A stretch of 64,000 bases of DNA from Gemmatimonadota bacterium. Lineage in GTDB: Bacteria > Gemmatimonadota > Gemmatimonadetes > Longimicrobiales > Gaopeijiaceae. The DNA lies in contig JBBEBG010000026.1 in NCBI GenBank assembly GCA_040882465.1, positions 46,518-110,517 on the forward strand, given 5' to 3'. Shown here in pieces: positions 1 through 64,000 of this stretch (positions are counted from its first letter, which is position 1; the number at the start of each line of letters is the position of its first letter). Both the position numbers and the translations under genes were made by a program. The notes beneath the pieces are model-generated. The model had not been told where the DNA came from, did not search any database, and saw only the letters and a list, made by a program, of their open reading frames with translations.

Positions 1-22
1 GGGGGGGGGGCCCCCCCCCCCC
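1..22. other. G10/C12 homopolymer block at the window edge
   Basis: The window opens with ten G followed by twelve C. The block falls inside the reading frame of the fumC fragment on the minus strand, where it would encode only Gly and Pro at a place where fumarases are not low-complexity. It is a self-complementary run at the very end of the sequence, so a sequencing or assembly artefact is the simplest reading. Confidence 0.7.
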
Positions 23-252
23 GCGACCGGCCCATCGAGGCTCCCCATCTCGCCGTTGGTTTCCGCCGCGGCCCACTTCACGATCCCGAGAGCCTCGATC
101 ATCCGCCTCCCGAACCTCTGTCCGCTGATGGGGAAGTTTTCCACAGCCCTCTGGGTCTGGGCTCCGTACAATGCGCGCTCCGGCACCTGCACTTCGCCGA
201 GCGAATCTTTCTCGATCCGAAAGCCTTCCGGCGTCATTTCGATCTCCGTCAT
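23..252 (-). CDS. fumC: class II fumarate hydratase, N-terminal fragment
   Basis: Reading from the ATG at 252 toward the window edge gives about 76 residues that match the start of class II fumarases. The fragment has the conserved stretch [20 protein letters not shown], followed by [11 protein letters not shown] and a helix ending [12 protein letters not shown]. The enzyme hydrates fumarate to L-malate in the TCA cycle. Catalytic residues lie beyond the edge. A second in-frame ATG six codons in (position 237) could be the true start. The last reliable codon is next to the G/C block at 1-22, so the end is lost to the window edge or an artefact rather than shown to be truncated in the genome. 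Confidence 0.85.
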
Positions 253-365
253 CGGTTCCGGGAGGACCACCCCATGGCCCCCGCCCTCCCATCACGAAGA
301 GGGCACAAGTAACTTCCACCCTCCCGCGCGTTTCGCCAGTTCCCCGTCACGCCGAGCCGATCCTT

Positions 366-1088
366 TTGACCCCAGTCGCTTTGATCACGGGCGGAGCCGT
401 CCGCGTGGGGCGGGCGATCACCCTCGGATTGGCCGAGGCCGGATACGACGTCGTGATCAACTATCACGCGTCCGAATCCGAAGCGAAGGTGGTGGCACGC
501 AAGGTGGAGGAGGAGGGCCGCCGAGCCACCATCGCCGGGGGAGACGTATCGAACCCCCAGGAGGTGGAGATCATTGCGGCGCACGTCCGCGAAGAGCACG
601 GACGGCTCGATCTCCTCGTGAACAGCGCCTCCCTCTTCAAAAGCACGCCCCTGCTCGAGATCGATGCGGGAGAGTGGGACCGGGTCATGGCGGTCAATCT
701 CAAGGGCCCCTTCCTCATGGTGAAGGCGACGGCGGAGCTCCTCAGGGAATCGCGAGGACGGGTGGTGAATCTCGTAGACCTCTCGGCCTTCCAACCCTGG
801 ATCGAGCACCCGCACCACGCGGTCTCCAAGGCGGGGCTCCTCCACCTGACCCGGGTGATGGCCAAGGCCCTGGCACCGCACATCCGGGTGAACGCGATCG
901 CTCCGGGAGCGGTCCTTCTTCCTGAAGGTTACGGGGAGGAGGAGCGAGAGAAGTCGAGAGAGCGGGCCGTGCTTGGGAAGCTCGGATCGCCGGAGGACGT
1001 CGTCCGCACCGTCCTCTTTCTCGAACGCTCTCCCTTCATCACCGGGGAGGTCATCGTCGTTGACGGAGGAAGATTGATCGGGGGATGA
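366..1088 (+). CDS. short-chain dehydrogenase, pteridine reductase-like, with catalytic Tyr replaced by His
   Basis: This is a classical-length SDR (240 aa from the TTG at 366). It has the glycine-rich nucleotide motif TGGAVRVGRAI at residues 8-18, whose Arg is typical of NADPH use, and NSAS at 86-89. The NLVD segment with Asp138 and the HAVSK segment at 151-155 align with the Asp-Tyr-Lys triad of pteridine reductases (PTR1/FolM), including the 13-residue Asp-to-Tyr spacing. Position 151, normally the catalytic Tyr, is His (codon CAC at 816). The substrate is therefore uncertain and activity may be altered. An ATG at 171 would give a longer product but lies antisense inside fumC, so I prefer the TTG. 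It is divergent from fumC. Confidence 0.8.
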   Translation: MTPVALITGGAVRVGRAITLGLAEAGYDVVINYHASESEAKVVARKVEEEGRRATIAGGDVSNPQEVEIIAAHVREEHGRLDLLVNSASLFKSTPLLEIDAGEWDRVMAVNLKGPFLMVKATAELLRESRGRVVNLVDLSAFQPWIEHPHHAVSKAGLLHLTRVMAKALAPHIRVNAIAPGAVLLPEGYGEEEREKSRERAVLGKLGSPEDVVRTVLFLERSPFITGEVIVVDGGRLIGG

Positions 1089-1091
1089 GCC

Positions 1092-2102
1092 TCAGGCGGT
1101 CTTGCCCACCGGGTGCGCCGGAAGGGGCAACTCCTCGCTCCCGTGTGCGAGCCAGCGCTCCGCTTCCAGGGCCGCCATGCACCCCGTTCCCGCCGCGGTG
1201 ACGGCCTGACGGTAATACGGGTCCATCGCGTCGCCCGCCGCGAAGATCCCAGGCACGCTCGTCTCCGTCCTCCACCCCTTCGGCGTGACGACGTACCCGG
1301 CGGCGTCAAGCTCGACCACCCCTTTCAGGAAGACAGTGTTCGGCGTGTGCCCGATGGAGACGAAGAGCCCCCCCACGGGAAACTCGCGCTCCTCCCCACT
1401 CTCCGTGTTCCGGATGCGAATCCCCGTGATGAAGTCATCGCCCAGGACATCGGTCACGACGGAGTTCCACTCGACCCGGATCTTTTTATCGGCCAGCGCG
1501 CGCTCCGCCATGATCGGGGAAGCCCGGAAGGCGTCTCGCCGGTGCACGATCACCACCTCACGCGCGAATTTCGTGAGGTAGAGCGCCTCTTCCATCGCGG
1601 TGTCCCCCCCGCCCACGACCGCGAGCACCTGGTCCCGAAAGGCCGGAAGTGCACCGTCGCAGACCGCACAGGCCGAAACACCGCCGCCGAGCTGGGCCAG
1701 CCGCGTCTCGTTCGGGAGGCCGAGCCAATTCGCCCGCGCACCCGTCGCCACGATGACCGTCCGGGCGCGAACCTCCTCCCCTTCCGCGGAACGAAGGCGG
1801 AACGGACGCTCCTCAGTCTCGATGGCGACGACGTCATCCGTGACCAGGCGGGTACCGAACCGGATCGCCTGAGCCTTCATCTCCCCCATGAAGGTCTGCC
1901 CGTCGATTCCCTCCCTGAATCCGGGATAGTTCTCGATGTCGGTGGTGAACATGAGCTGCCCCCCGGGAATCATCTCGCGGGACGGGGCCCCCTCGAAGAC
2001 GAGAGGTTCGAGCCGGGCGCGGGCGGCGTAAATCGCCGCGGTCCAAGCGGCGGGGCCCGATCCGACGATCACGACCTCTTCGACACGGTCCCCGGCCATC
2101 AC
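1092..2102 (-). CDS. trxB: thioredoxin reductase
   Basis: This 336-aa FAD/NADPH flavoprotein reduces thioredoxin. The FAD-binding motif [10 protein letters not shown] is at the N-terminus, the redox-active CAVCDG disulfide motif is mid-protein, and the second Rossmann motif [13 protein letters not shown] follows it. The C-terminal [10 protein letters not shown] motif also binds FAD. Length and motif order match bacterial TrxB. The start ATG at 2102 overlaps the stop of the upstream ferredoxin-NADP reductase gene in an ATGA, so the two are probably translationally coupled in one redox operon with the Nudix gene. Confidence 0.95.
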
Positions 2103-3109
2103 TTGTCCTGGAAGATCTTAAGGCTGGTCGAGTGCCCGGGGTTCACCCGGGCGGAGGGATCCACGCGGTGCACGGCGTTGTTCACGGCAATCGCGGCCTC
2201 CCCAAATCCGGTGGCGATCAGATCGAGCTTTCCTTCGTAGTCCACGATGTCGCCGGCCGCATAAATTCCCGGCCGATTGGTCTCCATGAGCGTGTTCACG
2301 AGGATGCGGTTCTTCTTCAGCTCGAGTCCCCACCCCTGGATCGGACCCAGATCCGGCTTGAATCCAAGAAAAGTGAGGACGGCGTCACACTCCATCGTGA
2401 ACTTCTCTTGCGTACGGTTGTCGTACAGCACCGCGGCTTCCACGCGCCCGTTCCCCCGGATCTCGGCGACTTCGTGGAAGAGCCGGAGCTCGATCTCTCC
2501 GCCCCGCTCCGCTTCCATCAGCTTCGTCACCGAGGCCTCGTGCGCCCGGAATGAGTCTCTCCGGTGCGCGACGACGAGGCGGGAGGTCTTTTCCTTGAGG
2601 ATGAGCGCCCAGTCGAGAGCGGAGTCTCCGCCCCCCACGACGAGGACCTTCTTCCCCCGGTACATCTCAGGATCCTTGACCGCGTAATGGACTCCATGGC
2701 CGAGGAGATGTTCGTACCCGGGGCATTCGAGCCCTCGAGGTTCGAATGCGCCTTTCCCGCCGGCCACGATGAGCGTTCGCGTCAGGTAGGAACGCTCGCC
2801 ACAATCCAACCGCAGAAGCCCTTCTCCCTCCTCGAGGACGGCGTGGACCTCCTCGTCGAGGCAGAGCTCGGGCTCGAACTGTATCGCCTGGGCGATGAGG
2901 TCGAGGGCGAGATCCTTCGCAAGGACTTTCGGAAATCCTCCCACGTCGAAAATGTACTTCTCCGGATAGAGGGCTGTGAGCTGCCCGCCGAGCTCCGGAA
3001 GGGAGTCCACGATGCGGGTCGAAGCGCCGCGCATTCCGGCATAAAAGGCGGCGAAGAGCCCGGTCGGTCCGCCCCCCACGATGGTGATGTCCCTCACTTC
3101 GGATGTCAT
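2099..3109 (-). CDS. ferredoxin-NADP(+) reductase, thioredoxin-reductase-like (YumC type)
   Basis: This 336-aa flavoprotein resembles TrxB in fold ([17 protein letters not shown] at the N-terminus, [13 protein letters not shown] in the NADP domain, [11 protein letters not shown] near the C-terminus) but has no CxxC in the middle domain. The segment [19 protein letters not shown] is characteristic of the homodimeric TrxR-like ferredoxin reductases of Bacillus and green sulfur bacteria. It should move electrons between NADPH and ferredoxin or flavodoxin. The start overlaps the Nudix stop and its own stop overlaps the trxB start, both by 4 bases. Confidence 0.9.
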
Positions 3110-3576
3110 TCGCTTGCCCCTCCACCCGCGGGAGCCCCTTCACCCCCACTCGAGATGCCGAGCTGCACGGCCGCCCGCTCGAGGATCACGCGGGCGTTTT
3201 CGTACGCCACGGTGCGCGCCGCCTCCGCCAGGGACAGCCACCGGCACTCCGTGATCCCCTCGGATTGCTCGGGGCGCGCTTCGCCGACCTGCGACGTCAT
3301 CAGGTAGAAGCGGCAGAACTTATGGACCAGCCGGCGCTCCCTGCGGAAAGTCCAATCAATCTCCCCCAGGTCCACCCCGAGCTCCAGGTCTTCCAGCCCC
3401 GTTTCCTCGTTGACCTCTCGGAGCGCTGCCTCTTCCGTCCCCTCTCCCTCCTCGAGGTGGCCCTTCGGGAGCCCCCACTTTCCATAGGGGTCACGGATCA
3501 GGAGAACGCGCGGCTCGCCGTCCGTCGTGCGGACGACGACGCCTCCGGCGCTCTTCTCCTCGACACGCTTGGGCAT
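3106..3576 (-). CDS. Nudix hydrolase
   Basis: The product is 156 aa from the ATG at 3576. The Nudix box is complete: Gly at the start of [12 protein letters not shown], then [10 protein letters not shown], giving the metal-binding REVNEE core. The N-terminal strand [20 protein letters not shown] and the WGLPKGH entry into the box are like the diadenosine polyphosphate/NDP-sugar class, but the substrate cannot be set from sequence. The C-terminal tail is Gly/Ala-rich. It is first gene of a coupled trio with the ferredoxin reductase and trxB. Upstream in-frame starts at 3636 and 3594 exist but add no conserved sequence. Confidence 0.88.
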
Positions 3577-3686
3577 GGACAACGGTCCCTCCATCCCCAG
3601 GCGCGCGGGCCGTGGTGCGGTTCTGCGGGGTTCCAAAGAACGGGCTCCGTATGCTGTCTCTGGCCTCGAGAGGCCCTGAAAGGTCG

Positions 3687-4676
3687 CTAAAATATAGAAA
3701 GACGCACGTACCGCCGAGGGTTCTCGCGAATGTCCACGAGGAGGGCCCTCAGGTCTCCCATCAACGCCTCCAACTCGTTCGACATCGCCGGATCCTGGAG
3801 GAGCCGGCCGAGCGAACCTTCGCCCGCGGCCGTCCGGTCCACGATCTCCTCGACCCGAACGAAGGTGGAATCCACCCGCGAGGCCACGCTCCGCACGCTC
3901 GCGTTCGTCCCCTGAAGCTCTCCCGAAAGCTCGCGAAGGTTTTCCGCGATGACCCCCAGGTCTTCGAGTGTGGAGGCGAGGTCACCGGTGGCCAGGGCTT
4001 CGTCGGCCCGGACGAAAGTGAGCCGTGCCTGCTCCGCCGCGGACCCGATCTCCTCCGCGGCCCGCTGGACCCCGTCCGTCACCTCGGTGAAGGATACGGC
4101 TTGCTGGGACACCATATCGGAGAGCCGCTGAGTCACTCCCTCCACGTTGTCGATCAGGGACGCGATGTTTTCGGCTGTCTCCTCGGAAAATGCGATCCCC
4201 ACGCGCTCCGTCAGCATCGCGAGGTTTCCCGCGATCTGATCGGCCATATGCGTGAGCTGGGAGATATCCGGCAGCGCGTGCCCCGGGAGCACGTCCTCCC
4301 GGGTCGGTTCCGCGTATCCCACATCCGGATACCGCGTGCGGGGATGGATTTCCGCCTGCCAATCACCAAAAAGCGACTCGGGCGAAAGGATCACCACAGG
4401 ATCGGGCGGGAGGACGATCCCTTCGTCGATCCGGAACCTGACTCTCACCGTATTTCCCGTCGAGTCCACCACGATTTCCCGAACGCTACCCACCTGAACG
4501 CCCCGCAGCTTCAAGTCGTTCCCGGCCCGGATGAGGCCCACCTCGAAAAACACCGCCTCGATGTCCCGCTGGTCCCGGCCGAAGGAAGCCCCCTGGAGCC
4601 AGAGCATCCCGATCACCGTGACAACGATGCTCGCGACGATCACGACGCCCACTAGTGCCTCGCGTGACTTGCTCAC
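3687..4676 (-). CDS. MCE-domain substrate-binding protein of an Mla-type lipid transporter
   Basis: This is a 329-aa protein with one N-terminal membrane segment ([19 protein letters not shown]) followed by a single MCE domain (residues about 35-115, including the [17 protein letters not shown] core). The rest is a long alpha-helical, coiled-coil-like region with heptad patterning. This is the architecture of MlaD-like proteins that sit in the inner membrane and hand lipids to the MlaE/MlaF complex; the long C-terminal helix is typical of forms that reach across the periplasm. The GTG start at 4676 forms a GTGA overlap with the ATPase stop, which decides the start over the upstream in-frame options. 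Confidence 0.85.
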
Positions 4677-5422
4677 GATTCGCCCTCCAATAGTTCGGGT
4701 TCTCCCTCGACGAATCCTCTGACCACGGGATCGTCCGAAGCCCGAAGCTCCTCGGGAGTCCCCAGAAAGCGGCACTGGCCTTCATATAGCATGGCGATTC
4801 GGTCTCCGACCCGGTAGGCGCTCTCGAGATCGTGGGTCACGACCACCCCGGTGGCGCCGAGCTCCTCCTTCGTTCGCAGGATGAGACGGTCGATGACCGT
4901 TTTCGTAATCGGGTCGAGCCCCGTCGTCGGTTCGTCGTAGAGGATGTATTTCGGGCGTGCGGCGATCGCGCGTGCGATTCCAGCGCGCTTCTTCTGGCCT
5001 CCCGAAAGCTCCGAGGGAAACTTCTCCGCCACCCCTTCGAGACCCACGAGTCCCAGGCACTCCGCGACCCGGTCCTGGATCTCGGAAACGGACATTTCCC
5101 CGATCCGGCGCAGCCCCAGCCCCACGTTTTCCCCGATGCTCATGGAGTCGAAGAGCGCCGCGAACTGGAAGACGAATCCCACTTTCCGCCGGAGGGCGAA
5201 GAGCTCTTTGGTAGGAAGCTCGGAAACGACCTGCTCGTCCACGCGAACCACGCCTTCGTCCGGGGCGAGGAGTCCCACGATAAGCTTGAGGGCAACCGAC
5301 TTCCCCGATCCGGACTGCCCCATCACCACGAGGGTCTCGCCCTCCCGAGCATCGACGGAAAACCCGCGAAGCACGCGGTTCGGGCCGAATGCCTTGTGGA
5401 CGCCATCGAGCACGATGCTCAT
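4673..5422 (-). CDS. ABC transporter ATPase, MlaF-like
   Basis: This 249-aa nucleotide-binding subunit has Walker A GQSGSGKS, Q-loop region FVFQFAALFDSMSIGENV, the signature LSGGQKKRAGIARA, Walker B YILYDEP and H-loop VVTHD. The FQ-x-x-ALFDSM segment and the TTGLDPI sequence after Walker B are typical of the MlaF/Ttg2A family that energises phospholipid transport between membranes. It lies 19 bases downstream of the permease and overlaps the MCE gene by 4 bases, completing an E-F-D order operon. Confidence 0.92.
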   Translation of the reverse strand: MSIVLDGVHKAFGPNRVLRGFSVDAREGETLVVMGQSGSGKSVALKLIVGLLAPDEGVVRVDEQVVSELPTKELFALRRKVGFVFQFAALFDSMSIGENVGLGLRRIGEMSVSEIQDRVAECLGLVGLEGVAEKFPSELSGGQKKRAGIARAIAARPKYILYDEPTTGLDPITKTVIDRLILRTKEELGATGVVVTHDLESAYRVGDRIAMLYEGQCRFLGTPEELRASDDPVVRGFVEGEPELLEGES

Positions 5423-5441
5423 GAGGTCGGTCGCGCCGGCG

Positions 5442-6224
5442 TCAGAGGAGCACGAGCGCCCAGAAGGCGTCGAGGACGAGGATTACCATCGAGCTGGCCA
5501 CGACCGCCCTCGTCGTCCCATTCCCCACTCCTTCTGCCCCTCCGGTCGTGTAATATCCGAAGAAACATCCCAGTGAGGTGACGACGAACCCGAAGCTCGT
5601 CGCTTTGATGATCGAATATGTGACGTCGAAGGGGAGGAAAAAGAGGGTGAGCCCCCGCACGAACTCCGCCGTGGACATATCGAGGAGTTGAAGGGAGGTG
5701 AGCCAGCCGAAGGTGATCCCGACCGCCGTCGCAAGCAAGGTGACCAGGGGGAACATGATGATCCCGGCGAGGACGCGCGGGAACACCAGGTAGGCGACCG
5801 GCGGGTAGGCCATCGTCTCGAGGGCGTCGATCTGTTCGGTCACCCTCATCGTCCCGATCTCCGCCGCGATGTTCGCTCCGACGCGCCCGGAAAGCGCGAG
5901 GCCGGTGAGCACGGGGCCGAGCTCGAGCATCATCGTTTTACCGACGAGGACGCCGACGAAATACATCGGGACCGCCCCCGTGAAGGTGTACGACGCCTGC
6001 AGGGCCAGGACGATCCCGGTGAAGGTGGCGATGAAGAGCGCGATGGGAACCGAATCCACCCCCACCCGGGCCATCTGCTGCAGTAAGAGACGCCCCCAGA
6101 CGTCCACGTATCTCGCGGACTGTGCAGTTCGCGCCGTCAGGATCCCCCAGCGGCCGATCCCGGCCGCAAGTGCGGTCGCGCCTCTCCCCAGGGCGGCGAA
6201 TGGAGCGAGAAGCCGTTCGGTCAT
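5442..6224 (-). CDS. ABC transporter permease, MlaE-like
   Basis: The 260-aa membrane protein has the MlaE family core: a hydrophobic N-terminal helix, the segment VGVDSVPIALFIATFTGIVLALQ, the GPVLTGLALSGRVGANIAAEIGTMRVTEQIDALETM motif (written here in part as its conserved run), and a C-terminal set of helices. It forms the transmembrane channel of the lipid transporter encoded with the two genes downstream. No MlaB (STAS) or MlaC gene is adjacent, which is common outside Proteobacteria. It is the first gene of its operon; no clear promoter was found in 6225-6348. Confidence 0.9.
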   Translation of the reverse strand: MTERLLAPFAALGRGATALAAGIGRWGILTARTAQSARYVDVWGRLLLQQMARVGVDSVPIALFIATFTGIVLALQASYTFTGAVPMYFVGVLVGKTMMLELGPVLTGLALSGRVGANIAAEIGTMRVTEQIDALETMAYPPVAYLVFPRVLAGIIMFPLVTLLATAVGITFGWLTSLQLLDMSTAEFVRGLTLFFLPFDVTYSIIKATSFGFVVTSLGCFFGYYTTGGAEGVGNGTTRAVVASSMVILVLDAFWALVLL

Positions 6225-6348
6225 GGAGGTGGGCTCGATCCGCCGGAGAGCACCCGGTCTCGGTCAGAATGGGAGGGGCGGCACGTGGCAGCCGGTGCGC
6301 GCGGTCCTGCTCGTGAACCGCTTCCCTGGCACCGCCGACGCGCGGATC

Positions 6349-6744
6349 TCAGCGACGCCTGGATCTCGCCGGCTTGCGGGGAGCGGGCCGAAGCCCGTTT
6401 TCGAAGGTGAAGGTCACCTGTTCCGTTTTTTTTCCGTCGCCGGCGGCGACGTCGCAGGTCACACTCACTCGACGCACCCCGTCCTGGTCCCCCCGCACCA
6501 TGACTTCGACATCCACTCCCTGTTCGGGGCAGATGATCCGGGTGCGCACCTGATCACCGGGAAATTCGTCCCGATAGTCCGCGGGATTTCGGAAGAGCGT
6601 CATGGTGGACTGGCGTCCCGAGTGGAGGGAGCGAGAGATCTTCACGTGCCTGAGCCAGTCCGGCTGGTAGCTCACCTCGTAAGCGAAGCCAAGCTGGTCG
6701 CATCCCGTCCCCTCGCGATTGTGCCGTGCCACCCATTCCCCCAA
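6349..6744 (-). CDS. uncharacterised 131-aa protein
   Basis: I do not recognise this protein. It is soluble-looking, has no signal peptide or membrane segment, and ends in a basic Pro/Arg tail (APRKPARSRRR). Codon use has the strong G/C third-position bias of neighbouring genes, which supports it as real. The frame is open back to a stop at 6820-6822 and contains no ATG near its front, so the TTG at 6744 is the best start, with a nearly complete upstream open stretch as an alternative from a non-standard start. A long plus-strand open frame across the region is its shadow. Confidence 0.55.
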   Translation of the reverse strand: MGEWVARHNREGTGCDQLGFAYEVSYQPDWLRHVKISRSLHSGRQSTMTLFRNPADYRDEFPGDQVRTRIICPEQGVDVEVMVRGDQDGVRRVSVTCDVAAGDGKKTEQVTFTFENGLRPAPRKPARSRRR

Positions 6745-7194
6745 GTCGAGTTCCGTCGCGCCCGGAATACGCTCCGGGTCGTCGCGTTCCGCGAATGTCC
6801 CGGGGCGGATCCCACGCTGTCAAGTCGTCCACCTCCGCCGTGCGGAGCCGCCGGTTCGCAGGGAGGTCCGGAGGCGGCGAGCATTCCACCGCGAGCCCTT
6901 GACCACTTCGCGGAGCCGGATTACTATGCCGAAAATTCCGCAGACGTGATGCCGGGACCGGACGAGATTCGTCTACGCCCCGCGCCGGCCCCTAGCGTTG
7001 ACCCCGCCAAAACCTTCCGGCCTCCGGCCGTTACCCGACACAAAAAGTTGAGCCCCGGGCCTTTGCCCACCCGCCTTCGCCTCGAGCAAAGATGACCGCG
7101 CCAAAGTTGGACATGCCGCCGCCGGCGAAGCGCGGGCTGCCGCGGCGCTGAGCCCTCCCCACCCCCGCCGGACCAGTCCGAACTGGAGACCCCC
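6745..7194 (+). other. non-coding region with predicted long rho leader
   Basis: No convincing full gene lies here. It holds the predicted rho promoter at 6899-6927 and, if that is used, a transcript leader of about 260 bases before the rho GTG. Inside the leader is a possible 19-codon open frame (ATG at 7092, TGA ending 7151, product [19 protein letters not shown]) with only a weak purine stretch before it. It could be a leader peptide but may be chance. Confidence 0.4.
6899..6927 (+). promoter_or_regulatory. predicted sigma70-type promoter for rho
   Basis: TTGACC at 6899-6904 is followed by exactly 17 bases and then TACTAT at 6922-6927, a good match to -35 and -10 elements. Transcription would start near 6934, about 260 bases upstream of rho. 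It points away from the minus-strand gene at 6349-6744. Confidence 0.5.
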
Positions 7195-8445
<1,251 letters not shown>

Positions 8446-8509
8446 CCTCCAGGCGCCCACTCCTTTTCCACCCAGTCAGGCCGAACCCGCCCGCCCCGGT
8501 GCGACGCCC

Positions 8510-9784
8510 ATGATCGGCATCGTCGGTGGCGGAATCTCGGGACTCTTCCTCCTCCATCTCCTGACGAAGCAGGGGGTCGAGGCGCTCCTCTTCGAAGCCG
8601 ACGGCGAACCCGGCGGGGTCATTCGGAGCCGCCGGCTCACCGGTCCATCGGGAGAGGTGACCGCCGACCTCGGCCCCCAACGCGTGCGACTGACCCCGGG
8701 ACTCGGCACGATCGTGGACGACCTCGGGCTCAGGCCGTCGCTCCTGCGGGCGCCTACCGGCGTCCCCTTCACCGTTTATTACCGGGGACACCTCCACCCG
8801 GCACCCCTCGGCGTGCGCGACGCCCTGCGGAGCAGCCTCATCTCCTGGGGCGGAAAGCTTCGAGCCCTTGGTGACCTCGTCACCGGTCCCCCTGCACCCG
8901 AGGAGTCGGTCGCCCACGCACTCCGGCGGAAGCTGGGTCCCGAGATCTTCGAGCGCCTCGCCGGGCCGATCCTCGGGGGGCTTTACGGCTCACATCCCGA
9001 AGAGATGGAGGCCCGCCATACGCTCCTTCCGATTCTGCGACGAACGGGCGGGGGAAGGAGCCTCCTCCTCGCACTCCTCCGCGCGTCGCGGGCCGCGGAC
9101 CTCCCCGTCGTTTCCTTCGAGGAAGGGATGGGGGCGCTCCCCTGGGCGCTCGCGGAGCGATACCGCGACCGGGTTCGGCCAGCGACTCCAGTGCGCGAGA
9201 TCCGGAGCGCCGGCGGAGGCTTCCACGAGATCGCCACGGACGGCGACACGATCCGGGTGCGCGACGTCGTCCTCGCGGTCCCGGCCCCTGAAGCCGGGCG
9301 CATTCTCGCGACGGCCGCCCCGGAGGCGGCCTCCCTCGTCGGCTCTCTCCGGTACAACCCGCTCGCAGTCGTTCCACTCGTCGCCTCCGATCTCGACCGC
9401 CTGCCGCCGGTCGGCACGGGATTCAAGATGACGCTGGATAGCCCGATGGCGACGCGGGGCGTCACCGCACACGGGACGTTATTCGGAAGGACCGGCCTTT
9501 TCTCGGCATTCCTGGGCGGGATGGGGGGAGAGGCGCTGATGGATCGGCCGGACGCGGAGATTCTCGCGATCGCCCAGGAGGAGTTCCGCGAAGTGACGGG
9601 CGTGGATGCCGCCCCCCTCCTCGTCCACCGCACGCACATGCCGGCCTGGGATCGGAGTTGGAGCGCGATGGACCGGCTCCGCCTCCCGTCCGGCCTCCAC
9701 GTCTGCGCGGCCTACTCGGATCGCCCCGGCATCGGAGGCCGCCTTGAGGAGGCGCTCCGGGTGGCCGCCCGGCTCACCCGTTGA
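8510..9784 (+). CDS. hemY: protoporphyrinogen/coproporphyrinogen oxidase, HemY type
   Basis: This 424-aa FAD enzyme oxidises the porphyrinogen ring in late haem synthesis. The FAD-binding motif IGIVGGGISGLFLLHLL opens the protein, LFEADGEPGGVIRS follows, and the C-terminal YSDRPGIGG region closes the FAD site. The mid-region FERLAGPILGGLYGSHPEEM is typical of HemY-type oxidases. Whether it acts on protoporphyrinogen IX or coproporphyrinogen III cannot be told from sequence. hemE and hemH are at 21.4-23.6 kb, not adjacent. Its last 11 bases overlap the convergent phosphoribosyltransferase gene. Confidence 0.87.
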   Translation: MIGIVGGGISGLFLLHLLTKQGVEALLFEADGEPGGVIRSRRLTGPSGEVTADLGPQRVRLTPGLGTIVDDLGLRPSLLRAPTGVPFTVYYRGHLHPAPLGVRDALRSSLISWGGKLRALGDLVTGPPAPEESVAHALRRKLGPEIFERLAGPILGGLYGSHPEEMEARHTLLPILRRTGGGRSLLLALLRASRAADLPVVSFEEGMGALPWALAERYRDRVRPATPVREIRSAGGGFHEIATDGDTIRVRDVVLAVPAPEAGRILATAAPEAASLVGSLRYNPLAVVPLVASDLDRLPPVGTGFKMTLDSPMATRGVTAHGTLFGRTGLFSAFLGGMGGEALMDRPDAEILAIAQEEFREVTGVDAAPLLVHRTHMPAWDRSWSAMDRLRLPSGLHVCAAYSDRPGIGGRLEEALRVAARLTR

Positions 9785-10295
9785 TGACGCCCCGGTAGCG
9801 CGGATTCACGACCCACTCGTTTCCGCTGAAGATCTTCCGGTCCCACGGGAAGACCACCGTGGCATCCGTCTCCAGGGCGAAATAGTCCGGCGCGTACCCG
9901 CGCGGCCGGACGAAGACGGTCGCGGTCCGGATCTCGGAAGGCCCGACGTCGCGGACCGCGGCGAGGCCGAGGCGAAAGGTCTCTCCGGAGGTCGCAATTT
10001 CGTCCACCAGAATGACGCGCTTTCCACGCACCTGCGGGGGGGCGGCCGAGAGGATGGCGGGGCGCTCTCGCACCCGATCGTCGCCCTCCCAGCGGGAGAT
10101 CTTCATCGAGTAGAAGTCGATGCGCAGGATGGAGGCGAGGACGGCGGCGGGAATGACCCCCGCGCGCGCGATTCCAACGACTGCCTCGGCCTGATAGTCC
10201 TGGCCCACGCGCATGGCGAGCGCCCGGCAAAGCTCTCCGAACATCTCCCAGGAGAGGTCCAGGAATTCGTCCCTTCTCACCAGCGGATCCGGCAT
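9774..10295 (-). CDS. phosphoribosyltransferase family protein
   Basis: The protein (173 aa from the ATG at 10295) has the PRPP-binding motif VILVDEIATSGET at about residues 97-109, preceded by a VVGIARAGVIPAAVLAS loop. This matches small type I phosphoribosyltransferases of the xanthine/hypoxanthine (Gpt-like) group; the substrate base is not certain. A GGAGG four bases upstream of the ATG at 10295 supports that start over the longer frame from 10319. It converges on hemY, with an 11-base overlap of the two 3' ends. Confidence 0.82.
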   Translation of the reverse strand: MPDPLVRRDEFLDLSWEMFGELCRALAMRVGQDYQAEAVVGIARAGVIPAAVLASILRIDFYSMKISRWEGDDRVRERPAILSAAPPQVRGKRVILVDEIATSGETFRLGLAAVRDVGPSEIRTATVFVRPRGYAPDYFALETDATVVFPWDRKIFSGNEWVVNPRYRGVING

Positions 10296-10519
10296 CGGTC
10301 CTCCGAACGCGGTCAACACGCTGACCTCCTGCGCCTTTCGGCGAGACGGGATGGAAGACGTGCTCCGAAAGAGCGGGGTTTCCCGAAGCTAGCGGGGACT
10401 GCGGCCACGGGCCAACCGTGGAAGACATCGAAGACCCGGAACTTTTGTCCCGTTGACCGGGCGTGTGCCACCCGTCATCCTCCCTCACGAGAAGAGAACG
10501 GAATGACGCTGGAGCCCCG

Positions 10520-10999
10520 ATGGATCCCGACACGCAGGCCGCCGACCGAAGGCTCGAAGAAGCGCTCGCGGCCACGGGCGCTCGCGATCCGCGTCCGGCC
10601 TGCCGGGAGGCGCTTCGCGAAATCCGCCGTCGCAGCGAAGACGAATATGCGGAGGCGGTGGGAGAGTACCGCGAATCGGTCATTCGCGGCATCACCCAAG
10701 AGGACGCCGATCCGGTTCTCACCTGGATCGAGTTCGGCGTGAGGCTGGCCGGTCGCCTCGCCCCGGGAAAGACGCTGGCCGTGGACGGGGACGGTCGCGC
10801 CCGCGACTATTCTCGGCCGCCGGCCGGCTCGGAGCTGATTGTCCACCTCCCGAACGACCGCGGGATTCGCGCGATCCCGGTGGCGCTCCCCAGCGTCCCC
10901 ACCTTGGCTCAGAGGGCGACGGTCCAGCTTCTGGCACACGGGAGAGTGAAGCTCTCCGAGGCGATGGAGGACGAATCCCCAATGCAGGAGCGAACATGA
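10520..10999 (+). CDS. uncharacterised 159-aa protein
   Basis: I do not recognise this family. The first half is helical and charged (EEALAATGARDPRPACREAL, then RRRSEDEYAEAVGEYRESVI), the second half looks like beta structure (GKTLAVDGDGRARDY, then ELIVHLPNDRGIRAIPVAL). There is no signal or membrane segment. Its stop overlaps the start of the next gene in an ATGA, so the pair are probably made together and may interact. Codon bias is as in neighbours. Start at the ATG 10520 is chosen because sequence before it in the frame looks non-coding. Confidence 0.6.
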   Translation: MDPDTQAADRRLEEALAATGARDPRPACREALREIRRRSEDEYAEAVGEYRESVIRGITQEDADPVLTWIEFGVRLAGRLAPGKTLAVDGDGRARDYSRPPAGSELIVHLPNDRGIRAIPVALPSVPTLAQRATVQLLAHGRVKLSEAMEDESPMQERT

Positions 11000-11283
11000 A
11001 GACAAACGAATCGCGTGTATTGACTTCGAAAAACATGGCCTGGACGCCCCGGCCCGGGTGGGCGACCGTCCGGCTCGTGGGGACCTGCGCAGACCGCTCC
11101 CTGCGTCGCGGCCAGGTGGTTCAGCATTCGCCGTCGGACGAACACCCCATCCCCGGGCAAACCGGTGAGCTCGTGGCCGGCACGACGGTGATCGTCCTTT
11201 CGGAAGCAGCCCACCTCGTCGAGGACGATCTGCACCTGGTTCCGGAAGGCGCGGTGGTCGCGGTGGGAGAACCCCTCCCCTGA
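10996..11283 (+). CDS. uncharacterised 95-aa protein coupled to the upstream gene
   Basis: The ATG at 10996 lies in an ATGA overlap with the previous stop. The product is small, soluble and apparently beta-rich (WATVRLVGTCADRSL, GELVAGTTVIVLSEAAHLV, GAVVAVGEPLP), with no motif I can name. The strict coupling to the 159-aa protein is the best evidence that it is real. It ends 17 bases before the 3' end of the convergent metallophosphoesterase gene. Confidence 0.55.
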   Translation: MKTNESRVLTSKNMAWTPRPGWATVRLVGTCADRSLRRGQVVQHSPSDEHPIPGQTGELVAGTTVIVLSEAAHLVEDDLHLVPEGAVVAVGEPLP

Positions 11284-11300
11284 CCTGGGGCAGCCCAAGC

Positions 11301-12134
11301 TCAGAAGCGGCCTCGGGCGCGCTCCTTCCCCGGTAAAATTTCGAGGCAGGTCGTCCACCATCCGGTTCGAATGGTCTCGATGAATTCGGCGGGGAGGTCC
11401 TCCACCGCCATCTCGTCCGCCAGCGCCCGATGATCGTACGCCAGGGGGACGAAGTGATGGACCACACTCCCCGCGGTCGCCTCCAGGAGGACATACCAGA
11501 CCAATGGCGTCCCATCGTTCGCGGGCCGACCCAGTGCGCCCACGTTCACGTACCGGCGGACGCCCTGGAGCTGGCGACTCCAATGAAGTCCGGTGTGCGT
11601 GCCGAGGAGGAGATCCGCCCCCAGGTCGTCTGCCATCGCCTCGAGGAAGTGTGTAGGGGTCGTCGTCTCCCAGAGGAATTCGTTCATCCTGCGCGGACTT
11701 CCATGGAAGGCGAAGACGCGAGTCTCCCCGATCCGGAAACGTAGATCCCGAGGGAGCGACCCCATCCAGCTTCGGTGCTCGGGAGCGGTGCGGGAAAAAG
11801 TGTACGCGTAAGAAATGTGCGCGAAGTGATTGTCGCGCGAATCGGTATACCCGCATTGGCAGTCCTCGAGGCCGCGCGCGAGCGAATCGTCGTAATTCCC
11901 GCGCACGACCGGAATTCCACCTTCCAGGATCAGCTCGACCGATCGGTCCGGATTTGGACCGAAGGCCCCGAGGTCTCCCAGGCAGAGCAGGGCTTCGGCT
12001 CCCTTGGCCCGCGCGTCCTCGAGCAGGGCGCGAAGGGCCAGGTGGTTCGAATAGACGCCGCCGAAGACGGCGACTTTCCGGAAGCGAGGTTCCGCATCCT
12101 CCGACCAACGCCCGGGGCGCCAGGGGGAGCTCAC
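11301..12134 (-). CDS. calcineurin-like metallophosphoesterase with altered metal ligands
   Basis: This 277-aa protein follows the YfcE/PrpE-like phosphoesterase pattern. The canonical SDIHGN block reads GGVYSN, so the first metal ligands Asp and His are Gly and Tyr. The GDL block is intact (CLGDLGAFGPNPD), the GNHD block reads GNYD, and the later His blocks remain (FHGSP and GTHTGLH). It may bind one metal, bind differently, or be non-catalytic. The GTG at 12134 makes a GTGA overlap with the radical SAM stop and sits next to the first conserved strand; an upstream ATG at 12200 would run far into that gene. Confidence 0.75.
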   Translation of the reverse strand: MSSPWRPGRWSEDAEPRFRKVAVFGGVYSNHLALRALLEDARAKGAEALLCLGDLGAFGPNPDRSVELILEGGIPVVRGNYDDSLARGLEDCQCGYTDSRDNHFAHISYAYTFSRTAPEHRSWMGSLPRDLRFRIGETRVFAFHGSPRRMNEFLWETTTPTHFLEAMADDLGADLLLGTHTGLHWSRQLQGVRRYVNVGALGRPANDGTPLVWYVLLEATAGSVVHHFVPLAYDHRALADEMAVEDLPAEFIETIRTGWWTTCLEILPGKERARGRF

Positions 12135-13075
12135 CGGTCCCGTCCCAGCGTGGGCGAGACGTTCGAACAGATCGCCCCGCTGACGTAGCAGGTGAAACAT
12201 GCGGACTCGGCGAGGAGAGCCTCGCGGGATACCGCCTCCCGGAGCGTCTCGCCGAGGCGTGCCGCCGGAGATTCAAGGAGGATGGGACAGGCGTATACAC
12301 CGCGTGCGGTGACGAGGCGGGCGCGCGTGCAGAGGAGTTGGCTCAGGTCGTATCCGTGCAGCATCTCATGGGTGACATGCTCCGTCTCGTCGTATGCCCG
12401 CGTCCGCTTCGCCTCTTCTCCGATGCGAAGGGGAGGAAGTATCTTGATGCGTGGACGGTCGTATCCCACCGATGCGAGAAGGGTGCGGAAGCTCTCGAGG
12501 GTCGCTTCGGTCTCCCGGTCGGGCCAGCTCTGCATACACGACACGATCGGGAGGAAGCCCGCGGCGACGAGCTCCGTGACTCCCTCCATGCAGCGCTCGA
12601 AGGTCCCCTCGCCGCGGATCGGGTCGTTTGTCTCCGAAGAAAACCCGTCGAGAGAGACACGTAGCTCCAGCGTGTACCGGGAGCCCTTCGAGAGCTCCGC
12701 GAGGGCGCGCGCCCGGCGCGCCGGAATCAGGGTCGCGTTGGTGAGGACGGTCGCCGGGCCCAGGGCGAGAGCGTCCTCCAGGATCCCTTCGATCTCCCGA
12801 TTCATGAAGGGCTCTCCGCCCGTGAAATAGTAGTCTTTCACCGCGAGCCCGCGGGACTCTTCCAGCGCCGCGCCGACTTCTTCCCGCGTCATAAACCAGG
12901 CCGAATGGTTCTCGGGAGCACACGAGATGAAGCAGTGCCGGCATCGGAGGTTGCAGATGGTCCCGGATACCTGGAACCAGAGCTCGTCGAGCGACTGGAG
13001 GGGGACGGACGGGGCGGCCGCGACCGCGCCGGGGGCCCCGCTCCCGTGCGCCACTGGAAGGTCCAGACGCCCCAT
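12131..13075 (-). CDS. radical SAM protein with C-terminal cysteine cluster
   Basis: The protein (314 aa from the ATG at 13075) opens with the radical SAM motif CNLRCRHC, followed by the GGEP motif in YYFTGGEPFMNREI. The C-terminal region carries further cysteines (LLCTRARL, YACPIL, ACFTCYV, AICSN), as in SPASM-type proteins that hold extra iron-sulfur clusters and often modify peptides. No small precursor peptide gene is evident nearby. It starts 8 bases after the carbonic anhydrase stop and overlaps the metallophosphoesterase start, so the three form an operon whose shared purpose is unknown. Confidence 0.8.
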   Translation of the reverse strand: MGRLDLPVAHGSGAPGAVAAAPSVPLQSLDELWFQVSGTICNLRCRHCFISCAPENHSAWFMTREEVGAALEESRGLAVKDYYFTGGEPFMNREIEGILEDALALGPATVLTNATLIPARRARALAELSKGSRYTLELRVSLDGFSSETNDPIRGEGTFERCMEGVTELVAAGFLPIVSCMQSWPDRETEATLESFRTLLASVGYDRPRIKILPPLRIGEEAKRTRAYDETEHVTHEMLHGYDLSQLLCTRARLVTARGVYACPILLESPAARLGETLREAVSREALLAESACFTCYVSGAICSNVSPTLGRDR

Positions 13076-13083
13076 GGGGAGGC

Positions 13084-13785
13084 CTATCGGCTCCGGCCTT
13101 CCGCGACTCCCGCCGGAAGGAACCCCTCCTCCCTCCACCGCGACGTCGGGAGGGGAAGCGCCTGGAGGCGGCCGGACTCGACCTCGAAGAGCCACCCGCG
13201 GAGGTGGAGGGGCGGACCCTCACCCTCGAGGCGGCGGCGGACGCTGGGATGGGTGAGCGCGTTTTCGAGCTGGGCGATGACATTGAGGGCTGAGAGTTGG
13301 TCCTCGCGCTCCTCGCGGTTCTCGATTCCGGCGAGCTCGTTCCGATGAAGCGCCGCGAGCTCGCGCACCGGAGTGAGCCAGGTGCCGAGCGCCCCCTCCT
13401 CCACCCCGTCCAGAGCGGCACCTACCCCACCACAGCGGGTGTGGCCGCACACGATCAGGTGGCGCACCTCCAGCGTGTGGACCGCGAACTCGAGCACTGC
13501 CGCCGCCGCGGGATCCCCGGGGACCACGAGGTTCGCGATGTTCCGATGGATGAAGAGGTCGCCGGGGGTCGCCCTCGTGATCGTGTCGAGGGGCTTTCGG
13601 GAGTCACAGCATCCGACGAAGAGAAAGGGGGGACGCTGAATCCGCGCGAGGCGGTCGAAGGCCCGTGGGTCTTCACGAACCCGCGCTTCGGCCCAGTCCC
13701 GATTCGCCTCCAGGAGCCGCTCCGCTTCGTCGGCTCCTTCGCCGCGCCCGACCCACCGGGGTGCATCCCGGTCATCCATCCGCAT
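13084..13785 (-). CDS. beta-class carbonic anhydrase
   Basis: This 233-aa zinc enzyme interconverts CO2 and bicarbonate. The zinc ligands are visible: Cys in VGCCDSR (with the Asp-Arg dyad), and His and Cys in VCGHTRCGG. The segment GDLFIHRNIANLV is conserved in the family. A GGAG seven bases upstream supports the ATG at 13785. It is the first of three genes with the radical SAM and metallophosphoesterase proteins. It may supply bicarbonate for carboxylases or simply be co-transcribed. Confidence 0.92.
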   Translation of the reverse strand: MRMDDRDAPRWVGRGEGADEAERLLEANRDWAEARVREDPRAFDRLARIQRPPFLFVGCCDSRKPLDTITRATPGDLFIHRNIANLVVPGDPAAAAVLEFAVHTLEVRHLIVCGHTRCGGVGAALDGVEEGALGTWLTPVRELAALHRNELAGIENREEREDQLSALNVIAQLENALTHPSVRRRLEGEGPPLHLRGWLFEVESGRLQALPLPTSRWREEGFLPAGVAEGRSR

Positions 13786-13824
13786 CGTTTCGCTCCAATC
13801 CTTCCTGGGCGGGATCGCTCCCGC

Positions 13825-15216
13825 TCAATACGAAGTGAAAAGCTCACTGTTCACGGCCTCCGGATCGCCGATCACGGCGATGTGGAGTCCCGTCAGATAG
13901 GTGCGGGCCACCCGTTGAATCTCCTCGGGCGTGACAGCCCGGATCCGCTCACCGAAGGCCTCGGCGCCCTCCCACCCCCCGCCGACGAGCTCGAAGGTCC
14001 CGAGCGTGGTCGCCTGAAGCATGTTGGTCTCCTGCCCCAGATAATACTGGGTGAGGTAGACGTTGGCGGACTGCCCGAGCCGCGCTGCCGAAAGCGGTTC
14101 GTTCTTGAGACGGTCTAGCTCCGCCAGGATCACCGCGAGCGTCGTGTCCGGTTCCACAGGAGTCACGTAGAGGATGCCGTAGTTGGAGCGACGTTGGGAG
14201 AGCCCAACGCCCACTGCATAACTCAGGTTACGCTTCGTCCGAACCTCCTCGAAAAGCCGGTCGTTCAGCAGCTCGATGGCGAGCCGCATGGCCGGATAGT
14301 CCGGATGCCCGGGATCGGGCGCCACGAACTGGCCTCGGATGTAGTTGGTCGGGAGCTCGCGTTCGGTCACCTGCACCGCGGCGGGAGAGGGGGCTAGCTG
14401 AGGAATCTCGCCCGCCGCTCCTCCCGACGCCGGGAGTTCCCCGAAGGCGCTCTCGATTTTCTCCGTCAGGTCGGCCTGGGTCACGTTTCCGACCGCCACG
14501 ACGAGGAGATTTTCCTTCGTCAGGCGCTCCGCGTGCCAGGCGCGCAGGTCGTCCACTGTCATGGCCTGGACGGTTTCGAGCATTCCGAACGGGTCTATCG
14601 CGTAAGGATGCCCATCGTACAGGAGCGCGTTCGCCTGGACCGCGAGGTAGGCATCGGGATTGTCCACCCGGGCGCGGAGCTGGTTGAGGATCTGTCCCCT
14701 CACGAGCTCGACTTCCGCGTCGGGGAATGTGGGATACCGAACCGCTTGGGCGAAGAGGTCCCACGCCGCCTCCCAGTGCTCCGACACCGCCTGAACGCTG
14801 GTCACCGTGTAGTCGGGATTCACCTCCCCGCCGATGACGGTGCCGGTCGCGGCGGAGCGAGCCGCGAACTCGTCGCGTGAGTACCTCTGGGTCCCCCTCT
14901 CCGAAACGGCGGCGATGAAGTTTTCGATCCCAGCCGACTCCGGAGTGAGGTTCGCGCTACCCCCCTTCAGGTAGAGGCGCAGCGCGATCACCTCGTTCGC
15001 GTGAACGGGCTTGAGGACCACGGGAATTCCGGCGGCGGTGAACTCCACGATCTGTGACGTCCCCGCCGCCGAACCGGGATCCTCCACGCATGCTGCCAAA
15101 ACGAACCAGAGCAACACCGCGACCGCAGCGCCCCGCCAATCCCACATGGACGCACGGCTCGGCACCCTCATGACTACGGCCCCTCCCGCGCCCTCGCCTC
15201 TCGCAGAGTCTTTCAT
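13825..15216 (-). CDS. M16 peptidase-like lipoprotein, inactive partner
   Basis: This 463-aa M16 (insulinase/pitrilysin) protein has a lipoprotein-type leader (VAVLLWFVLAACVED, predicted lipidated Cys) and lacks the HxxEH zinc motif in its N-terminal half, where SAGIENFIAAVSERGTQRY stands at the corresponding place. It pairs with the zinc-bearing M16 protein upstream, and the ATG at 15216 overlaps that gene's stop by 4 bases. Family knowledge says such pairs form heterodimers in which one subunit cuts and the other helps bind peptides. The C-terminal half has the usual R-Y pair region (NLSYAVGVGLSQRRSNYG). Confidence 0.87.
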   Translation of the reverse strand: MKDSARGEGAGGAVVMRVPSRASMWDWRGAAVAVLLWFVLAACVEDPGSAAGTSQIVEFTAAGIPVVLKPVHANEVIALRLYLKGGSANLTPESAGIENFIAAVSERGTQRYSRDEFAARSAATGTVIGGEVNPDYTVTSVQAVSEHWEAAWDLFAQAVRYPTFPDAEVELVRGQILNQLRARVDNPDAYLAVQANALLYDGHPYAIDPFGMLETVQAMTVDDLRAWHAERLTKENLLVVAVGNVTQADLTEKIESAFGELPASGGAAGEIPQLAPSPAAVQVTERELPTNYIRGQFVAPDPGHPDYPAMRLAIELLNDRLFEEVRTKRNLSYAVGVGLSQRRSNYGILYVTPVEPDTTLAVILAELDRLKNEPLSAARLGQSANVYLTQYYLGQETNMLQATTLGTFELVGGGWEGAEAFGERIRAVTPEEIQRVARTYLTGLHIAVIGDPEAVNSELFTSY

Positions 15217-16646
15217 GGGCCCACCTCCGTGAGGAGGAGGTCGCTTTCCCTGAGCCCGGCAGCCTGACGCGCCTCGGGGCTGATCAACACGCCGCTCACC
15301 CGCGGCTTTCCGATCAGGTAAATTCGAGCGAAGCCGGCGACCTCGTCGGTAGTGACCGTGAGGATGTCGTCCACATAGGTGCGGTAGTAGTCCAGGCCCG
15401 ACACGGCCCACCAGAAGCCGACGGTGTGCGCCCATGCGCTTGCCTGCTCACGCGCGTAGAGCTCGCCGATCCGAACCTGGGCCTTCGCCGATTCGAGCTG
15501 CTCCGCGGTGATGGTTCCGGGATTCCCGAGCCTCTCCATTTCGCTCAGGAGGGCCCGGTGCAACTCGAGGGCCCGGTCGGGGGTGGTCTGTCCGGACACC
15601 GCGATCGGCCCCACATGTCTTTGGGTGAAGTAGGAAAATCCTGCCCCGAAAGCGAGCCCGCTCTCCACCAGCGCCTTCTGGAAGGCGCTGGTCGGATTGG
15701 AGAGAACCGTACCCAGGAGGTCCGCCACGTGGGTCGCACGCGGATCGTCGTCCACACTCGGTCCCTGCCACTGGATCTGGACGGTAACGGAGCCCACGGG
15801 TTGTTCCACGATCACGGCTCGGGAGGCCGTCAGCGGCGGCGGATCCGGAACGGGGGTCGCAAAGGGATCTTCCCCGCGGGGCCAATCCCCGAAGATCCGT
15901 TCCGCCAGCTCGAACCCCTCCTCCGCCGTCACCGCGCCCGCGAGGATGAGCGCGGTGTTGTTGGGCACGTAATACCGCTCCTGGATGATCCGCATCTGTT
16001 CGGGGAGCGTCGTCAGGATCACGTCGCGCGCCCCGATGGGGTTCTTTCGCGAATAATATTCCGGGCTCCAGAGGAGGCGGTCCATCTCGCGTCCCAGGTG
16101 GAAGGAGGGCGTCGATTCCGCCCGGTCGTATTCACCGATGACGACTTCCCTCTCGCGAACCAGCTCCTCTTCGAGAAAAAGCGGGTCGCGGATCGCGTCC
16201 TCCATGAACTGGATCCCGGCCGCGAGGCTGTCCACGCCGAGTGTGAGGAAATAGTTCACCCGCTCGGTCGAAGTGGTCCCGTTGAAGATCCCCCCGAGCT
16301 CATTCACCCGCTCCAGGTAACGCTCCTGGCTCGGGATCGAGCCATTCGCCTTGAAGAACATGTGTTCGTAAAGGTGGGACAGGCCGTCGAATTCGGGCGG
16401 CTCCGTATAGGAGCCGTTTTTCACGTCCAGCTCGACCGTGACGATCGGAACCAGGGGATTCTCGATCACGATCACTTCCAGACCGTTCTCCAGCGTTCGC
16501 GTGGCGAGGGGAAGCCCGTCCTGCGCGAGGAGTTGGGGAGCGAAAAGGGCGAAGGCGGTGATCGTCCAGGCCACGAAGGCGCCGGACCCTACAAAGCCGG
16601 CGGAACCGACCCGGGCGCCGAGTTTGACGGAGGACTTGTTGCGCAT
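15213..16646 (-). CDS. M16 family zinc peptidase, exported
   Basis: The 477-aa protein starts with a signal peptide-like region (AWTITAFALFAPQLLAQDG). The inverted zinc motif HLYEH is present, with the third ligand Glu in REREVVIGEYDRAE about 75 residues later, so this is the catalytic member of the M16 pair. It should act in the periplasm on peptides. The start at 16646 gives the best signal peptide; upstream in-frame starts at 16691 and 16790 only lengthen its front. The stop overlaps the start of the partner gene. Confidence 0.9.
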   Translation of the reverse strand: MRNKSSVKLGARVGSAGFVGSGAFVAWTITAFALFAPQLLAQDGLPLATRTLENGLEVIVIENPLVPIVTVELDVKNGSYTEPPEFDGLSHLYEHMFFKANGSIPSQERYLERVNELGGIFNGTTSTERVNYFLTLGVDSLAAGIQFMEDAIRDPLFLEEELVREREVVIGEYDRAESTPSFHLGREMDRLLWSPEYYSRKNPIGARDVILTTLPEQMRIIQERYYVPNNTALILAGAVTAEEGFELAERIFGDWPRGEDPFATPVPDPPPLTASRAVIVEQPVGSVTVQIQWQGPSVDDDPRATHVADLLGTVLSNPTSAFQKALVESGLAFGAGFSYFTQRHVGPIAVSGQTTPDRALELHRALLSEMERLGNPGTITAEQLESAKAQVRIGELYAREQASAWAHTVGFWWAVSGLDYYRTYVDDILTVTTDEVAGFARIYLIGKPRVSGVLISPEARQAAGLRESDLLLTEVGP

Positions 16647-16817
16647 GCACGCGCCGGGGGCTTGGGGTCGAATCGGTTGCGCCAGGTTCATCGGAGGGCT
16701 TTCCACTTCCGGCGGGAGTTGGCGACTGAGAAGGACCTCGCACTCGGCGATCTGGACTCTCAACGTGCGGCTGGGGATCGTGATCCACAACAGTCCGGCC
16801 CCATGGCGGGACCGACT

Positions 16818-17471
16818 TCAGGCCTCGACGTTCCCCTCCCCTGCCGGGCTGTCTGCCTCGTCCTTCCTGAGCAGCGCCGCCTCGAGGAGGCCGCGGAAGG
16901 CCACCGGGGCACGCGACTCGATACGAAGGGGAAGCCCCGTGAGAAGGGGAGCGAGCCGCCGGCTCACCGAGGTCGCAAGCGTCTCGGAGACCGGGTTGAG
17001 GAGCCGCCTCCAGAGGGGAATCGTTCCTTGCTCGGGCGCGAATTTATCGAGGATCGAGATCCTCCCCCCGGGACGGACGACCCGCGCCGCCTCGGACAAG
17101 CAGGCTCTCGGATCGGGGACGATCGCCACGACGAGATGGAGGAGGACCGCATCGAAGGTCGCGTCGGCGAAAGGGAGGTGGTGTGCGTCGAGCTCTCTCA
17201 CTTCGACCTCGCGCCCGGAGCGCTCGACCCGTGTCCGGAGGCGGCGGAGCATCCCCGGCGAGATGTCCCCCGCGGTCACCCTTACCTCCGCGGGAAGGAG
17301 ATCGAGGTCCTGACCCGTTCCCGCGCCGACGACGAGGACCCGCTCGCCGGGACGCAGCCCGAGGAGCCCGATCGCGCGCGCTCTCGCCCGATCGAGCCGG
17401 ACGAGTCGGTCGTAGATGGGGGCGTAAAGCGTGTACCTGAGGCGATTCCACCGCGTCGTATTGAGCGCCAT
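16818..17471 (-). CDS. class I SAM-dependent methyltransferase
   Basis: The protein is 217 aa with the SAM-binding motif VLVVGAGTGQDLDLLP at about residues 45-60, the acidic motif II in VTAGDISPGML and the FDAVLLHLVVAIVPDP segment as motif post-II. It resembles UbiE/phosphatidylethanolamine N-methyltransferase relatives, but the substrate is unknown. It lies 45 bases downstream of the cysteine synthase gene and 171 bases upstream of the M16 pair on the same strand. Confidence 0.82.
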   Translation of the reverse strand: MALNTTRWNRLRYTLYAPIYDRLVRLDRARARAIGLLGLRPGERVLVVGAGTGQDLDLLPAEVRVTAGDISPGMLRRLRTRVERSGREVEVRELDAHHLPFADATFDAVLLHLVVAIVPDPRACLSEAARVVRPGGRISILDKFAPEQGTIPLWRRLLNPVSETLATSVSRRLAPLLTGLPLRIESRAPVAFRGLLEAALLRKDEADSPAGEGNVEA

Positions 17472-17516
17472 CGGTGGTGGGGCGGTTCGGGAAGTGGGGG
17501 CGCCGTCTCAGCCCTC

Positions 17517-18482
17517 TCATCCCATCCCCGGCGCCCCTTCGCCGTCCACGCTGTCGTGGAAGAGCGGCGTGCTCAGATACCGGGCTCCCGAGTCCGGGGA
17601 GATCGCCGCGACCCGGTGGCCCGGTCCCAGCTCCCGTGCGATCTGGACCGCGGTTAGGATGATGGCGCCCGAGCTCATTCCAAGGAAGAGGCCCTCTTCC
17701 CTGGCGAGGCGCCGTGCGAAGGGGAAGGCTTCCTCTTCCCACTGGCTGCGGACGTCGTCGAGGAGGCTCAGATCGAGATTGTCCGGGATGAATCCGGGGC
17801 CCATCCCCTGGAACTGGTGGTGCCCGCGCTCCTTTCCGGAGATCACGGCGGAACGTCCCGGCTCGACTGCGACCACACGCACGCCGGCATCCTGCTCCTT
17901 GAGGTATCGCCCCACCCCCGTGATCGTCCCCCCCGTTCCCGAGCCGTAGACGAAGACGTCCAGGTCTCCTTCCATGTCTCGCCAGAGCTCGGGTCCGGTC
18001 GTCTCGTAGTGGACGCGAGGATTGGCGGGATTCGAGAACTGGTTGGGATAATAGGCCCCGAGCTCCTTCTCGAGCTCCTCGGCCTTCTCGATCGCCGCGA
18101 GCATCCGGCGCTCGGGGTCGGTCAGGACGAGCTCCGCCCCATAGGACTGGAGGGTGAGGACCCTCTCCTCGCTCATCGAGGAGGGCAGGCAGAGGATGAG
18201 CCGGTACCCGCGCGCCGCGGCGATTTGGGCGAGCCCGATCCCGGTGTTCCCCGAGGTGGGCTCGACGATCGTCCCTCCGGGGCGGAGGAGCCCCCGCACC
18301 TCACCGTCGTCCACGAGGGCGCGCGCCGTCCGGTCTTTGATCGAGCCCGCCGGGTTCAACCCCTCGAGCTTCACCCAAACTTCCGCCATCCCCGGCTCCA
18401 ACACACGGGTGAGCCGGACCACGGGGGTGTGACCGATGTGGTCGTCCACGCGGGGTGCGGCCGGCGTGGTTTTGCGGGTCAT
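17517..18482 (-). CDS. cysteine synthase family PLP enzyme
   Basis: This 321-aa fold-type II PLP enzyme carries the Schiff-base lysine in NPAGSIKDRTA, the substrate loop EPTSGNTGIGLA and the phosphate-binding GSGTGGTITGVG. These are the marks of CysK/CysM and cystathionine beta-synthase. With length near 320 aa and no CBS domains it most likely makes cysteine from O-acetylserine, but sequence alone does not exclude O-phosphoserine or homocysteine use. The ATG at 18482 is chosen over a GTG at 18497. Confidence 0.88.
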   Translation of the reverse strand: MTRKTTPAAPRVDDHIGHTPVVRLTRVLEPGMAEVWVKLEGLNPAGSIKDRTARALVDDGEVRGLLRPGGTIVEPTSGNTGIGLAQIAAARGYRLILCLPSSMSEERVLTLQSYGAELVLTDPERRMLAAIEKAEELEKELGAYYPNQFSNPANPRVHYETTGPELWRDMEGDLDVFVYGSGTGGTITGVGRYLKEQDAGVRVVAVEPGRSAVISGKERGHHQFQGMGPGFIPDNLDLSLLDDVRSQWEEEAFPFARRLAREEGLFLGMSSGAIILTAVQIARELGPGHRVAAISPDSGARYLSTPLFHDSVDGEGAPGMG

Positions 18483-18590
18483 TCGGGGAGCTCTCACGGT
18501 GATGAAGATTCGGGCGCGGCGGTGCGCTTACCCGCCCAGTACCCCTGGAGAAGACAGATCCTTCCCGTCCGGCGCAAGCGCGGGCGCGGA

Positions 18591-19244
18591 TCAGAGCTCC
18601 CGCAGGAGACCGACCTTCAGGGCGAAACGCACCAGCTCGGAACGGTGGTTGAGTCCCAACTTCTCCATGATCCTCGCCCGGTAGGTATCCACCGTCTTCG
18701 ACGAGATGAAGAGCTTCTTGCCGATCTCGGAGGAGGAATACCCTTCCGCGGTGAGGGCCAGCACCTCCCGCTCCCGCGGGCTCAGCTCCGAGAGCCCCGG
18801 TTGATCGGCGCCCCCCGAGTTCCGCATCTCCCTGAGAAGGAGGGTCGCGGCTTGAGCCGGAAGGTACACTTCCCCTCTGGCCACCGTGCGAATGGCCTCG
18901 AGGAGATCGCGGTCCGCGCGCGCCTTGGTCAGGTAACCGCTCGCCCCGGCCTCCACCACCGGAACGAGGTACTCCTCCTCGGCGTGCGCCGTGAGAACGA
19001 GGACATGCACGCCGATCCCGAGGGCGGCGATCCGGCGGGTCGCGTCGAGGCCGTGCGTGTCCGGCATGGAGAGATCCATCAGGACCACATCCGGGCGGAG
19101 CTCCAGCGCTCTCTCGACGGCTTCGTTCCCGGAGCCGGCCTCTCCCACGACATCGATCCCCCCCTCCGTTTCGAGGAGGGCACGAAGCCCGGCGCGAAAC
19201 ATCGCGTGATCGTCGGCGAGAAGGACCCGGATCGAATCAGCCAT
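18591..19244 (-). CDS. NarL/FixJ-type response regulator
   Basis: This 217-aa regulator has a receiver domain (acidic pair LLADDH at 8-13, phospho-acceptor Asp57 in VVLMDLSMPD, Lys in GYLTKA) and a C-terminal LuxR-type helix-turn-helix (LSPREREVLALTAEGYSSSE, SKTVDTYRARIMEKL). It is the partner of the histidine kinase immediately upstream, whose stop overlaps its start by 8 bases. It probably binds DNA as a phosphorylated dimer. Targets are not evident here. Confidence 0.93.
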   Translation of the reverse strand: MADSIRVLLADDHAMFRAGLRALLETEGGIDVVGEAGSGNEAVERALELRPDVVLMDLSMPDTHGLDATRRIAALGIGVHVLVLTAHAEEEYLVPVVEAGASGYLTKARADRDLLEAIRTVARGEVYLPAQAATLLLREMRNSGGADQPGLSELSPREREVLALTAEGYSSSEIGKKLFISSKTVDTYRARIMEKLGLNHRSELVRFALKVGLLREL

Positions 19245-20262
19245 CCCTCCTCCTCATGGCGATGGGGAGGAGAACCTTCACACGCGTTCCCTTCCCCGGA
19301 TGGGAGGAGAGCTCGAATCGCCCGCCGGCAATCTGTGCGCGCTCGTCCATGCCGACGAGACCGAGCCCGGTCCCGCTCTCGGCGACCTGCTTGGGGTCGA
19401 ATCCCCTCCCAGTGTCGGAGATCTCCAACTCGGCGCTTTCCCCGCTCTCCGTCTCCCGGACCCGCACCTCCACGGTCTCGGCACCCCCGTGGCGAATGGC
19501 GTTGGTGATGGCCTCCTGTGCAATCCGATACGCGGCCAGCGTCTGGTCGGGGGAGAGCCGCTTTTCCGAGCCGTCGAGTTGGAGAACGACCCTCACATGG
19601 GGAAATCTGGCCCGAACGTCCGAGCGAAGCGCCGCCGCGAGTCCGATCTCCTCGAGATCCGGAGGACGGAGCCCACGGGCCATCCGCCGGACTCCCTCCA
19701 TGGCCGCGTTGAGCCCTTCTCTGAGCTCCGCGACCTTCGCAATCTCTTTCGGCTCCGATAAGCTCATCTCCAGCACTTTCATCCGGAGAAGCAGGGCCGC
19801 GAGCGACTGCGCCGTTTCATCGTGCAGCTCGTGGGCGATCCGCTGCCGCTCCGCCTCCTGGGCCTTGAGCGCCGCCGCGCCGAATCCCTTGAGCCTCCGG
19901 TGTTCGGTCAGATCCCGCACGATGACCACGACGCGCGTTCCCCCAGTGGAGACGAGAGGGCTCAACGAAATTTCCACTGGAATGAGCACGCCATCGTTGC
20001 GAACGCCGGCGAGCTCCATCCCGATTCCCATCGGGCGTGGGCGCGGGTGGGCGAGATACCCATCCCGGCGCTCGCGGTGCTTGTCCCGCGCGGCCGCGGG
20101 GACGAGGGTCTCGATCGGCGCGCCGACAAGTTGGGACTCCGCGTACCCGAAGAGACGGAGCGCTTCGGGGTTGGCCTCCACGATCGTGCCGGCGGCATCC
20201 ACGAGGAGGATCCCATCCGGCGCCGCCCGAAAAACTTCACGGTAGTGTTCGGCCGAAGGCAT
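19237..20262 (-). CDS. PAS-domain sensor histidine kinase, HisKA_3 type
   Basis: The 341-aa kinase begins with a PAS domain (residues about 5-120, EHYREVFRAAPDGILLVDA to VVVIVRDLTE), followed by the HisKA_3 dimerisation domain with the phospho-acceptor His147 in RIAHELHDETAQSL, and an HATPase_c domain (N-box AITNAIRHGGA, G-box DTGRGFD and GTGLGLVGMDER). No membrane segment was seen, so it senses inside the cell; PAS may bind a cofactor or small ligand. The ATG at 20262 gives a complete PAS domain; the open frame continues upstream only as sequence antisense or out of frame to thyX. Confidence 0.9.
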   Translation of the reverse strand: MPSAEHYREVFRAAPDGILLVDAAGTIVEANPEALRLFGYAESQLVGAPIETLVPAAARDKHRERRDGYLAHPRPRPMGIGMELAGVRNDGVLIPVEISLSPLVSTGGTRVVVIVRDLTEHRRLKGFGAAALKAQEAERQRIAHELHDETAQSLAALLLRMKVLEMSLSEPKEIAKVAELREGLNAAMEGVRRMARGLRPPDLEEIGLAAALRSDVRARFPHVRVVLQLDGSEKRLSPDQTLAAYRIAQEAITNAIRHGGAETVEVRVRETESGESAELEISDTGRGFDPKQVAESGTGLGLVGMDERAQIAGGRFELSSHPGKGTRVKVLLPIAMRRRDG

Positions 20263-20294
20263 TCGACGTCCACGGGAACTGTGGGGATCCGCCC

Positions 20295-21278
20295 CTATTC
20301 GAACCCACCCGGGACGGCTTCTTCCATCTCTTCGGCGACGGACTCCGCCGAGCGCATCGCTGAAAGATCGAGATCGAATTCCGGGAGGGTGAGGGGGCGC
20401 AGCTTGTCCCGAAGCTCCTGGATTTCCCGAGCGGAGAGTCCGAGGGCGGCGAGGGCAGGGCCATCGAGGCCTCGCGCTCCCGGCCGGACCTCGACCGCAT
20501 CCTCTCCCCGCGGCTGGAGAAGTCGTCCGAGCGCCTCCAGTTCCCCGCGGCTCACGCTCGCACCTCCCAGGTCGTAGTCCAGCCATGCCTCGAAGGAGAG
20601 GGGAGCGACCCGCTTCACGATTCCCGCCATCACGCGCGCGTACTCCCGGATCTCCCACTGTGCGTGTGGATCGGCTCTCAGCGAGAGGAAGTGAAGGATG
20701 TTGTGGAGGTCGATCTTCCAATACCACTGCGTGAAGGTCGAAAGCGGAAGGTCTATGCGGGCCAGCTCCCGGGCCAGATCCTCCTCGAGGAGCCAGGCGT
20801 AGGTTGCGGAGCTTTCCGCGCGGAGGCGGTCCCACCGCGCGACCGCGGTATCCCACAGCTCGCGCGGGGCCACTTCGTCCCGCCCCTGCCGGTTCGACCG
20901 GCTCTGTAGCGCGAAATGCTCCCGCTCCGGCCGGTAAAAGAGAAGCGGCATCAACGAATAACGGCCGCTGTATTCGTTCACCGAGGCCGTGCGATGTCGT
21001 ATCCACTGGCGGGCGATGAACATCGGCATCGCGCAGTGGAACTTGAGCTCCACCATTTCGGAAGGGGTCGTGTGCCGGTGCCGGCGCAGGTACCGGATGA
21101 GCCCCCGCGTCGCGGATTGCTTCCGGGTCCCGTAGCCGTAGCTGACGCGGGCCGCCCTTTCAACGTCCTCGTCGGAACCCATATAGTCCACGAGAGAGAC
21201 GAAGCCGTGGTCGAGCACGGGAAAGTAGCCGCCCAGGATCTCTTCGGCGGCGGGGACGGTCGGGCGGCGGGTTTGCAT
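20295..21278 (-). CDS. thyX: flavin-dependent thymidylate synthase
   Basis: The product (327 aa) makes dTMP from dUMP with methylenetetrahydrofolate, FAD and NADPH. The diagnostic ThyX motif is present as RHRTASVNEYSGRYS. The C-terminal region is longer than in the shortest ThyX proteins but collinear with bacterial forms. The ATG at 21278 follows directly on a predicted -10 element, so the mRNA may be leaderless. dCMP deaminase at 62.5-63.0 kb would supply dUMP for the same pathway. Confidence 0.94.
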   Translation of the reverse strand: MQTRRPTVPAAEEILGGYFPVLDHGFVSLVDYMGSDEDVERAARVSYGYGTRKQSATRGLIRYLRRHRHTTPSEMVELKFHCAMPMFIARQWIRHRTASVNEYSGRYSLMPLLFYRPEREHFALQSRSNRQGRDEVAPRELWDTAVARWDRLRAESSATYAWLLEEDLARELARIDLPLSTFTQWYWKIDLHNILHFLSLRADPHAQWEIREYARVMAGIVKRVAPLSFEAWLDYDLGGASVSRGELEALGRLLQPRGEDAVEVRPGARGLDGPALAALGLSAREIQELRDKLRPLTLPEFDLDLSAMRSAESVAEEMEEAVPGGFE

Positions 21279-21285
21279 GAAGGAG

Positions 21286-21314
21286 AATAGAGAAAAGATC
21301 GGCGCCTCCGGCAA
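21286..21314 (-). promoter_or_regulatory. predicted thyX promoter placing the start codon at or near +1
   Basis: On the minus strand TTGCCG (21314-21309) is followed by 17 bases and TCTATT (21291-21286). Only seven bases then separate the -10 from the thyX ATG at 21278, so transcription would begin about at the start codon. Confidence 0.4.
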
Positions 21315-21440
21315 CCGGGTGACCCCCTCTCCGGATGCTGATAGATTCACTTCCGCCTTGCTCCCGGCGCCCTCCCGCAAGCCGGCAGGGACGTTCCAGG
21401 GAGGCGGCCGCCCCGATCCGCCTCACTCACATCCGGACCG

Positions 21441-22511
21441 ATGAACGACCGCTTCATTCGCGCGCTCCGCCGGGAACCCCTCGACCGGACCCCGGTCTGG
21501 TTCATGCGGCAAGCGGGTCGATCGCTTCCGCGTTACGCCCAGCTCAAGGGCGAACGCGATCTCCTGGAGGTCACCCGGGACCCCGAGTTAACCGCCCGAA
21601 TCACCGCCCTACCCCTCGAATACTTCCCCGTGGACGCGGCCGTCCTCTTTGCCGACATCTCGACGATTTTTCTCGGCGCGGGGCTCAGGGTATCCATCGA
21701 GAGGGGCGCGGGGCCCGTGCTTCCCCACCCGTACGACACGGCGGCGCGGATACGGTCTCTCCAGCCCTTCGACCCGCGCGATACCCTGGACTTCGTCCTC
21801 GAGACGGTGCGCCTCCTCAAGGAGCGCCTCGATGTTCCCGTGATCGGCTTCGTGGGCGCGCCCTTCACCCTCATGACCTACCTGGTCGAGTCGCCGCGCT
21901 CGAAGGAGCGGCAGGGGACCAAGCGGTTCATGTGGGCCGAACCCGCTCTGTGGGACGAGCTGATGTCCTATTGGGCCGAGCACCTCCTCTCCTTCGCGCG
22001 GGCCCAGGCCGAGGCGGGCGCCGCCGGGATCCAACTCTTCGACTCCTGGGCGGGCTGTCTCTCGCCCGAGGACTACCGCCGCCACGCCCTTCCTTACTCC
22101 CGCCGCATCTTGCGGGGGCTTGCGGATGCCGGGGTGCTCTCGATCCATTTCGCGACCGGAAATCCCGAGCTCCTCCCACTTCTCGCGGAAGCCGGCGGGG
22201 ACGCGATCGGGCTCGATTGGCGGGTCGCCATCAACAAGGCCTGGGAGCTCGTCGGACACGACCGGGCCGTCCAGGGGAACCTCGATCCGGCCTGTCTCCT
22301 GGCCGGCCGTGACTTCGCGATCGCCCGCACCGACGAGATTCTGAAGAGGGTCGGCGGGCGCCCGGGTCACATCTTCAACGTCGGCCATGGTCTTCTTCCC
22401 GAGACCGACCCCGAAGTCGTGCGGGCCGTCGTCGAGCACGTGCACTCCGTAGACCTCGATGCGCTTCGGCGCGGAAGAGTTGCGTCCCTTAGGGGAAAGG
22501 GCGGACCATGA
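21441..22511 (+). CDS. hemE: uroporphyrinogen decarboxylase
   Basis: The 356-aa enzyme converts uroporphyrinogen III to coproporphyrinogen III. The N-terminal signature TPVWFMRQAGRSLPRY is complete, with the catalytic Asp in AVLFADIST and the second signature GFVGAPFTLMTYLVES. The C-terminal FNVGHGLLPETDP is also conserved. Its stop overlaps the hemH start by 4 bases. It is divergent from thyX across a 162-base region. Confidence 0.97.
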   Translation: MNDRFIRALRREPLDRTPVWFMRQAGRSLPRYAQLKGERDLLEVTRDPELTARITALPLEYFPVDAAVLFADISTIFLGAGLRVSIERGAGPVLPHPYDTAARIRSLQPFDPRDTLDFVLETVRLLKERLDVPVIGFVGAPFTLMTYLVESPRSKERQGTKRFMWAEPALWDELMSYWAEHLLSFARAQAEAGAAGIQLFDSWAGCLSPEDYRRHALPYSRRILRGLADAGVLSIHFATGNPELLPLLAEAGGDAIGLDWRVAINKAWELVGHDRAVQGNLDPACLLAGRDFAIARTDEILKRVGGRPGHIFNVGHGLLPETDPEVVRAVVEHVHSVDLDALRRGRVASLRGKGGP

Positions 22512-23563
22512 AGCTCGGCATTCTCGTCCTCAACTTCGGCGAGCCGGCCGAAGCGACTCCCGGGCAGGTCATCCCCTTCCTCGAGAGGATCTTCCTGGCG
22601 AATGCCGGACTCGAGGATCCCTCCGATCCCGACGCCGGGCGCAGACGGAGCCGCGAGCTCGCCGAGCGGCGGGCGCCGGGGCTCATCGAGGAATACCGGG
22701 AGATCGGCTCCTCCCCCATGAACGCGCAGGCGTTGGCGCAGGCGGAGGCACTCGAGGCGGAGCTCCTCCGCCGGGGACACGCTCCAGTCGTCCTCCACGC
22801 CTTTCAGTTCACCGATCCGCTCGTTGCGGAAGGCGTGGCGCGGGCTCGCGAGGCCGGCGTCACCACCCTGGTGGGACTCCCGGTTTACCCGCTGTGCGGC
22901 CCCTCCACGACCGTCGCCGCGCTGAACGACGTGCAGAAGGCGCTCGATGCGCTGGGATGGGCGGTGGACTTCCGCGGCATCTCCGGCTGGCACCGCCACC
23001 CCCTCTACCTCGACCTTCGCGCGGACGCGATCCGGGACGCTGCCGCCCGGGACGGGGTGAGCCTGGCCGAAGCGGGCTCACGCCTCGTGTTTTCCGCCCA
23101 CGGGACCCCGAAGAAGTACCTGGGTGAAGGGAGCCGGTACGTCGAATACGTGGAGGAGTTTTGCCGCGAGACCGCATCGCGGCTTGGGATCGAGGGATAC
23201 GATCTCGGTTATCAGAATCACACGAATCGAAAGATCGAGTGGACTCAGCCCGACATCACGGAAGTGGTCCGATCGGTCCGCGCCACGCGAATCGTGGTGG
23301 ATCCGATCTCCTTCATGCACGAACAATCCGAAACCCTCGCCGAGCTCGATATCGAGCTTCGGGAGGAGGCGGAGAAGGCTGGTCTCGCATTCCATCGCGT
23401 CCCGGTCCCCCATGACGACGCGCGATTCGCGGTCGTGCTGGCGGATCTCGTGGAGGCTATCCTCTCCGAGGATCGCGCCGCCTCCGGGGTGAGCCTCCGC
23501 CCCTGCCGTTGTCGGGCCACCGGTGACACCTTCTGCCTCAACGCGCCATCCCAGAAGGCTTGA
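22508..23563 (+). CDS. hemH: ferrochelatase with likely [2Fe-2S] cysteines
   Basis: This 351-aa enzyme inserts ferrous iron into a porphyrin. The catalytic His198 lies in VFSAHGTP and Glu272 in MHEQSET. Cys130 (VYPLCGPST) together with Cys333, Cys335 and Cys343 at the C-terminus (RPCRCRATGDTFC) match in position the four cluster ligands described for the [2Fe-2S] ferrochelatases of actinobacteria. It is translationally coupled to hemE. Whether it acts on protoporphyrin IX or coproporphyrin III is not decided by sequence. Confidence 0.95.
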   Translation: MKLGILVLNFGEPAEATPGQVIPFLERIFLANAGLEDPSDPDAGRRRSRELAERRAPGLIEEYREIGSSPMNAQALAQAEALEAELLRRGHAPVVLHAFQFTDPLVAEGVARAREAGVTTLVGLPVYPLCGPSTTVAALNDVQKALDALGWAVDFRGISGWHRHPLYLDLRADAIRDAAARDGVSLAEAGSRLVFSAHGTPKKYLGEGSRYVEYVEEFCRETASRLGIEGYDLGYQNHTNRKIEWTQPDITEVVRSVRATRIVVDPISFMHEQSETLAELDIELREEAEKAGLAFHRVPVPHDDARFAVVLADLVEAILSEDRAASGVSLRPCRCRATGDTFCLNAPSQKA

Positions 23564-23665
23564 GCGGGTGAGAGGGGAGGGCCCTCCGCCGGGCCTTCCG
23601 GGTACAATCGCGGTCGGTCACGGCCGATCTTGCCCGTCCACCCCGGAGCCCGGTACTCTTCGAAA

Positions 23666-25318
23666 ATGAGATCCATCGCGCCTCGCCTCGCCCTCGTTCA
23701 CCTTCTCGTCCTCTCGGCCTGCTCGGGAGGCTCCGGCTCGGGAGGGACCACTCAGGGAAGCTCGGTCACGATCATCGAGATCGCGGACATCTCGAAGCCG
23801 CATCCGCTGATCTCGGAGACTTCGCTCGACAACGGTGTCTCGGCCATCCTCTATCGCCCGATTCTCGGCCCGCGTTGGGAAAACGGCGAGCTGCAGTACC
23901 TCACGGCCGAAGACGACGTGACGGCGCTCGCCCGGAGCTACGAGTATTTCGGGCCCGATTCGGCCTCGATTCGATATCATCTCCGCAGTGACGCCCGATG
24001 GTCCGACGGCCGTCCCGTGACCGCGCATGACGCTGTTTGGACGATGGAGACGCGCGGCGATCCCCGCACCGCGTCTCCTCGCCAGGAATACAACCGCCAG
24101 ATCCGTGAAATCGTCGCGGAGGACGATTCCACTCTCGTCGTCCACTTCACCCGCCGTTACCCGGAGATGCTCTTCCACACGGGTGGAGCCGTGGCGCCCA
24201 GGCACCTCTATGAGGACACGGATCCCGCCCAGTTGCGGAGCCATCCCGCGGTCAACAACCCCGGCGGCGGCAACCTCGTGGTGAGCGGACCTTACATGAT
24301 CGGCGAGTGGCTCAGGGGCCAGCGCCTCGTCCTGGTGCCGAATCCGGAATTCCAGCCGCAGCCGAACATCCAGCGGGTCGTTTTTCTCCCGATCCCGGAG
24401 GAAACGACCCGGATGATCGAGCTCCAGACGGGGAATGCGGACATGATGCAGCTCCCCTTCGACAAGCTGGAGCTCATCCGCACGCAGTCACCGGAAATTC
24501 GCTTCGAGGTTGAGCGGGGGCGGTTCTACGACTACATCGCATACAACCCCAACGCACACCCGTTTCTGGCGGACCCCGAGATCCGGCGCGCCCTGGGACT
24601 CGCCATTGACCGGCCCGCGCTGATCGCGGCGCTCCAGATCCAGGACTACGCCGCACCTGCGGGCGGACCGTACGCGCCCATCTTCCGGCTCCTCTACGAC
24701 CCCGTCGCTCACGCCGCTCTTCCCTACGACACGCTCCAGGCGAAACAAATCCTCGACGCCAAGGGGTGGATCCCGGGTCCGGACGGTACTCGAGTGCGGA
24801 GCGGGACTCGCTTCGCATTTACCCTGGCGACGAACGCCGGGAACCAGCGCCGGGCCGACGCGTCACAGATCATCCAGCAGGCCTGGCGGAGGATCGGCGT
24901 GGACGTGCAGCTCCAGACGCTCGAATCGAACACCTTCTTCGACAGGCTAAACCAGAGGAACTTCGAAGCCGCCCTGGCCGGTTGGGGGGTGGGACTCGCA
25001 GCCGACATGTCCGACATGTGGCAGGGCGACAATCCGTTCAACCAGACCGCTTTCGAAAACGCGGAGGTGAACCGCCTCTTCGACACCGCCCTCAGTCAGC
25101 CCACCGAGGAGCTGGCGGCGCCCTATTGGCGGGAAGCCGCAACTCTCATCGTGGCCGAGCAGCCGTACAGCTGGCTCTATTACATGGACCAGGTCTGGGG
25201 GGTCAACGACCGCATCCGAAACACGCGCATCGATACCCTCGGGAGCTACCAGAACATCCACGAGTGGACGATCGTGGGCGAGGAGGGGGGCGCGGCCGAA
25301 GGCGGCTCCCCCTCGTAG
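23666..25318 (+). CDS. peptide ABC transporter substrate-binding lipoprotein
   Basis: This 550-aa extracytoplasmic protein starts with a lipoprotein signal (LVHLLVLSACSGGS) and continues as an SBP_bac_5 (DppA/OppA-like) domain. Typical segments are WSDGRPVTAHDAVWTMET, GPYMIGEWLRGQRLVLVPN, NADMMQLPF and FLADPEIRRALGLAIDRPAL. It should capture oligopeptides for the two permeases directly downstream. The ATG at 23666 is chosen because it opens the signal peptide. Confidence 0.92.
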   Translation: MRSIAPRLALVHLLVLSACSGGSGSGGTTQGSSVTIIEIADISKPHPLISETSLDNGVSAILYRPILGPRWENGELQYLTAEDDVTALARSYEYFGPDSASIRYHLRSDARWSDGRPVTAHDAVWTMETRGDPRTASPRQEYNRQIREIVAEDDSTLVVHFTRRYPEMLFHTGGAVAPRHLYEDTDPAQLRSHPAVNNPGGGNLVVSGPYMIGEWLRGQRLVLVPNPEFQPQPNIQRVVFLPIPEETTRMIELQTGNADMMQLPFDKLELIRTQSPEIRFEVERGRFYDYIAYNPNAHPFLADPEIRRALGLAIDRPALIAALQIQDYAAPAGGPYAPIFRLLYDPVAHAALPYDTLQAKQILDAKGWIPGPDGTRVRSGTRFAFTLATNAGNQRRADASQIIQQAWRRIGVDVQLQTLESNTFFDRLNQRNFEAALAGWGVGLAADMSDMWQGDNPFNQTAFENAEVNRLFDTALSQPTEELAAPYWREAATLIVAEQPYSWLYYMDQVWGVNDRIRNTRIDTLGSYQNIHEWTIVGEEGGAAEGGSPS

Positions 25319-25339
25319 AGCGAGCCGGTCAGGACTGCA

Positions 25340-26323
25340 GTGTTCGCCTTCCTCGGCCGGCGGCTCCTCGGGGCAATCCCCCTGATCCTGGGGATCCTCA
25401 CCCTCATCTTTTTTTTGATGCATCTGGCACCGGGTGATCCGACGACCCGGTACTTCGATCCGAACATCAGTCCCGAGGTGATCGCGCAGATGCGCGCCAA
25501 CCTCGGCCTCGACCAGCCCCTCCCCATTCAGTATCTAAGGTGGATGGGCGCCTTCGTGCGCGGGGACTTCGGCTATTCCTTCGGCCAGATGCGGCCGATC
25601 GCCGACATTCTCCCCGAAGTGATGTGGAACACCCTCCAGCTCACTCTCGTCTCCCTCGTGATCATCTTCGTCCTGGGGATGCTCATCGGGATTTACCAGG
25701 CGGTGCGCCAGTACTCAACCGGGGACAACGTCCTCACCTTTCTGGCCCTCTTTTTTTATTCGATGCCGGGGTTCTGGTTTGCCCTCATGCTCATCCTGAT
25801 CTTCGCGCTCAAGGCGAGCCAGGGGGACTGGTGGATCCAATTCCCGGCGTCCCAGATGACGAGCCTGAATTACGGTACGATGAACCCGGGTGCGCAGATC
25901 GGGGATCGCATCATGCATCTCATCCTGCCCTCGATCGCGCTCGGGGTGGGTTCGGCCGCGGGGGTCGCCCGCTACATGCGTGGCTCGATGCTCGAGGTGA
26001 TCCGACAGGATTACATCCGCACGGCCCGTGCGAAGGGGCTCAGCGAGGGGAAGGTGGTTTTTAAGCACGCCCTGCGGAACGCCCTTCTCCCGATCATCAC
26101 GCTCATGGGTCTCACCCTTCCCTACCTCTTCGGGGGATCGGTGCTCGTCGAGACGATCTTCGCCTGGCCGGGAATGGGACGGCTCATCGTGGACGCAGTC
26201 TTCCAGCGGGACTATCCGCTCATCATGGCGACGAGCTTCGTCATCTCCGTGATGGTGATCCTGGGGAACCTCGTCGCCGACGCGCTTTACGCGGTGGCCG
26301 ATCCGCGGATCCGAGTGAAGTAG
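25340..26323 (+). CDS. peptide ABC transporter permease, DppB-like
   Basis: The 327-aa inner-membrane subunit starts at a GTG and has the family N-terminus (FLGRRLLGAIPLILGILTLI, then HLAPGDP). The EAA loop is present as DYIRTARAKGLSEGKVVFKH, which docks to the ATPase, and the C-terminus has the VETIFAWPGMGRL motif. It is 21 bases after the binding-protein gene. Confidence 0.94.
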   Translation: MFAFLGRRLLGAIPLILGILTLIFFLMHLAPGDPTTRYFDPNISPEVIAQMRANLGLDQPLPIQYLRWMGAFVRGDFGYSFGQMRPIADILPEVMWNTLQLTLVSLVIIFVLGMLIGIYQAVRQYSTGDNVLTFLALFFYSMPGFWFALMLILIFALKASQGDWWIQFPASQMTSLNYGTMNPGAQIGDRIMHLILPSIALGVGSAAGVARYMRGSMLEVIRQDYIRTARAKGLSEGKVVFKHALRNALLPIITLMGLTLPYLFGGSVLVETIFAWPGMGRLIVDAVFQRDYPLIMATSFVISVMVILGNLVADALYAVADPRIRVK

Positions 26324-26324
26324 G

Positions 26325-27455
26325 ATGACGCGCCCCCTCGATCTCGCCTTCGCCGCTCTCCTCCCCGGAGCGAATCATCTCCGCCGGGGACGGCTCGGCC
26401 TGGGCACGACGCTCCTGGCGACCTGGGGCGCGTCCTTGGCCCTCGGCGTGGTGAGGTGGAACCGCGTCATTGCGATCGTTCAGGCGCCGGTCCTCCGGCT
26501 GGACGGCTTGCTCGCGTTAGGGACCCTCCTTCTCCTCCTGGCGCTGACCTGGGGCGTGGCCCTCCGCGACCTCCGAGAGCGCGAGCCCTCCCGAGAGGCA
26601 CGCGGCGGCGTCTCCCAGTGGGCGATCGCCGCGCAGAGCTTCAGGAAGAACCGGATGGCGATGGCAGGACTGGGGGTCATGATCGTCCTGTACGTCGTGA
26701 CCCTCCTCACCCCCCTCATCGCCCCCTTCGACCCGGCCGTCCAGGGCGACATCGTCGCGACGCGGTACCTTAGCCCTTCCCTCGAAAACTTCATGGGAAC
26801 CGACCGCTTCGGCCGGGACATCTTCACGCGTACCCTTTATGGGGCGCGGATCTCGCTCTCCATCGGCTTCATCGCGATGGCGATCGGTGTGACCATCGGC
26901 ACGCTGCTGGGCGCGGTAGGAGGATACTTCGGCGGATTCGTGGACTCGGGACTGATGCGCCTCACCGACCTGATGCTCGCCTTCCCCCGGCTCATCCTCC
27001 TCATCGTCATCATCGCGATGTTCGAGCCGTCGATTTTCATGGTGGTGGCCATCCTCGGATTCACGGGGTGGATGGGAATCGCGCGGATCGTCCGGAGCGA
27101 AGTGCTCTCGCTCCGCGAACGAGAGTTCGTGCAGGCGGCCCGTGCCCTGGGGATGAGCGATCTCCGTATCGTGCTTCGACACGTAATCCCCAATACCCTC
27201 GCTCCGGTGATCGTCTTCTCGACCCTCCTGATCGGGAACACGATCCTCGTCGAGGCCGGCCTCTCCTTCCTCGGGCTCGGCGTGCAGGCACCCACCCCTA
27301 GCTGGGGAAACATGATCTCGGAGGGGCGGGACGCCCTCCTCACGGCCTGGTGGATCGCCACCTTTCCAGGGCTCGCCATCGTCTTTACCGTGGTGGCATT
27401 CAACCTTCTCGGCGACGGCCTCCGGGACGCCCTGGATCCGCGCCTCCGCACCTGA
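26325..27455 (+). CDS. peptide ABC transporter permease, DppC-like, with extra N-terminal membrane segments
   Basis: This 376-aa permease has the usual DppC core from about residue 95 (FRKNRMAMAGLGVMIVLYVV, then GTDRFGRDIFTRTLYGARIS), the EAA loop EFVQAARALGMSDLRIVLRH and the C-terminal ISEGRDALLTAWW region. Before the core lies an added stretch of about 90 residues with two hydrophobic helices (LGLGTTLLATWGASLALGVV and LLALGTLLLLLALTWGVAL). No ATP-binding subunit gene follows, so the transporter must borrow its ATPases from another locus. Confidence 0.92.
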   Translation: MTRPLDLAFAALLPGANHLRRGRLGLGTTLLATWGASLALGVVRWNRVIAIVQAPVLRLDGLLALGTLLLLLALTWGVALRDLREREPSREARGGVSQWAIAAQSFRKNRMAMAGLGVMIVLYVVTLLTPLIAPFDPAVQGDIVATRYLSPSLENFMGTDRFGRDIFTRTLYGARISLSIGFIAMAIGVTIGTLLGAVGGYFGGFVDSGLMRLTDLMLAFPRLILLIVIIAMFEPSIFMVVAILGFTGWMGIARIVRSEVLSLREREFVQAARALGMSDLRIVLRHVIPNTLAPVIVFSTLLIGNTILVEAGLSFLGLGVQAPTPSWGNMISEGRDALLTAWWIATFPGLAIVFTVVAFNLLGDGLRDALDPRLRT

Positions 27456-27467
27456 CGGGCTCATTCC

Positions 27468-27869
27468 ATGTTTCTTTCGCTCCTCCTCGCGACGCTCCTC
27501 ATCTCCCTCGCCGTCTCCCTCGCGGTGGGAGCCACATTTCGCGTGCCAATCGGCCGGATCCTCGAGAGATTGGTCGGTGTGGAGCTGGCACCCGCATGGC
27601 GACGCTACGTCTTTTTCGCCGTCGTGATCGTGGGCGTATCCGGAGGGGTGCGCATTTACCAGATGGAGCGCTATCTCTCCACAGAGGCTCCGGGAGGCAC
27701 CCAACTCGTTCTGGATCGAGACCGCTGGGTGCTCGAGGTTTACGGCACGATCATGGGATCTCTCCAGAGCATGGCCTGGATGCTCCTCGTCTTTTTCCTC
27801 GTCTCCCTCGTTGCTTACGTGCTCGTCCGCGGATTCGAGATGCGGCGAGAGCGGAAGGCGGATGGCTAA
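27468..27869 (+). CDS. small integral membrane protein, unknown
   Basis: The 133-aa protein has an N-terminal hydrophobic helix (FLSLLLATLLISLAVSLAVG), a second at YVFFAVVIVGVSGGVRIY and a third near the end (MAWMLLVFFLVSLVAYVLV). The family is not recognised. It sits between the peptide permeases and the M1 peptidase and overlaps the latter by 8 bases, so it is probably part of the same peptide-use operon. Confidence 0.65.
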   Translation: MFLSLLLATLLISLAVSLAVGATFRVPIGRILERLVGVELAPAWRRYVFFAVVIVGVSGGVRIYQMERYLSTEAPGGTQLVLDRDRWVLEVYGTIMGSLQSMAWMLLVFFLVSLVAYVLVRGFEMRRERKADG

Positions 27870-29691
27870 CCGGAGCGGGCCCGCGCGCTTCAACCGCCGC
27901 GGCGCACCGCCGGGCGCGGTCGTCCTCTTCTTCTGGAGTTTCCTGTCGCTCGCTGCGGCGGGGTGTTCGTACATGCCCTGGTTCCGGGGCCCGGAGACGC
28001 CGCTCGCTCCACTCTGGGATTCGGTTTCCCCGCCGCCACTCGCCTACGCGGATTCACTCGTCGAACCCGAGCCGATCGCAATCGGAGTTCCGCCGCCCTC
28101 CGGGGGCACCACCCGGAACATGAACGTCCTCCACTACGACGTGGAGCTCGTCCTCCCTCCCGAGAACGACCGCGTTTCCACTCGGACGACGATCCGGTAC
28201 CTCCGGGATGGCGTCGGCCCGCACCTCGTGGAGCTCGACTTCACGGGGCTTCCCGTCGTGCTCGTCACCCACAGGGGCCGGGCCCTCGACTTCGTCCAGG
28301 ACGAGGGGCTCCTCCGGTTTCAAAGCCCGGGCCGCCCCGGGATTTACGACACCCTCCAGGTCGAAGTGATGGCGCGCGGCGTCCCCGACGATGGCCTCAT
28401 CCTGCGGGACAACGTGCATGGCGCACCGTCCGCGTTTGCGGACAACTGGCCCGATCGGGCGCGGTATTGGTTTCCCGCCAACGATCACCCATCCGACAAG
28501 GCAACCGTTTCCTTCACCGTTCACGCCCCCGAGGGAAAGCGCGTCATCGCGAACGGAGTTCAGGTGGGAGCGCCGGTGCCCGCGGACTCTTCCCGCACGG
28601 GGGGGATCGGGGGGCTCGTCACCTGGCGATGGGAATCCCGCGTCTCGATCCCGACCTACCTGATGGTCGTCGGCGTCGCCGAGATGGAGGTTCTCGACCA
28701 GGGGCTCGCGGCGTGCGGCAGGGCCCCCGCATCCCCTCGTCCCGACGGATGCGTCGAGGTCACGGGGTGGGCTTTCCCGGCCGACCTCGAGCACGCCGCC
28801 CAGGTCTTCGCGCGGGCGCCGCAGATGGTGGACCTCTACGCGGGCCTCCTTGGACCGTATCCCTTCGAGAAGCTTGCCAACGTTCAGTCCTCGACCCGCT
28901 TCGGAGGAATGGAGAACGCGTCGGCCATCTTCTATTCGGAACAGGCGATCGCGCAGCGCCGCGACATCGAAGGAACCGTCGCCCATGAGATCGCCCATCA
29001 GTGGTTCGGAAACTCGGTGACCCCGGCCGAGTGGTCGCACCTCTGGCTCTCGGAGGGGTTCGCCAGCTACCTGGGTCCCTATTTCTGGGAACACGCCGAA
29101 AGCGACGCCGCATTCAAGAGCCGGATAACACGGGCGCGCGCCGAGTACCTCGATTCCGACGTTGTCGGACGCCCTGTGGTGGACGAGTCCGTCTCGAATC
29201 TTCTCGACCTCCTGAACGAAAATTCCTACGAAAAGGGCGCCCTCGTCCTGCACATGCTCCGCTGGGTGATGGGCGATCGCGCCTTCTTCGCCGGGCTTCA
29301 GCGGTATTACCTCCGCCACGCGGGCGGCAACGTGGTTACCGCGGACTTCCAGCGCGCGATGGAAGACGAGTACGGCCAGTCGCTCGAGTGGTTCTTTCAA
29401 CCCTGGCTCTATCGCCCGGGCTACCCGGTCTTCCGCACCGCCTGGAGCTGGGACGAGGGCGCCCACCGCGCCCGAGTCAACATCACGCAGATCCAGGACC
29501 TGTCCTGGCCCGTTTATCGCCTCCCCATCGAGCTCGAGTTCCAGCTCGACGGAGGAGTCCATCGCGTCACCCAATGGATCGAGGCCCGGGAGTGGGTCAT
29601 GGAAGTTGCGATCCCCGAGCGCCCCGCCGCGATGCGACTCGACCCGGACGGCTGGATCCTCATGCGGGAGGAACGTACGAGCGGACCCTGA
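27862..29691 (+). CDS. M1 family zinc aminopeptidase, predicted lipoprotein
   Basis: The 609-aa protein has a lipoprotein-type leader (VVLFFWSFLSLAAAGCSY). The exopeptidase motif is present as FGGMENASA and the zinc site as HEIAHQWFGN, with the third Glu ligand in LWLSEGFASYLG. The N-terminal beta domain (NVLHYDVELVLPPENDRV) also fits M1 enzymes such as aminopeptidase N. It should release N-terminal amino acids from peptides outside the inner membrane, in keeping with the peptide transporter upstream. Start ATG 27862 overlaps the small membrane protein gene. Confidence 0.92.
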   Translation: MANRSGPARFNRRGAPPGAVVLFFWSFLSLAAAGCSYMPWFRGPETPLAPLWDSVSPPPLAYADSLVEPEPIAIGVPPPSGGTTRNMNVLHYDVELVLPPENDRVSTRTTIRYLRDGVGPHLVELDFTGLPVVLVTHRGRALDFVQDEGLLRFQSPGRPGIYDTLQVEVMARGVPDDGLILRDNVHGAPSAFADNWPDRARYWFPANDHPSDKATVSFTVHAPEGKRVIANGVQVGAPVPADSSRTGGIGGLVTWRWESRVSIPTYLMVVGVAEMEVLDQGLAACGRAPASPRPDGCVEVTGWAFPADLEHAAQVFARAPQMVDLYAGLLGPYPFEKLANVQSSTRFGGMENASAIFYSEQAIAQRRDIEGTVAHEIAHQWFGNSVTPAEWSHLWLSEGFASYLGPYFWEHAESDAAFKSRITRARAEYLDSDVVGRPVVDESVSNLLDLLNENSYEKGALVLHMLRWVMGDRAFFAGLQRYYLRHAGGNVVTADFQRAMEDEYGQSLEWFFQPWLYRPGYPVFRTAWSWDEGAHRARVNITQIQDLSWPVYRLPIELEFQLDGGVHRVTQWIEAREWVMEVAIPERPAAMRLDPDGWILMREERTSGP

Positions 29692-29817
29692 CTCTTATCG
29701 CCCTCGGACGACCGCCGAACCGGTACCGGCCCCGCGCCCGCCTCCCCCTTTTTTTTGGCATCACTTCGCTCCTCCACCTTCGCTTCGGCCGCCTCCGGAA
29801 GTTCCCCACCACATCTC

Positions 29818-29865
29818 TTGCGCCGGCCTCTTCGTCCCTCTATAGTTCACCTAATGGTTAACTAT
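29818..29865 (+). promoter_or_regulatory. predicted promoter and ArsR-type operator over the start codon
   Basis: A 24-base dyad spans 29842-29865: left arm ATAGTTCACC, centre TAAT, right arm GGTTAACTAT, with nine of ten arm positions complementary. The regulator ATG at 29854 lies at its centre. TATAGT at 29841-29846 fits a -10, and TTGCGC at 29818-29823 is 17 bases upstream. A repressor bound here would block both promoter and start codon. Transcription would begin within a base or two of the ATG. Confidence 0.7.
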
Positions 29866-30222
29866 TCTGAACGCAGGTACGACGCCCTTTTTCTGGCCCT
29901 CGCCGACGCCACGCGCCGCGCCATGGTGCGACGACTGAGCCGAGGACCCGCCACCATCGGCGAGCTCGGACGCCCCTTCGCGATGACAAAGCCGGCCGTT
30001 ACGAAGCATGTGAAGAAGCTCGAAGAAGCCGGGCTCATCCGGCGCGAAAGGCGCGGTCGCACCCACACCTGCGTCCTCGATCCTGCCGCCATGCTTCGCG
30101 GGGAGGAATGGATGGAACGCCACAGGAAGTTCTGGGAGTCGTGCCTCGACCGGCTCGTGAGGGTCGTCGAGGCGACCGCCGTAGAAGTTCCCGATCACCC
30201 AGCGAAGGGAGCCGAAGAATGA
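29854..30222 (+). CDS. ArsR-family transcriptional regulator
   Basis: The 122-aa protein has the ArsR/SmtB winged helix: DALFLALADATRRAMVRRLS, GPATIGELGRPFAMTKPAV as the helix-turn-helix, TKHVKKLEEAGLIRRER as recognition and wing. The metal-binding cysteines of metal sensors are absent. It is of the type encoded with SRPBCC proteins, and it is coupled to such a gene by ATGA. The dyad over its own start points to autorepression. The ATG at 29854 is chosen because the operator is centred on it and the homology begins there. Confidence 0.9.
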   Translation: MVNYSERRYDALFLALADATRRAMVRRLSRGPATIGELGRPFAMTKPAVTKHVKKLEEAGLIRRERRGRTHTCVLDPAAMLRGEEWMERHRKFWESCLDRLVRVVEATAVEVPDHPAKGAEE

Positions 30223-30662
30223 CCCCGAAGACGAAGGCGCACGAGATCGAGCTGGAGCGCACGCTGCATGCCCCGGCAGGCAAAGTGTGGGACGCACTGA
30301 CCAAGCGCTCCGAGCTCTCCCGATGGTACGCCCCCACGGACGATTTCCGGACCGAGGTCCTCGAATGGGACCTCCGAGTCGGGGGGACTTTCCGCATCGC
30401 CATGCATGCGCCCGATGGGAAGACTCACACCTGTTTCGGTGTCTTCCGAGAAATCACCCCCGGTAGACGACTGTCGTATACCTGGAGCTGGGAGGGGCAG
30501 GACCCGATGGACTCCATCGTGGCCTTCGACCTCTCCGAGAAAGGCGGCCAGACCATCCTCCGCCTTACTCACACCGGACTTCCCTCGGAAGAGGCTCGGG
30601 CGCACCACGAACGGGGTTGGGTGGGAATCGCCGGGCGGCTCGAGGCGCTCTGGGCCGCGTAG
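30219..30662 (+). CDS. SRPBCC (AHSA1-like) domain protein
   Basis: This 147-aa protein has the START-like/AHSA1 fold signature: LERTLHAPAGKVWDALTKRS, then LSRWYAP, LEWDLRVGGTFRIAM and a C-terminal helix GWVGIAGRLEALWA. Such domains hold hydrophobic ligands in a cavity. In the common ArsR-SRPBCC pairs its exact role is mostly unknown; it may bind or degrade the ligand sensed by the regulator. It is translationally coupled to the regulator. Confidence 0.88.
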   Translation: MTPKTKAHEIELERTLHAPAGKVWDALTKRSELSRWYAPTDDFRTEVLEWDLRVGGTFRIAMHAPDGKTHTCFGVFREITPGRRLSYTWSWEGQDPMDSIVAFDLSEKGGQTILRLTHTGLPSEEARAHHERGWVGIAGRLEALWAA

Positions 30663-30679
30663 CGCCGGGGATACGCCCC

Positions 30680-31858
30680 TCAGATTTTCGGCGCCTGGGA
30701 CACCGCGGGCGCGGGGGGAGGGGGAAAGAGGACCTCCTCTCCTCGCGCTCGTGCGAGGGCGATGAGAACCCAGACGCTCCCCTGATAACTCGAAACCCCC
30801 TCGGGAATCCCGTGGGACCTGAGCATGACGTCGTTGGCGCGCGTCGCCGCGGCGCGGGCGACACCCTGCGTGGGCTCCCAATACGCCCGTAGGTCCTCGA
30901 GGTCTCGCGTGACCCCGGGATCCCGGCTTCTAGCGAGCTCCCGCGCCTCCGACGGGGAGACACTCTGGAGCGCGGAGAGGAGCTGTCGCTGGAGAAAGAC
31001 GTAGGCTCCATAACGGGCGACGGGATCGTCGGATGCCCGGGCGACGAGGAAACCGAGCACATTTGCTTCGTCCTCCCTGGCGAATCCCCGCTGGTGCGCC
31101 ATTTCGTGCCCTAAATCGATTCCCTGGATGACGGCGGGAAGGTCCCCGAGGACGAGGGCTTCTCCGGTGAATGGGAAGTGCATCCCCGCGATCCCGAAGG
31201 GCTTCACCATGCGTGAAGCGAGGAACGCCTTGGGCGCACCAAAATCCTTCGCGACCAGCGGATGGAATCGGAATTCTTGCTGAACCCGTGCCCAGGCCTC
31301 GTCGAGGGCTCGGCTCGCCGATGAAATCGGCTGCGCGGAGGTCGGTTCGCCCGCGTCCTCGGAGCCGTGAATCTCGCGGTAGAGGAGATTCGAGGTCTCC
31401 ACCGCTCTGAGCGCAAGCCGGTGCAGCTCGGCCGAGCTCACCTCTCCCGCGGTCTCGATCTCCAAGCGGGCCTCGAGTCCGGGGCGCGCGTACTGGGCTC
31501 CCCAAAGGAGGTAGAAGAGGAAGAGGACGATCCCGGCGTCCTGCGCGAGGCGCAGCGTTCCGGCCCCCACGGAACGGGCGAACCCGATTTCACCCGAGAG
31601 GAGCCTCCGAAGCCCCTTCGCGCCACCGACGAGCTGGCGGACGAGAACCGCCGCGACGAAGAGCTCGGCGAGCGAAAACGCGATGATCCCGGAAAGGAGC
31701 GAGAGCCCCCGCCGGAGCTCGGGAATCGGTCCCGTGCCAGCGAACAGCTCGGCGAGAGCGGGAGAATAGCTGAGGGCGAGGAAGCCCACCCACCCCAGGA
31801 CACCGAGCGCGATCCCCGCGAATCGCCGGATAAGGGGGATGGGCGGCGCCGCCTTCAC
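30680..31858 (-). CDS. DUF3810-type membrane zincin-like protein
   Basis: This 392-aa protein starts with membrane segments (IALGVLGWVGFLALSYSPAL, GIIAFSLAELFVAAVLVRQL, AGIVLFLFYLLWGAQY). The second half holds the motif GHEMAHQRGFAREDEANVLG, which has the HExxH zinc site and the following acidic ligand region seen in the DUF3810 family. It is probably an inner-membrane metalloprotease; substrate unknown. The GTG at 31858 makes a GTGA overlap with the M24 peptidase stop, which sets the start. Confidence 0.8.
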   Translation of the reverse strand: MKAAPPIPLIRRFAGIALGVLGWVGFLALSYSPALAELFAGTGPIPELRRGLSLLSGIIAFSLAELFVAAVLVRQLVGGAKGLRRLLSGEIGFARSVGAGTLRLAQDAGIVLFLFYLLWGAQYARPGLEARLEIETAGEVSSAELHRLALRAVETSNLLYREIHGSEDAGEPTSAQPISSASRALDEAWARVQQEFRFHPLVAKDFGAPKAFLASRMVKPFGIAGMHFPFTGEALVLGDLPAVIQGIDLGHEMAHQRGFAREDEANVLGFLVARASDDPVARYGAYVFLQRQLLSALQSVSPSEARELARSRDPGVTRDLEDLRAYWEPTQGVARAAATRANDVMLRSHGIPEGVSSYQGSVWVLIALARARGEEVLFPPPPAPAVSQAPKI

Positions 31859-33327
31859 CTCCACTCGCGATACCACTCCACCCAGTCCGCGTTGCGCCCC
31901 TCCGGCGCGGTCCAGGGCCGGGCCATTCCCGCTTCGATCTCCTCGATCTCCCTCGGACCCGGAGAGATCCACTCCACCCCGCCTTCGGTGATCAGGTAAT
32001 CGTCCTCGATCCGGACCCCGATGTTCACGTACCGCTGGAAAGCCGGGGCGACGGCGTCCCGTAGGGCGCGATTTCGCGGCGTATCGGGAAGCACTTCGGT
32101 GAAGAGGTTGGGGCGGACATAAATCCCGGGTTCGATCGTGAAGGGAACACCCGCCTCCAAAGTGGAGGGCCAGGGATCGTGTACATCCAGGCCGATCCCA
32201 TGTCCCAGGGCGTGCATATAATAGAGGAAGTACTGGGGAACCTGCTGCCCGCCCGCCTCATCGTAGGTCGCGTTGGGCCCCTCGATCAGGCCGAGCCCGG
32301 TCAGGCCGCGGGCGAGAACGCTCGTGGCCACCTGCGACATCTGCGCCTGGGTGACACCGGGACGCGCGATCGCCTCGGCCGCCGCCTGAGCGTCCCGGAC
32401 GAGCTGGTAGATCTCCCGCTGAGCGTCGGTAAAACGCCCGCGCACGGGGAAGGTTCTCGTGACGTCGGCGGCATACCCCCCGTAACTCGCGCCGATGTCC
32501 ACGACGACGACGTCTCCCGTTTCCATGTATCGGTCGTTCGCGTTGTAGTGGAGGACGGTCGAATTGCGCCCCGAGCCCACGATGGAGGAAAAGGCCGGCC
32601 GCTCTGCCCCGTAGCGGCGGAAGGTGTACTCGAGAAGGGCCTGGATCTCGAACTCGTTCATGCCCGGCCCGAGGGCGCCCATGATTTCATCATGCGCCTG
32701 GATGGTGATCGCGGTCGCGCGGAGGAGGAGTGCGATCTCCGCCTCGGACTTCACTCCGCGGAGTTGACTTACCGCCCCGGAAACCGATTGGACCTCGACC
32801 CCGTTCCGACCTCCGAGGAGCCCCTGGACCCGTTGCGTCACGTCGTTTTTGATCTCCGCGGACGGCGCGTATGGTCCGGCCACGCTCACCGACGACCACC
32901 CCGATGCGAGGAGAGAATCCAGGACTTCCGTGAGCTCGTCCACGCTCCGGCCGGCGATTCCCGTGGCCGCCCGCGCGCCCTCGGGTCCCACGCGGTATCC
33001 CTCCCAGGTCTCGTCGGCGGGCGCCCGGGGGTTCACGAAAAGAATCTCGCGTTCGATCTGCCCGTTTCGCACGAGCATGACCAGGGCCGCGTTCGGCTCG
33101 GTGAACCCGGTGAGATACCGGAAAGGAGAGTTCTGGAAAAAGGAGATGTAGTCCTGTGGCGGTTCCGCGCTCCCCATCCCCAGAACGAGACCGTTCTGCA
33201 CGACCTCGGCGAGTGATTCCCGCCTCCCGGCATATTCCTCCGGAGCGATCTGTGCCGCCGCGGGGAGGGGAAAAATAAACCAGAGAAGGAAAAGGGCGTT
33301 CGAAATCGGCTGCGTCAGTCGCTTCAC
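31855..33327 (-). CDS. M24 family Xaa-Pro aminopeptidase, exported
   Basis: The 490-aa protein has a signal peptide (ISNALFLLWFIFPLPAAAQ), an N-terminal creatinase-like domain, and an M24 catalytic domain. The dinuclear metal ligands are visible: Asp in VVDIGASYGGY, Asp in AADVTRTF, His in MHALGHGIGLDVHD, Glu in TIEPGIYV and Glu in GVRIEDDYL. It should cleave N-terminal residues before proline in the periplasm or outside. It is coupled to the DUF3810 gene and divergent from the M28 peptidase. Confidence 0.92.
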   Translation of the reverse strand: MKRLTQPISNALFLLWFIFPLPAAAQIAPEEYAGRRESLAEVVQNGLVLGMGSAEPPQDYISFFQNSPFRYLTGFTEPNAALVMLVRNGQIEREILFVNPRAPADETWEGYRVGPEGARAATGIAGRSVDELTEVLDSLLASGWSSVSVAGPYAPSAEIKNDVTQRVQGLLGGRNGVEVQSVSGAVSQLRGVKSEAEIALLLRATAITIQAHDEIMGALGPGMNEFEIQALLEYTFRRYGAERPAFSSIVGSGRNSTVLHYNANDRYMETGDVVVVDIGASYGGYAADVTRTFPVRGRFTDAQREIYQLVRDAQAAAEAIARPGVTQAQMSQVATSVLARGLTGLGLIEGPNATYDEAGGQQVPQYFLYYMHALGHGIGLDVHDPWPSTLEAGVPFTIEPGIYVRPNLFTEVLPDTPRNRALRDAVAPAFQRYVNIGVRIEDDYLITEGGVEWISPGPREIEEIEAGMARPWTAPEGRNADWVEWYREWR

Positions 33328-33472
33328 GGTGTGTTCTCCGAGTGAGGATCGCCTACGATACGATACGCCGCCACGGACCCGGCGAACACCACCCCCCGTG
33401 GAGTGTAATGGTACGATCTAGAGGGGCCAGGGATCCCCACCCCACGCCGTTCTCCGCCAGAGCGACTCTGCC

Positions 33473-34516
33473 ATGCGGCTCCTCTCACCTCCCTTCCGAT
33501 CAACCATCGCGGTCACCCTCGCGCTTTCCGGTTCGTGCGTGGGTGGCGTTTCCCCGGAAGGTGAGCTCGCCGGCCGGGAAAGTGCCCTCGCCTCGCCCGG
33601 CGGGGAGGTTTTCCGTCCGGCCCCCACCGCCTCGGACTCGCTCACGGCCGTCGAGCGGGATCGCCTCCTTGCCGACGTCGCCATCCTCGCCCACGACTCG
33701 ATGGAGGGGCGGCGGGCCGGAAGCGAGGGGATCCAGCGCGCCCGCCGCTACCTCGTCGCCGAGCTCGCGGCTCGCGGGATCGCTCCGATGGATGGGAGAT
33801 TCGAACGTTCGTTCCGCTTCCCGACCGGCGGCGGGGAGGTCGAGGCGGTCAACCTCCTCGGGGTGGTGCGCGGGACCGAGCATCCAGACGAGTTCATCGT
33901 CGTCACGGCGCACTACGATCACCTCGGGATCCGGGAAGGAGAGATTTTCAACGGCGCGGACGACAACGCCTCCGGGACGGCCGCGCTCCTCGCCCTCGCG
34001 GCGCGCTTCGCGGCCGAGCCCCCGCGTCACTCCTTCCTCTTCGCCCTCCTCGACGCCGAGGAAATGGGGCTTCGGGGTGCCCGCGAGTTCATCGCCGATC
34101 CGCCGACCCCGCTCGCCACGGTCCTCCTGAACGTCAATCTCGACATGGTGAGCCGGAGCGAGCTGGGGGAGTTGTACGCGGCCGGTACCCACCACTATCC
34201 CTTCCTCGCCCCGCTCGTGGCGGACGTGGCCGGCACTTCCGGGGCGCGCGTCCTCCTCGGGCACGACACACCGGATCTCCCTTCGGGGGACGACTGGACC
34301 CTCGCCTCCGACCATGGGCCGTTTCACGAGGCGGGAATCCCCTTCCTCTACTTCGGGGTCGAGGACCACGCCGGGTATCATGCCCCGTCGGACGACTTCG
34401 AGGGGATCACTCCCGCCTTCTTCGTCCAAGCTGTGGAGACGATACTCGATTTCGTCCGGCTCGCGGACGCGCGGGGCTCGGAGATCCGGGCCGCTTCGGG
34501 GAGGGCCCGCCCCTGA
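33473..34516 (+). CDS. M28 family aminopeptidase, exported
   Basis: This 347-aa protein has a lipoprotein-like leader (IAVTLALSGSCVGG). The M28 zinc site is complete: His-Asp in VTAHYDHLG, bridging Asp in NGADDNASGTAALL, Glu pair in LDAEEMGLRG, Asp in VNLDMVSR, and a C-terminal His in DHAGYHAPSD. It should remove N-terminal amino acids from peptides. Together with M16, M1 and M24 enzymes in this window it points to a protein- or peptide-using lifestyle. Confidence 0.92.
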   Translation: MRLLSPPFRSTIAVTLALSGSCVGGVSPEGELAGRESALASPGGEVFRPAPTASDSLTAVERDRLLADVAILAHDSMEGRRAGSEGIQRARRYLVAELAARGIAPMDGRFERSFRFPTGGGEVEAVNLLGVVRGTEHPDEFIVVTAHYDHLGIREGEIFNGADDNASGTAALLALAARFAAEPPRHSFLFALLDAEEMGLRGAREFIADPPTPLATVLLNVNLDMVSRSELGELYAAGTHHYPFLAPLVADVAGTSGARVLLGHDTPDLPSGDDWTLASDHGPFHEAGIPFLYFGVEDHAGYHAPSDDFEGITPAFFVQAVETILDFVRLADARGSEIRAASGRARP

Positions 34517-34550
34517 GGGGCGACGGTGAGTCGTTCCGGCGCCGGCCCCG

Positions 34551-34572
34551 CGCGTCGCCGGGGGGCGACGCG
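34551..34572. terminator. GC-rich hairpin between convergent genes
   Basis: The arms CGCGTCGCC (34551-34559) and GGCGACGCG (34564-34572) are perfectly complementary around a GGGG loop. It lies between the 3' ends of the M28 and enoyl-CoA hydratase genes. No T run follows on either strand, so it may be a Rho-helped or bidirectional terminator. Confidence 0.5.
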
Positions 34573-34586
34573 ATAGCCTTCCCCGC

Positions 34587-35330
34587 TTACTTCTTCTGGA
34601 AGAAGGCCTCCATGGCCCGACGCGCTTCCTCGGAGCGGAGCCGCTCTCCGAAGACGCGCGCCTCCAGCCGCATCCGGTGGCGGACCACATCGCGCCCGGA
34701 GCGCAAAAGGGCCCTCGTCTCCCGCACCGCCTCCGGTGGGAGGGCGGCGAGCCGTTCGGCGAGTCGTCGCGCCTCTTCCAGGAGTGAAGCCGCTGGAAAT
34801 ACGCGTGTGACCAGCCCCGCGTCCAGGGCCGCTTCGGCCGTGAGAGGCTCCGCCAGAAGGAGCATCTCCGCCGCCCGTGCGGGCCCGATTCGCTCCGGAA
34901 GGAGGAGGCTCGATCCCGCTTCCGGCACGAGCCCCAGGGGGACGAAGGGAAGGTGGAATCGGGTCTCCTCGGCGGCGTACACAAGATCGCAGTGGAGAAG
35001 CAGTGTCGTCCCGATCCCGACCGCGAATCCATGAACGGCGGCGACGATCGGTTTCGTCCCGGTCGCCAGCGACTCGAGGAAGCGATTCGTGGGGGCGCTT
35101 TCGGGGTGGGGCGGGCGCGCGAGGAAGTCCTTGAGGTCGTTCCCGGCGCTGAACGCGGGCCCTTCCCCGGAGAGGAGAACCACCCTCAGCTCCGGATCCC
35201 GCTCCGCCCCTTCGAGGGCGTCAGCCAGAGCCGCGTACATTTCGACGGTCAACGCGTTCCGCTTTTCGGGCCGATTGAGACGGACATCGAGGACCGCACC
35301 CTGGCGCTCCACAAGGACCTGGTCGCTCAT
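34587..35330 (-). CDS. enoyl-CoA hydratase/isomerase family protein
   Basis: The product (247 aa from the ATG at 35330) is a crotonase-fold protein. The oxyanion-hole segment FSAGNDLKDFL and the second one AAVHGFAVGIGTTLLLHCDL are clear. The position of the first catalytic Glu of true hydratases appears as FVPLGLVPEAGSS, with Glu in the second half only, so it may be an isomerase or another crotonase rather than a straight beta-oxidation hydratase. It stands alone, without other fatty acid genes nearby. Confidence 0.88.
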   Translation of the reverse strand: MSDQVLVERQGAVLDVRLNRPEKRNALTVEMYAALADALEGAERDPELRVVLLSGEGPAFSAGNDLKDFLARPPHPESAPTNRFLESLATGTKPIVAAVHGFAVGIGTTLLLHCDLVYAAEETRFHLPFVPLGLVPEAGSSLLLPERIGPARAAEMLLLAEPLTAEAALDAGLVTRVFPAASLLEEARRLAERLAALPPEAVRETRALLRSGRDVVRHRMRLEARVFGERLRSEEARRAMEAFFQKK

Positions 35331-35440
35331 CCGATCTCTCCCGGGTTCGGGCGTGGAGGGCGGAACCCTGAACATTTCGGGGGTCTAGCGCGTCCCAGCC
35401 CCATGTGATGGTTACTTCAACCCTTCAAGCTAAGAGAGCG

Positions 35441-36718
35441 ATGCGGAGAGTCCACGTCAGCCATCTCGTCCTCGTCGCGATCGTGATCGCCGCCGGGCAC
35501 TCCCTCGATGCGCAGGAGCCGAACGGCGCGGCGCGCCCCCGCGTCTTTTTCGACTGCCAGGGACCGCAGTGCGATCTCACTTATTACCGAACGGAGATCG
35601 TCTGGGTGGACTGGGTCCGCGACGCCCAGGACTCGAACGTCCATGTCATCATGACGAGCCAGACGACCGGCGCCGGAGGACGAGAATACATCCTCGACTT
35701 CATCGGGCGGGGCCCCGCCGATGGATATGCCGCCCAAAGCCGCTACCGGGCCAACGCGACGGACACGCAACGGGAGGAGCTCGACGCCATCGCCTATACC
35801 CTCGCGCTCGCGCTCGCCCAGTTCGGAAACTCCGAGGGCTTCGGGGGAATGCTCCAGATCGAGCCCCTGAACGGCGGTCTCGTTGGGGGAGTGCCGGACC
35901 GCGTCCTCACCGCTGCCGAGGTGGACGATCCTTGGAACCTCTGGACCTTTCGGTTGAACGGGAGCGGGAACTTCAGCGGGGAAGAGACCCGAACGAGTAT
36001 CCAGCTAAACACCGGGCTGAACGCTTCCCGGGTGACCCCGACCTGGAAGACGAGCTTTCAGGGAAGCTGGAATCTGAACCGCCAGGAGATCGACCGCACC
36101 GACGGCTCCGTCCTCGTGGACGAACGCATCAATTGGAGCCTCAACACGACCGTCGTTTATTCCCTCGCGGAGCACTGGTCCATCGGGTTCACGGGGGGCC
36201 CAGGGCGGATGACGAACCGCAATCAACGACTTCGGATGCAGATCAATCCCGCCATCGAATACAGCGTCTTCCCGTACGAAGAGGCGACCCGGCGCGCCTT
36301 CACCTTCTTCTACGAGATCGGGCCGGTCTATCGCGATTACTTCGAAGAGACGATTCATGGGAAAAACGACGAGGTACTTCTCGAGCAGGCCTTCCGGGTG
36401 GGGTTTTCGCAGCGCCAGCCCTGGGGAAACGCCTCCATCAACGCGGTCGCCTCGAGTTACATCCCCAAGACCCACCGCTACAATCTCTCCCTGAACGGGA
36501 ACCTAAGCTACCGGCTGACCCGGGGGCTCGACCTGAACCTGAACGGGAATGTCTCTTCGGTGCGCGACCAGATCTATTTGTCGGGGAGGGGACTGACGGA
36601 GGAGGAGCGGCTCCTCAGAATCCGGCAGGAAGCGACCGACTACACCTACGGGGGCTCCGTCGGGATCTCTTACCAGTTCGGTTCCATCTTCAACAACGTG
36701 GTGAACAACCGCTTCTGA
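35441..36718 (+). CDS. predicted outer-membrane beta-barrel protein
   Basis: This 425-aa protein has a signal peptide (SHLVLVAIVIAAGHSLDAQ). The N-terminal domain begins PRVFFDCQGPQCDLTYYRTE and is followed by a series of alternating strands ending each in aromatic residues (SIGFTGGPGRM, FTFFYEIGPVYRDYF, YNLSLNGNLSYRL, DLNLNGNVSSV) and a terminal Phe, as in outer-membrane barrels. A domain of this kind resembles the DUF481 group but I cannot assign it firmly. Starts at 35405 and 35408 are also open; 35441 fits the signal peptide. Confidence 0.75.
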   Translation: MRRVHVSHLVLVAIVIAAGHSLDAQEPNGAARPRVFFDCQGPQCDLTYYRTEIVWVDWVRDAQDSNVHVIMTSQTTGAGGREYILDFIGRGPADGYAAQSRYRANATDTQREELDAIAYTLALALAQFGNSEGFGGMLQIEPLNGGLVGGVPDRVLTAAEVDDPWNLWTFRLNGSGNFSGEETRTSIQLNTGLNASRVTPTWKTSFQGSWNLNRQEIDRTDGSVLVDERINWSLNTTVVYSLAEHWSIGFTGGPGRMTNRNQRLRMQINPAIEYSVFPYEEATRRAFTFFYEIGPVYRDYFEETIHGKNDEVLLEQAFRVGFSQRQPWGNASINAVASSYIPKTHRYNLSLNGNLSYRLTRGLDLNLNGNVSSVRDQIYLSGRGLTEEERLLRIRQEATDYTYGGSVGISYQFGSIFNNVVNNRF

Positions 36719-36749
36719 GGGCGCCTCTTGAGGGCCGCAACGCGTCGGC

Positions 36750-38696
36750 TCAGACGTCCAGGTTCTTCACATAGCGAGCGTTTTTTTCGATGAACTCGCG
36801 GCGGGGCTCTACCTCGTCGCCCATGAGGCGGGAGAAGATGAGGTCCGCAGCCGCGGCGCTTTCCATCGTGACCTGGAAGATCGTACGCGACGAAGGATCC
36901 ATCGTGGTATTCCAGAGCTGGTCGGGGTTCATTTCACCCAGCCCCTTGTAGCGCTGGACATTCAAACCCTTCGCCTCGTCCCCTTTTCCGTTGGTGAGGC
37001 GCTTGACGACCTCTTCGCGCTGCTCCTCGGAGTATGCGTACAGCGCCTCCTTCCCTTTTGCGACCCGGTAGAGGGGCGGTTGGGCGATGTACACGTACCC
37101 GGCCTCGATCAGCTCTCTCATCTGGCGGAAGAAAAAAGTCAGGAGGAGAGTGCGGATGTGGGCACCGTCCACGTCCGCGTCGGTCATGATGATGATCTTG
37201 TGGTAACGTGCGCCTTCGAGGTCGAAGTCGTCCCGTATGCCGGTCCCGATCGCGGTGATCATCGCCCGGATCTCTTCGTTCCCCAGGACCCTGTCGATCC
37301 GCGCGCGCTCGACGTTCAGGATCTTCCCCTTGATGGGGAGGATGGCCTGGAAGGATCGGTCGCGCCCCTGCTTTGCGCTCCCGCCGGCGCTGTCTCCCTC
37401 GACGATGAAGATCTCCGTCATCGAGGCGTCGCTGAGCGAGCAGTCGGCGAGTTTTCCAGGGAGGATTCCCCCCTCGAGCGCATTTTTTTTTCGCGCTAGG
37501 TCGCGGGCCTTCCGTGCCGCCTCGCGGGCGCGGGCCGCCTGGAGCGACTTTTCGATGATGGAGCGCGCCGACTTGGGATTCTCGTCCAGCCAGATCGCGA
37601 GTTGCTCGTTGACCGCCGCCTCGACCGCGCCCCGGACTTCGGAATTCCCGAGCTTCGTTTTCGTCTGCCCCTCGAACTGCGGTTCCATCACCCGCACAGA
37701 GAGGACGCAGGTAAGCCCCTCACGGACATCGTCGCCGGAAAGCGACTCGTCGGCCTTCTTCAGGAGATTGTTCTTCTTCGCGTAGTCGTTGATCGTGCGG
37801 GTGAGCGCCGCCTTGAGACCGGTGAGGTGAGTCCCCCCTTCGTGGGTATTGATGTTGTTCACGAAGGTGTGCGTGTTTTCTGAGAAGCCCGTGTCGTATT
37901 GGAGGGCTAGCTCGATCTCGGCCTCCGGCCGGGAGGTCTCGAAATAGAATACCTTGTCGTGGACCGGGGTTCGGGTGGAACGAAGATATTCCACGTACTC
38001 GGAGAGACCGCCTTCGAATCGGTACTCTTCTTCTCTGGGATCGTTAGCGCGCTCGTCCCTGATGACGATCCTGAGGCCGCGGTTCAGGAAGCCGAGCTCC
38101 CTGAGCCGGGAAGAGAGCGTTTCGAAGTTGTAGACGAGCTCCGTGAAGATTTCGGTGTCGGGCTTGAAGGTGACCTTCGTCCCGCTCCCCTTCGAGCTTC
38201 CGATTTTATTGAGCTCGGTCTGTTTCACGCCGCGTGCGAAGGACTGCGTCCAGCGGCCCCCGTCGCGCCAGACTTCGACGTCGAGGCGTTCGGAGAGGGC
38301 GTTCACGACGCTCACGCCCACGCCGTGGAGCCCGCCGGACACCTTGTAGCTCTCCTTATCGAACTTCCCGCCCGCGTGGAGGATCGTCATCGCGAGCTCC
38401 ACCCCCGAGATATTTTCGGTGGGATGGATGTCCACGGGGATCCCGCGGCCGTCGTCCACGACGGTGACTGAATTGTCCTCATGGATGGTGACTTCGACCT
38501 TCGTGCAAAAGCCGGCCATGGCCTCGTCGATCGAGTTGTCCACGACCTCGTACACGAGGTGGTGCAGGCCCCGCCCCGAGGTGGATCCGATGTACATGCC
38601 GGGACGTTTCCGGACCGCCTCCAGCCCCTTCAGGACCTGGATTTTCCCGGATGTGTACTCGGAGTCTTTCGCCTTTTTTTCTGCTTTGTCGGCCAT
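36750..38696 (-). CDS. gyrB: DNA gyrase subunit B
   Basis: The 648-aa ATPase subunit of gyrase has the GHKL domain (VVDNSIDEAMAG, VDDGRGIPVD, HAGGKFD, SGGLHGVGVSVVNALS), the QTKTKLGN motif, and the TOPRIM domain (IVEGDSAGGSA, MTDADVDGAHIRTLLL) with the final QRYKGLGEMNP. The length is that of the forms without the large proteobacterial insert. A run of nine A/T bases at 37482-37490 within an Arg-Lys-Lys-Asn stretch is prone to sequencing error. It is downstream of dciA with a 168-base gap. Confidence 0.97.
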   Translation of the reverse strand: MADKAEKKAKDSEYTSGKIQVLKGLEAVRKRPGMYIGSTSGRGLHHLVYEVVDNSIDEAMAGFCTKVEVTIHEDNSVTVVDDGRGIPVDIHPTENISGVELAMTILHAGGKFDKESYKVSGGLHGVGVSVVNALSERLDVEVWRDGGRWTQSFARGVKQTELNKIGSSKGSGTKVTFKPDTEIFTELVYNFETLSSRLRELGFLNRGLRIVIRDERANDPREEEYRFEGGLSEYVEYLRSTRTPVHDKVFYFETSRPEAEIELALQYDTGFSENTHTFVNNINTHEGGTHLTGLKAALTRTINDYAKKNNLLKKADESLSGDDVREGLTCVLSVRVMEPQFEGQTKTKLGNSEVRGAVEAAVNEQLAIWLDENPKSARSIIEKSLQAARAREAARKARDLARKKNALEGGILPGKLADCSLSDASMTEIFIVEGDSAGGSAKQGRDRSFQAILPIKGKILNVERARIDRVLGNEEIRAMITAIGTGIRDDFDLEGARYHKIIIMTDADVDGAHIRTLLLTFFFRQMRELIEAGYVYIAQPPLYRVAKGKEALYAYSEEQREEVVKRLTNGKGDEAKGLNVQRYKGLGEMNPDQLWNTTMDPSSRTIFQVTMESAAAADLIFSRLMGDEVEPRREFIEKNARYVKNLDV

Positions 38697-38864
38697 CGAG
38701 ACGCGGGCATCCTCAGGGGATGGGAACCCAGCCGGCACGCGGAGAAACCGGTCCGGCGTCACACCGTCATAAGACAGTGAAATCTAACGGATTTCGGGGA
38801 CTCCGGCCATTGCCGGACGGGCCCCTCGCGGGAGAGGAGGACACCCCTCGTCGTGGGCCCCGCC

Positions 38865-39248
38865 TCACCCTCGATCGCCCTCCCCAGGGGAGGGGGCCGG
38901 TGGCTTCTCCCAAAGGGTGAAGACGACTCGTTCGACCCGGCCTTCCGACTGGCCTGCATTGAGGCGCCGGAGGATTTCATGGCGCATCAGGTTCAGCTCG
39001 GACATCCAGGCGCTCGACGCCACCCGGACGAAGAGCGTCTCGCCCGAGACGCCGGTGGCCTCTGTGACGGCGGCGATCCGCTCGCCGACCACCGTGTCCC
39101 ATCGGCGCACGGCGTCCTGGCGGGCGACCCCCTCGGCCAGGCCGAGCCGCCGAAGGAGTCCGCCGAGGACGTCCCCGACCCGGTGCGAGGTGACCTCCGG
39201 GCCCGTACGTTTCGGACCTTCCCCCTCCCTCGCGTTGCGATCACTCAC
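38865..39248 (-). CDS. DciA-like (DUF721) protein
   Basis: The 127-aa protein carries the DUF721 core (VGDVLGGLLRRLGLAE, RRWDTVVGERIAAVT, SGETLFVRVASSAWMSELNL). DciA proteins help load the replicative helicase in bacteria that lack DnaC or DnaI. The position between recF and gyrB, with an ATGA overlap with recF, is the usual place in many phyla. Confidence 0.85.
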   Translation of the reverse strand: MSDRNAREGEGPKRTGPEVTSHRVGDVLGGLLRRLGLAEGVARQDAVRRWDTVVGERIAAVTEATGVSGETLFVRVASSAWMSELNLMRHEILRRLNAGQSEGRVERVVFTLWEKPPAPSPGEGDRG

Positions 39249-40411
39249 TCCGACACGACCCCCTCCCGCATGGACCAGCGGGGGAGGAGGTCGCTCCGGA
39301 AGGAAACGTCACGCTCCTTCGGGGCCGTAAGGATGACCTGTCCGGGAGAGAGCCGGTCGAAGAGCTGGAGAAGGCGCCTGGAGCGATCCTCATCGAGCTC
39401 CGCGAAGACATCGTCCAGAAGGAGAATGGGCTCGCCCCCCCGGCTCCGGCGGGCCGTGTCGGCCTCCACGAGGCGAAGGGCGAGCGCGACCGTCCGCTGC
39501 TGGCCGCCGGACCCGTAGTCCCGTGCGTCGCTCCCCGCTCCCTCCCCTTCGATCGTGAAACGAAGCTCGTCCCGGTGGGGTCCGACGAGCGTGGTCCGGT
39601 GGCGACGCTCTTGTTCGGCGGCGCCCTGGAGCGTGCGCGAGTACCGCTCCGTCAGCTCGTGCTCCCCCGCCCCGTCACACGCGCCGGGAATGCTCGATTC
39701 GTAACGCATGGTGCTTCCTACTCCTCCCGACACCTCGGCCGAGTACGCGCGAAACCCGGGGTTGGAGGCCAGGATCCACGCGGACCTTCCCGCCGTGACG
39801 CGACTCCCCGACTCGACCAGCGCGCCGTTCCAGGCCGCCACCGCTCCCGGGTTCTCACCGCGCCGAAGCGCGGCACTCCGTTGGGCCAGCGCCTGGCGGA
39901 AGCGTTGTAGCGCGGCGAGGTAGCTCCGATCATTCAACGATAGGACGATGTCGAGGAAACGCCGCCGCCCGGCCGGACCGTCGCTCACCAGACGGACGTC
40001 GTCGGGGGTGAAGAGGACGCTCCCGAGCCCCCCGATCGCGCCGGCGATCCGAGGAACGATCTCCCCATCCACACGCACCCGTTTCTCCCGCGTGCTCGCG
40101 CGAAACGCGGCGCTGAGGGTCGCCACGACCCCAGGATGGATCTCCGGCTCGGGGGAGGGCGCGACCGGGGCCCTCCACCCCTTCCCGCCGACCGTCCCCT
40201 CGACTCTGAAGGTGTCCTCGCCGAAACGGACGAGTTGTTCGTCGCGGGCCCCGCGGAAGGATCGAAAGGTCTCGAGATAATGGATCGCTTCGAGGAGATT
40301 CGTCTTACCCTGCGCGTTCGCGCCGACGATCGCCACCCCTCCGGGAGGGAACTCGAGCCGCTGGTCGCGGAGGTTTCGGTAGCCTGTGAGCTCCAGTCGG
40401 ATCAGACGCAT
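39245..40411 (-). CDS. recF: DNA replication and repair protein RecF
   Basis: The 388-aa SMC-like ATPase loads RecA at single-strand gaps. Walker A is GANAQGKTN, the signature is YGSGGQQRTVALALRLVEA and Walker B is ILLLDDVFAELDE. The N-terminal LIRLELTGYRNLRDQRLEF is typical. The ATG at 40411 is chosen over a long upstream open frame that runs antisense to the ssb leader. The usual dnaA and dnaN neighbours are missing upstream; ssb lies there in the opposite direction. Confidence 0.93.
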   Translation of the reverse strand: MRLIRLELTGYRNLRDQRLEFPPGGVAIVGANAQGKTNLLEAIHYLETFRSFRGARDEQLVRFGEDTFRVEGTVGGKGWRAPVAPSPEPEIHPGVVATLSAAFRASTREKRVRVDGEIVPRIAGAIGGLGSVLFTPDDVRLVSDGPAGRRRFLDIVLSLNDRSYLAALQRFRQALAQRSAALRRGENPGAVAAWNGALVESGSRVTAGRSAWILASNPGFRAYSAEVSGGVGSTMRYESSIPGACDGAGEHELTERYSRTLQGAAEQERRHRTTLVGPHRDELRFTIEGEGAGSDARDYGSGGQQRTVALALRLVEADTARRSRGGEPILLLDDVFAELDEDRSRRLLQLFDRLSPGQVILTAPKERDVSFRSDLLPRWSMREGVVSE

Positions 40412-40600
40412 GCGAGAAGCTACCGGGCACCCGCGGCGGCTGCCACCCGACGTGGGGGTCATCGCGGGCATGGCCCCGCCCCACCATCTCCCTTTACCTT
40501 CATCGCTTCGAGTCGGCCCGCATTCACACCGATGCCGGGCGCCCACGGATAGAGTCCAGAACCTTCGCCACCCACCCCGGAAACGGAGTCAGCTCAGGTC

Positions 40601-41041
40601 ATGGCGCGATCCCTCAACAAGGTCATGCTCATCGGAAACCTCGGCGCGGACCCAGAAGTCCGCACCACCCCGTCGGGTGCGAAGGTCGCCAAGCTCTCCC
40701 TCGCCACCAATCGCACCTTTCAGGATCGGTCGGGACAACAGCAGGAGAAGACGGAGTGGCACCGGGTGACCTTCTTCGGCAAGCTCGCAGACATCGTGGA
40801 GCAATACACCTCGAAGGGTGATCGGCTTTACATCGAGGGACGGCTCGAATACAGCCAGACAGGAGAGGGCGACGACAAGAAGTACTGGACGGATATCGTC
40901 GCGCAGGAGATGGTGATGCTCGGATCGGGTGGTGCCGAAGGGGGAAGCGGAGCGAGCACAGGGCGAGGTGGATTCCGCGCTTCACCACCCGCCGACTCCG
41001 GAAGCAACCTCTCCGAGCCGGACGACGACCTCCCGTTTTAG
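40601..41041 (+). CDS. ssb: single-stranded DNA-binding protein
   Basis: This 146-aa protein has an OB fold (LNKVMLIGNLGADPEVRTTP, EKTEWHRVTFFGKLADI, GDRLYIEGRLEY) and a Gly/Ser-rich linker with the acidic C-terminal tip DDDLPF that binds partner proteins. It protects single-stranded DNA in replication and repair. It is divergent from recF across 189 bases. Confidence 0.96.
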   Translation: MARSLNKVMLIGNLGADPEVRTTPSGAKVAKLSLATNRTFQDRSGQQQEKTEWHRVTFFGKLADIVEQYTSKGDRLYIEGRLEYSQTGEGDDKKYWTDIVAQEMVMLGSGGAEGGSGASTGRGGFRASPPADSGSNLSEPDDDLPF

Positions 41042-41054
41042 GCGATCGGGAAAA

Positions 41055-41076
41055 CTAGTGTCCCGCGGGACACTAG
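41055..41076 (-). terminator. perfect palindrome with T run, terminator for the minus-strand gene
   Basis: The arms CTAGTGTCC and GGACACTAG flank a CGCG loop. On the minus strand the hairpin is followed by TTTT, which fits an intrinsic terminator for the B-domain gene, whose TAG stop lies inside it. It also sits just after the ssb stop and could work for both strands. Confidence 0.6.
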
Positions 41077-41426
41077 CGGTCGGTCGCCCCCAGGTCCGTC
41101 TCCCAGAGCCCCAGCAACTCCTTCTCGAAGCTCTCAGGATTGGCGCGGTATTCCGTCGCCCACTGATGGAAGTCGGGAAGTGCGAGTTTTCTCGAGATCC
41201 GGTCGGTCGCGAGCCTGACGATGTCGGTGTAGGAAAGTGGCTCGTTCCCCTGGCCTTCGAGCTCCCCCGCCGCATCCCGCGCGAGCACGTACATCTCGTC
41301 CGCGGTGAGACGCAGGAGGAGATCCGCGACGCGCGCCGAGCAATAATCCAGATATTTCGCCCGGAGCACCGGTTCAGAGGGCTCCTGTAGCGGGACTTCC
41401 GGATCGGTTTTTCCTGGTTGTGTCAA
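41073..41426 (-). CDS. uncharacterised protein made of one B domain
   Basis: I do not recognise this 117-aa protein from known families. Residues 20-108 form a helical domain that aligns without large gaps to parts of the genes at 42132 and 43974. The shared marks are an LR..Y..Y start (residues 21-28) and the end motif L-P-x-F-x-x-W-x-x-x-Y-x-A-N-x-x-x-F at residues 83-100. No signal or membrane segment. The TTG at 41426 is set by a strong GGGGGAGG five bases upstream; an earlier TTG at 41495 lacks such a site. It is downstream of the RHH-like gene. Confidence 0.7.
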   Translation of the reverse strand: MTQPGKTDPEVPLQEPSEPVLRAKYLDYCSARVADLLLRLTADEMYVLARDAAGELEGQGNEPLSYTDIVRLATDRISRKLALPDFHQWATEYRANPESFEKELLGLWETDLGATDR

Positions 41427-41430
41427 CGTC

Positions 41431-41453
41431 GCCTCCCCCGGGGGAACACCCCC
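41431..41453 (-). promoter_or_regulatory. strong ribosome-binding site next to a C-run/G-run hairpin
   Basis: On the minus strand GGGGG, TGTT and CCCCC are followed at once by the GGGGGAGG ribosome-binding site of the B-domain gene. The C run can pair with the upstream G run, leaving the site free, or in part with the site itself, hiding it. This could be a translational switch or merely chance in G/C-rich DNA. Confidence 0.35.
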
Positions 41454-41526
41454 ACAATTACCCCGAACCTTCCCTCCTGTGCCGAAAAGCGTCAAGTGTT
41501 TCGGCGAGGGCCGGGGTGCTCAGGGG

Positions 41527-41745
41527 TCAGACGACGCTCGAACTGCCCTCGGAGAGCGGGTCCGATTCGGGGGAGGTGTCTCGAAGGTGGCGGTAAATGG
41601 AACGGCGGGTGAGACCGTAGAGGAGGACGCGGCTGAGGAACTCAGGATCCGATTGCGCCACTTCCTCGACCTGCGCTGCGACGTCCCTGGGAAGGTGAAC
41701 TTTAAGCTCGACGGGGCAGGTTTCCCACATAAGTGCTGTGTCCAT
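41527..41745 (-). CDS. small ribbon-helix-helix-like protein
   Basis: The 72-aa product has the pattern of a ribbon-helix-helix (CopG/Arc-like) regulator: a short strand VELKVHLP, a helix RDVAAQVEEVAQS, a turn, and a second helix PEFLSRVLLYGLTRRSIYRHL. The tail is acidic and Ser-rich. Codon use fits the genome. It is 100 bases upstream of the B-domain gene, on the same strand, and downstream of an AT-richer region with repeated dyads that could be its operator. The start is uncertain; no purine-rich site precedes the ATG at 41745. It may be a regulator or an antitoxin; nothing decides between them. Confidence 0.5.
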   Translation of the reverse strand: MDTALMWETCPVELKVHLPRDVAAQVEEVAQSDPEFLSRVLLYGLTRRSIYRHLRDTSPESDPLSEGSSSVV

Positions 41746-42131
41746 CGGTGCTGAAGGGTGGACCCCGAGTCTGGGAGGCGAGCCGGCCGCTGTGTGGACC
41801 CTCGAAGGGACGCTCGACGGGTCGGCCCACCCCAAAAGTCGAACGGATGATACGAATGGAATTCGGCCGACGCAAGGCTTTTCCGTAACTCGTTGTCACA
41901 CAACAGCAATTCTGTAACTATAGCGTCTTCAACGGGTTACGGAGGCGTTGAAAATGACAACTTCACCTGTTCCGCGTCCTTGCCTCCGTTCGTTTTTTTC
42001 GAATTATTGATGAGAATGTCAAGGAGCGGCGGCACTTCCAGAGGAGAACTTTTCGCGAAGGCCCCATCCGAATGTCGCGGAATTTTTTCGAAAAAAGAGA
42101 AACGCCGAGAGGACTTGCTCGCACCGATTCG
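41746..42131. other. 386-base intergenic region with multiple dyad repeats
   Basis: No gene is supported here. The region is AT-richer than its surroundings and holds GTAAC at 41885-41889 and 41914-41918, GTTAC at 41936-41940 (part of a CCGTAAC/GTTACGG inverted pair, 41883-41889 with 41936-41942), a GTTGT-CAC-ACAAC dyad at 41892-41904, and TTCAACG (41928-41934) with CGTTGAA (41946-41952). Further on are a T7 run near 41992-41998 and a palindrome of TTTTTT-CG-AAAAAA near 42083-42096. It looks like a control region for the minus-strand genes on either side. Confidence 0.5.
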
Positions 42132-42764
42132 TCAGGGAAGCGCCGAGCGGAGGAAGGCAAAGAGGGTGTGGTCGTCGAACGCTTCGAAGCGGATGCGGAT
42201 CTCACTCGCGTCTTCGCTCCGAAACAGGTCGGCGGTGCGGCAGCTTTGGACTCCCTCGGAGCGGTGGAACTGGATGAACCCGTTCCACCCCGACGGAGCT
42301 CCGGTCAGGCAGAGGGCCGCGTACCATCCGTCCCCGAAATCGCGCACCGCAACGGTGACGGGGTCCTCACGCCGAGGCGCGGAGAGGATCTCGAGCTCTT
42401 CCAGGTACGCAGCGCGATTCGCCAGATAAAGGGGGATCCATTCCTCGTACGGAGGAAGCGGGAGGATCGCGCGTGCATATCTACGCGCAATCGCGAGGGG
42501 ATCCCTTCCGTCCGCATCTCCCTCTGCCTCGGCCCACGCCGCCGCCCGACGGTAAAAGGGACGGAGCGCGTTGCGGGTCATCAAGGAGAGGAGCCCCATC
42601 GCCTCCCGCTCGCAGTAACGCTCGTACAGCCCGCGTAAGCTCTCCGGAACTGGGAAGGTCCCGCCACGGTAACGGAGCATCCGGCGCGGAGTTCCCGGTG
42701 GTGCCCCCGGGGTGCGGGTAGCCAGGTCCTCCCGCTGGGCGCGCAAGTCGGTGGAATCCACCAT
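42132..42764 (-). CDS. uncharacterised two-domain protein, order B-A
   Basis: This 210-aa protein has a helical B domain at about residues 41-127, ending in LPLPPYEEW, YLAN and AAY with the same spacing as in the genes at 41073 and 43974. A second domain, A, follows at 134-209: Trp147, W-x-G-F at 160-163, RTADLF at 176-181 and a final LRSAL. Domain A is also found in the gene at 43974, but in front of B there. No export signal. Its ATG overlaps the upstream stop as TGATG, so it is coupled to the 299-aa gene. Function unknown. Confidence 0.72.
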   Translation of the reverse strand: MVDSTDLRAQREDLATRTPGAPPGTPRRMLRYRGGTFPVPESLRGLYERYCEREAMGLLSLMTRNALRPFYRRAAAWAEAEGDADGRDPLAIARRYARAILPLPPYEEWIPLYLANRAAYLEELEILSAPRREDPVTVAVRDFGDGWYAALCLTGAPSGWNGFIQFHRSEGVQSCRTADLFRSEDASEIRIRFEAFDDHTLFAFLRSALP

Positions 42765-43663
42765 CAATGCACGCTCCCCGACCCGATGGGCGCCCCGCGC
42801 GGTGTAGGCACGACGACCTTCTCGAGCGACGGCACCTCCGGGAGATCACCCAGACTTCGAAGTGAGTCCCGTTCTCCGAACGTCGTCATCAACTCACGGA
42901 GGGAGCCGAGCCGCTCCGGCTCGAACCGCCCGAGGAGACGGACCATTCCCTTCCGCAGATTGCCGAGCAGCACACGCGTCTCCGAAAGCGTGCGCGGAAT
43001 ATCGAGCGGGATCTGATAAAGCTGCGCCCCCAGCGCGTCCCTCATGGGACCTCTGAGGAGATCCCGGCCCGGGAAGGCTTCCGCCAGTCCCGCCTCCAGC
43101 TCCGGACTGGGCGTGGATCTCGCGGTACGCACGACGAGGGTGACGGCGTCGTAATCCAGGTGCGCTCGTACGACTCCCCCTGCGGGAAGGAGGAGGCGCA
43201 CGGCCGTCCCTTCATGGAGGTCGAGGTCCTGGCAGAGATCACGGAATCCAATCCGAAGGACGGTCGCTCGCGTCAGCGGTCCGAATCCCGCACCGCGCAG
43301 CGCACGAAGCGCCATGTTGAAGGTGAAGGCGCGCGCCCTCTCGATCCCGTTGGCATCGGAGTCCGCCACCACGCGGCAGAGGCTCCGCAAGCCGGACGGG
43401 TAGAGCCACCCCATCACCACGAGGGGCCCGGAGAGGTCCACGACCCGATATTCGGCACTCCCGAGATCGATCACGTCCGCACGCACTGGATCGCTCCCGT
43501 CCACGACGACGCCGAATCCGATGTCCTGGATTCGCCCCCCGGGTGGACTCCGGTCCGCGCCGTCGCGAAAGGGCAGGACCGCTCGAGTGAGCGAGACTTC
43601 GAAGGTCCCCGTGAGCGCGGACTCGGACTCGGCGCCGGACTGTGTGTTCAGGTGTGGCTGCAT
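42764..43663 (-). CDS. uncharacterised 299-aa protein coupled to the B-A gene
   Basis: I do not recognise this protein. It starts at an ATG with GAGAGA seven bases upstream. No signal or membrane segment is clear. The middle has alternating short strands (FGVVVDGSDPVRADVIDLG, EYRVVDLSGPLVVMGWLYP) and a helical part (ERARAFTFNMALRALRGAG). The last third is charged and probably helical (TRVLLGNLRKGMVRLLGRFE). The stop overlaps the next start by one base. Codon use is like the rest of the genome, so recent transfer is not indicated. Confidence 0.65.
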   Translation of the reverse strand: MQPHLNTQSGAESESALTGTFEVSLTRAVLPFRDGADRSPPGGRIQDIGFGVVVDGSDPVRADVIDLGSAEYRVVDLSGPLVVMGWLYPSGLRSLCRVVADSDANGIERARAFTFNMALRALRGAGFGPLTRATVLRIGFRDLCQDLDLHEGTAVRLLLPAGGVVRAHLDYDAVTLVVRTARSTPSPELEAGLAEAFPGRDLLRGPMRDALGAQLYQIPLDIPRTLSETRVLLGNLRKGMVRLLGRFEPERLGSLRELMTTFGERDSLRSLGDLPEVPSLEKVVVPTPRGAPIGSGSVH

Positions 43664-43973
43664 CAGCGCGTCTCTCGAACCCGGGCCGAGGTTGATTCTC
43701 GCGGAAGGCCTGCCACCGTGGCTCCGCCGACTTCCTCCAGATCCCGCGTCACCTGCGCGCCAGGAGGGGGGATCCACGTTAACGATTCCTTTTGACCGAT
43801 GGCAAGGGAATTCGCCGTCCTTGAGGCGCTGGTTGAACCAAGGACTCGTCTCGCTCGCCACACCTTGCAACGAGCGTGCCGCGGACTCGAGAAGGTCGCC
43901 CGTCCGCCCGGCTTTTTGGCTTGCTCGCCTATGACGCACCCGGCATCTTCCGACATCGTGTCCTCGCGGCGTC
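43664..43973. other. 310-base divergent intergenic region
   Basis: This separates the minus-strand 299-aa gene from the plus-strand A-B gene. Open frames cross it in both directions but none has supporting motifs. On the minus strand TTGCCA (43805-43800) lies 17 bases before TTAACG, a weak promoter candidate. Nothing else stands out. Confidence 0.35.
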
Positions 43974-44696
43974 ATGTTTTCGCGCCGCACCGACACTCAC
44001 GCCTCTGGAGGGTTCGTGCGGCTCGATCGCGTTCACCGACGTTCGATGGGATTTCTGGACCGCGAAGACGAGTGCTGGTCGTGTTTCTTAGTGACCTACG
44101 AGAGCGACGGCGGTCGGTGGCGCGGCTATTTCTCCTTCCGGCCGCGCGACGCCACCGGAGAAGAAGCGGACATCCGGACCGCGGACATCTTCCTGGAGGA
44201 TTCGGAAGGCCAGATCGACCGAAAGGCCCGGGGACTCGGGCGTCCTCTCCTCTCAGGACTTCTCTCCTCGGCGCTGCATGCCGCCGAGGGGAGCGTCGAG
44301 GCGCTGCCCCGGCTCAGGAAGTGGTTTCGCGCCGTGCTCCAGGAAAATGCGCGGGAGCTCGCCGGAGAGTGGGAGGCGGACCCCCACCCCGCCGGGGGCC
44401 GCACGATCGCGGACCTGCGGTCCATTTATGCCTCGTACCGGCTCGACCAGGTCGCCCACTTCATCACTCTCGTGCGATCCGAAGACTTCCAGGAGGCCGT
44501 CCGCCGGATTCTCGAGGGGAAGACCTTCGACTTTGGCGCGAAGGACCGCCTTCAATTCGCGATGATGGTGATCGAGTTCATCGAACGGCACCTTCCCCTC
44601 CCGCCCTTCGAAATCTGGGCGGAGGACTACCTGGCTCATCCCGATGCCTACCGGCTCTACGCACACACTCTTCACCGCACGGGAAGGTTGCCCTGA
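43974..44696 (+). CDS. uncharacterised two-domain protein, order A-B
   Basis: This 240-aa protein holds domain A at about residues 27-101 (Trp35, W-R-G-Y at 49-52, RTADIF at 68-73, LSSAL at 97-101) and domain B at 146-233 (LRSIYASY, then LPLPPFEIW, YLAH and DAY). Both domains match those of the gene at 42132 but in reverse order, joined by a helical linker with EALPRLRKWFRAVLQENAR. No export signal. The start may be the ATG at 43974 or the one at 44046; neither has a strong ribosome-binding site. Function unknown. Confidence 0.7.
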   Translation: MFSRRTDTHASGGFVRLDRVHRRSMGFLDREDECWSCFLVTYESDGGRWRGYFSFRPRDATGEEADIRTADIFLEDSEGQIDRKARGLGRPLLSGLLSSALHAAEGSVEALPRLRKWFRAVLQENARELAGEWEADPHPAGGRTIADLRSIYASYRLDQVAHFITLVRSEDFQEAVRRILEGKTFDFGAKDRLQFAMMVIEFIERHLPLPPFEIWAEDYLAHPDAYRLYAHTLHRTGRLP

Positions 44697-45040
44697 GGAA
44701 CCTCTCGCCGCCGCCGCATTTTTGAGTGACGCGGCCCCTTGCCACTACGACAGGGTGATCGGCATTCTCACCCGCGGCTCCTCGGGGTTCCGCCGCGACA
44801 GTCTTCCCAGCTTGAGGTGAGCGCCGGCCGGGACCTCCGGGTGGGCCGGACCGGGTGTGCGTGCCATCCTTTCTGTGATGGGGAATTCCTCCCAACTGCG
44901 AGGCCTCGAGGCCGGCATGATCGACGTGGCTCTGACCACCGGGCTCTCGGTACCCTCTCTTTGGCTTGTCCCGCGGAGCTCCGCACGGAGCATGTTCCAG
45001 CTCCCCATGCCGTGGCCCGGACGAGCCGGAGGAAGCCGGG
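44697..45040. other. 344-base intergenic region
   Basis: No gene is firmly supported. A 40-codon minus-strand frame at 44745-44867 has ordinary codon use but no ribosome-binding site or recognised motif. The last bases include GGAGGA, the ribosome-binding site of the next gene at 45041. No promoter or terminator was clear. Confidence 0.35.
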
Positions 45041-46753
45041 ATGGATGACCGGCTGTCCCGGAGGACGACCGTTCTGGTCGCTTCCTTCTTGGCTCTCGCG
45101 TTCGTGGCCTCCAGGGTGACGGCGCTCGCGCATCGCATCATCCTGGCGGACAACGACAGCGCCGGATATCTGACTCAGGCTCAACACCTCGTGAGCCAGG
45201 GGTGGGCCGCGTACTTGGGGCTCTTGCCCGATGCCACCCCGGCCTATCCCTTCTCCATTGCTCTGATCACCGCGGCGACCGGGATCACGCCGGCGCTGGC
45301 CGGGCGGATGATTTCCCTGGGGGCCTCCGCCCTCATCGCGACTCTCGTGTTCAGCACCGCGACCCTTCTCTTCTCCCGAAGGACAGGTCTCATCGCGTTG
45401 GCGCTCGTGGTCGTGAGTGCTCCGCTCACCTACTGGGCCGTAAGCATCCTGACGGAGCCCCTCTTCGTCGCGCTCGTGCATCTGGGGCTTTATTTGTTCC
45501 TTGCGCACTACCTGGTCGGGAGGAAGGCGGAGGTCGGAGGGGAAGCTGGGGAGTCCCTGGCCCCGGGGTCCCCCGCCTTGCGTTGGGGCGCCGCGCTCGG
45601 GGCGATCTTCGCGATCGCCTTCCTGACCCGCTTCGAGGGAGTGATCTACCTGGCGCTGGTTCCGTTCTGGGCGGGCCTTCTCCTCGTGGCGAACGGCTCC
45701 ATCCGGACAGGGTGGCGGCGGTGGCTTGCATGGTCCGCCGCCTTCGGCATCACCTTCGCGATTCTCAGCGCGCCCCAAGTGTTGAAGGTCAGTACCCAGG
45801 CGGGAACCTTCATGCTCAATGGCCGACAGGTGTGGTCCGCGGTTCTCAACGCGCCTGGTCCGGAGAGCTACGAGGAGCGGATCTACGGATTGGACTACGC
45901 GGATGACCAAGTCAACATCGATTACCTCCAGCTGCACCCGGACGTGTTGTCGAACGAACCGCTCGACATCGTGGGCACCCTAGCCCTCTTGTCGGCGAAT
46001 TCCGAAGAGGCGTTGGACGGACGCCTTCCGGAACTTTTCGGACTCTTCACGATAGTCCTCGCGGCCTTCGGCCTCATGGCATTGATGCGGAGGCCGCACA
46101 GAAGATTCACCGTGCCCGTCATCCTGACCTTTTTCATCCTATCCACGGTTCCATCTCTGCTGCACAACGTGACCCTCCGCCACCTGATGATTCTCGTTCC
46201 GCTGGGACTCGTTCTTGCGGCTGAGGGCGTGTTGGAGACCGCGCGCGCGATCGGTGTGGGGAAACGATGGGAACGGGCCTGGATCGGGGCCGGCGTGCTC
46301 CTCGTCCTGCTTCCGGCGGTTCCGAATCTCGTGCGCATCCATGCCCGCCCTTACGCAACGCCCACCTGGGCCCCGGCGGCATACGATCCCCGCACCTACG
46401 AGCCCCTGATCGTGGACCTCCACGCCGTCACTGACGATCCGCAGTCCGTCGTGGTAGCGACGCGGCAGGGGTTCTTCACACACCACGCCTCGTCGCGGCG
46501 CGTTCCGGTTCCGTACGCCGACTATCCGTCGCTCGTGCGCTTTCTCGAGCGCGTGGATGCGGACTATCTCCTGATGGAGTCCAACCTCGGCCACTTCCCC
46601 TTCGCGAGCGAGTTCGAGACGGCTCCCCCCCCCGATTTTGAACGATTCTCTCCGGATGAAGGACCAGACGCGGGAGGCCCGGTCCTCTATCGCTTCCGTC
46701 CCGGCGCGGGTGTAGCGGCCCCCGAAAGCGGTTCCGGGGCTCCGGGGGACTGA
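45041..46753 (+). CDS. polytopic GT-C-type glycosyltransferase
   Basis: The 570-aa membrane protein has about ten hydrophobic helices and resembles the GT39/ArnT-like group that moves sugars from polyprenyl-phosphate donors outside the inner membrane. The first loop carries acidic residues after helix 1 (ILADNDSAGYLTQAQHL), the usual place of the catalytic Asp. A GGAGGA seven bases upstream supports the ATG at 45041. The GT2 gene downstream, of the type that makes the polyprenyl-phosphate sugar, fits as donor supplier. Confidence 0.8.
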   Translation: MDDRLSRRTTVLVASFLALAFVASRVTALAHRIILADNDSAGYLTQAQHLVSQGWAAYLGLLPDATPAYPFSIALITAATGITPALAGRMISLGASALIATLVFSTATLLFSRRTGLIALALVVVSAPLTYWAVSILTEPLFVALVHLGLYLFLAHYLVGRKAEVGGEAGESLAPGSPALRWGAALGAIFAIAFLTRFEGVIYLALVPFWAGLLLVANGSIRTGWRRWLAWSAAFGITFAILSAPQVLKVSTQAGTFMLNGRQVWSAVLNAPGPESYEERIYGLDYADDQVNIDYLQLHPDVLSNEPLDIVGTLALLSANSEEALDGRLPELFGLFTIVLAAFGLMALMRRPHRRFTVPVILTFFILSTVPSLLHNVTLRHLMILVPLGLVLAAEGVLETARAIGVGKRWERAWIGAGVLLVLLPAVPNLVRIHARPYATPTWAPAAYDPRTYEPLIVDLHAVTDDPQSVVVATRQGFFTHHASSRRVPVPYADYPSLVRFLERVDADYLLMESNLGHFPFASEFETAPPPDFERFSPDEGPDAGGPVLYRFRPGAGVAAPESGSGAPGD

Positions 46754-46786
46754 GGTGCCGATGGCGCCCGGGGACGGAGTCAGGTC

Positions 46787-47731
46787 ATGACAGGCATTCC
46801 AACGGTTTCGGTCGTGGTGCCGGTCCACAACGAGGAGAGGAATCTCGGTCCCCTGCTTGAGGCGGTAGCCGACTCCCTCGGGCCTCTGGGGCTCACGTAC
46901 GAGGTCGTCTTCGTGGACGACGGGAGCGCGGACGGCTCTCTCGCGCGGATTCGCGCGCTGATCGAAAGGGAACCGAGGGTAGTTCTGGTGAAGCTCAGCC
47001 GAAACTTCGGACACCAGCGGGCGCTCAGCGCCGGGATGAGGTATGCGCGCGGGGAGTGCGTGATCACGATGGACGCCGACCTGCAGCATCCGCCGGAGCT
47101 CCTCCCGACCCTGATCGAACGGTGGCGTGAGGGCTACGACGTCGTGTACACGGTCCGGAAAGACCCGAAGGAGACCCCCTGGATCAAACGGGCCACCTCC
47201 GCTGGCTTCTATCGCATTCTCAACGCGATCGCGCGGATGCACATTCCGGCGGGTGCCGCCGATTTCCGGTTGTTGGATCGGAAGATCGTGGACCTGCTCG
47301 AGGAGTTTCCCGAGCGAAACCTGTTTTTTCGCGGCCTGACGAGCTGGATGGGTTTCCGTCAGATGGCCGTGCCCTACACGGCCCGCCCGCGGCTGACGGG
47401 AGAAAGCCAGTATTCGTTCACGAAGATGCTGCGACTCGCCGCGGACGGAATCACCTCCTACACGTCGTTCCCGCTCCAGTTGGCTACCATGGCGGGGATT
47501 GCGGTGGCCGGATTGAGCTTCCTCTATGGGACCTACGCGGTCTCGGCCTGGCTCTTCACGGAACAGACCGTTCCAGGTTGGACTTCCGTGCTTGTGTCCG
47601 TCCTCTTTCTGGGTGGGATCCAACTGATCAGCATCGGGATCGTCGGCGCGTATGTCGGACAGATCTTTCAGGAAGCTAAGGGACGTCCCCGGTACCTCGT
47701 GGAAAGCGTCGAGAACGCCCGAGAGAGATGA
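46787..47731 (+). CDS. GT2 glycosyltransferase, polyprenyl-phosphate sugar synthase type
   Basis: This 314-aa enzyme has the GT2 core VSVVVPVHNEERNL, VFVDDGSADGS, ITMDADLQHPPE (DxD-like metal site) and the RKDPKETPWIKR segment, followed by two C-terminal membrane helices (MAGIAVAGLSFLYGTYAV and LFLGGIQLISIGIVGAYVG). This is the architecture of GtrB/ArnC/DPM1-like enzymes that load a sugar onto undecaprenyl phosphate. Its stop overlaps the methyltransferase start by 4 bases. Confidence 0.92.
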   Translation: MTGIPTVSVVVPVHNEERNLGPLLEAVADSLGPLGLTYEVVFVDDGSADGSLARIRALIEREPRVVLVKLSRNFGHQRALSAGMRYARGECVITMDADLQHPPELLPTLIERWREGYDVVYTVRKDPKETPWIKRATSAGFYRILNAIARMHIPAGAADFRLLDRKIVDLLEEFPERNLFFRGLTSWMGFRQMAVPYTARPRLTGESQYSFTKMLRLAADGITSYTSFPLQLATMAGIAVAGLSFLYGTYAVSAWLFTEQTVPGWTSVLVSVLFLGGIQLISIGIVGAYVGQIFQEAKGRPRYLVESVENARER

Positions 47732-48621
47732 GCCTGGGTCTTACGTGCCTCGTTTGCACCAAGAACGAGTTACGGAAGTTTCACTCCGACCTGTTACGGT
47801 GCGGTAACTGCGGCTTCGTCACCGCCGAGAACACCCCGAGTCCGGCCGACCTGAGGGAGCTTTACAGCGGCCAATATTTCCGCGGCGGGGAGTACGCGGA
47901 CTATCTCCGCGACCGAGTCGCGATTCAGAAGAACCTCGGTCGCCGCCTTCGGACGGTGCGGAAATACGTGAAGGCCGGGTTCCTGGTGGAAGTCGGTTCC
48001 GCCTATGGCTTCTTCCTCGACCTCGCGCGACGTCACTTCGAGGTTCTCGGATTCGAGCTGTCGGGGGAAGCGGCCGCATACGCGAGGGACACTTTACAGG
48101 TTCCCACGCGGACCCGTGACTTCGCCGAGGGGCCGTGGGAGGGACCGCGGCCGGATGTCATCGTGATGCGGGACGTGATCGAACACCTCGTTCGGCCCGA
48201 CGCATTCATCGAACGTGCCTCGCGCATCCTTGCTCCCGGTGGTGTCCTCTGCCTGACGACGGGGGACATCGGGAGTGCAAATGCCCGCCTTCGCGGCGCG
48301 CGGTGGCGGATGATTCACCCGCCGACCCACCTGCGTTATTTCTCGGTGGACTCTCTCTCTCGGCTCCTGGCCCGGTACTCGTTCGAGATCGACGAGGTAT
48401 CGCGTCCCGGGTTCACCCGAAGCATGGATCAGATCCTCTATGGGGCGCTCGCTCTTAGGGGCGGCGGCGGCGCGCGACTCTATCGGTCGGTGGAATGGGC
48501 TGTGCCTCGGGGCCTGACCATCTACCTGAATCTCTTCGACATCATGTGCGTGGTGGCGCGACGGGCGCCGTCGTCGGAAGCCGGCGCGCGACTTCGCTTG
48601 GACGACCCGCCCAACGAGTAG
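47728..48621 (+). CDS. SAM methyltransferase with N-terminal zinc-finger-like segment
   Basis: This 297-aa protein begins with two Cys pairs (CLVC and CGNC) that probably bind zinc, followed by a Methyltransf_23-type domain with SAM motif LVEVGSAYGFFLDLA, acidic motif VLGFELSGEA and VIVMRDVIEHLVRPDAF. Proteins of this type are often found in surface glycan clusters where they methylate sugars, which fits the two coupled glycosyltransferase genes upstream. Confidence 0.85.
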   Translation: MSLGLTCLVCTKNELRKFHSDLLRCGNCGFVTAENTPSPADLRELYSGQYFRGGEYADYLRDRVAIQKNLGRRLRTVRKYVKAGFLVEVGSAYGFFLDLARRHFEVLGFELSGEAAAYARDTLQVPTRTRDFAEGPWEGPRPDVIVMRDVIEHLVRPDAFIERASRILAPGGVLCLTTGDIGSANARLRGARWRMIHPPTHLRYFSVDSLSRLLARYSFEIDEVSRPGFTRSMDQILYGALALRGGGGARLYRSVEWAVPRGLTIYLNLFDIMCVVARRAPSSEAGARLRLDDPPNE

Positions 48622-48671
48622 CCGGCGTCGTTGCCTCTCGAGCCGAACCATTACCTCCCTGTCTCCACTCA

Positions 48672-48700
48672 TTGATGGTGCAGGAAGTTCCCCCTATATT
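48672..48700 (+). promoter_or_regulatory. predicted promoter of rpsU
   Basis: TTGATG at 48672-48677, 17 bases, then TATATT at 48695-48700: a near-consensus sigma70-type promoter about 45 bases before the rpsU start. Confidence 0.65.
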
Positions 48701-48748
48701 TAGGATTCCTGTCCGTAGGGCATCACAGTTCTGAGGAGAGTGGTTCGT

Positions 48749-48952
48749 TTGGAAGTCATCGTTCAGGAGGGCGAGAACCTCGAACGCGCACTCCGCAAGT
48801 TCAAGCGGAAGGTGCAGCGCTCCGGCCTTTATTCGGAGCTTCGCAAGCGCCGGTTTTACGAGAAGCCCAGCGCGCAGCGAAAGAGAAAGCGCGAAGCGGC
48901 GATCCGGCGCGAGCGCCGGCGTCAGCGACGGGACCCACGCCCGCGCATTTAG
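48749..48952 (+). CDS. rpsU: small ribosomal subunit protein bS21
   Basis: The product matches bS21 ([20 protein letters not shown]) with the usual highly basic C-terminal tail. It binds the 30S platform and takes part in translation initiation. The TTG at 48749 lies 10 bases after GAGGAG, while a GTG at 48740 in the same frame is only one base from it, so the TTG gives the better spacing (67 aa; 70 aa with the GTG). A strong promoter lies directly upstream. Confidence 0.92.
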
Positions 48953-48962
48953 GGCCCTTGCC

Positions 48963-49451
48963 TCAAGGCGCCGTCACCCGGATTTCCCCCGCCACCGGCG
49001 CCCCGTTTCCTTCGATTCGAAAGTGATACGACCCTTGGGGGGCCCCCTCGAAGGTCAACACGAGCCTCGCGCCTCTCTCCACCAGGGGGGGCGGCCGGTC
49101 TTGCGACGTCTCCCGTAGGAATTCCAGCCTGGGTCCCGCGATCCGGTCCTCCGCGAATCGGAGGAGATGCACCCGGTTGTCCAGCACCACGAACTGGACG
49201 ACATCGCCGGGTCGCGCTTCGGTCACGGCCGGAAGTACGCGGGTCAACTCTCCTCGCCCACTCAGGTCCACCCGATGGATTGCCACATCGTCGGGAATTC
49301 CGAGCTCCGCACGGAGTTCGGGATCGGAGGGAGGCGGCGGGGGCGGCCCCTCGCAGGCCCAGCCCACACACGCGACGGCGACCGCCGCGAGCCGGACGCG
49401 ACGCGCGCGGGTCGACCTCCGGGCCCCCTCAGCCCTGGGCAGGCTCGCCAC
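48963..49451 (-). CDS. lipoprotein with cupredoxin-like domain, apparently without copper site
   Basis: The protein (162 aa from a GTG at 49451) has a lipoprotein-type leader (VRLAAVAVACVGWACEG) followed by a proline run. The rest shows the beta-sandwich pattern of cupredoxins (ARPGDVVQFVVLDNRVHLLRF and APQGSYHFRIEGNG), but the Cys and second His of the copper site are missing. It is probably a periplasmic or membrane-anchored protein of unknown role. The start overlaps the zinc-ribbon gene's end; a GTG at 49460 is also possible. Confidence 0.6.
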   Translation of the reverse strand: MASLPRAEGARRSTRARRVRLAAVAVACVGWACEGPPPPPPSDPELRAELGIPDDVAIHRVDLSGRGELTRVLPAVTEARPGDVVQFVVLDNRVHLLRFAEDRIAGPRLEFLRETSQDRPPPLVERGARLVLTFEGAPQGSYHFRIEGNGAPVAGEIRVTAP

Positions 49452-50106
49452 AGGAGACACAATAGAGCCAGCCTCGCTCCAGTGGCTCGCCGCAGTGGCG
49501 GCACGGAACGACGAAGAGGTTGGCCCCGCATCGGGGGCAGAAGCGCAGATTTTCCCGGTCAGGAAGGGCTCCGTCGCATTCGGGACAATGGTCCACCGCC
49601 GGCCCACCTCTTGGGCCTTCCCTCTTCGCCGGGGGGACGGATTCCTTCTCTGTCTCGGCGGTGGAAGTCTCCCGCGGCATGGTCTCAGAGGAACCTTCGC
49701 CCGTGTCCAGCGTCGCCTGAATGCCGCGCTCGCGATCCTCGTCGACGGCCCGGGGGGAGATCGAGGCCAGCCGCGCCGGATTGAGCCGCACTCCGACCGC
49801 CGCGAACTCCCGATAGATCCCGGTGTTCGGGTTCGATTGATCGAGCTCCCTCCGGATCTTGGCGCAAGCCGGATCTGACTCGAGGATCAGGAAGTCACCT
49901 TGACCGGCGAGGAGGCGGAGGAGGGCGTCCTCGTAATCCCCGTTCATGCGGACGCCGAGACGATCCCGGTGGGTCCGATACGGAACGAGCGACTGGTAGA
50001 TCTCCGCGACGGTGAAGGATCCCTCGAGGTACTCGGGCGCACCCCGGTGGATCTCCTCGACGAGAATCCGGTGGAATCTTTCGACGAGCTTGGTGTCGGT
50101 CTGCAT
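49429..50106 (-). CDS. zinc-ribbon protein, unknown
   Basis: The 225-aa protein has an N-terminal helical domain (LVERFHRILVEEIHRG to LLRLLAGQGDFLIL), a Ser/Glu/Thr-rich linker, and two C-terminal zinc ribbons: CPEC with CPRC, and CRHC with CVSC. The domain order suggests a scaffold or nucleic-acid or protein-binding role. It sits between the TPR gene and the cupredoxin-like lipoprotein on the same strand. Confidence 0.75.
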   Translation of the reverse strand: MQTDTKLVERFHRILVEEIHRGAPEYLEGSFTVAEIYQSLVPYRTHRDRLGVRMNGDYEDALLRLLAGQGDFLILESDPACAKIRRELDQSNPNTGIYREFAAVGVRLNPARLASISPRAVDEDRERGIQATLDTGEGSSETMPRETSTAETEKESVPPAKREGPRGGPAVDHCPECDGALPDRENLRFCPRCGANLFVVPCRHCGEPLERGWLYCVSCGEPAQG

Positions 50107-50172
50107 TGGGATGGTCGAGAAGGAGGGAACGGCGGCGAAGCGCGGGCTCCGGTAAGGTCAAAGGCCGCCGGG

Positions 50173-51318
50173 TCATTCGCCGGCGGGAGCCGGGTCACCA
50201 GAGTTGGCCTGCAAGTCGTTCAAGTGAAGGAGGCCCGCGTCTGCGGCCGTGCGAACGAAGGCCTCCGGATCCCCGTATGGTACCTCCACTCCATGCTGTT
50301 CGAGCCAACGCTCAGCCATTCTCCGCATGAACGGAACCAGTGCCTCGTGCGAAAAGCCGAGGTGATCCCGGAACTGGCGGACGACATCGGAAAAAGGCCC
50401 GCGGAGAATCTGCCCGCCGGCGAGCCTCACCTGCACATAGTCCGCGGCGGCGCCCGGTCCCGATCCGAGGCCGAAGAGTTCGAGTTGGTTTTCGTCGTGG
50501 AGCGCCCATGGATGAGAACCCGATACGCGGGCCTCGACCTCCGCGAGGATCTCCTCCACGGGATCCCACTCAAGGGTCTCCAGCTGCGTGAGACGCTCGC
50601 TCCAGGGGCGGAGGCGCGCGTCGCCTTCGGGCACCCCCGTGACGGAGCGCTTGAGGTCGAGGACACGCCACACCGCGAGGGAATCCCAGTGCTCCGCCGG
50701 CGGCACCCGTTCGAATTCCCGAAGGGAACCTTCCCAGTCTCCCCTGTCGTAGAGGAGGTGCCCTAGATAGGTCCGTGCCTCGTGGAGATCGGGGTCGAGA
50801 CGCAACGCGCGGCGGAGATGACGACACGCCGCGACCTCGTCGCCCAACCGATGAACCGTGTACCCCATCGAGGCGACGGCCTCGGCCGAATCGGGACGCG
50901 CGGCGGCGAGCCGTGCGAACGCCTGCTTGGCCTGCGCGAAAAGTCCTTCGCGGTAAAGGGCCCGGCCCATCGTGAGCATGAGCTCGACATCGTCTTCGTA
51001 ACCGAGGGCCTCGACCCTGCGGAAGAGATCGAGCCCCTCGCTCGACCGGCCGAGTCGCAGGAGGACCTCGCCCATCCCGACCATGGCGTCTTCGTGCCCG
51101 GCATCAAGGATGAGCGCGCGCTCGAAGGCGAGCCGAGCCCAAGCGAACTCCTCGCGGGCAAGTCGGGCGTGACCCAGCCCGACGTAAAGGTCCACGGCAT
51201 TCGGATATAGAGCGAGGCCCTCTTTCAACGTCTCGAGGGCCCCGTCCACGTCACCTTCGTTGTAGAGACTGTGAGCTCGCTCGTCGTATTCTTCCGAGCT
51301 CCAGAACCGATCCACCAT
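50173..51318 (-). CDS. tetratricopeptide-repeat protein
   Basis: The 381-aa protein has at least five TPR units between residues 15 and 210 (for example AHSLYNEGDVDGALETLKEG, AVDLYVGLGHARLAREEFAW, DVELMLTMGRALYREGLFAQ). The C-terminal 150 residues do not match TPRs and are unassigned. No signal peptide, so it is probably a cytoplasmic scaffold. The ATG at 51318 is followed directly by the first repeat. Confidence 0.85.
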   Translation of the reverse strand: MVDRFWSSEEYDERAHSLYNEGDVDGALETLKEGLALYPNAVDLYVGLGHARLAREEFAWARLAFERALILDAGHEDAMVGMGEVLLRLGRSSEGLDLFRRVEALGYEDDVELMLTMGRALYREGLFAQAKQAFARLAAARPDSAEAVASMGYTVHRLGDEVAACRHLRRALRLDPDLHEARTYLGHLLYDRGDWEGSLREFERVPPAEHWDSLAVWRVLDLKRSVTGVPEGDARLRPWSERLTQLETLEWDPVEEILAEVEARVSGSHPWALHDENQLELFGLGSGPGAAADYVQVRLAGGQILRGPFSDVVRQFRDHLGFSHEALVPFMRRMAERWLEQHGVEVPYGDPEAFVRTAADAGLLHLNDLQANSGDPAPAGE

Positions 51319-51452
51319 ATCCGAGTCTCTCCCGGGCGGAGGTGGCGGGTGGACGTACGGCGCGCCGCGGGTATGGCGACCCGGGGAGCCGACCATCCCG
51401 AATGTAAAGGGATGCGGATGGACCGGCCACTCCCGCGCAGGGCCGCGCCTCG

Positions 51453-51746
51453 TTAAGCCGGCGATCCCTCCTCGGCGCTCGCCGCGACGGCTTCCTTCTC
51501 CGTGCCCCGCCCGTTCGGGCTCCCCCGGCCGTGGGCGATGGCGGGGCGGCAAAACCGGAGTCCCACGGTGTAAAGCTCGCGGAGATCGGCTTCCGCCAGA
51601 TCCGGATACCGCTCTCCCAGATAACCCATCGTCTCCTCCAGCCACTCCTCTTGATCCTTGTCGGCCGCTTGCAGGACGCCGCATCGGTTGATGTGGCTGA
51701 AAAGCTCGTCCCGCGCGCGGTCCTTCAGCTTGCTCCTATCGGTCAT
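51453..51746 (-). CDS. uncharacterised 97-aa protein
   Basis: The product is helical and charged at its N-terminus (SKLKDRARDELFSHINRCGV, EEWLEETMGYLGERYPDL) with a low-complexity Gly/Ala/Glu tail. No family is recognised. Codon use and a clean ATG support it. It is 134 bases upstream of the TPR gene, on the same strand. Confidence 0.55.
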   Translation of the reverse strand: MTDRSKLKDRARDELFSHINRCGVLQAADKDQEEWLEETMGYLGERYPDLAEADLRELYTVGLRFCRPAIAHGRGSPNGRGTEKEAVAASAEEGSPA

Positions 51747-51885
51747 GAAGCCTCCACCCTATGGTCAAATGATGCTCGATTCGTCGAGGAAGGGCACGTG
51801 GAAGGTCCCGGAAACGGGGCCCCCGACCCAAAAACATGCTAAGGTAACGGAACTTCGAGGGCGCATTCAAGCGACGAACCCCCCC

Positions 51886-53484
51886 GTGCATCCTCCCGCG
51901 ACGACTCTCGGATCCATCGAAATCGAGGTGTTCCGGCACCTCTTCACCGCCCTGGCTGAAGAGATGGGTGCTACGCTCCGGCGGGCCGGATCCTCCCCGA
52001 ACATCAAGGAAAGGAGGGATTACTCCTGCGCGCTTTTTTCGCCGGGCGGGACCCTCGTCGCGCAGGGCGACCACATGCCCGTGCACCTCGGGGCACTCCC
52101 CATGAGTGTAGCCGCGACACTTCGGGCCCTCGGTCCCCTCGCCCCGGGGGACGTCGCGATCCTGAACGACCCCTACGAAGGAGGGACGCACCTGCCCGAC
52201 ATCACCATGGTGGCGCCCGCGATCCATCCCGCTAGCGGTACCCGTCTCGGTTATGTGGCGGCGCGCGCCCACCACGCGGACGTCGGGGGAATGACGCCCG
52301 GCTCCATGCCGATCGCCCGTGAGATCTTCCAGGAGGGCCTTCGAATTCCCCCGGTCCATCTGATCCGGGAGGGCCGGAGGGTCCCGGAGACCTGGAGACT
52401 CCTCCTGGCGAACGTGCGCACGCCGGCGGAGAGGGAGGGGGATCTCGATGCGCAACTCGGGGCCCTCGAGGTCGGGATCCGGCGACTTGGCGAGATGGCC
52501 GACCGGAGGGGCGCCGAGAGCATACTCTCCGCCCAGAGTGAGCTGGTTGCATATGGCGACCGACTCGTCCACGAAGGGATTCGGCGGATCCCGGCGGGGC
52601 GATGGACCGCGGACGACCAACTCGACTCCGACGGAATGGGCACCGAGTCCATTCCGATCCGCGTGGAGCTCTCGACGGACGGCGAACGGATCCGTCTCGA
52701 CTTCACGGGGAGTGGGGAGCAAGCCGCGGGCGGGGTGAACGCCGTGGCCGCGGTCACGAGCTCCGCCGCCCGCTACGTCCTGCGATGTGTCGTCGAGGAC
52801 CTCCTCGGGACCGATCTCCCCGCGGGCGGGGGGTCCATGAGCGCAATGGAACTCGTCCTGCCCGAAGGAAGCATCGTGAACGCGAGTCCCCCCGCCGCCG
52901 TCGCGGCCGGAAACGTAGAGACGAGCCAGAGAATCACCGACGTCCTCTTCCAGGCCTTCGCTCTCGCGCTCCCCGATCGGATACCGGCCCTCTCTCAGGG
53001 AACGATGAACAACATGACGATCGGTGGGCTCGACCCGCGGACCGGACGGCACTTCGCGTATTACGAGACGGTCGGAGGTGGAATGGGAGCGGGGCCGCGC
53101 GCCTCGGGACTCTCCGGCGTGCATACCCACATGTCCAATACGATGAACACTCCGATCGAGGCGCTGGAACACACATACCCGGTTCGGGTTCTGCGCTACG
53201 CCATCCGCCGGGGATCGGGGGGAAAGGGCCTCCACCGGGGCGGAGACGGCCTCCGGAGGGACGTCCAGCTCCTCGCCCCCGCGGAGGTAACGCTCCTCAG
53301 CGAGCGGCGCCGCCAGGGGCCCAGAGGGGCGCGCGGAGGGGAGGACGGCGCGGTAGGCGAAAACGTGCTCATTCGGGGGACGCGCGCTACGGCGCTCGCC
53401 GACAAAGTGACCTTCAGGTGTGAGGCCGGGGACGTCGTGAGCATCCGGTCGCCGGGGGGCGGCGGCTGGGGCGTGGGGCGCTGA
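51886..53484 (+). CDS. hydantoinase B/oxoprolinase family protein, without its A partner nearby
   Basis: The 532-aa protein matches HyuB: NIKERRDYSCALFSPGGTLV, ILNDPYEGGTHLPDITMVAP, HHADVGGMTPGSMP, NETSQ-like NVETSQRITDVLFQAF, and the Gly-rich end (YETVGGGMGAGPRASG, SPGGGGWG). HyuB acts with the ATP-binding HyuA to open hydantoin or 5-oxoproline rings. No hyuA is in the window. The GTG at 51886 is the best start; the earlier open frame overlaps the divergent 97-aa gene. Confidence 0.88.
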   Translation: MHPPATTLGSIEIEVFRHLFTALAEEMGATLRRAGSSPNIKERRDYSCALFSPGGTLVAQGDHMPVHLGALPMSVAATLRALGPLAPGDVAILNDPYEGGTHLPDITMVAPAIHPASGTRLGYVAARAHHADVGGMTPGSMPIAREIFQEGLRIPPVHLIREGRRVPETWRLLLANVRTPAEREGDLDAQLGALEVGIRRLGEMADRRGAESILSAQSELVAYGDRLVHEGIRRIPAGRWTADDQLDSDGMGTESIPIRVELSTDGERIRLDFTGSGEQAAGGVNAVAAVTSSAARYVLRCVVEDLLGTDLPAGGGSMSAMELVLPEGSIVNASPPAAVAAGNVETSQRITDVLFQAFALALPDRIPALSQGTMNNMTIGGLDPRTGRHFAYYETVGGGMGAGPRASGLSGVHTHMSNTMNTPIEALEHTYPVRVLRYAIRRGSGGKGLHRGGDGLRRDVQLLAPAEVTLLSERRRQGPRGARGGEDGAVGENVLIRGTRATALADKVTFRCEAGDVVSIRSPGGGGWGVGR

Positions 53485-53505
53485 CCGGAAGAGACGGCCG
53501 ACACA

Positions 53506-53907
53506 ATGCACGTGCAACTCGCGTTCGTTTGCGACGACGCCACGATGAATCCGGACGGGAAGATGGACGTGCGGGGCGTCTTCAACGATCTCGCGGCCCC
53601 GGCCTTCCCGGCGAAACAGGATCACATGGTCCTGGTGACCACCATCGAGTGGGAGCCCGGGGACGAAGGGCGGAACGCCTTTCGGGTGGACCTTCTTGGA
53701 CCGGATGGCCGCCCTTCCCTCACCGTGGACGGCCACACCGAAGTGGAGCGCCGCGCCCCCGACCGGCCGCCGCCCCGGACCCGTCTGATCCTACCGCTCG
53801 AGGGGGTCGTCTTTCCCCGCCCGGGGCGTTACACCTTCGAGATTCGGGTCAAGGGAAGGAAACTCCGGGGCCCTTCCCTCTTCCTCATGGAAGCGGCGGC
53901 GAGGTAG
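53506..53907 (+). CDS. uncharacterised 133-aa beta-rich protein
   Basis: The product begins HVQLAFVCDDATMNPDGKMD and continues with alternating strands (MVLVTTIEWEPGDEGRNAF, RLILPLEGVVFPRPGRYTFE). This resembles a conserved family of small cytoplasmic proteins (DUF6941-like), but the assignment is tentative. It follows the HyuB gene by 21 bases. Its last 23 bases overlap the 3' end of the convergent GT2 gene. Confidence 0.6.
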   Translation: MHVQLAFVCDDATMNPDGKMDVRGVFNDLAAPAFPAKQDHMVLVTTIEWEPGDEGRNAFRVDLLGPDGRPSLTVDGHTEVERRAPDRPPPRTRLILPLEGVVFPRPGRYTFEIRVKGRKLRGPSLFLMEAAAR

Positions 53908-54646
53908 CGGCTGGAGCGGGCCAGACGGTTCGGCGAAGTCCCAGGAGCGACCGGAGCCCGGCGACCGGACGGAACCGGGAGGCCCGCTCCCGATGCGCGA
54001 AACCTACGCGGAAGGGGCATTCCTCGATCCGGCGCGCATGCGGGGCAACCTTCGAGAGAAGCTCGAGGTTCGCACCCCACCCCTTGCTCCAGAGGAGCCG
54101 CTCCCCCTCGGGGAGCTCGCGAACCGCCTTTTTTACGACGATCACCCGGTACGCCCGGAAGCCCGAAAGGGGGTCGGCCACCGGCGCGCGCGTGAGGGCC
54201 CTTCCGAGGAGGACCCGGGCGAGCCGGCGCGAAACGCGTACGGGCTTCGGCAAGCCGGTTCCCTCCTCCGCCACCCGCCCCGCCACGAGGTCCGCGCCCC
54301 CCTCGATTGCCTTGACCATGTCCACCAGGTCTTCGGGATTCTCCGTGAAGTCGCCCTGAAGGGTCACGACGACGTCCCGCTTGGGGTAAGCGCTCCGGTC
54401 CACGATGTCGCGGAGGAGTCGCTCGACGGCCGCCCCGTATCCGAGCCGCTGTTCGGCGCGGACGGTCCTAAGCGGGAGCGCCCTCGCGTACCGAGCTAGG
54501 ACCTCCGCAGTGCCGTCGTCCGACGCGTCATCCAGCACGACGATCTCGAAATCCCGACCGAACTCCGCCATCACCTTGCGGATCTTCCAGAGGAGGACGC
54601 CGAGCGTTCCGGCCTCGTTGTGCGCGGGAATAGCGATGTAGATCAC
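53885..54646 (-). CDS. GT2 family glycosyltransferase
   Basis: The 253-aa cytoplasmic enzyme has IYIAIPAHNEAGTLG, IVVLDDASDDGTAE and the DxD-like QGDFTENPEDL, as in dolichol-phosphate-mannose synthase relatives, but no C-terminal membrane helices. It is the last gene of an operon with lipid A acyltransferase, MsbA and PorX-like genes and may add a sugar to a lipid or surface glycan. Its start overlaps the acyltransferase stop by 4 bases. Confidence 0.88.
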   Translation of the reverse strand: MIYIAIPAHNEAGTLGVLLWKIRKVMAEFGRDFEIVVLDDASDDGTAEVLARYARALPLRTVRAEQRLGYGAAVERLLRDIVDRSAYPKRDVVVTLQGDFTENPEDLVDMVKAIEGGADLVAGRVAEEGTGLPKPVRVSRRLARVLLGRALTRAPVADPLSGFRAYRVIVVKKAVRELPEGERLLWSKGWGANLELLSKVAPHARRIEECPFRVGFAHRERASRFRPVAGLRSLLGLRRTVWPAPAATSPPLP

Positions 54647-55635
54647 TCCGAGTCCTCCGCGGTCCGATTCTCGGGCCCGGACTCCATGGCCCGACCCTCC
54701 TCGGGGCCCACTGGTACCACGCCCTCCGACCCCGGTTCCTCTTCATCGGGCCTCGTCTTCCACCGTTTGTGAAACCAGAAGTACTGTTCGGGAGACTCCC
54801 GGATCGCCGCCTCCAACGCGGCGTGGTAGGCACGGGTCAGGGCGAGGAGGTCCCCCGCCGGGTCCCCGGCAGTCTCGAAGTCGAGCGGCTCGATCGCGAG
54901 ATGGTAGCGGGCCCGGTGTCCATCGAGGCGGCGCACGAGGGCCGTGAGGACCTCGGCACCCGTTCGCGCCGCCAGTAGCCCGGGGCCCCGAGCGGTGGCC
55001 GCCGGCGTCCCGAAAAAGTCCACGAAGAGGCCCCCGACCGGTGCGTTCTGATCCGCGACCAGCGCTACGGCCCGGGGCTCCCGAAGGGATCGGAGGAGGT
55101 GCCGTGTCGCCTCGTGACGATAGACCACTCGCATCCCCAACTCCTCCCGCATCCGTCGCAACCGGGCCTCGAATAGGCGGTTTCGCTGAATCCGGGCCAC
55201 TACGTCAATGGGAACGCCGTTTGCGGCCACGGCGGCGCCCCCGATCTCCCAATTTCCCAGGTGTCCGGTGAGGAGGAGAACGCCCCGCCCCTGCGCGAGC
55301 GCCGCATGAACTCGGTCGAGTCCGGACACGCCGCACCGTTCCCGGATCTCGGCGGGGGTCATCCCTTCGAGCAGGAGGAGCGCCGCGGCCTCCCGGCCCA
55401 GGTGCCGGTAACAGGCGGACGCCACCTTTCGGCGCCAGGAGGGAGTTCTTTCGGGGAAGGCGCGCTCGAGGTTCTCCGCGACGACCCGGCGCCGGATGCG
55501 CAGCACGGATCCCGCGATCCATCCGCACGCAGCACCGAGACCCAGTGCCACCGGTTCCGGAAGCCGCCGCACCACGGCGGACACGGAGAGTAAAAGTAGC
55601 TGCTCCGCCCGGTGGGAAATCCGGGGCTCGGTCAC
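54643..55635 (-). CDS. lipid A acyltransferase, LpxL/HtrB-like
   Basis: The 330-aa membrane-associated enzyme has an N-terminal hydrophobic region and the HX4E catalytic motif HLGNWE in LLTGHLGNWEIGG. The segments NLERAFPERTPSWRR and VALVADQNAP are also typical of LpxL/LpxM-like enzymes that add secondary acyl chains to lipid A. The acyl donor and position are unknown. It is coupled at both ends by 4-base overlaps. The last 45 residues are Glu/Pro-rich and not part of the domain. Confidence 0.88.
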   Translation of the reverse strand: MTEPRISHRAEQLLLLSVSAVVRRLPEPVALGLGAACGWIAGSVLRIRRRVVAENLERAFPERTPSWRRKVASACYRHLGREAAALLLLEGMTPAEIRERCGVSGLDRVHAALAQGRGVLLLTGHLGNWEIGGAAVAANGVPIDVVARIQRNRLFEARLRRMREELGMRVVYRHEATRHLLRSLREPRAVALVADQNAPVGGLFVDFFGTPAATARGPGLLAARTGAEVLTALVRRLDGHRARYHLAIEPLDFETAGDPAGDLLALTRAYHAALEAAIRESPEQYFWFHKRWKTRPDEEEPGSEGVVPVGPEEGRAMESGPENRTAEDSE

Positions 55636-57485
55636 GCGCTTCCGGCGGGAATCCCGATCGGCAGGTCCGGGCTCCGAAACTGCAGGTCGTGGAGGCGTCG
55701 GTAGAGCCCGCCTTCGTGGAGCAGCGCCTCGTGGGTCCCGTGCTGGACGATCCGGCCCCCTTCCATGACGAGGATCTGATCGGCGCGCTGAATCGTCGAG
55801 AGGCGGTGCGCGACGACGAAGACGGTGCGGCCGGCGAGGAGACGCCCGAGCGCTTCCTGCACGAGGCGCTCCGACTCCGAATCGAGGGCGGAGGTGGCCT
55901 CGTCGAGGATGAGGATCGGGGGGTCCCGAAGCACCGCGCGGGCGATCGCGATCCTCTGCCGTTCGCCGCCGGAGAGTTGGGTTCCTCGTTCCCCGACCAC
56001 GGTGTCGTATCCGTAGGGAAGGCGCGCGACGAACTCGTGGGCATGCGCGGCCCGTGCCGCCGCCTCCACCGCCTCGCCGGTAACACCCTCCAACGCATAG
56101 GCGATGTTCGCCCGGACCGTGTCGTGGAAAAGCACGGTCTCCTGCGAGACGACGCCGAGCCGTTCGCGGAGGGACCGGAGTGAAAACTCGCGAAGGTCGG
56201 TCCCATCCACGAGGATCCGGCCTCCCGTCACGTCATAAAAGCGCGCGAGGAGATCCACGATCGTCGTTTTTCCCGCGCCCGAGGGGCCGACCAGCGCGGT
56301 CACCGTCCCCGCCCCTGCGCGGAAGCTGGCCTCCTGAAGGACGGGCTCCCCCGCACGATACTCGAAGGAGACGCGGTCGAAGGCGATCTCCTCCCGGACA
56401 CCGGGAAACGGCACGGCCTGGGGGCGATCTCGAATCTCGATCGGGGCATCGAGGAACTCGAAGGCCCGCTCGGCCGCGACAAGTCCGGGTTGCACGATCG
56501 CGGGCAGCTTCCCGAGGTACTTTACGGGAGCATAGAGCTTCATGGAGAGGGCGACGAAGGTGATGAACTCTTCCCCCGAAACGCTTCCGCCCTCCAGGAC
56601 GAGGCGCGTCCCGTACCAGAGGATCGCGACCGTCCCGAGGGCACCGGCCGTCTCCGTGATCGGTGCGGAGAGGGCCCGGTATCGCTCGGTCCTCACGAAG
56701 TTCTTGAAGTAGCTCCAGGTGAGCGCCCGGAAGCGCTTCCGCTCGTGGGCCTCGGCGGCCGAGGCCTTCACCACGCGAATCCCTGCCAGCGTCTCCTGAA
56801 GGTGACTGTTCACGTCACCGGCCAGGTTCAGGACCGCGCGATCCCCGCGGCGGACCCGACGGAGAAGTGGACCCCAGATGAGCGCGACTCCGGGAACCAC
56901 GATGAAGGCGGCGAGCGTGAGCCTCCAAGAAATGAGAACCATCCAACCCAGAGCGGCCACGAGCTCGAAACCCGACGAGAGGATTCTCGCGAGCTCTCGC
57001 GAGACGAGCGTCCGGAGCTGCTCGATGTCGTGGGTCACCCGCGAGACGATCTGTCCCATCCTCGTCCGCCCGAAAAAGACGAGATCCAGGTCCACGAGGT
57101 GGTCGTAGACTTCGTTGCGAAGGTCTCGCGTCACCGACTGCTCGATCCAGGCGACCAGGTAAGTCCGCAGGTAGTCGAAGGCGTTTTTCAGAAGGAAGAC
57201 AACCAGCAGGAAAAGAATGATCCCCTGCATCGCATCGGCCGGCGGAGCGCTGAGGTCCACGAACCGGCCCACCGTCCAGTCCATGATGCGCTCGAGCGTC
57301 CCTTCCTCCCCCGGTGCGGCGGCGGCTCCCCCTCCGGGCTCTGAGAAGAGGGTCTGCAGGAACGGGATCAGAAGCGCGAGCGAAAACGCGTCCAGCGCGG
57401 CGAAGATCGAAGTCGCTAGGACGGCGAGCGCGAACACCGGGCGGTAAGGCGCCAGGTATCCGAGGATCCGGCGGATGAGCGTCAA
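55632..57485 (-). CDS. lipid A export ABC transporter, MsbA-like
   Basis: The 617-aa half-transporter joins six predicted membrane helices (residues about 1-330) to an ATPase domain with Walker A VGPSGAGKTT, signature LSGGERQRIAIARA, Walker B ILILDEATSALD and H-loop VVAHRLST. It fits MsbA-type flippases that carry lipid A-core across the inner membrane. The following acyltransferase gene supports this over a drug exporter. Coupled by 4-base overlaps to the genes on both sides. Confidence 0.9.
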   Translation of the reverse strand: MTLIRRILGYLAPYRPVFALAVLATSIFAALDAFSLALLIPFLQTLFSEPGGGAAAAPGEEGTLERIMDWTVGRFVDLSAPPADAMQGIILFLLVVFLLKNAFDYLRTYLVAWIEQSVTRDLRNEVYDHLVDLDLVFFGRTRMGQIVSRVTHDIEQLRTLVSRELARILSSGFELVAALGWMVLISWRLTLAAFIVVPGVALIWGPLLRRVRRGDRAVLNLAGDVNSHLQETLAGIRVVKASAAEAHERKRFRALTWSYFKNFVRTERYRALSAPITETAGALGTVAILWYGTRLVLEGGSVSGEEFITFVALSMKLYAPVKYLGKLPAIVQPGLVAAERAFEFLDAPIEIRDRPQAVPFPGVREEIAFDRVSFEYRAGEPVLQEASFRAGAGTVTALVGPSGAGKTTIVDLLARFYDVTGGRILVDGTDLREFSLRSLRERLGVVSQETVLFHDTVRANIAYALEGVTGEAVEAAARAAHAHEFVARLPYGYDTVVGERGTQLSGGERQRIAIARAVLRDPPILILDEATSALDSESERLVQEALGRLLAGRTVFVVAHRLSTIQRADQILVMEGGRIVQHGTHEALLHEGGLYRRLHDLQFRSPDLPIGIPAGSA

Positions 57486-59056
57486 CGCGGGCGGGGTTTG
57501 AGGGTCGCCACCGGGACGATCATCTCCTCGGGCGAGATGCCACCGTGGAGGAAGGCCCCGCGGTACCGGTTCTGGTACTCGCGAAGCTTCGTCGGATACA
57601 CGAGAAAGTAGTCCTCCAGCGCGAGCACGTATCCCGTCCCGATTCTCCCGTGCGGGATGCGGAGGTCGGCCGGATCAGAGGTCGCGAAGACCGCCTTCGG
57701 GTCCTCTGCCTTGAGATCGTATCCGAACTTAAAGCGGAGGTTCGAAGTCGCGTCCTTGCGCGCGAAAACCGTCGTGGGACGGTTGCAGTGGATCGAGCCA
57801 TGATCCGTCGTGAGGACCGTGGAAATTCCCTGCGCCGCGACCTCTCGCAGGACCTGCAGGAGGGAGGATCTTTCGAGCCAGGACCGCGTGAGCTCCCGGA
57901 GCGAGATCTCGTCGCGGGCCACCTCCATGAAAACCGGAGACTCGCCTCGCGAGTGGATGAGGAGGTCCATGAAATTGAAGACGAGGGCGACGACCCCCCC
58001 CTCGGTCTTGAGGGCAGAGGTCACGCGAGCACGGAGCCGCTCTCCCTCCCGTTCGGAGAAGATCTTTTCGTAGTGGACCGGGATGTCGCGTCCGGCAAGA
58101 CTTCGGAGATGGCGTGTGAGGAGCGGTTGCTCGAAATCGTTCAGGCTCCCTTCTTCCCCGATCCCCTCCCACCACCCCGGTCGGTCCGCCGCGATTCGCT
58201 CGGGGAATTGCCCCGAAAAGATGGCGTTTCGCGAATACGGGGTCGCGGTCGGGAGGATGGAGTAATAAAGATCCTCCTCCACGTCGAATAGCGGCGCCAA
58301 CAGAGGGCGCATGACGCGCCACTGGTCGAGTCGCATGCAATCCAACACGACGAGGAGGACTGGATTCCGGCCGAGCAGCGGGAAGAGGTATCGCGTGACC
58401 AGGTCCGTCGAGAGGGTGGGGCGATCGCCTCTGTCCCTCATCCAGAGGGGATACACCTCCTTCACCCAGACGCCGAAGTCCCGCCGCAGGTCGCCCATCA
58501 GGGAGTTCACCGAGTCGAGCAGCCCCGTCTCGCCCGCCGCCTCGAGCCGGATGTGCCAGTCCGTCAGCTCGCTGAAAAGCTCCGCGAACTCGGCGGGGGT
58601 ACGCGCCGCCTCCCGACGCTCTTCGAGCCTCCGGAATCCGGCCGCGAAGTCCTGCGCGACCTGTTGTTGGCGGATCGAGGGACCCTCTAGGATGCGGGTC
58701 ACCATCGAGAGGACCTGACGCGGGCTCGCCGGTTTCACGAGGTAGTCATCCACCCGCCGGCCGATCGCTTCCGTCATTGTCCGGTCCTCCTCGGACTTCG
58801 TGATCATGACCACCCGCGCGTGCGGATCCTCGCGGCGGAGGATCTCCAGCACCTCCAGTCCCCGCCGCCCCGGCATCCTTTCGTCGAGGAGCACAAGGTC
58901 GTACGGCTCGTCCCGGAGGAGGGCGAGAGCGTCGTCGCCGTTCGCGATCGCGTCCACGTGATAGCCGCGTTGCTGGAGGAAGAGACAATGGGGCCGAAGG
59001 AGCTCGACCTCGTCGTCCACCCAAAGGATCCGCTTCGCGGCACGGAGATGGGTCAT
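57482..59056 (-). CDS. PorX-like response regulator with PglZ phosphatase domain
   Basis: This 524-aa protein has a receiver domain (acidic pair WVDDE at 12-16, phospho-acceptor Asp58, Lys108 in LVKPAS), a helical middle, and a C-terminal PglZ domain of the alkaline phosphatase superfamily. The metal-site residues are visible: Asp239 in VVLDCMRLDQW, Thr272 in LPTATPYSRNAIFSG, and Asp-His in LTTDHGSI. This is the architecture of PorX, which in Bacteroidetes controls type IX secretion and cleaves cyclic oligonucleotides. Here it leads an envelope lipid operon. The ATG at 59056 gives the full receiver domain. Confidence 0.88.
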   Translation of the reverse strand: MTHLRAAKRILWVDDEVELLRPHCLFLQQRGYHVDAIANGDDALALLRDEPYDLVLLDERMPGRRGLEVLEILRREDPHARVVMITKSEEDRTMTEAIGRRVDDYLVKPASPRQVLSMVTRILEGPSIRQQQVAQDFAAGFRRLEERREAARTPAEFAELFSELTDWHIRLEAAGETGLLDSVNSLMGDLRRDFGVWVKEVYPLWMRDRGDRPTLSTDLVTRYLFPLLGRNPVLLVVLDCMRLDQWRVMRPLLAPLFDVEEDLYYSILPTATPYSRNAIFSGQFPERIAADRPGWWEGIGEEGSLNDFEQPLLTRHLRSLAGRDIPVHYEKIFSEREGERLRARVTSALKTEGGVVALVFNFMDLLIHSRGESPVFMEVARDEISLRELTRSWLERSSLLQVLREVAAQGISTVLTTDHGSIHCNRPTTVFARKDATSNLRFKFGYDLKAEDPKAVFATSDPADLRIPHGRIGTGYVLALEDYFLVYPTKLREYQNRYRGAFLHGGISPEEMIVPVATLKPRPR

Positions 59057-59181
59057 GGTGGGAAAGCTACCGCGGGTAGCGGAGGAGGGCCAAGCAGACC
59101 GGAGTGGAAGTACACTTTCCCTGTTACATTCCGCGCCGAACCCGGGTCCGCCAGCCGCCTGTCGCCGGACCGCCAGGACCG

Positions 59182-60024
59182 ATGCCCCCATGGACCACGA
59201 TGATCGGTTCCCGAGCCCCCTCCCCCCCCCCGGCCTTTCGCGAGATCCCCGGGTCGCGCCTCCGTGCCTGGGCGCGCCCCGAGCTGGAGGAATGGGTGCG
59301 CGGGGCCCTGGGGACGTGCGGGACGCTCCATGCTGCCGCTCGCCGGGACGCCGGCGGAGCCACGAAGCTCACGGGACGCGCGCCGGTCTTCGTGGTGCGG
59401 CGGGGAGACACCGCATGGGCCGTGCGCCGTTACACCCGCGGGGGAGCGGTCGCCTCGTTTCTCGGCGACCGGTACCTTCACCTCGGCTCTCCCCGCCCTC
59501 TCAGCGAGCTCGCGGCGAGTGAGGGACTCCGCCGGCTTGGGGTCCCAACGCCACGAATCCTCGCTCTGGCGGTGTACCGCGCGGGCCCTTTCTACCGGGC
59601 CGACCTGGCGACCGAGCTCGTTCCCGACGCGACGGACCTCGTCGAGTTCCTCTTTCAACCACGGTCCAACGCCTCGGCGGCCACCCGGCAACGCGAGATT
59701 CTCCACGAGTCCGGCTCCCTCGTGCGCCGGCTCGCCGAAGTGGGGGGATACCACCGGGACCTGAACGCGAAGAATCTCTTGGTCCGGAACTCTTCCATGG
59801 CGCCACGGATCTATCTCATAGACCTCGACCGCTGCCGCGTCGGTGTCGGCGCCAAGGATCGCTCCCTCTCCCGAATGGCCGGCCGCCTCCGGTCTTCCCT
59901 GACGAAGTGGGGGCATAAGACCGGGCACTGGCTCGACGCCGCCGACTGGGATGCGCTGGCGACGGGGCTCGGGTCCCCTTCGGAGGGCACTAATTCGGGG
60001 CCTGAGGGTTACCAAACTCGTTAG
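59182..60024 (+). CDS. Kdo-kinase-like (KdkA/InaA family) protein
   Basis: The 280-aa protein has a small-kinase fold: VFVVRRGDTAWAVRRYTRGG as nucleotide strand and lysine-equivalent region, GYHRDLNAKNLLV as catalytic loop and YLIDLDRCRV as metal-binding loop. These are the marks of 3-deoxy-D-manno-octulosonate kinases and InaA/WaaP relatives, which phosphorylate the inner core of LPS. It is divergent from the PorX-like lipid A operon, which fits. The ATG at 59200 is a second start option. Confidence 0.8.
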   Translation: MPPWTTMIGSRAPSPPPAFREIPGSRLRAWARPELEEWVRGALGTCGTLHAAARRDAGGATKLTGRAPVFVVRRGDTAWAVRRYTRGGAVASFLGDRYLHLGSPRPLSELAASEGLRRLGVPTPRILALAVYRAGPFYRADLATELVPDATDLVEFLFQPRSNASAATRQREILHESGSLVRRLAEVGGYHRDLNAKNLLVRNSSMAPRIYLIDLDRCRVGVGAKDRSLSRMAGRLRSSLTKWGHKTGHWLDAADWDALATGLGSPSEGTNSGPEGYQTR

Positions 60025-60071
60025 ACGGATTTGGAATCCGCAGCGAAACGAACACACGGAAGGAGGAAGGT

Positions 60072-60476
60072 ATGAGGAGGAGGCTTAATCGTTGGACTGG
60101 AGCGGCGGTGGCCGGGCTCGTCCTGACGCTCGCGACGGCGGGCGGCGTGCATGCTCAGGCGCCGAACATCTCGGGCACATGGCTCTTCGATGTGGTGGTC
60201 GAGGGAGGCGGCGGGACGCCCACGGTGACGATCGTCCAGGAAGGGAACGCGCTCACCGGACACTACTCGTCCGAAACGCTGGGCGAGGCGGACTTCACCG
60301 GGACGGTCGAGGGAAACATGTTCACGTTCACCTTTTCGGTGGATCCGGGGCTCGGTCAGATGGTCCCGGTGACCTACGCCGGGGAGATCGAAAGCGCGAC
60401 CGCCCTCAAGGGGACGTTCGATCTCGAAGGACTGGGCACGGGGACGTTCACCGCGGTGCCGAAACCGGAAGCCTGA
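60072..60476 (+). CDS. small exported beta-rich protein
   Basis: The 134-aa product has a signal peptide (AVAGLVLTLATAGGVHAQ) and a mature part of short strands (NISGTWLFDVVVEG, TVTIVQEGNALTGHYSS, FTGTVEGNMFTFTFSV, LKGTFDLEGLGTGTFTAV), as in small lipocalin-like secreted proteins. The exact family is not known. An AAGGAGGAAGG directly upstream is a strong ribosome-binding site, suggesting high expression. A GC-rich hairpin terminator follows. Confidence 0.75.
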   Translation: MRRRLNRWTGAAVAGLVLTLATAGGVHAQAPNISGTWLFDVVVEGGGGTPTVTIVQEGNALTGHYSSETLGEADFTGTVEGNMFTFTFSVDPGLGQMVPVTYAGEIESATALKGTFDLEGLGTGTFTAVPKPEA

Positions 60477-60504
60477 CCGGCCTCAGCGATCGCAGAGATT
60501 CAAC

Positions 60505-60539
60505 CCCCGAGGTCGGCGGCCCGTCCGTCGGCCTCGGGG
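60505..60539 (+). terminator. GC-rich hairpin after the exported protein gene
   Basis: The outer arms CCCCGAGG (60505-60512) and CCTCGGGG (60532-60539) are perfectly complementary, and the inner part can pair further. ATTTCTC follows. It lies between the 3' ends of the exported protein and TonB-like genes. Confidence 0.6.
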
Positions 60540-60558
60540 ATTTCTCGTATCCGCCCCT

Positions 60559-61275
60559 TTACTCCATCCCGATCACGTAGGGAAACCAGGCCGCGACGGG
60601 GACGCCGTTCTCCCGGGCCGGATTAAAGACCCACTGGGCGGCCTCGCGTGTCAGCTGCTCATTAAAGCGACGGTCCGAGGTCGGCGGCCGAAGTTGAGTG
60701 GAGTCCGCAACAACGCGCCCCTGCTCGTTCACGAATACCCAAACCTCGATCTCGCTGCCCCGTAGTTCGCGGTTCGTGGGCGGGATGATCATTCCGCGCG
60801 GGGAGGGGGGGATCAACCGTGAGATGCCATCGGCGCCCTGCCCGGCGTCCCCGAGCCCGGTGGCTCCCGGCTGCCCACTGTCCCCGGCGTCGAGCCGATC
60901 GACGCCCGTCCCTGTCCCGACCCCGGGATCGAGGATGTCCGGTACCGCGGGTTCCAACTCCTCCGGTACTTCGGGGAGGATGACCTCCGGTTCCGGAAGG
61001 ACGACGTCGGGAACGGGGATGAGGGGTGGTTGTGGGATCGCCGGTGGCGGGGATCCCATCGAGACGGCCTGGAGGACTCCAGGCGCGGCCCGGTCATTGG
61101 CGTTGTCCGGACCGGCCGCTCCGTCGGAGTCGAAGGGATTGTTCCAGATCGGGCTCAACAAGAAGATGAGCACATGGATCACCACGGAAGCGAGGAGCGC
61201 GAGCCACCACACGGCGCGCTCGCGCGACCGTCGGCTCCCCGCGTCCTGTTGGCGCTCGGTGGCATCGTCCATCAT
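60559..61275 (-). CDS. TonB-like energy transducer
   Basis: The 238-aa protein has an N-terminal membrane helix (VWWLALLASVVIHVLIFLL), a Pro-rich spacer (PPPAIPQPPLIPVPDVVLP), and a C-terminal TonB-type domain (IEVWVFVNEQGRVVADSTQ to AAQWVFNPARENGVPVAAW). It should couple the inner-membrane proton gradient to outer-membrane transport. No ExbB, ExbD or receptor gene is adjacent. The start may be 61275 or the ATG at 61314. Confidence 0.87.
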   Translation of the reverse strand: MMDDATERQQDAGSRRSRERAVWWLALLASVVIHVLIFLLSPIWNNPFDSDGAAGPDNANDRAAPGVLQAVSMGSPPPAIPQPPLIPVPDVVLPEPEVILPEVPEELEPAVPDILDPGVGTGTGVDRLDAGDSGQPGATGLGDAGQGADGISRLIPPSPRGMIIPPTNRELRGSEIEVWVFVNEQGRVVADSTQLRPPTSDRRFNEQLTREAAQWVFNPARENGVPVAAWFPYVIGME

Positions 61276-61562
61276 CGCTCCGTCGTCCGGCCGGGCCGGG
61301 TGGGTCGCCCTCATCCTCCGGACATCCCCGGCCGCCGCATGAAGGCCGGTTCCCTGTAGTACGACCGAGCCCCACCAAGGGTTTCCGTGCGCTGCCCCGC
61401 GCACTCCCCGGATTCCACGCCTCGAACGTGAATCGAGGCCGTCCGATCGGCGCTTGCGCGCCGCTGGGCCGCCGGGCAACTTCGATCATCCGCGTCCCGA
61501 CCCCCACACCTTCCCCAGCCGGCCAGGGCCCATCGAGGCTTCGAACCGGAATCTCGGACCCC

Positions 61563-62459
61563 GTGCCCACGCAAGAACACACCGCCGATCGGGCCGCCCC
61601 GTCACTCGCGCGTTCGTATTACGAGCTCACGAAGCCAGGGATCGCCGGCTTCGCGATGATGACCGCCGGGGTCTCTTATTACGTGGCGACCGCGGGGCGC
61701 GCGGACTTCCTCCCCGTCCTTTACACCCTCGCGGGGATGCTTCTCGCCAGCGCCGGCGCCCTGGCCCTCAACCAATATGCCGAGCGGGACCTCGACGCCC
61801 TGATGGACCGGACCCGCCGGCGCCCGCTCCCCTCGGGCCGCATTCGCCCGAGGGATGCGCTCGCCTTCGGCCTCGTCCTGGTCGCCGCGGGCGCCTCCCT
61901 GCTCTGGGTGACCGTCGGCACCCTCCCCGCACTTCTCACTCTCGTCTCGGCCGCGGCCTACAATCTGATTTATACCCCGCTCAAGTCCCGCTCGTACGCG
62001 GCCACCCTCGCGGGAGCCATCCCCGGGGGCATGCCGGCCCTGATCGGGTGGAGCGCGGCGACCGGAGAGGTGACCCTCGGAGCCCTAGTGCTCTTCGGAA
62101 TCGGATTCCTCTGGCAGATTCCGCACGTGCTCGCCCTCGCCTGGCTCCTCCGAGAGGACTATGCCCGGGCCGGGTTCCTCATGGCGCCGCCCGCGGATCC
62201 CGAAGGAAGGACCATCGGTCGCCACATGATTCTGTATGCTTCCGCCCTCATCCCGGTGAGCCTCCTTCCCACTCCGCTCGGATTGACCGGAACCATTTAC
62301 CTCGTCGGTGCGCTGGCACTCGGGGCCATGCTCCTCGGATTCGCGGTCGTCGCGCGCGGGGAGATGTCGCGCCGCGCGGTGCGGAGAGTCTTCCTGGGCT
62401 CGCTCGCCTACCAGCCGCTCCTGTTGGCCCTCATGCTCGTAGACACCGTGCGAGGCTGA
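61563..62459 (+). CDS. ctaB: protohaem IX farnesyltransferase
   Basis: The 298-aa polytopic UbiA-family enzyme makes haem O for terminal oxidases. The prenyl-diphosphate motif is NQYAERDLDALMDRTRRRPL and the second acidic loop is present as LREDYARAGF. Conserved helices include PALIGWSAATG and FLWQIPHVLALAW. The start is a GTG at 61563. It implies a haem-copper oxidase and an aerobic life. No cox genes are in the window. Confidence 0.93.
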   Translation: MPTQEHTADRAAPSLARSYYELTKPGIAGFAMMTAGVSYYVATAGRADFLPVLYTLAGMLLASAGALALNQYAERDLDALMDRTRRRPLPSGRIRPRDALAFGLVLVAAGASLLWVTVGTLPALLTLVSAAAYNLIYTPLKSRSYAATLAGAIPGGMPALIGWSAATGEVTLGALVLFGIGFLWQIPHVLALAWLLREDYARAGFLMAPPADPEGRTIGRHMILYASALIPVSLLPTPLGLTGTIYLVGALALGAMLLGFAVVARGEMSRRAVRRVFLGSLAYQPLLLALMLVDTVRG

Positions 62460-62478
62460 CGCCGCGGCCCGTGCGTCG

Positions 62479-63018
62479 TCAGAGGGGCGGGGCTGGTGGG
62501 TCACGCCAGGAGTCTCGCCATCGATCGTAGCGGACCGCGACGACCCCGGCCCGCCCGAGGACGGCCAGCCCGTCGGCGTCGCGATACGGCTCCCGGTAAA
62601 AGAGGTGCGCCACCCGGGCCTGAACCATGAGCTTCGCGCACATGACGCAGGGCGACGCGGTGACAAAGACTACCTTGTCGTGCAGAAGGCCGGGGGCCTT
62701 CACGAGGGCGTTCATCTCCGAGTGGATACACCCGCACGCCCCGGGGATCGGGGAGTCGCAATCGTTCGGAAAGCCCCGCACGTTTCCATTGTACCCGATC
62801 GCGACGACGTTTTCGAGCATCGGATCGGTGATCACCGTTCCCACCGAAAGGCGGCGGCAGGTGCTGCGCTTGGCGAGATCCTCCGCCATCCGCATGTACA
62901 CTTCGAAGAGGGGCGGCCGGTCGAGACTGTAAGCGGCGACTTCGCTCGCGTCGGCCACCTCGACCATGTTCAACGGATGTGTGTTTTCCGGAACGAGATC
63001 CTTGAAGAGGACCGGCAT
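62479..63018 (-). CDS. deoxycytidylate deaminase
   Basis: The 179-aa zinc enzyme has the deaminase motifs IHSEMNAL (His ligand and catalytic Glu) and ASPCVMCAKL (Cys ligands), with the upstream segment RRLSVGTVITD. It converts dCMP to dUMP, the substrate of ThyX at 20.3 kb. An in-frame ComEB-type assignment is also compatible. It ends 20 bases from the convergent ctaB gene and starts 3 bases after the bipA stop on the same strand. Confidence 0.9.
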   Translation of the reverse strand: MPVLFKDLVPENTHPLNMVEVADASEVAAYSLDRPPLFEVYMRMAEDLAKRSTCRRLSVGTVITDPMLENVVAIGYNGNVRGFPNDCDSPIPGACGCIHSEMNALVKAPGLLHDKVVFVTASPCVMCAKLMVQARVAHLFYREPYRDADGLAVLGRAGVVAVRYDRWRDSWRDPPAPPL

Positions 63019-63021
63019 CGG

Positions 63022-64000
63022 TCACGCCTGTTGCGATGCGGTGGCCCTCAGCGTCTTCTTGCGTGCGTTGGGATCGAGCTGACGCTTCCGGAGCCGTAGC
63101 CCGTCGGGTGTGACCTCGATGAGCTCGTCGTCTTCGATGAACTCGAGCGCGAGCTCCAGAGTGAGGATCCGCGCGGGCTCGAGGCGCACATTTTCGTCCG
63201 AGCCCGACGCCCGCATGTTCGTGAGCTTTTTCTCCTTGCACACGTTCACGTCGAGATCCCCGGGGCGGACGTGTTCGCCCACGATCATTCCGGGATAAAC
63301 CGGGTCTCCGGGTTTCACGAACATCGTCGCGCGCTCCTGGAGACTAAAAAGCGCATAGGGGATCGTCTCCCCCTGGCGGTCGGCCACGAGGACGCCGCGC
63401 CGGCGGCCGGTGATCGGTCCCGCCCAGGGCCCGTACTCGAGGAAGTGGTGGTTCAGGATCCCGAGTCCTCTCGAGTCGGTCAGGAACTCGGAGCGGTAGC
63501 CGAAGAGCCCCCTCGCCGGAATACGAAAACGCAGGCGCGTCGTGGACTCCACGGACGGGCGCATCTCGAGGAGCTCTCCGCGGCGCGGCCCCATCTTCTC
63601 CATGACGATCCCGACCATGGCTTCGGGAACGTCGATGAGGACTTCCTCGTAGGGCTCGAGCCGGTTCCCTGCCGGGTCGCGCTTCGTGATCACCCGTGGG
63701 CGAGAAACCTGAAACTCGTACCCCTCGCGCCGCATCGTTTCCATGAGGATCGAGAGATGGAGCTCGCCACGCCCGGAAACCTGGAAGGTATCGGTCTGGT
63801 CGGTGTCCTCGACCCGGAGGGCGACGTTCCGCTCGAGCTCCCGGAATAGACGCTCACGAACCTGCCGGGTGGTCACGAATTTTCCGGCCCGTCCCGCGAA
63901 GGGGGAGTTGTTCACCGTGAAGTCCACGGAAAGGGTGGGCTCCTCGACCTGGATCCCCAATAGCCGCTCGCGGTGCGCGGGATCGGTGAGCGTCTTCCCG
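63022..64000 (-). CDS. typA: ribosome-associated GTPase BipA/TypA, C-terminal part
   Basis: The last 325 or so residues of BipA/TypA lie here; the GTPase domain is outside the window. The segment GIQVEEPTLSVDFTVNNSPF is typical, as is VSGRGELHLSILMETMRREG (EF-G domain III), and ALFSLQERATMFVKPGDPVY in the C-terminal domain specific to BipA. The protein acts in ribosome assembly and stress responses. Confidence 0.95.
   Translation of the reverse strand, partial: GKTLTDPAHRERLLGIQVEEPTLSVDFTVNNSPFAGRAGKFVTTRQVRERLFRELERNVALRVEDTDQTDTFQVSGRGELHLSILMETMRREGYEFQVSRPRVITKRDPAGNRLEPYEEVLIDVPEAMVGIVMEKMGPRRGELLEMRPSVESTTRLRFRIPARGLFGYRSEFLTDSRGLGILNHHFLEYGPWAGPITGRRRGVLVADRQGETIPYALFSLQERATMFVKPGDPVYPGMIVGEHVRPGDLDVNVCKEKKLTNMRASGSDENVRLEPARILTLELALEFIEDDELIEVTPDGLRLRKRQLDPNARKKTLRATASQQA

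Follow-up and report, generated by a model that had tools for sequence, protein, structure and literature searches.

A radical SAM protein and a metallophosphoesterase-fold protein that appears to retain one of two metal sites form a real, conserved module, found together across distant bacteria. We propose that the two genes belong to an organoarsenical pathway of the arsenosugar type, whose remaining genes would lie elsewhere in the genome; judging from the genes and genomes compared here, we place the probability of this reading at roughly 0.55.

Organization of the locus

The window is the whole stretch of Gemmatimonadota DNA that was analyzed, 64,000 nucleotides in length. Three adjacent genes are considered.

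13084-13785, minus strand: carbonic anhydrase, beta-type, 233 aa; Pro_CA (PF00484) 147 bits, cut-off 25.7
12131-13075, minus strand: radical SAM protein (rSAM), 314 aa; Radical_SAM (PF04055) 65.2 bits, cut-off 29.5
11301-12134, minus strand: metallophosphoesterase-fold protein (MPE), 277 aa; Metallophos_2 (PF12850) 35.5 bits, cut-off 27

The carbonic anhydrase and rSAM genes are separated by 8 bases (13076-13083), and the GTG start codon of the MPE lies inside a GTGA overlap with the rSAM stop. The close packing described in the first-pass annotation is thus borne out by the coordinates, with all three genes on the minus strand. None of the three proteins reaches an NCBIfam cut-off, and there is no ars gene next to the rSAM-MPE pair of the window.

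The rSAM and MPE genes occur together

A scan of genome contigs gave the 80 closest rSAM loci. Of these, 55 lie outside the Gemmatimonadota (mostly Planctomycetota, with one Verrucomicrobiota), and here the MPE accompanies the rSAM in 52, is absent from two, and in one the contig ends. The 25 Gemmatimonadota loci divide differently: 12 have a same-strand MPE gene no more than 1.2 kb downstream of the rSAM, the contig ends in one, and in the other 12 the rSAM is alone, with room for an MPE present.

In the taxonomic family of the window 121 genomes were examined, of which 63 contain the rSAM by our own cut. The MPE is found in 37 of the 121, and every one of these carries the rSAM on the same contig, so that no genome has the MPE without it. 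The two genes are 2-181 bases apart in 36 genomes and 3870 in the other. The converse does not hold, as 26 family genomes have the rSAM without the MPE. Thalassoglobus neptunius KOR42 is among the organisms with both genes (L052). Within the phylum of Thalassoglobus (236 genomes) a strong rSAM match (E < 1e-120) occurs in 10 genomes, with the MPE adjoining in nine; no strong MPE was found in the 20 genomes checked from the 207 that have no rSAM match.

A plasmid search for the pair gave one informative match, on p546-1 of Roseomonas haemaphysalidis; the others looked at were in Marinobacter, where no partner gene was seen, and H11, which had been chosen for its ArsS annotation. In the operon on p546-1 an rSAM (34% alike) stands with an ABC transporter of the phosphonate type and with an MPE that carries the Gly/Tyr/Gly changes described below; the operon adjoins a gene for TIGR04282.

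A flavoprotein completes the module

A flavoprotein of the pyridine-nucleotide type is encoded directly upstream of the rSAM in 43 of the 55 non-Gemmatimonadota loci, and in planctomycetes the flavoprotein, rSAM and MPE genes often overlap by 4 bases. It is present in all 37 of the family genomes that have the MPE, compared with 9 of the 84 others, counts that ignore shared descent. In Gemmatimonadota the gene usually lies away from the pair, adjoining it in one genome (G057). Its operon there comprises FAD-linked-oxidase-like genes (named by eye), an M20-type hydrolase, a MenC-type enzyme and unnamed genes, with no recognizable arsenic gene. Among the 26 genomes with rSAM and no MPE, just two have the flavoprotein (G050 and G065), and in both the contig stops after the rSAM gene. 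The flavoprotein completes the rSAM-MPE module. One Gemmatimonadota clade keeps the rSAM and the glycosyltransferases discussed below without either MPE or flavoprotein, so both are dispensable in that clade.

The radical SAM protein

The CxxxCxxC motif of the rSAM is formed by Cys41, Cys45 and Cys48, and is followed by an extra cysteine at position 52. Five more cysteines lie toward the C-terminus, at 249, 263, 293, 296 and 303. Cys52 and these five are found in 110 of 110 aligned rows, with Cys41, Cys45 and Cys48 in 108-109, and all nine are present in 47 of 47 rows of a second alignment. The C-terminal cysteines to which the first-pass annotation had drawn attention are thus a real feature of the family. 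More distant relatives keep all five, including a second subfamily with serine at the position of Cys52. Auxiliary clusters of the twitch/SPASM kind are bound by the pattern Cx9GxxxC ... CxxC. The spacing in the rSAM, C249-x9-G259-x3-C263 and C293-x2-C296-x6-C303, is invariant and may correspond to such a pattern.

Among NCBIfam models the best is that of the Rv1681 family (NF049973), which is also best for several relatives; at 91.4 bits against a cut-off of 380 the window's protein is far below membership, and a literature search found no paper joining the Rv1681 name with radical SAM. The match to ArsS (TIGR04167) is 58.6 bits, with a cut-off of 300, and is confined to the N-terminal region. 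We note that outside the radical SAM core the protein is unlike ArsS.

A structural model of the rSAM (pLDDT 86.1) has SkfB (Z 19.9) and BlsE (Z 19.2) as its closest solved structures; on the predicted fold these two are tied and point to no function. DesII and BtrN are also among the structural neighbors. BlsE, DesII and BtrN act on sugars or aminocyclitols.

Association with arsenic methylation

The rSAM belongs to an uncharacterized family that is linked both to the arsenic methyltransferase ArsM and to a cassette containing the glycosyltransferases TIGR04282 and TIGR04283. Fusions of the rSAM with ArsM occur in three loci (L173, L174, L175); these fusions fall within the Cys52-bearing subfamily of the window and are not accompanied by a degenerate MPE. 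In L129 and L130 the gene immediately upstream of the rSAM-MPE pair encodes an ArsM-like methyltransferase, and ArsM adjoins the rSAM in L176, L177, L179 and L187, the first three having the serine-type rSAM. In L187 the genes run on one strand in the order TIGR04282-like, flavoprotein, rSAM (54%), MPE (61%), ArsM, aquaporin, a further gene and TIGR04283, the TIGR04282-like protein scoring 100 bits, under the cut-off of 134. The genome of the window has its own ArsM at another locus (L207; 368 bits, over the PRK11873 cut-off).

Counting ArsM of any kind, 45 of the 63 rSAM-containing family genomes have it compared with 28 of the 58 others (p 0.015), a weak association. A further set of 37 genomes, mostly Planctomycetota, has strong ArsM matches (E < 1e-100) in 11 of 17 with the rSAM and 3 of 20 without it; one of the 11 (G131) supplied the query.

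Intact paralogues of the MPE also sit in arsenic operons, in L120, L122 and L123. These were considered as a possible sister group of the degenerate clade and rejected, as they group with other intact paralogues in the tree; they are not specifically grouped with the degenerate clade and therefore serve as context only.

TIGR04282 scores over its cut-off in 60 of the 63 family genomes with the rSAM and in 12 of the 58 others, and TIGR04283 is likewise commoner with the rSAM (57 of 63) than without it (11 of 58), both comparisons ignoring shared ancestry. Ten cassette loci were viewed, beside recA and alaS (names assigned by eye), and most contain a dihydrolipoamide-dehydrogenase-like gene, VTT/DUF547 genes, TIGR04282 and TIGR04283. 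In the genome of the window the cassette (L209) is at another locus than the pair, and is reduced to TIGR04282-TIGR04283-DUF547, with neither the dihydrolipoamide-dehydrogenase-like nor the VTT gene. Relatives of the rSAM can themselves occupy the cassette, together with both transferases in L187 and L177 and with TIGR04283 only in L173. In G051, which does not have an rSAM of the window type, the cassette carries both transferases and ArsS (417 bits, cut-off 300). We note that the 'arsenosugar' label of TIGR04282 and TIGR04283 is an annotation, and that the cassette is widespread.

The strongest alternative to the arsenic reading is that the module serves a different small-molecule pathway, for example the modification of a nucleotide, sugar or lipid; the cassette would then be mislabelled, and the distant link to ArsM would be a recruited use. 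This would agree with the absence of ArsM from the neighborhood of the rSAM in all 80 of the closest loci (L005-L084), and with the lack of an ArsM match at 1e-15, to a query representing one divergent ArsM type, in 17 of the 37 genomes that have the MPE, genus g2 accounting for 10 of these; a second ArsM type is represented by L205 and L206. The sugar and aminocyclitol enzymes among the structural neighbors, and the dehydroquinate-synthase-like gene that adjoins the rSAM in L031, L043 and L052, point the same way. Set against it are the three ArsM fusions within the subfamily of the window, the fact that the G051 cassette carries a true ArsS, and the frequency of TIGR04282 in rSAM genomes. 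We consider a non-arsenic pathway unlikely, though it deserves to be taken seriously.

Comparison with known organoarsenical pathways

Two radical SAM enzymes of arsenic chemistry are described in PMC8552651 and PMC12159101. ArsS adenosylates arsenic during the synthesis of arsenosugars; the transfer of a 3-amino-3-carboxypropyl group in the arsinothricin pathway is due to ArsL. According to these papers, ArsS of the ArsM-ArsS pathway in Synechocystis was studied by Cheng et al. 2021.

The proposed pathway resembles the ArsM-ArsS pathway in combining a radical SAM enzyme with ArsM, with TIGR04282 and TIGR04283 sharing the cassette (L217) or the genome. It differs in that the C-terminal part of the window's rSAM is another one, carrying five cysteines, and in that the two ArsS cassettes seen (L200 and L217) have no counterpart of the MPE or the flavoprotein. 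The arsinothricin system ArsQML likewise unites ArsM with a radical SAM enzyme, as described in PMC8552651, and the ArsM-like proteins encoded at L130, L163 and L187 come closest to the arsinothricin ArsM model (342-349 bits, cut-off 500). According to PMC8552651, BgArsL is a protein of 428 aa in which just three cysteines are conserved, whereas the rSAM of the window has 314 aa and nine, and so does not correspond to ArsL in either respect.

The phosphoesterase appears to have lost one metal site

The full motif of Metallophos_2 (PF12850), D-x-H ... GD ... GN ... H ... GHxH, is incomplete in the MPE, with three residues replaced. We take the D-x-H residues and the second histidine of GHxH to form metal site 1 in this superfamily, and the asparagine, the isolated histidine and the first histidine of GHxH to form site 2, with the aspartate of GD presumably bridging the two. 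In the MPE the aspartate and histidine of D-x-H are replaced by Gly25 and Tyr28, and the second histidine of GHxH by Gly182, while all four site-2 residues (Asp54, Asn80, His144 and His180) are retained. On this assignment of ligands, the losses in the clade to which the MPE belongs appear to match the site-1 set exactly, and the site-2 set is complete.

Gly25, Tyr28, Asp54, Asn80, Tyr81, Asp82, Cys92, Cys94, His144, His180 and Gly182 do not vary among the 78 full-length rows of an alignment of 83; the other five are shortened by the choice of start, with gaps or misalignment at Gly25/Tyr28. In a cleaner alignment all 51 rows keep the same residues, Cys92 and Cys94 forming a C92-x-C94 motif, and Asn151, Glu152, Trp155, Asn206 and Asp207 are invariant as well. 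The first-pass annotation had read the MPE as having lost several ligands. The change of Asp-His to Gly-Tyr was correctly identified, and the substituted residues are fixed throughout the full-length members; the loss at Gly182 had been overlooked. The reading of GNYD, in place of GNHD, as a further lost ligand must be discarded, since it is shared by the intact paralogues of related genomes, whose motifs, at 30-38% identity, are S-D-[IV]-H, GD, GNYD, HG and GHTH. No ortholog with intact ligands was found among the 78 full-length members of the clade, and the intact relatives make up a separate paralogous clade. In the tree the degenerate MPEs form a single clade (100/97), which includes the Roseomonas plasmid protein on a long branch.

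A structural model of the MPE (pLDDT 89.7) is close to three solved structures, 2gju (PH1004; Z 26.3, 234 residues aligned), 1nnw (Pfu-1218608; Z 26.1, 233 residues) and 3qfm (the Ap4A hydrolase SapH / Spr1479; Z 26.0, 244 residues), which would share its fold at 21-24% identity. Both 1nnw and 2gju read A-N-I-A where intact members have S-D-I-H, a pattern different from that of the MPE. These two are also altered there, so the degenerate family is not alone in showing a change at this site.

It is possible that the MPE is catalytically dead and, by analogy with Vps29, serves the rSAM as a scaffold or as a partner that binds a ligand. Vps29 has the phosphoesterase fold and works in the retromer, and its chains are among the Foldseek matches of the MPE. 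The loss of every site-1-specific residue in 78 of 78 full-length members and the strict pairing with the rSAM are both as expected for such a partner. Yet all 51 rows of the cleaner alignment keep the four site-2 residues and many other polar residues unchanged, which exceeds the needs of a bare scaffold, and we regard a dead enzyme as less likely than not. Because it is compatible with the arsenic pathway, its likelihood does not add to that of the latter. Within the arsenic pathway, a single-metal hydrolase and a binding partner appear about equally likely.

Peptide substrates and the carbonic anhydrase

Given its twitch/SPASM-like cysteines, the rSAM might instead modify a small peptide encoded nearby, as in a RiPP-type system. 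Its best structural neighbor, the RiPP maturase SkfB, is tied with BlsE as noted above, and the sub-threshold NCBIfam matches include peptide maturases. In many loci the gene ends overlap, with no space left among the flavoprotein, rSAM and MPE. Conserved genes for small peptides did not turn up near the pair at 60 aa or more, nor at 35 aa or more in a further search. The small peptide genes that the first-pass annotation proposed to look for in conserved neighborhoods did not appear at these lengths, and a peptide precursor was rejected on these grounds; we think a RiPP-type system very improbable.

That the three genes of the window form a single functional operon is least credible of all, for despite the 8-base gap, and a carbonic anhydrase upstream also at L014/L093 (G077) and L087 (G065), a carbonic anhydrase match is present in just 4 of 113 loci (L001, L014, L087 and L093, of which L014 and L093 are one locus, making 3 genomes) and in 1 of the 80 closest. 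The carbonic anhydrase is therefore a passenger, a chance neighbor that takes no consistent part in the module, and the trio was rejected as a unit. The first-pass annotation had asked whether the trio is broken in relatives and noted that its combination matched no pathway familiar to it. Relatives do break it at the carbonic anhydrase, and one Gemmatimonadota group (12 of the 25 loci) is also missing the MPE. What survives of the combination is the conserved module of rSAM and degenerate MPE; the trio does not.

A proposed pathway

In the arsenic pathway that we favor, arsenite would be methylated by ArsM, including in the genome of the window. The rSAM may then make a carbon-arsenic bond, or act on the methylated arsenical, in place of ArsS, as the fusions and cassettes suggest. 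The flavoprotein would provide a redox step. The MPE would bind one metal ion, at site 2, and hydrolyze or merely bind a phosphorylated or nucleotide-like intermediate, a role that we propose because of its fold, its retained residues and its strict pairing with the rSAM. The glycosyltransferases TIGR04282 and TIGR04283, going by their annotation, would finish the product.

So far as our literature search shows the module is undescribed, and no paper was found that joins a radical SAM protein and a metallophosphoesterase with arsenic; arsenic chemistry by ArsM with a radical SAM enzyme is itself already known. More tentatively, the module may mark an ArsS-independent organoarsenical pathway that is widespread in Gemmatimonadota and Planctomycetota. 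This would employ a multi-cysteine family of radical SAM proteins forming the C-As bond, and a phosphoesterase minus exactly its first metal site, which would handle an arsenic-bearing intermediate either as a single-metal enzyme or as a receptor.

The carbonic anhydrase can leave the hypothesis. The MPE would show, in an uncomplicated natural case, how a two-metal phosphoesterase can lose one site entirely with the other kept constant. To our knowledge the enzymes that act after ArsS in the synthesis of arsenosugars and arsenolipids are largely unassigned. If the proposal is true, the rSAM family, the one-site phosphoesterase and the flavoprotein would be candidates, in two phyla that are abundant in soil and in the sea.

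Flavoprotein loci

In Gemmatimonadota the flavoprotein itself lies in a conserved operon, found on contig C8 of the same genome as the window (locus L137, 1172-8891) and at loci L139-L153. Besides the flavoprotein and some unnamed genes, it contains an M20-type hydrolase, an enzyme of the MenC/N-acylamino-acid racemase type (TIGR01928, 366 bits in L139) and, judged by eye, two genes resembling FAD-linked oxidases and one resembling an Fe-S protein.

In three planctomycete loci the flavoprotein is replaced, directly upstream of the radical SAM gene, by a gene of the 3-dehydroquinate synthase type (PRK06203, 506 bits for L031):
L031:7793-8974
L043:279-1457
L052:8639-9808

Arsenic-related genes

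A second kind of fusion of radical SAM protein and arsenic methyltransferase (ArsM), ~825-860 aa long, has an N-terminal part ahead of its radical SAM domain and ends in an ArsM-like domain at the C-terminus:
L162:4265-6745
L184:3656-6238
L185:4417-6891

Two ArsM-like methyltransferases of the window's genome, on contigs C36 and C40 (L205:6368-8413 and L206:4504-5902), score 173 and 172 bits against PRK11873 (cut-off 263). Each adjoins an anti-sigma-like gene, and one also a sigma-factor-like gene (both types assigned by eye).

Metallophosphoesterases with intact metal motifs occur in three arsenic operons, together with an Acr3-like (SBF) permease and a regulator that by eye looks ArsR-like; two of the operons, L120 and L123, further include an ArsM-like methyltransferase:
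L120:5027-7592
L122:348-3424
L123:2785-5926

Variants of the gene pair, and a tRNA call

The radical SAM match in Gemmatimonadota genome G018 (C3:16520-17641) is in two pieces separated by ~200 bases, and that at L046:10001-11110 is likewise split; both look as if the gene were interrupted.

Within the window, the tRNA-Pro(cgg) called at 57493-57591 is, at 99 bases, above the usual length.

On plasmid p546-1 of Roseomonas haemaphysalidis (L167) one operon contains TIGR04282, DUF547, two radical SAM genes, a PhnD/PhnE-type ABC transporter and a degenerate metallophosphoesterase. This is a transport-linked version of the pair.

Follow-up and report, generated by a model that had tools for sequence, protein, structure and literature searches.

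A conserved gene block of one Gemmatimonadota order encodes two protein domains that are fused in both orders

A block of five genes, in the order RHH-like, B, B-A, 299-aa protein, and A-B, belongs to the vertically inherited core of one Gemmatimonadota order and is mostly intact across this branch. Its proteins contain two domains, termed A and B, that are fused in both orders, and we infer that the block probably encodes a multi-subunit regulatory complex. It was identified in a stretch of 64,000 nucleotides of a Gemmatimonadota genome (contig JBBEBG010000026.1), referred to here as the window. Its features are listed in Table 1, in which the shorter starts were adopted because of the conserved parts of the proteins and the Shine-Dalgarno sites.

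Table 1. Coordinates of the block, its flanking genes, and the associated sequence elements in the window
Feature	Position	Strand	Details
ssb	40601..41041	+	Conserved flanking gene; same neighbor in most loci of the window's family
B1, stand-alone domain B protein, 117 aa	41073..41426	-	Start TTG 41426, with GGGGGAGG ahead of TTG; open frame to 41495
RHH-like protein, 67 aa	41527..41730	-	Start ATG 41730; open frame to 41895; alignment A5
Promoter-like site for RHH-B1	41847..41875	-	TTGCGT (41875-41870), 17-nt spacer, TATCAT (41852-41847)
Two palindrome half-sites	41884..41941		CAACGAGTTACG at 41884-41895 (-), CAACGGGTTACG at 41930-41941 (+)
B-A protein, 210 aa	42132..42764	-	Start ATG 42764; alignment A3, hhalign
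299-aa protein (G299)	42764..43663	-	Alignment A2
A-B protein, 226 aa	44016..44696	+	Start GTG 44016; upstream alternative ATG 43974; alignment A1
rpsU (bS21)	48740..48952	+	Normally directly downstream of A-B

Domains A and B

The first-pass annotation of the window had placed domain B in three genes (at 41073, 42132, and 43974) and domain A in the latter two, with the order B-A in the 42132 gene and A-B in the 43974 gene. Motif inspection and hhalign comparisons bore out these assignments, as well as the permuted order. The three B domains end with LPDFHQW-ATEYRANPESF, LPPYEEW-IPLYLANRAAY, and LPPFEIW-AEDYLAHPDAY, and thus all have the described W, followed by Y at +4, A at +6, and Y or F at +11. 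Across relatives, the near-fixed part of this motif is LP..W only, and Y+4 and A+6 are variable, for example in B-A proteins. The motifs given for domain A were also read in both window proteins (WNGF/WRGY, RTADLF/RTADIF, and RSAL/SSAL).

Family alignments of 19 to 31 members each were compared using hhalign. The A domains of the A-B and B-A proteins matched with an E value of 6e-18 and their B domains with 6e-19, whereas B1 matched the B domains of A-B and B-A with E values of 2e-13 and 1e-14, respectively. All cross-domain and unrelated control pairs gave E values of at least 0.005, with the exception of fragments of the 299-aa protein, which have common sequence among themselves. The profile comparison, a lack of significance in which had been named as refuting the annotation, was significant for A/A and B/B, unlike for unrelated pairs, and single sequences also matched one another at about 1e-4. 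These data establish the common ancestry of A with A and of B with B. Two further relationships were considered and rejected: homology of A to the N-terminal module of the 299-aa protein, suspected from the strand order, received no support from hhalign, and a relationship of A to the small FTDTxGRxW proteins beside the solo A genes of family f9 was not supported.

In the B-A protein, B spans approximately residues 37 to 123 and A residues 137 to 210; in the 226-aa form of the A-B protein, whose alignment contains 23 invariant columns, A covers approximately residues 8 to 89 and B residues 131 to 226. The domain order was constant in 56 B-A rows and 79 A-B rows. Domain A is also found in stand-alone genes, one of them elsewhere in the window's genome (L147:6301-6585), and B is fused elsewhere to a methyltransferase-like domain. 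In family f7, RHH, B, and A are three separate but adjoining genes outside the ssb region, which supports a functional link between A and B that exists without fusion. Fused in both orders, found apart, and adjoining as separate genes, A and B thus behave as the separable modules that had been envisaged.

Conservation and gene neighborhood

In most genomes of the window's own family (f1), the block lies between ssb and rpsU, and it is reduced in the sister family. Its deepest and most widely kept part is the pair formed by the RHH-like gene and B1. Among the 249 Gemmatimonadota genomes searched, the RHH-like family was present in 87 and the B1 family, beside the RHH-like gene, in 106, a count that takes in other B-containing proteins. 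One subclade lost B-A and kept A-B and the 299-aa gene; part of f1 lacks A-B and has the remaining block genes. The stop of the 299-aa gene and the start of B-A overlap by one base (TGATG), and the two genes are translationally coupled. Sequence distances follow those of gyrB (A-B, 0.35; B1, 0.47; 299-aa protein, 0.60; permutation maximum, 0.28) and this, along with the reduction in the sister family, indicates that the block is core chromosomal and not mobile.

The position of A-B directly upstream of rpsU had been overlooked at first. In 75 of the 84 loci, rpsU lies no more than 200 nt downstream of A-B in the same orientation (median distance, 92 nt); in the window, the two are separated by approximately 4 kb with GT39-like, GT2-like, and methyltransferase-like genes.

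Joint inheritance of the five genes within one family makes the block behave as a unit, in agreement with the initial proposal of a single system that includes the RHH-like gene and the coupled 299-aa gene. The first-pass interpretation as a whole is partly supported: the modules, the single system, and the lack of a named family stand, whereas mutual binding of A and B stays conjectural. The block is wider than the extent assigned to it, given the usual place of A-B ahead of rpsU and the small RNA that relatives carry between the 299-aa gene and A-B.

Family and fold searches

None of the five window proteins gave a match above cut-off in Pfam, NCBIfam, PHROGs, or PADLOC, which agrees with the earlier remark that neither domain has a named family. 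Many relatives were also compared with Pfam and NCBIfam, and the sole match above cut-off was to Methyltransf_25 in Pfam, on one B-fusion protein of another family. Searches of PDB sequence profiles gave no significant match and no solved structure above cut-off. The gene that had been called RHH-like is retained as a block member, but its RHH assignment is weak: none of 31 members had a profile match above a curated cut-off, and the best Pfam matches were Arc (E value of 0.014, in 2 of 31) and YlcI/YnfO (0.043, in 4 of 31).

In the AlphaFold2 model of A-B, domain A is predicted to have a beta-beta-beta-beta-alpha-alpha fold (pLDDT of ~95) and B to consist of five helices (pLDDT of ~80), with a pTM of 0.46 and no confident packing of A against B. 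A handful of viral matches of this model of the Rad52/DUF932 type (Foldseek, BFVD) were discarded, having E values of at least 0.02, TM scores of ~0.2, and an rmsd near 18. The model of the 299-aa protein has a pLDDT of 86 and a pTM of 0.80. From approximately residue 131, its predicted topology weakly resembles that of type III secretion chaperones and YbjN; the recurring Foldseek matches to ExsC, YbjN, and SigE were non-significant (E values of 0.12 to 0.25; TM to target of 0.29 to 0.41).

Palindrome and small RNA

The promoter-like spacing upstream of RHH-B1, as read from the sequence, recurs in several relatives. Upstream of this site is a palindrome that the first-pass annotation did not mention, with the conserved form CGTAAGTCGTTG-N5-CAACGACTTACG, the inner half-site of which has degenerated in the window. 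The half-site is present in 68 of 96 RHH-upstream regions, with 95 sites as compared to 1 to 6 in shuffled sequences. Copies of the palindrome are likewise present in f3 and f5 genomes in which no RHH-like gene was detected, where they lie ahead of pilin genes and close to parAB. Our first idea was an RHH autoregulatory site; these copies make another regulator more likely. Equivalence to parS was ruled out, since canonical parS sites are present in some of the same loci.

The gap between the 299-aa gene and A-B contains a covarying small RNA, 80 to 100 nt long, in approximately 20 relatives, another element missed at first; the window itself lacks it. Its pairing is kept through 31 two-sided changes, and strong matches are confined to the block locus. 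Comparison with Rfam gave no score above the gathering cut-off, the best being ctRNA_pGA1 (26 bits versus a cut-off of 45).

Possible functions of the block

Our tentative explanation is that the block is a core module in which A and B, two previously unlisted domains, would act as interaction modules of a heteromeric complex with a regulatory output. The RHH-like protein and its partner B1 would form a DNA-binding unit, and A-B on the one hand and B-A plus the chaperone-like 299-aa protein on the other may have common partners, or compete for them, through their B and A domains. The output may affect the block itself and the neighboring ssb and rpsU genes. This explanation draws on the homology of A/A and B/B relative to the controls, the order kept from ssb to rpsU in most f1 genomes, the adjoining RHH, B, and A genes of f7, the wide retention of RHH-B1, the proximity of A-B to rpsU, the covarying gap RNA, the promoter-like site and palindrome upstream of RHH-B1, and the A-B, B1, and 299-aa distances that track gyrB. 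Against it stand the weak RHH call, the undefined packing of A and B in the A-B model (pTM of 0.46), the non-significant folds of the 299-aa protein, and the lack of the gap RNA in the window; the fusion of B to a methyltransferase-like domain would also accommodate a non-regulatory role.

It is rather doubtful that the genes are passive neighbors, namely, unrelated lineage-specific genes with two small domains common in Gemmatimonadota, kept by a stable region. The occurrence of A alone in other conserved neighborhoods, the methyltransferase-like fusion of B, the dispensability of B-A in a subclade, and the loss of A-B alone in part of f1 are compatible with this possibility, but the one-base overlap, the clustering of RHH, B, and A in f7 away from the ssb region, and the fixed position of A-B before rpsU argue for a linkage driven by function.

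We consider it unlikely that the block is an accessory complex of DNA replication or repair with Ssb, RecF, and gyrase, analogous and not homologous to GINS. The gyrB, recF, and ssb neighbors are conserved, Ku- and LigD-like genes lie beside RHH-B at one f9 locus, and the predicted helical B and beta-rich A mirror the GINS domains, just as the two orders mirror Gins51/Gins23 (PMC2861644). However, adjacency to gyrB, recF, and ssb may be passive, these being co-linear housekeeping genes, the f7 genes are not near ssb, and GINS was absent from the sequence searches and from the 50 best fold matches detailed below. That A-B and B-A are subunits of a heteromeric, pseudo-symmetric complex built like GINS, either evolved independently or too diverged to be recognized, which acts at replication or ribosome genes and has a DNA-binding protein and a small RNA of its own, appears very unlikely. 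A toxin-antitoxin or defense locus, with an RHH-type antitoxin, B as the toxin, and the A/B fusions as further components, is highly improbable: the small RHH-like gene closely before a small partner corresponds to the usual antitoxin-toxin layout, but systems of this kind usually have a patchy distribution and are mobile, whereas the RHH gene has one copy per genome, fixed synteny, and distances following gyrB, the five proteins have no PADLOC or PHROGs family, and a search for relatives on plasmid, phage, and viral contigs found none.

The two domain families and the 299-aa family were in none of the libraries tried, yet they belong to the core genes of a branch of bacteria that are common in the environment. 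By novelty we mean that none of the known families or systems tested fitted; a new mechanism is not claimed. Domain permutation of the A-B/B-A kind is unusual, and a known example, GINS, is central to replication. The fixed link to ssb and rpsU, the palindrome with its conservation, and the covariation in the small RNA offer concrete, testable entry points.

Comparison with known systems

The closest architectural parallel is GINS, although the block does not qualify as a member. GINS (archaeal Gins51/Gins23; eukaryotic Sld5, Psf1, Psf2, and Psf3) has two-domain subunits, helical and beta-rich, in both orders, with paired genes (PMC2861644). Judging by domain order and predicted secondary structure, the block is similar in its helical B, its beta A, and the presence of both orders; it differs in the two long helices that follow the sheet of A, in the extra stand-alone B and A genes, and in the RHH-like and chaperone-like partners. 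A search of the window's genome for PF05916 (GINS helical bundle) returned nothing at an E value of ≤10, the control being positive in four archaea, none of the 31 A-B members had a GINS match in Pfam, and the fold search provided no match at an E value of ≤0.001 and no GINS among the best 50 of 492 weak matches.

Like the ribbon-helix-helix regulators Arc and YlcI/YnfO, the RHH-like protein is small and has a strand-helix-helix-like pattern, but its partner B is a separate gene and not a sensor domain. The 299-aa protein may share with type III chaperones and YbjN a predicted arrangement of helix, three strands, helix, strand, and helix from approximately residue 131; in contrast, the block contains no type III system, and the protein has an extra N-terminal module. 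Finally, the gap RNA resembles ctRNA_pGA1, of the plasmid counter-transcribed RNAs, in its two hairpins, the second of which is a terminator, and in lying opposite the probable leader of the 299-aa gene in antisense orientation, whereas it differs in its chromosomal location and its conserved GCCAR loops.

Homology and permuted order of domains A and B

The first-pass annotation proposed a family of fusion proteins with opposite domain orders, A-B and B-A. Its open frames lie where it had placed them, and the shared domains were confirmed when families of relatives from 39 of 58 related genomes were aligned and their profiles compared. Domain A is common to A-B and B-A (E = 6e-18), as is domain B (E = 6e-19), and the stand-alone domain B protein, B1, matches the other two B domains with E values of 2e-13 and 1e-14. 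Used singly, the three window sequences still match one another at ~1e-4. Cross-domain pairs, along with pairs involving the families of the 299-aa protein and the RHH-like protein, gave E values of at least 0.005, the exception being sequence-overlapping fragments of the 299-aa protein. All the motif letters that the annotation quoted are found in the window proteins, but among relatives only LP..W is near fixed.

A profile of stand-alone domain A proteins matched the A domains of both fusions (~1e-20). Single branches of the domain trees separate the A-B, B-A, and single forms, and the B domain of A-B groups with that of B-A (SH-aLRT 94); since the alignments are short, the forks are only moderately supported. 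The likely true starts of four genes lie later than the listed frames, and the start codon of B-A has one base in common with the stop codon of the 299-aa gene.

Coordinates of features in the window and in loci (L) of related genomes
Feature	Location	Strand	Remark
B1, likely start TTG	41426		after GGGGGAGG
RHH-like gene, likely start ATG	41730
Palindrome GTAAGTCGTTGT...ACAACGACTTAC	41884-41941		at RHH-B1
B-A, likely start ATG	42764
A-B, likely start GTG	44016		after GGAGG
tRNA-Pro(CGG)	57493-57591		ARAGORN; 99 nt, above usual length
Recurrent palindrome	L190:4720
Recurrent palindrome	L203
Recurrent palindrome	L208
Recurrent palindrome	L248:3540 and 3591
Recurrent palindrome	L256:3215 and 6970
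Palindrome half-site	L191:4793-4827		near DnaA-box-like TGTGGATAA
Gap RNA	L036:7080-7156	+
Gap RNA	L033:6480-6556	+
Gap RNA	L145:7556-7630	+
Gap RNA	L052:1976-2052	+
RHH-B pair	L181:1877-6759		one f9 genome; stretch in which the pair closely follows Ku- and LigD-like genes

Distribution and inheritance

A scan of named genomes yielded 77 loci, with titles of Gemmatimonadota or lower taxa except for one MAG titled Gammaproteobacteria, which had identical gene order; searches of plasmids, phages, and viral contigs turned up no relative. Most genomes of the window's family (f1) show the order ssb> <B1 <RHH <B-A <299-aa A-B> rpsU>. In 75 of 84 loci A-B has rpsU downstream on the same strand, no more than 200 nt away (median, 92 nt), and in the window a 4-kb insertion with glycosyltransferase- and methyltransferase-like genes separates the two. 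The rpsU link is worth testing, because bS21 variation is known to alter gene expression in other bacteria (PMC9578407, PMC9976891).

The sister family f2 retains B1, RHH, and A-B, with the 299-aa gene in one genome; of the f3 genomes searched, just one carries B1/RHH and none A-B. One subclade has retained the 299-aa gene but lost B-A. Across the wider phylum the RHH-like and B pair is the persistent part, and in several genera of f7 RHH, B, and A are three separate genes side by side. Three further families (f4, f5, and f6) carry domain B as the N terminus of a 260- to 300-aa protein with a methyltransferase-like C terminus (L167-L177), one of which matches Methyltransf_25 (E 2.4e-6); the SAM motif of some members looks degenerate. 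Domain A also stands alone at loci elsewhere, in f1 often beside genes that we take, from their sequences, to encode small-conductance-channel-like, transglutaminase-like, or ABC transporter proteins. Protein distances of the block follow those of gyrB, with rho values of 0.35 (A-B), 0.47 (B1), and 0.60 (299-aa protein), against a permutation maximum of 0.28. Passive co-location of the genes is one of two main rivals to the regulatory complex favored below, and we consider it rather unlikely.

A small RNA upstream of A-B

In about 20 relatives, a small RNA of about 75 to 100 nt, with two GCCAR-loop hairpins and strong covariation, sits in the gap that separates the 299-aa gene from A-B, antisense to what is likely the leader of the former. 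Aligned cases share a promoter resembling TTGACA-N18-TAgcTT (read by eye) and a GCCAR-loop hairpin, followed by a terminator hairpin whose loop is UGCCAG. Searching with a model of 6 sequences gave 24 loci at E<1e-6, of which 18 are distinct, and every one lies directly upstream of A-B. Pairing is kept in 97.4% of cells (slid control, at most 58%), and two-sided changes affect 9 of 19 pairs in 31 cells (slid control, at most 8 cells), counts that lean towards the tested structure because the alignment had been made to fit it. The G-U pairs point to the A-B strand as the source of the structured RNA.

Of 58 relatives searched, nine genomes each gave a single strong match (E<1e-11). Eight of these matches are upstream of A-B or, in loci that lack A-B, upstream of the 299-aa gene, and the ninth adjoins the 299-aa gene. 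Weaker matches also fell elsewhere. In the only f2 genome with the RNA, it stays by A-B, and the 299-aa gene is on a different contig. No Rfam family matched above the cut-off, and the window's genome lacks the RNA. On the 299-aa strand of the same gap (e.g., L042, L044, L048, and L145), a conserved CTTGC-N16/17-TTATCG-like element with GTAAACAGAT in its spacer probably serves the 299-aa/B-A pair as promoter/operator.

A palindrome upstream of the RHH-like gene

Roughly 130 to 200 nt upstream of the RHH-like gene lies the palindrome CGTAAGTCGTTG-N5-CAACGACTTACG. Its half-sites occur in 68 of 96 RHH-upstream regions (95 sites versus 1 to 6 in shuffles), and a relaxed form has about 100 sites in 98 genomes versus 6 for the reversed pattern. 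In Gemmatimonadota it also precedes type IV pilin promoters that are sigma-54-like and recurs close to parAB/mnmG/Nif3-like genes. As some genomes that carry it yielded no RHH-like gene, the putative binding protein is probably another regulator. The L191 half-site precedes a Nif3-like gene, in a possibly origin-proximal neighborhood of bactofilin- and ParB-like genes.

Predicted structures and comparison with known systems

In the AF2 model of A-B, domain A is beta-beta-beta-beta-alpha-alpha (pLDDT about 95) and domain B has five helices (pLDDT about 80); their relative placement is undefined because of a pTM of 0.46. Searched against the PDB, this model had no match at E 0.001 or better; the viral library gave a single match at that level (7e-4), which was discarded as not credible (TM below 0.2). 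AF2 modeled the 299-aa protein confidently (pLDDT 86, pTM 0.80), and from about residue 131 it follows the strand/helix order of type III secretion chaperones and YbjN. Foldseek matches to ExsC, YbjN, and SigE recur, but with E values of 0.12 to 0.25; a chaperone/YbjN-like fold is a lead rather than an assignment.

We tentatively favor a heteromeric regulatory complex, possible though short of probable, in which A and B would serve as interaction modules. The steps observed are the homology of the domains, their permuted order, the conserved synteny, the overlapping genes, and the RNA; binding, DNA contact, and the regulatory output are those that we infer. That the block encodes a replication-linked, GINS-like complex appears improbable, and sequence tests did not place its proteins among GINS members. 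In architecture, GINS is the clearest parallel, because its subunits pair a helical with a beta domain, and either of the two may come first (PMC2861644).
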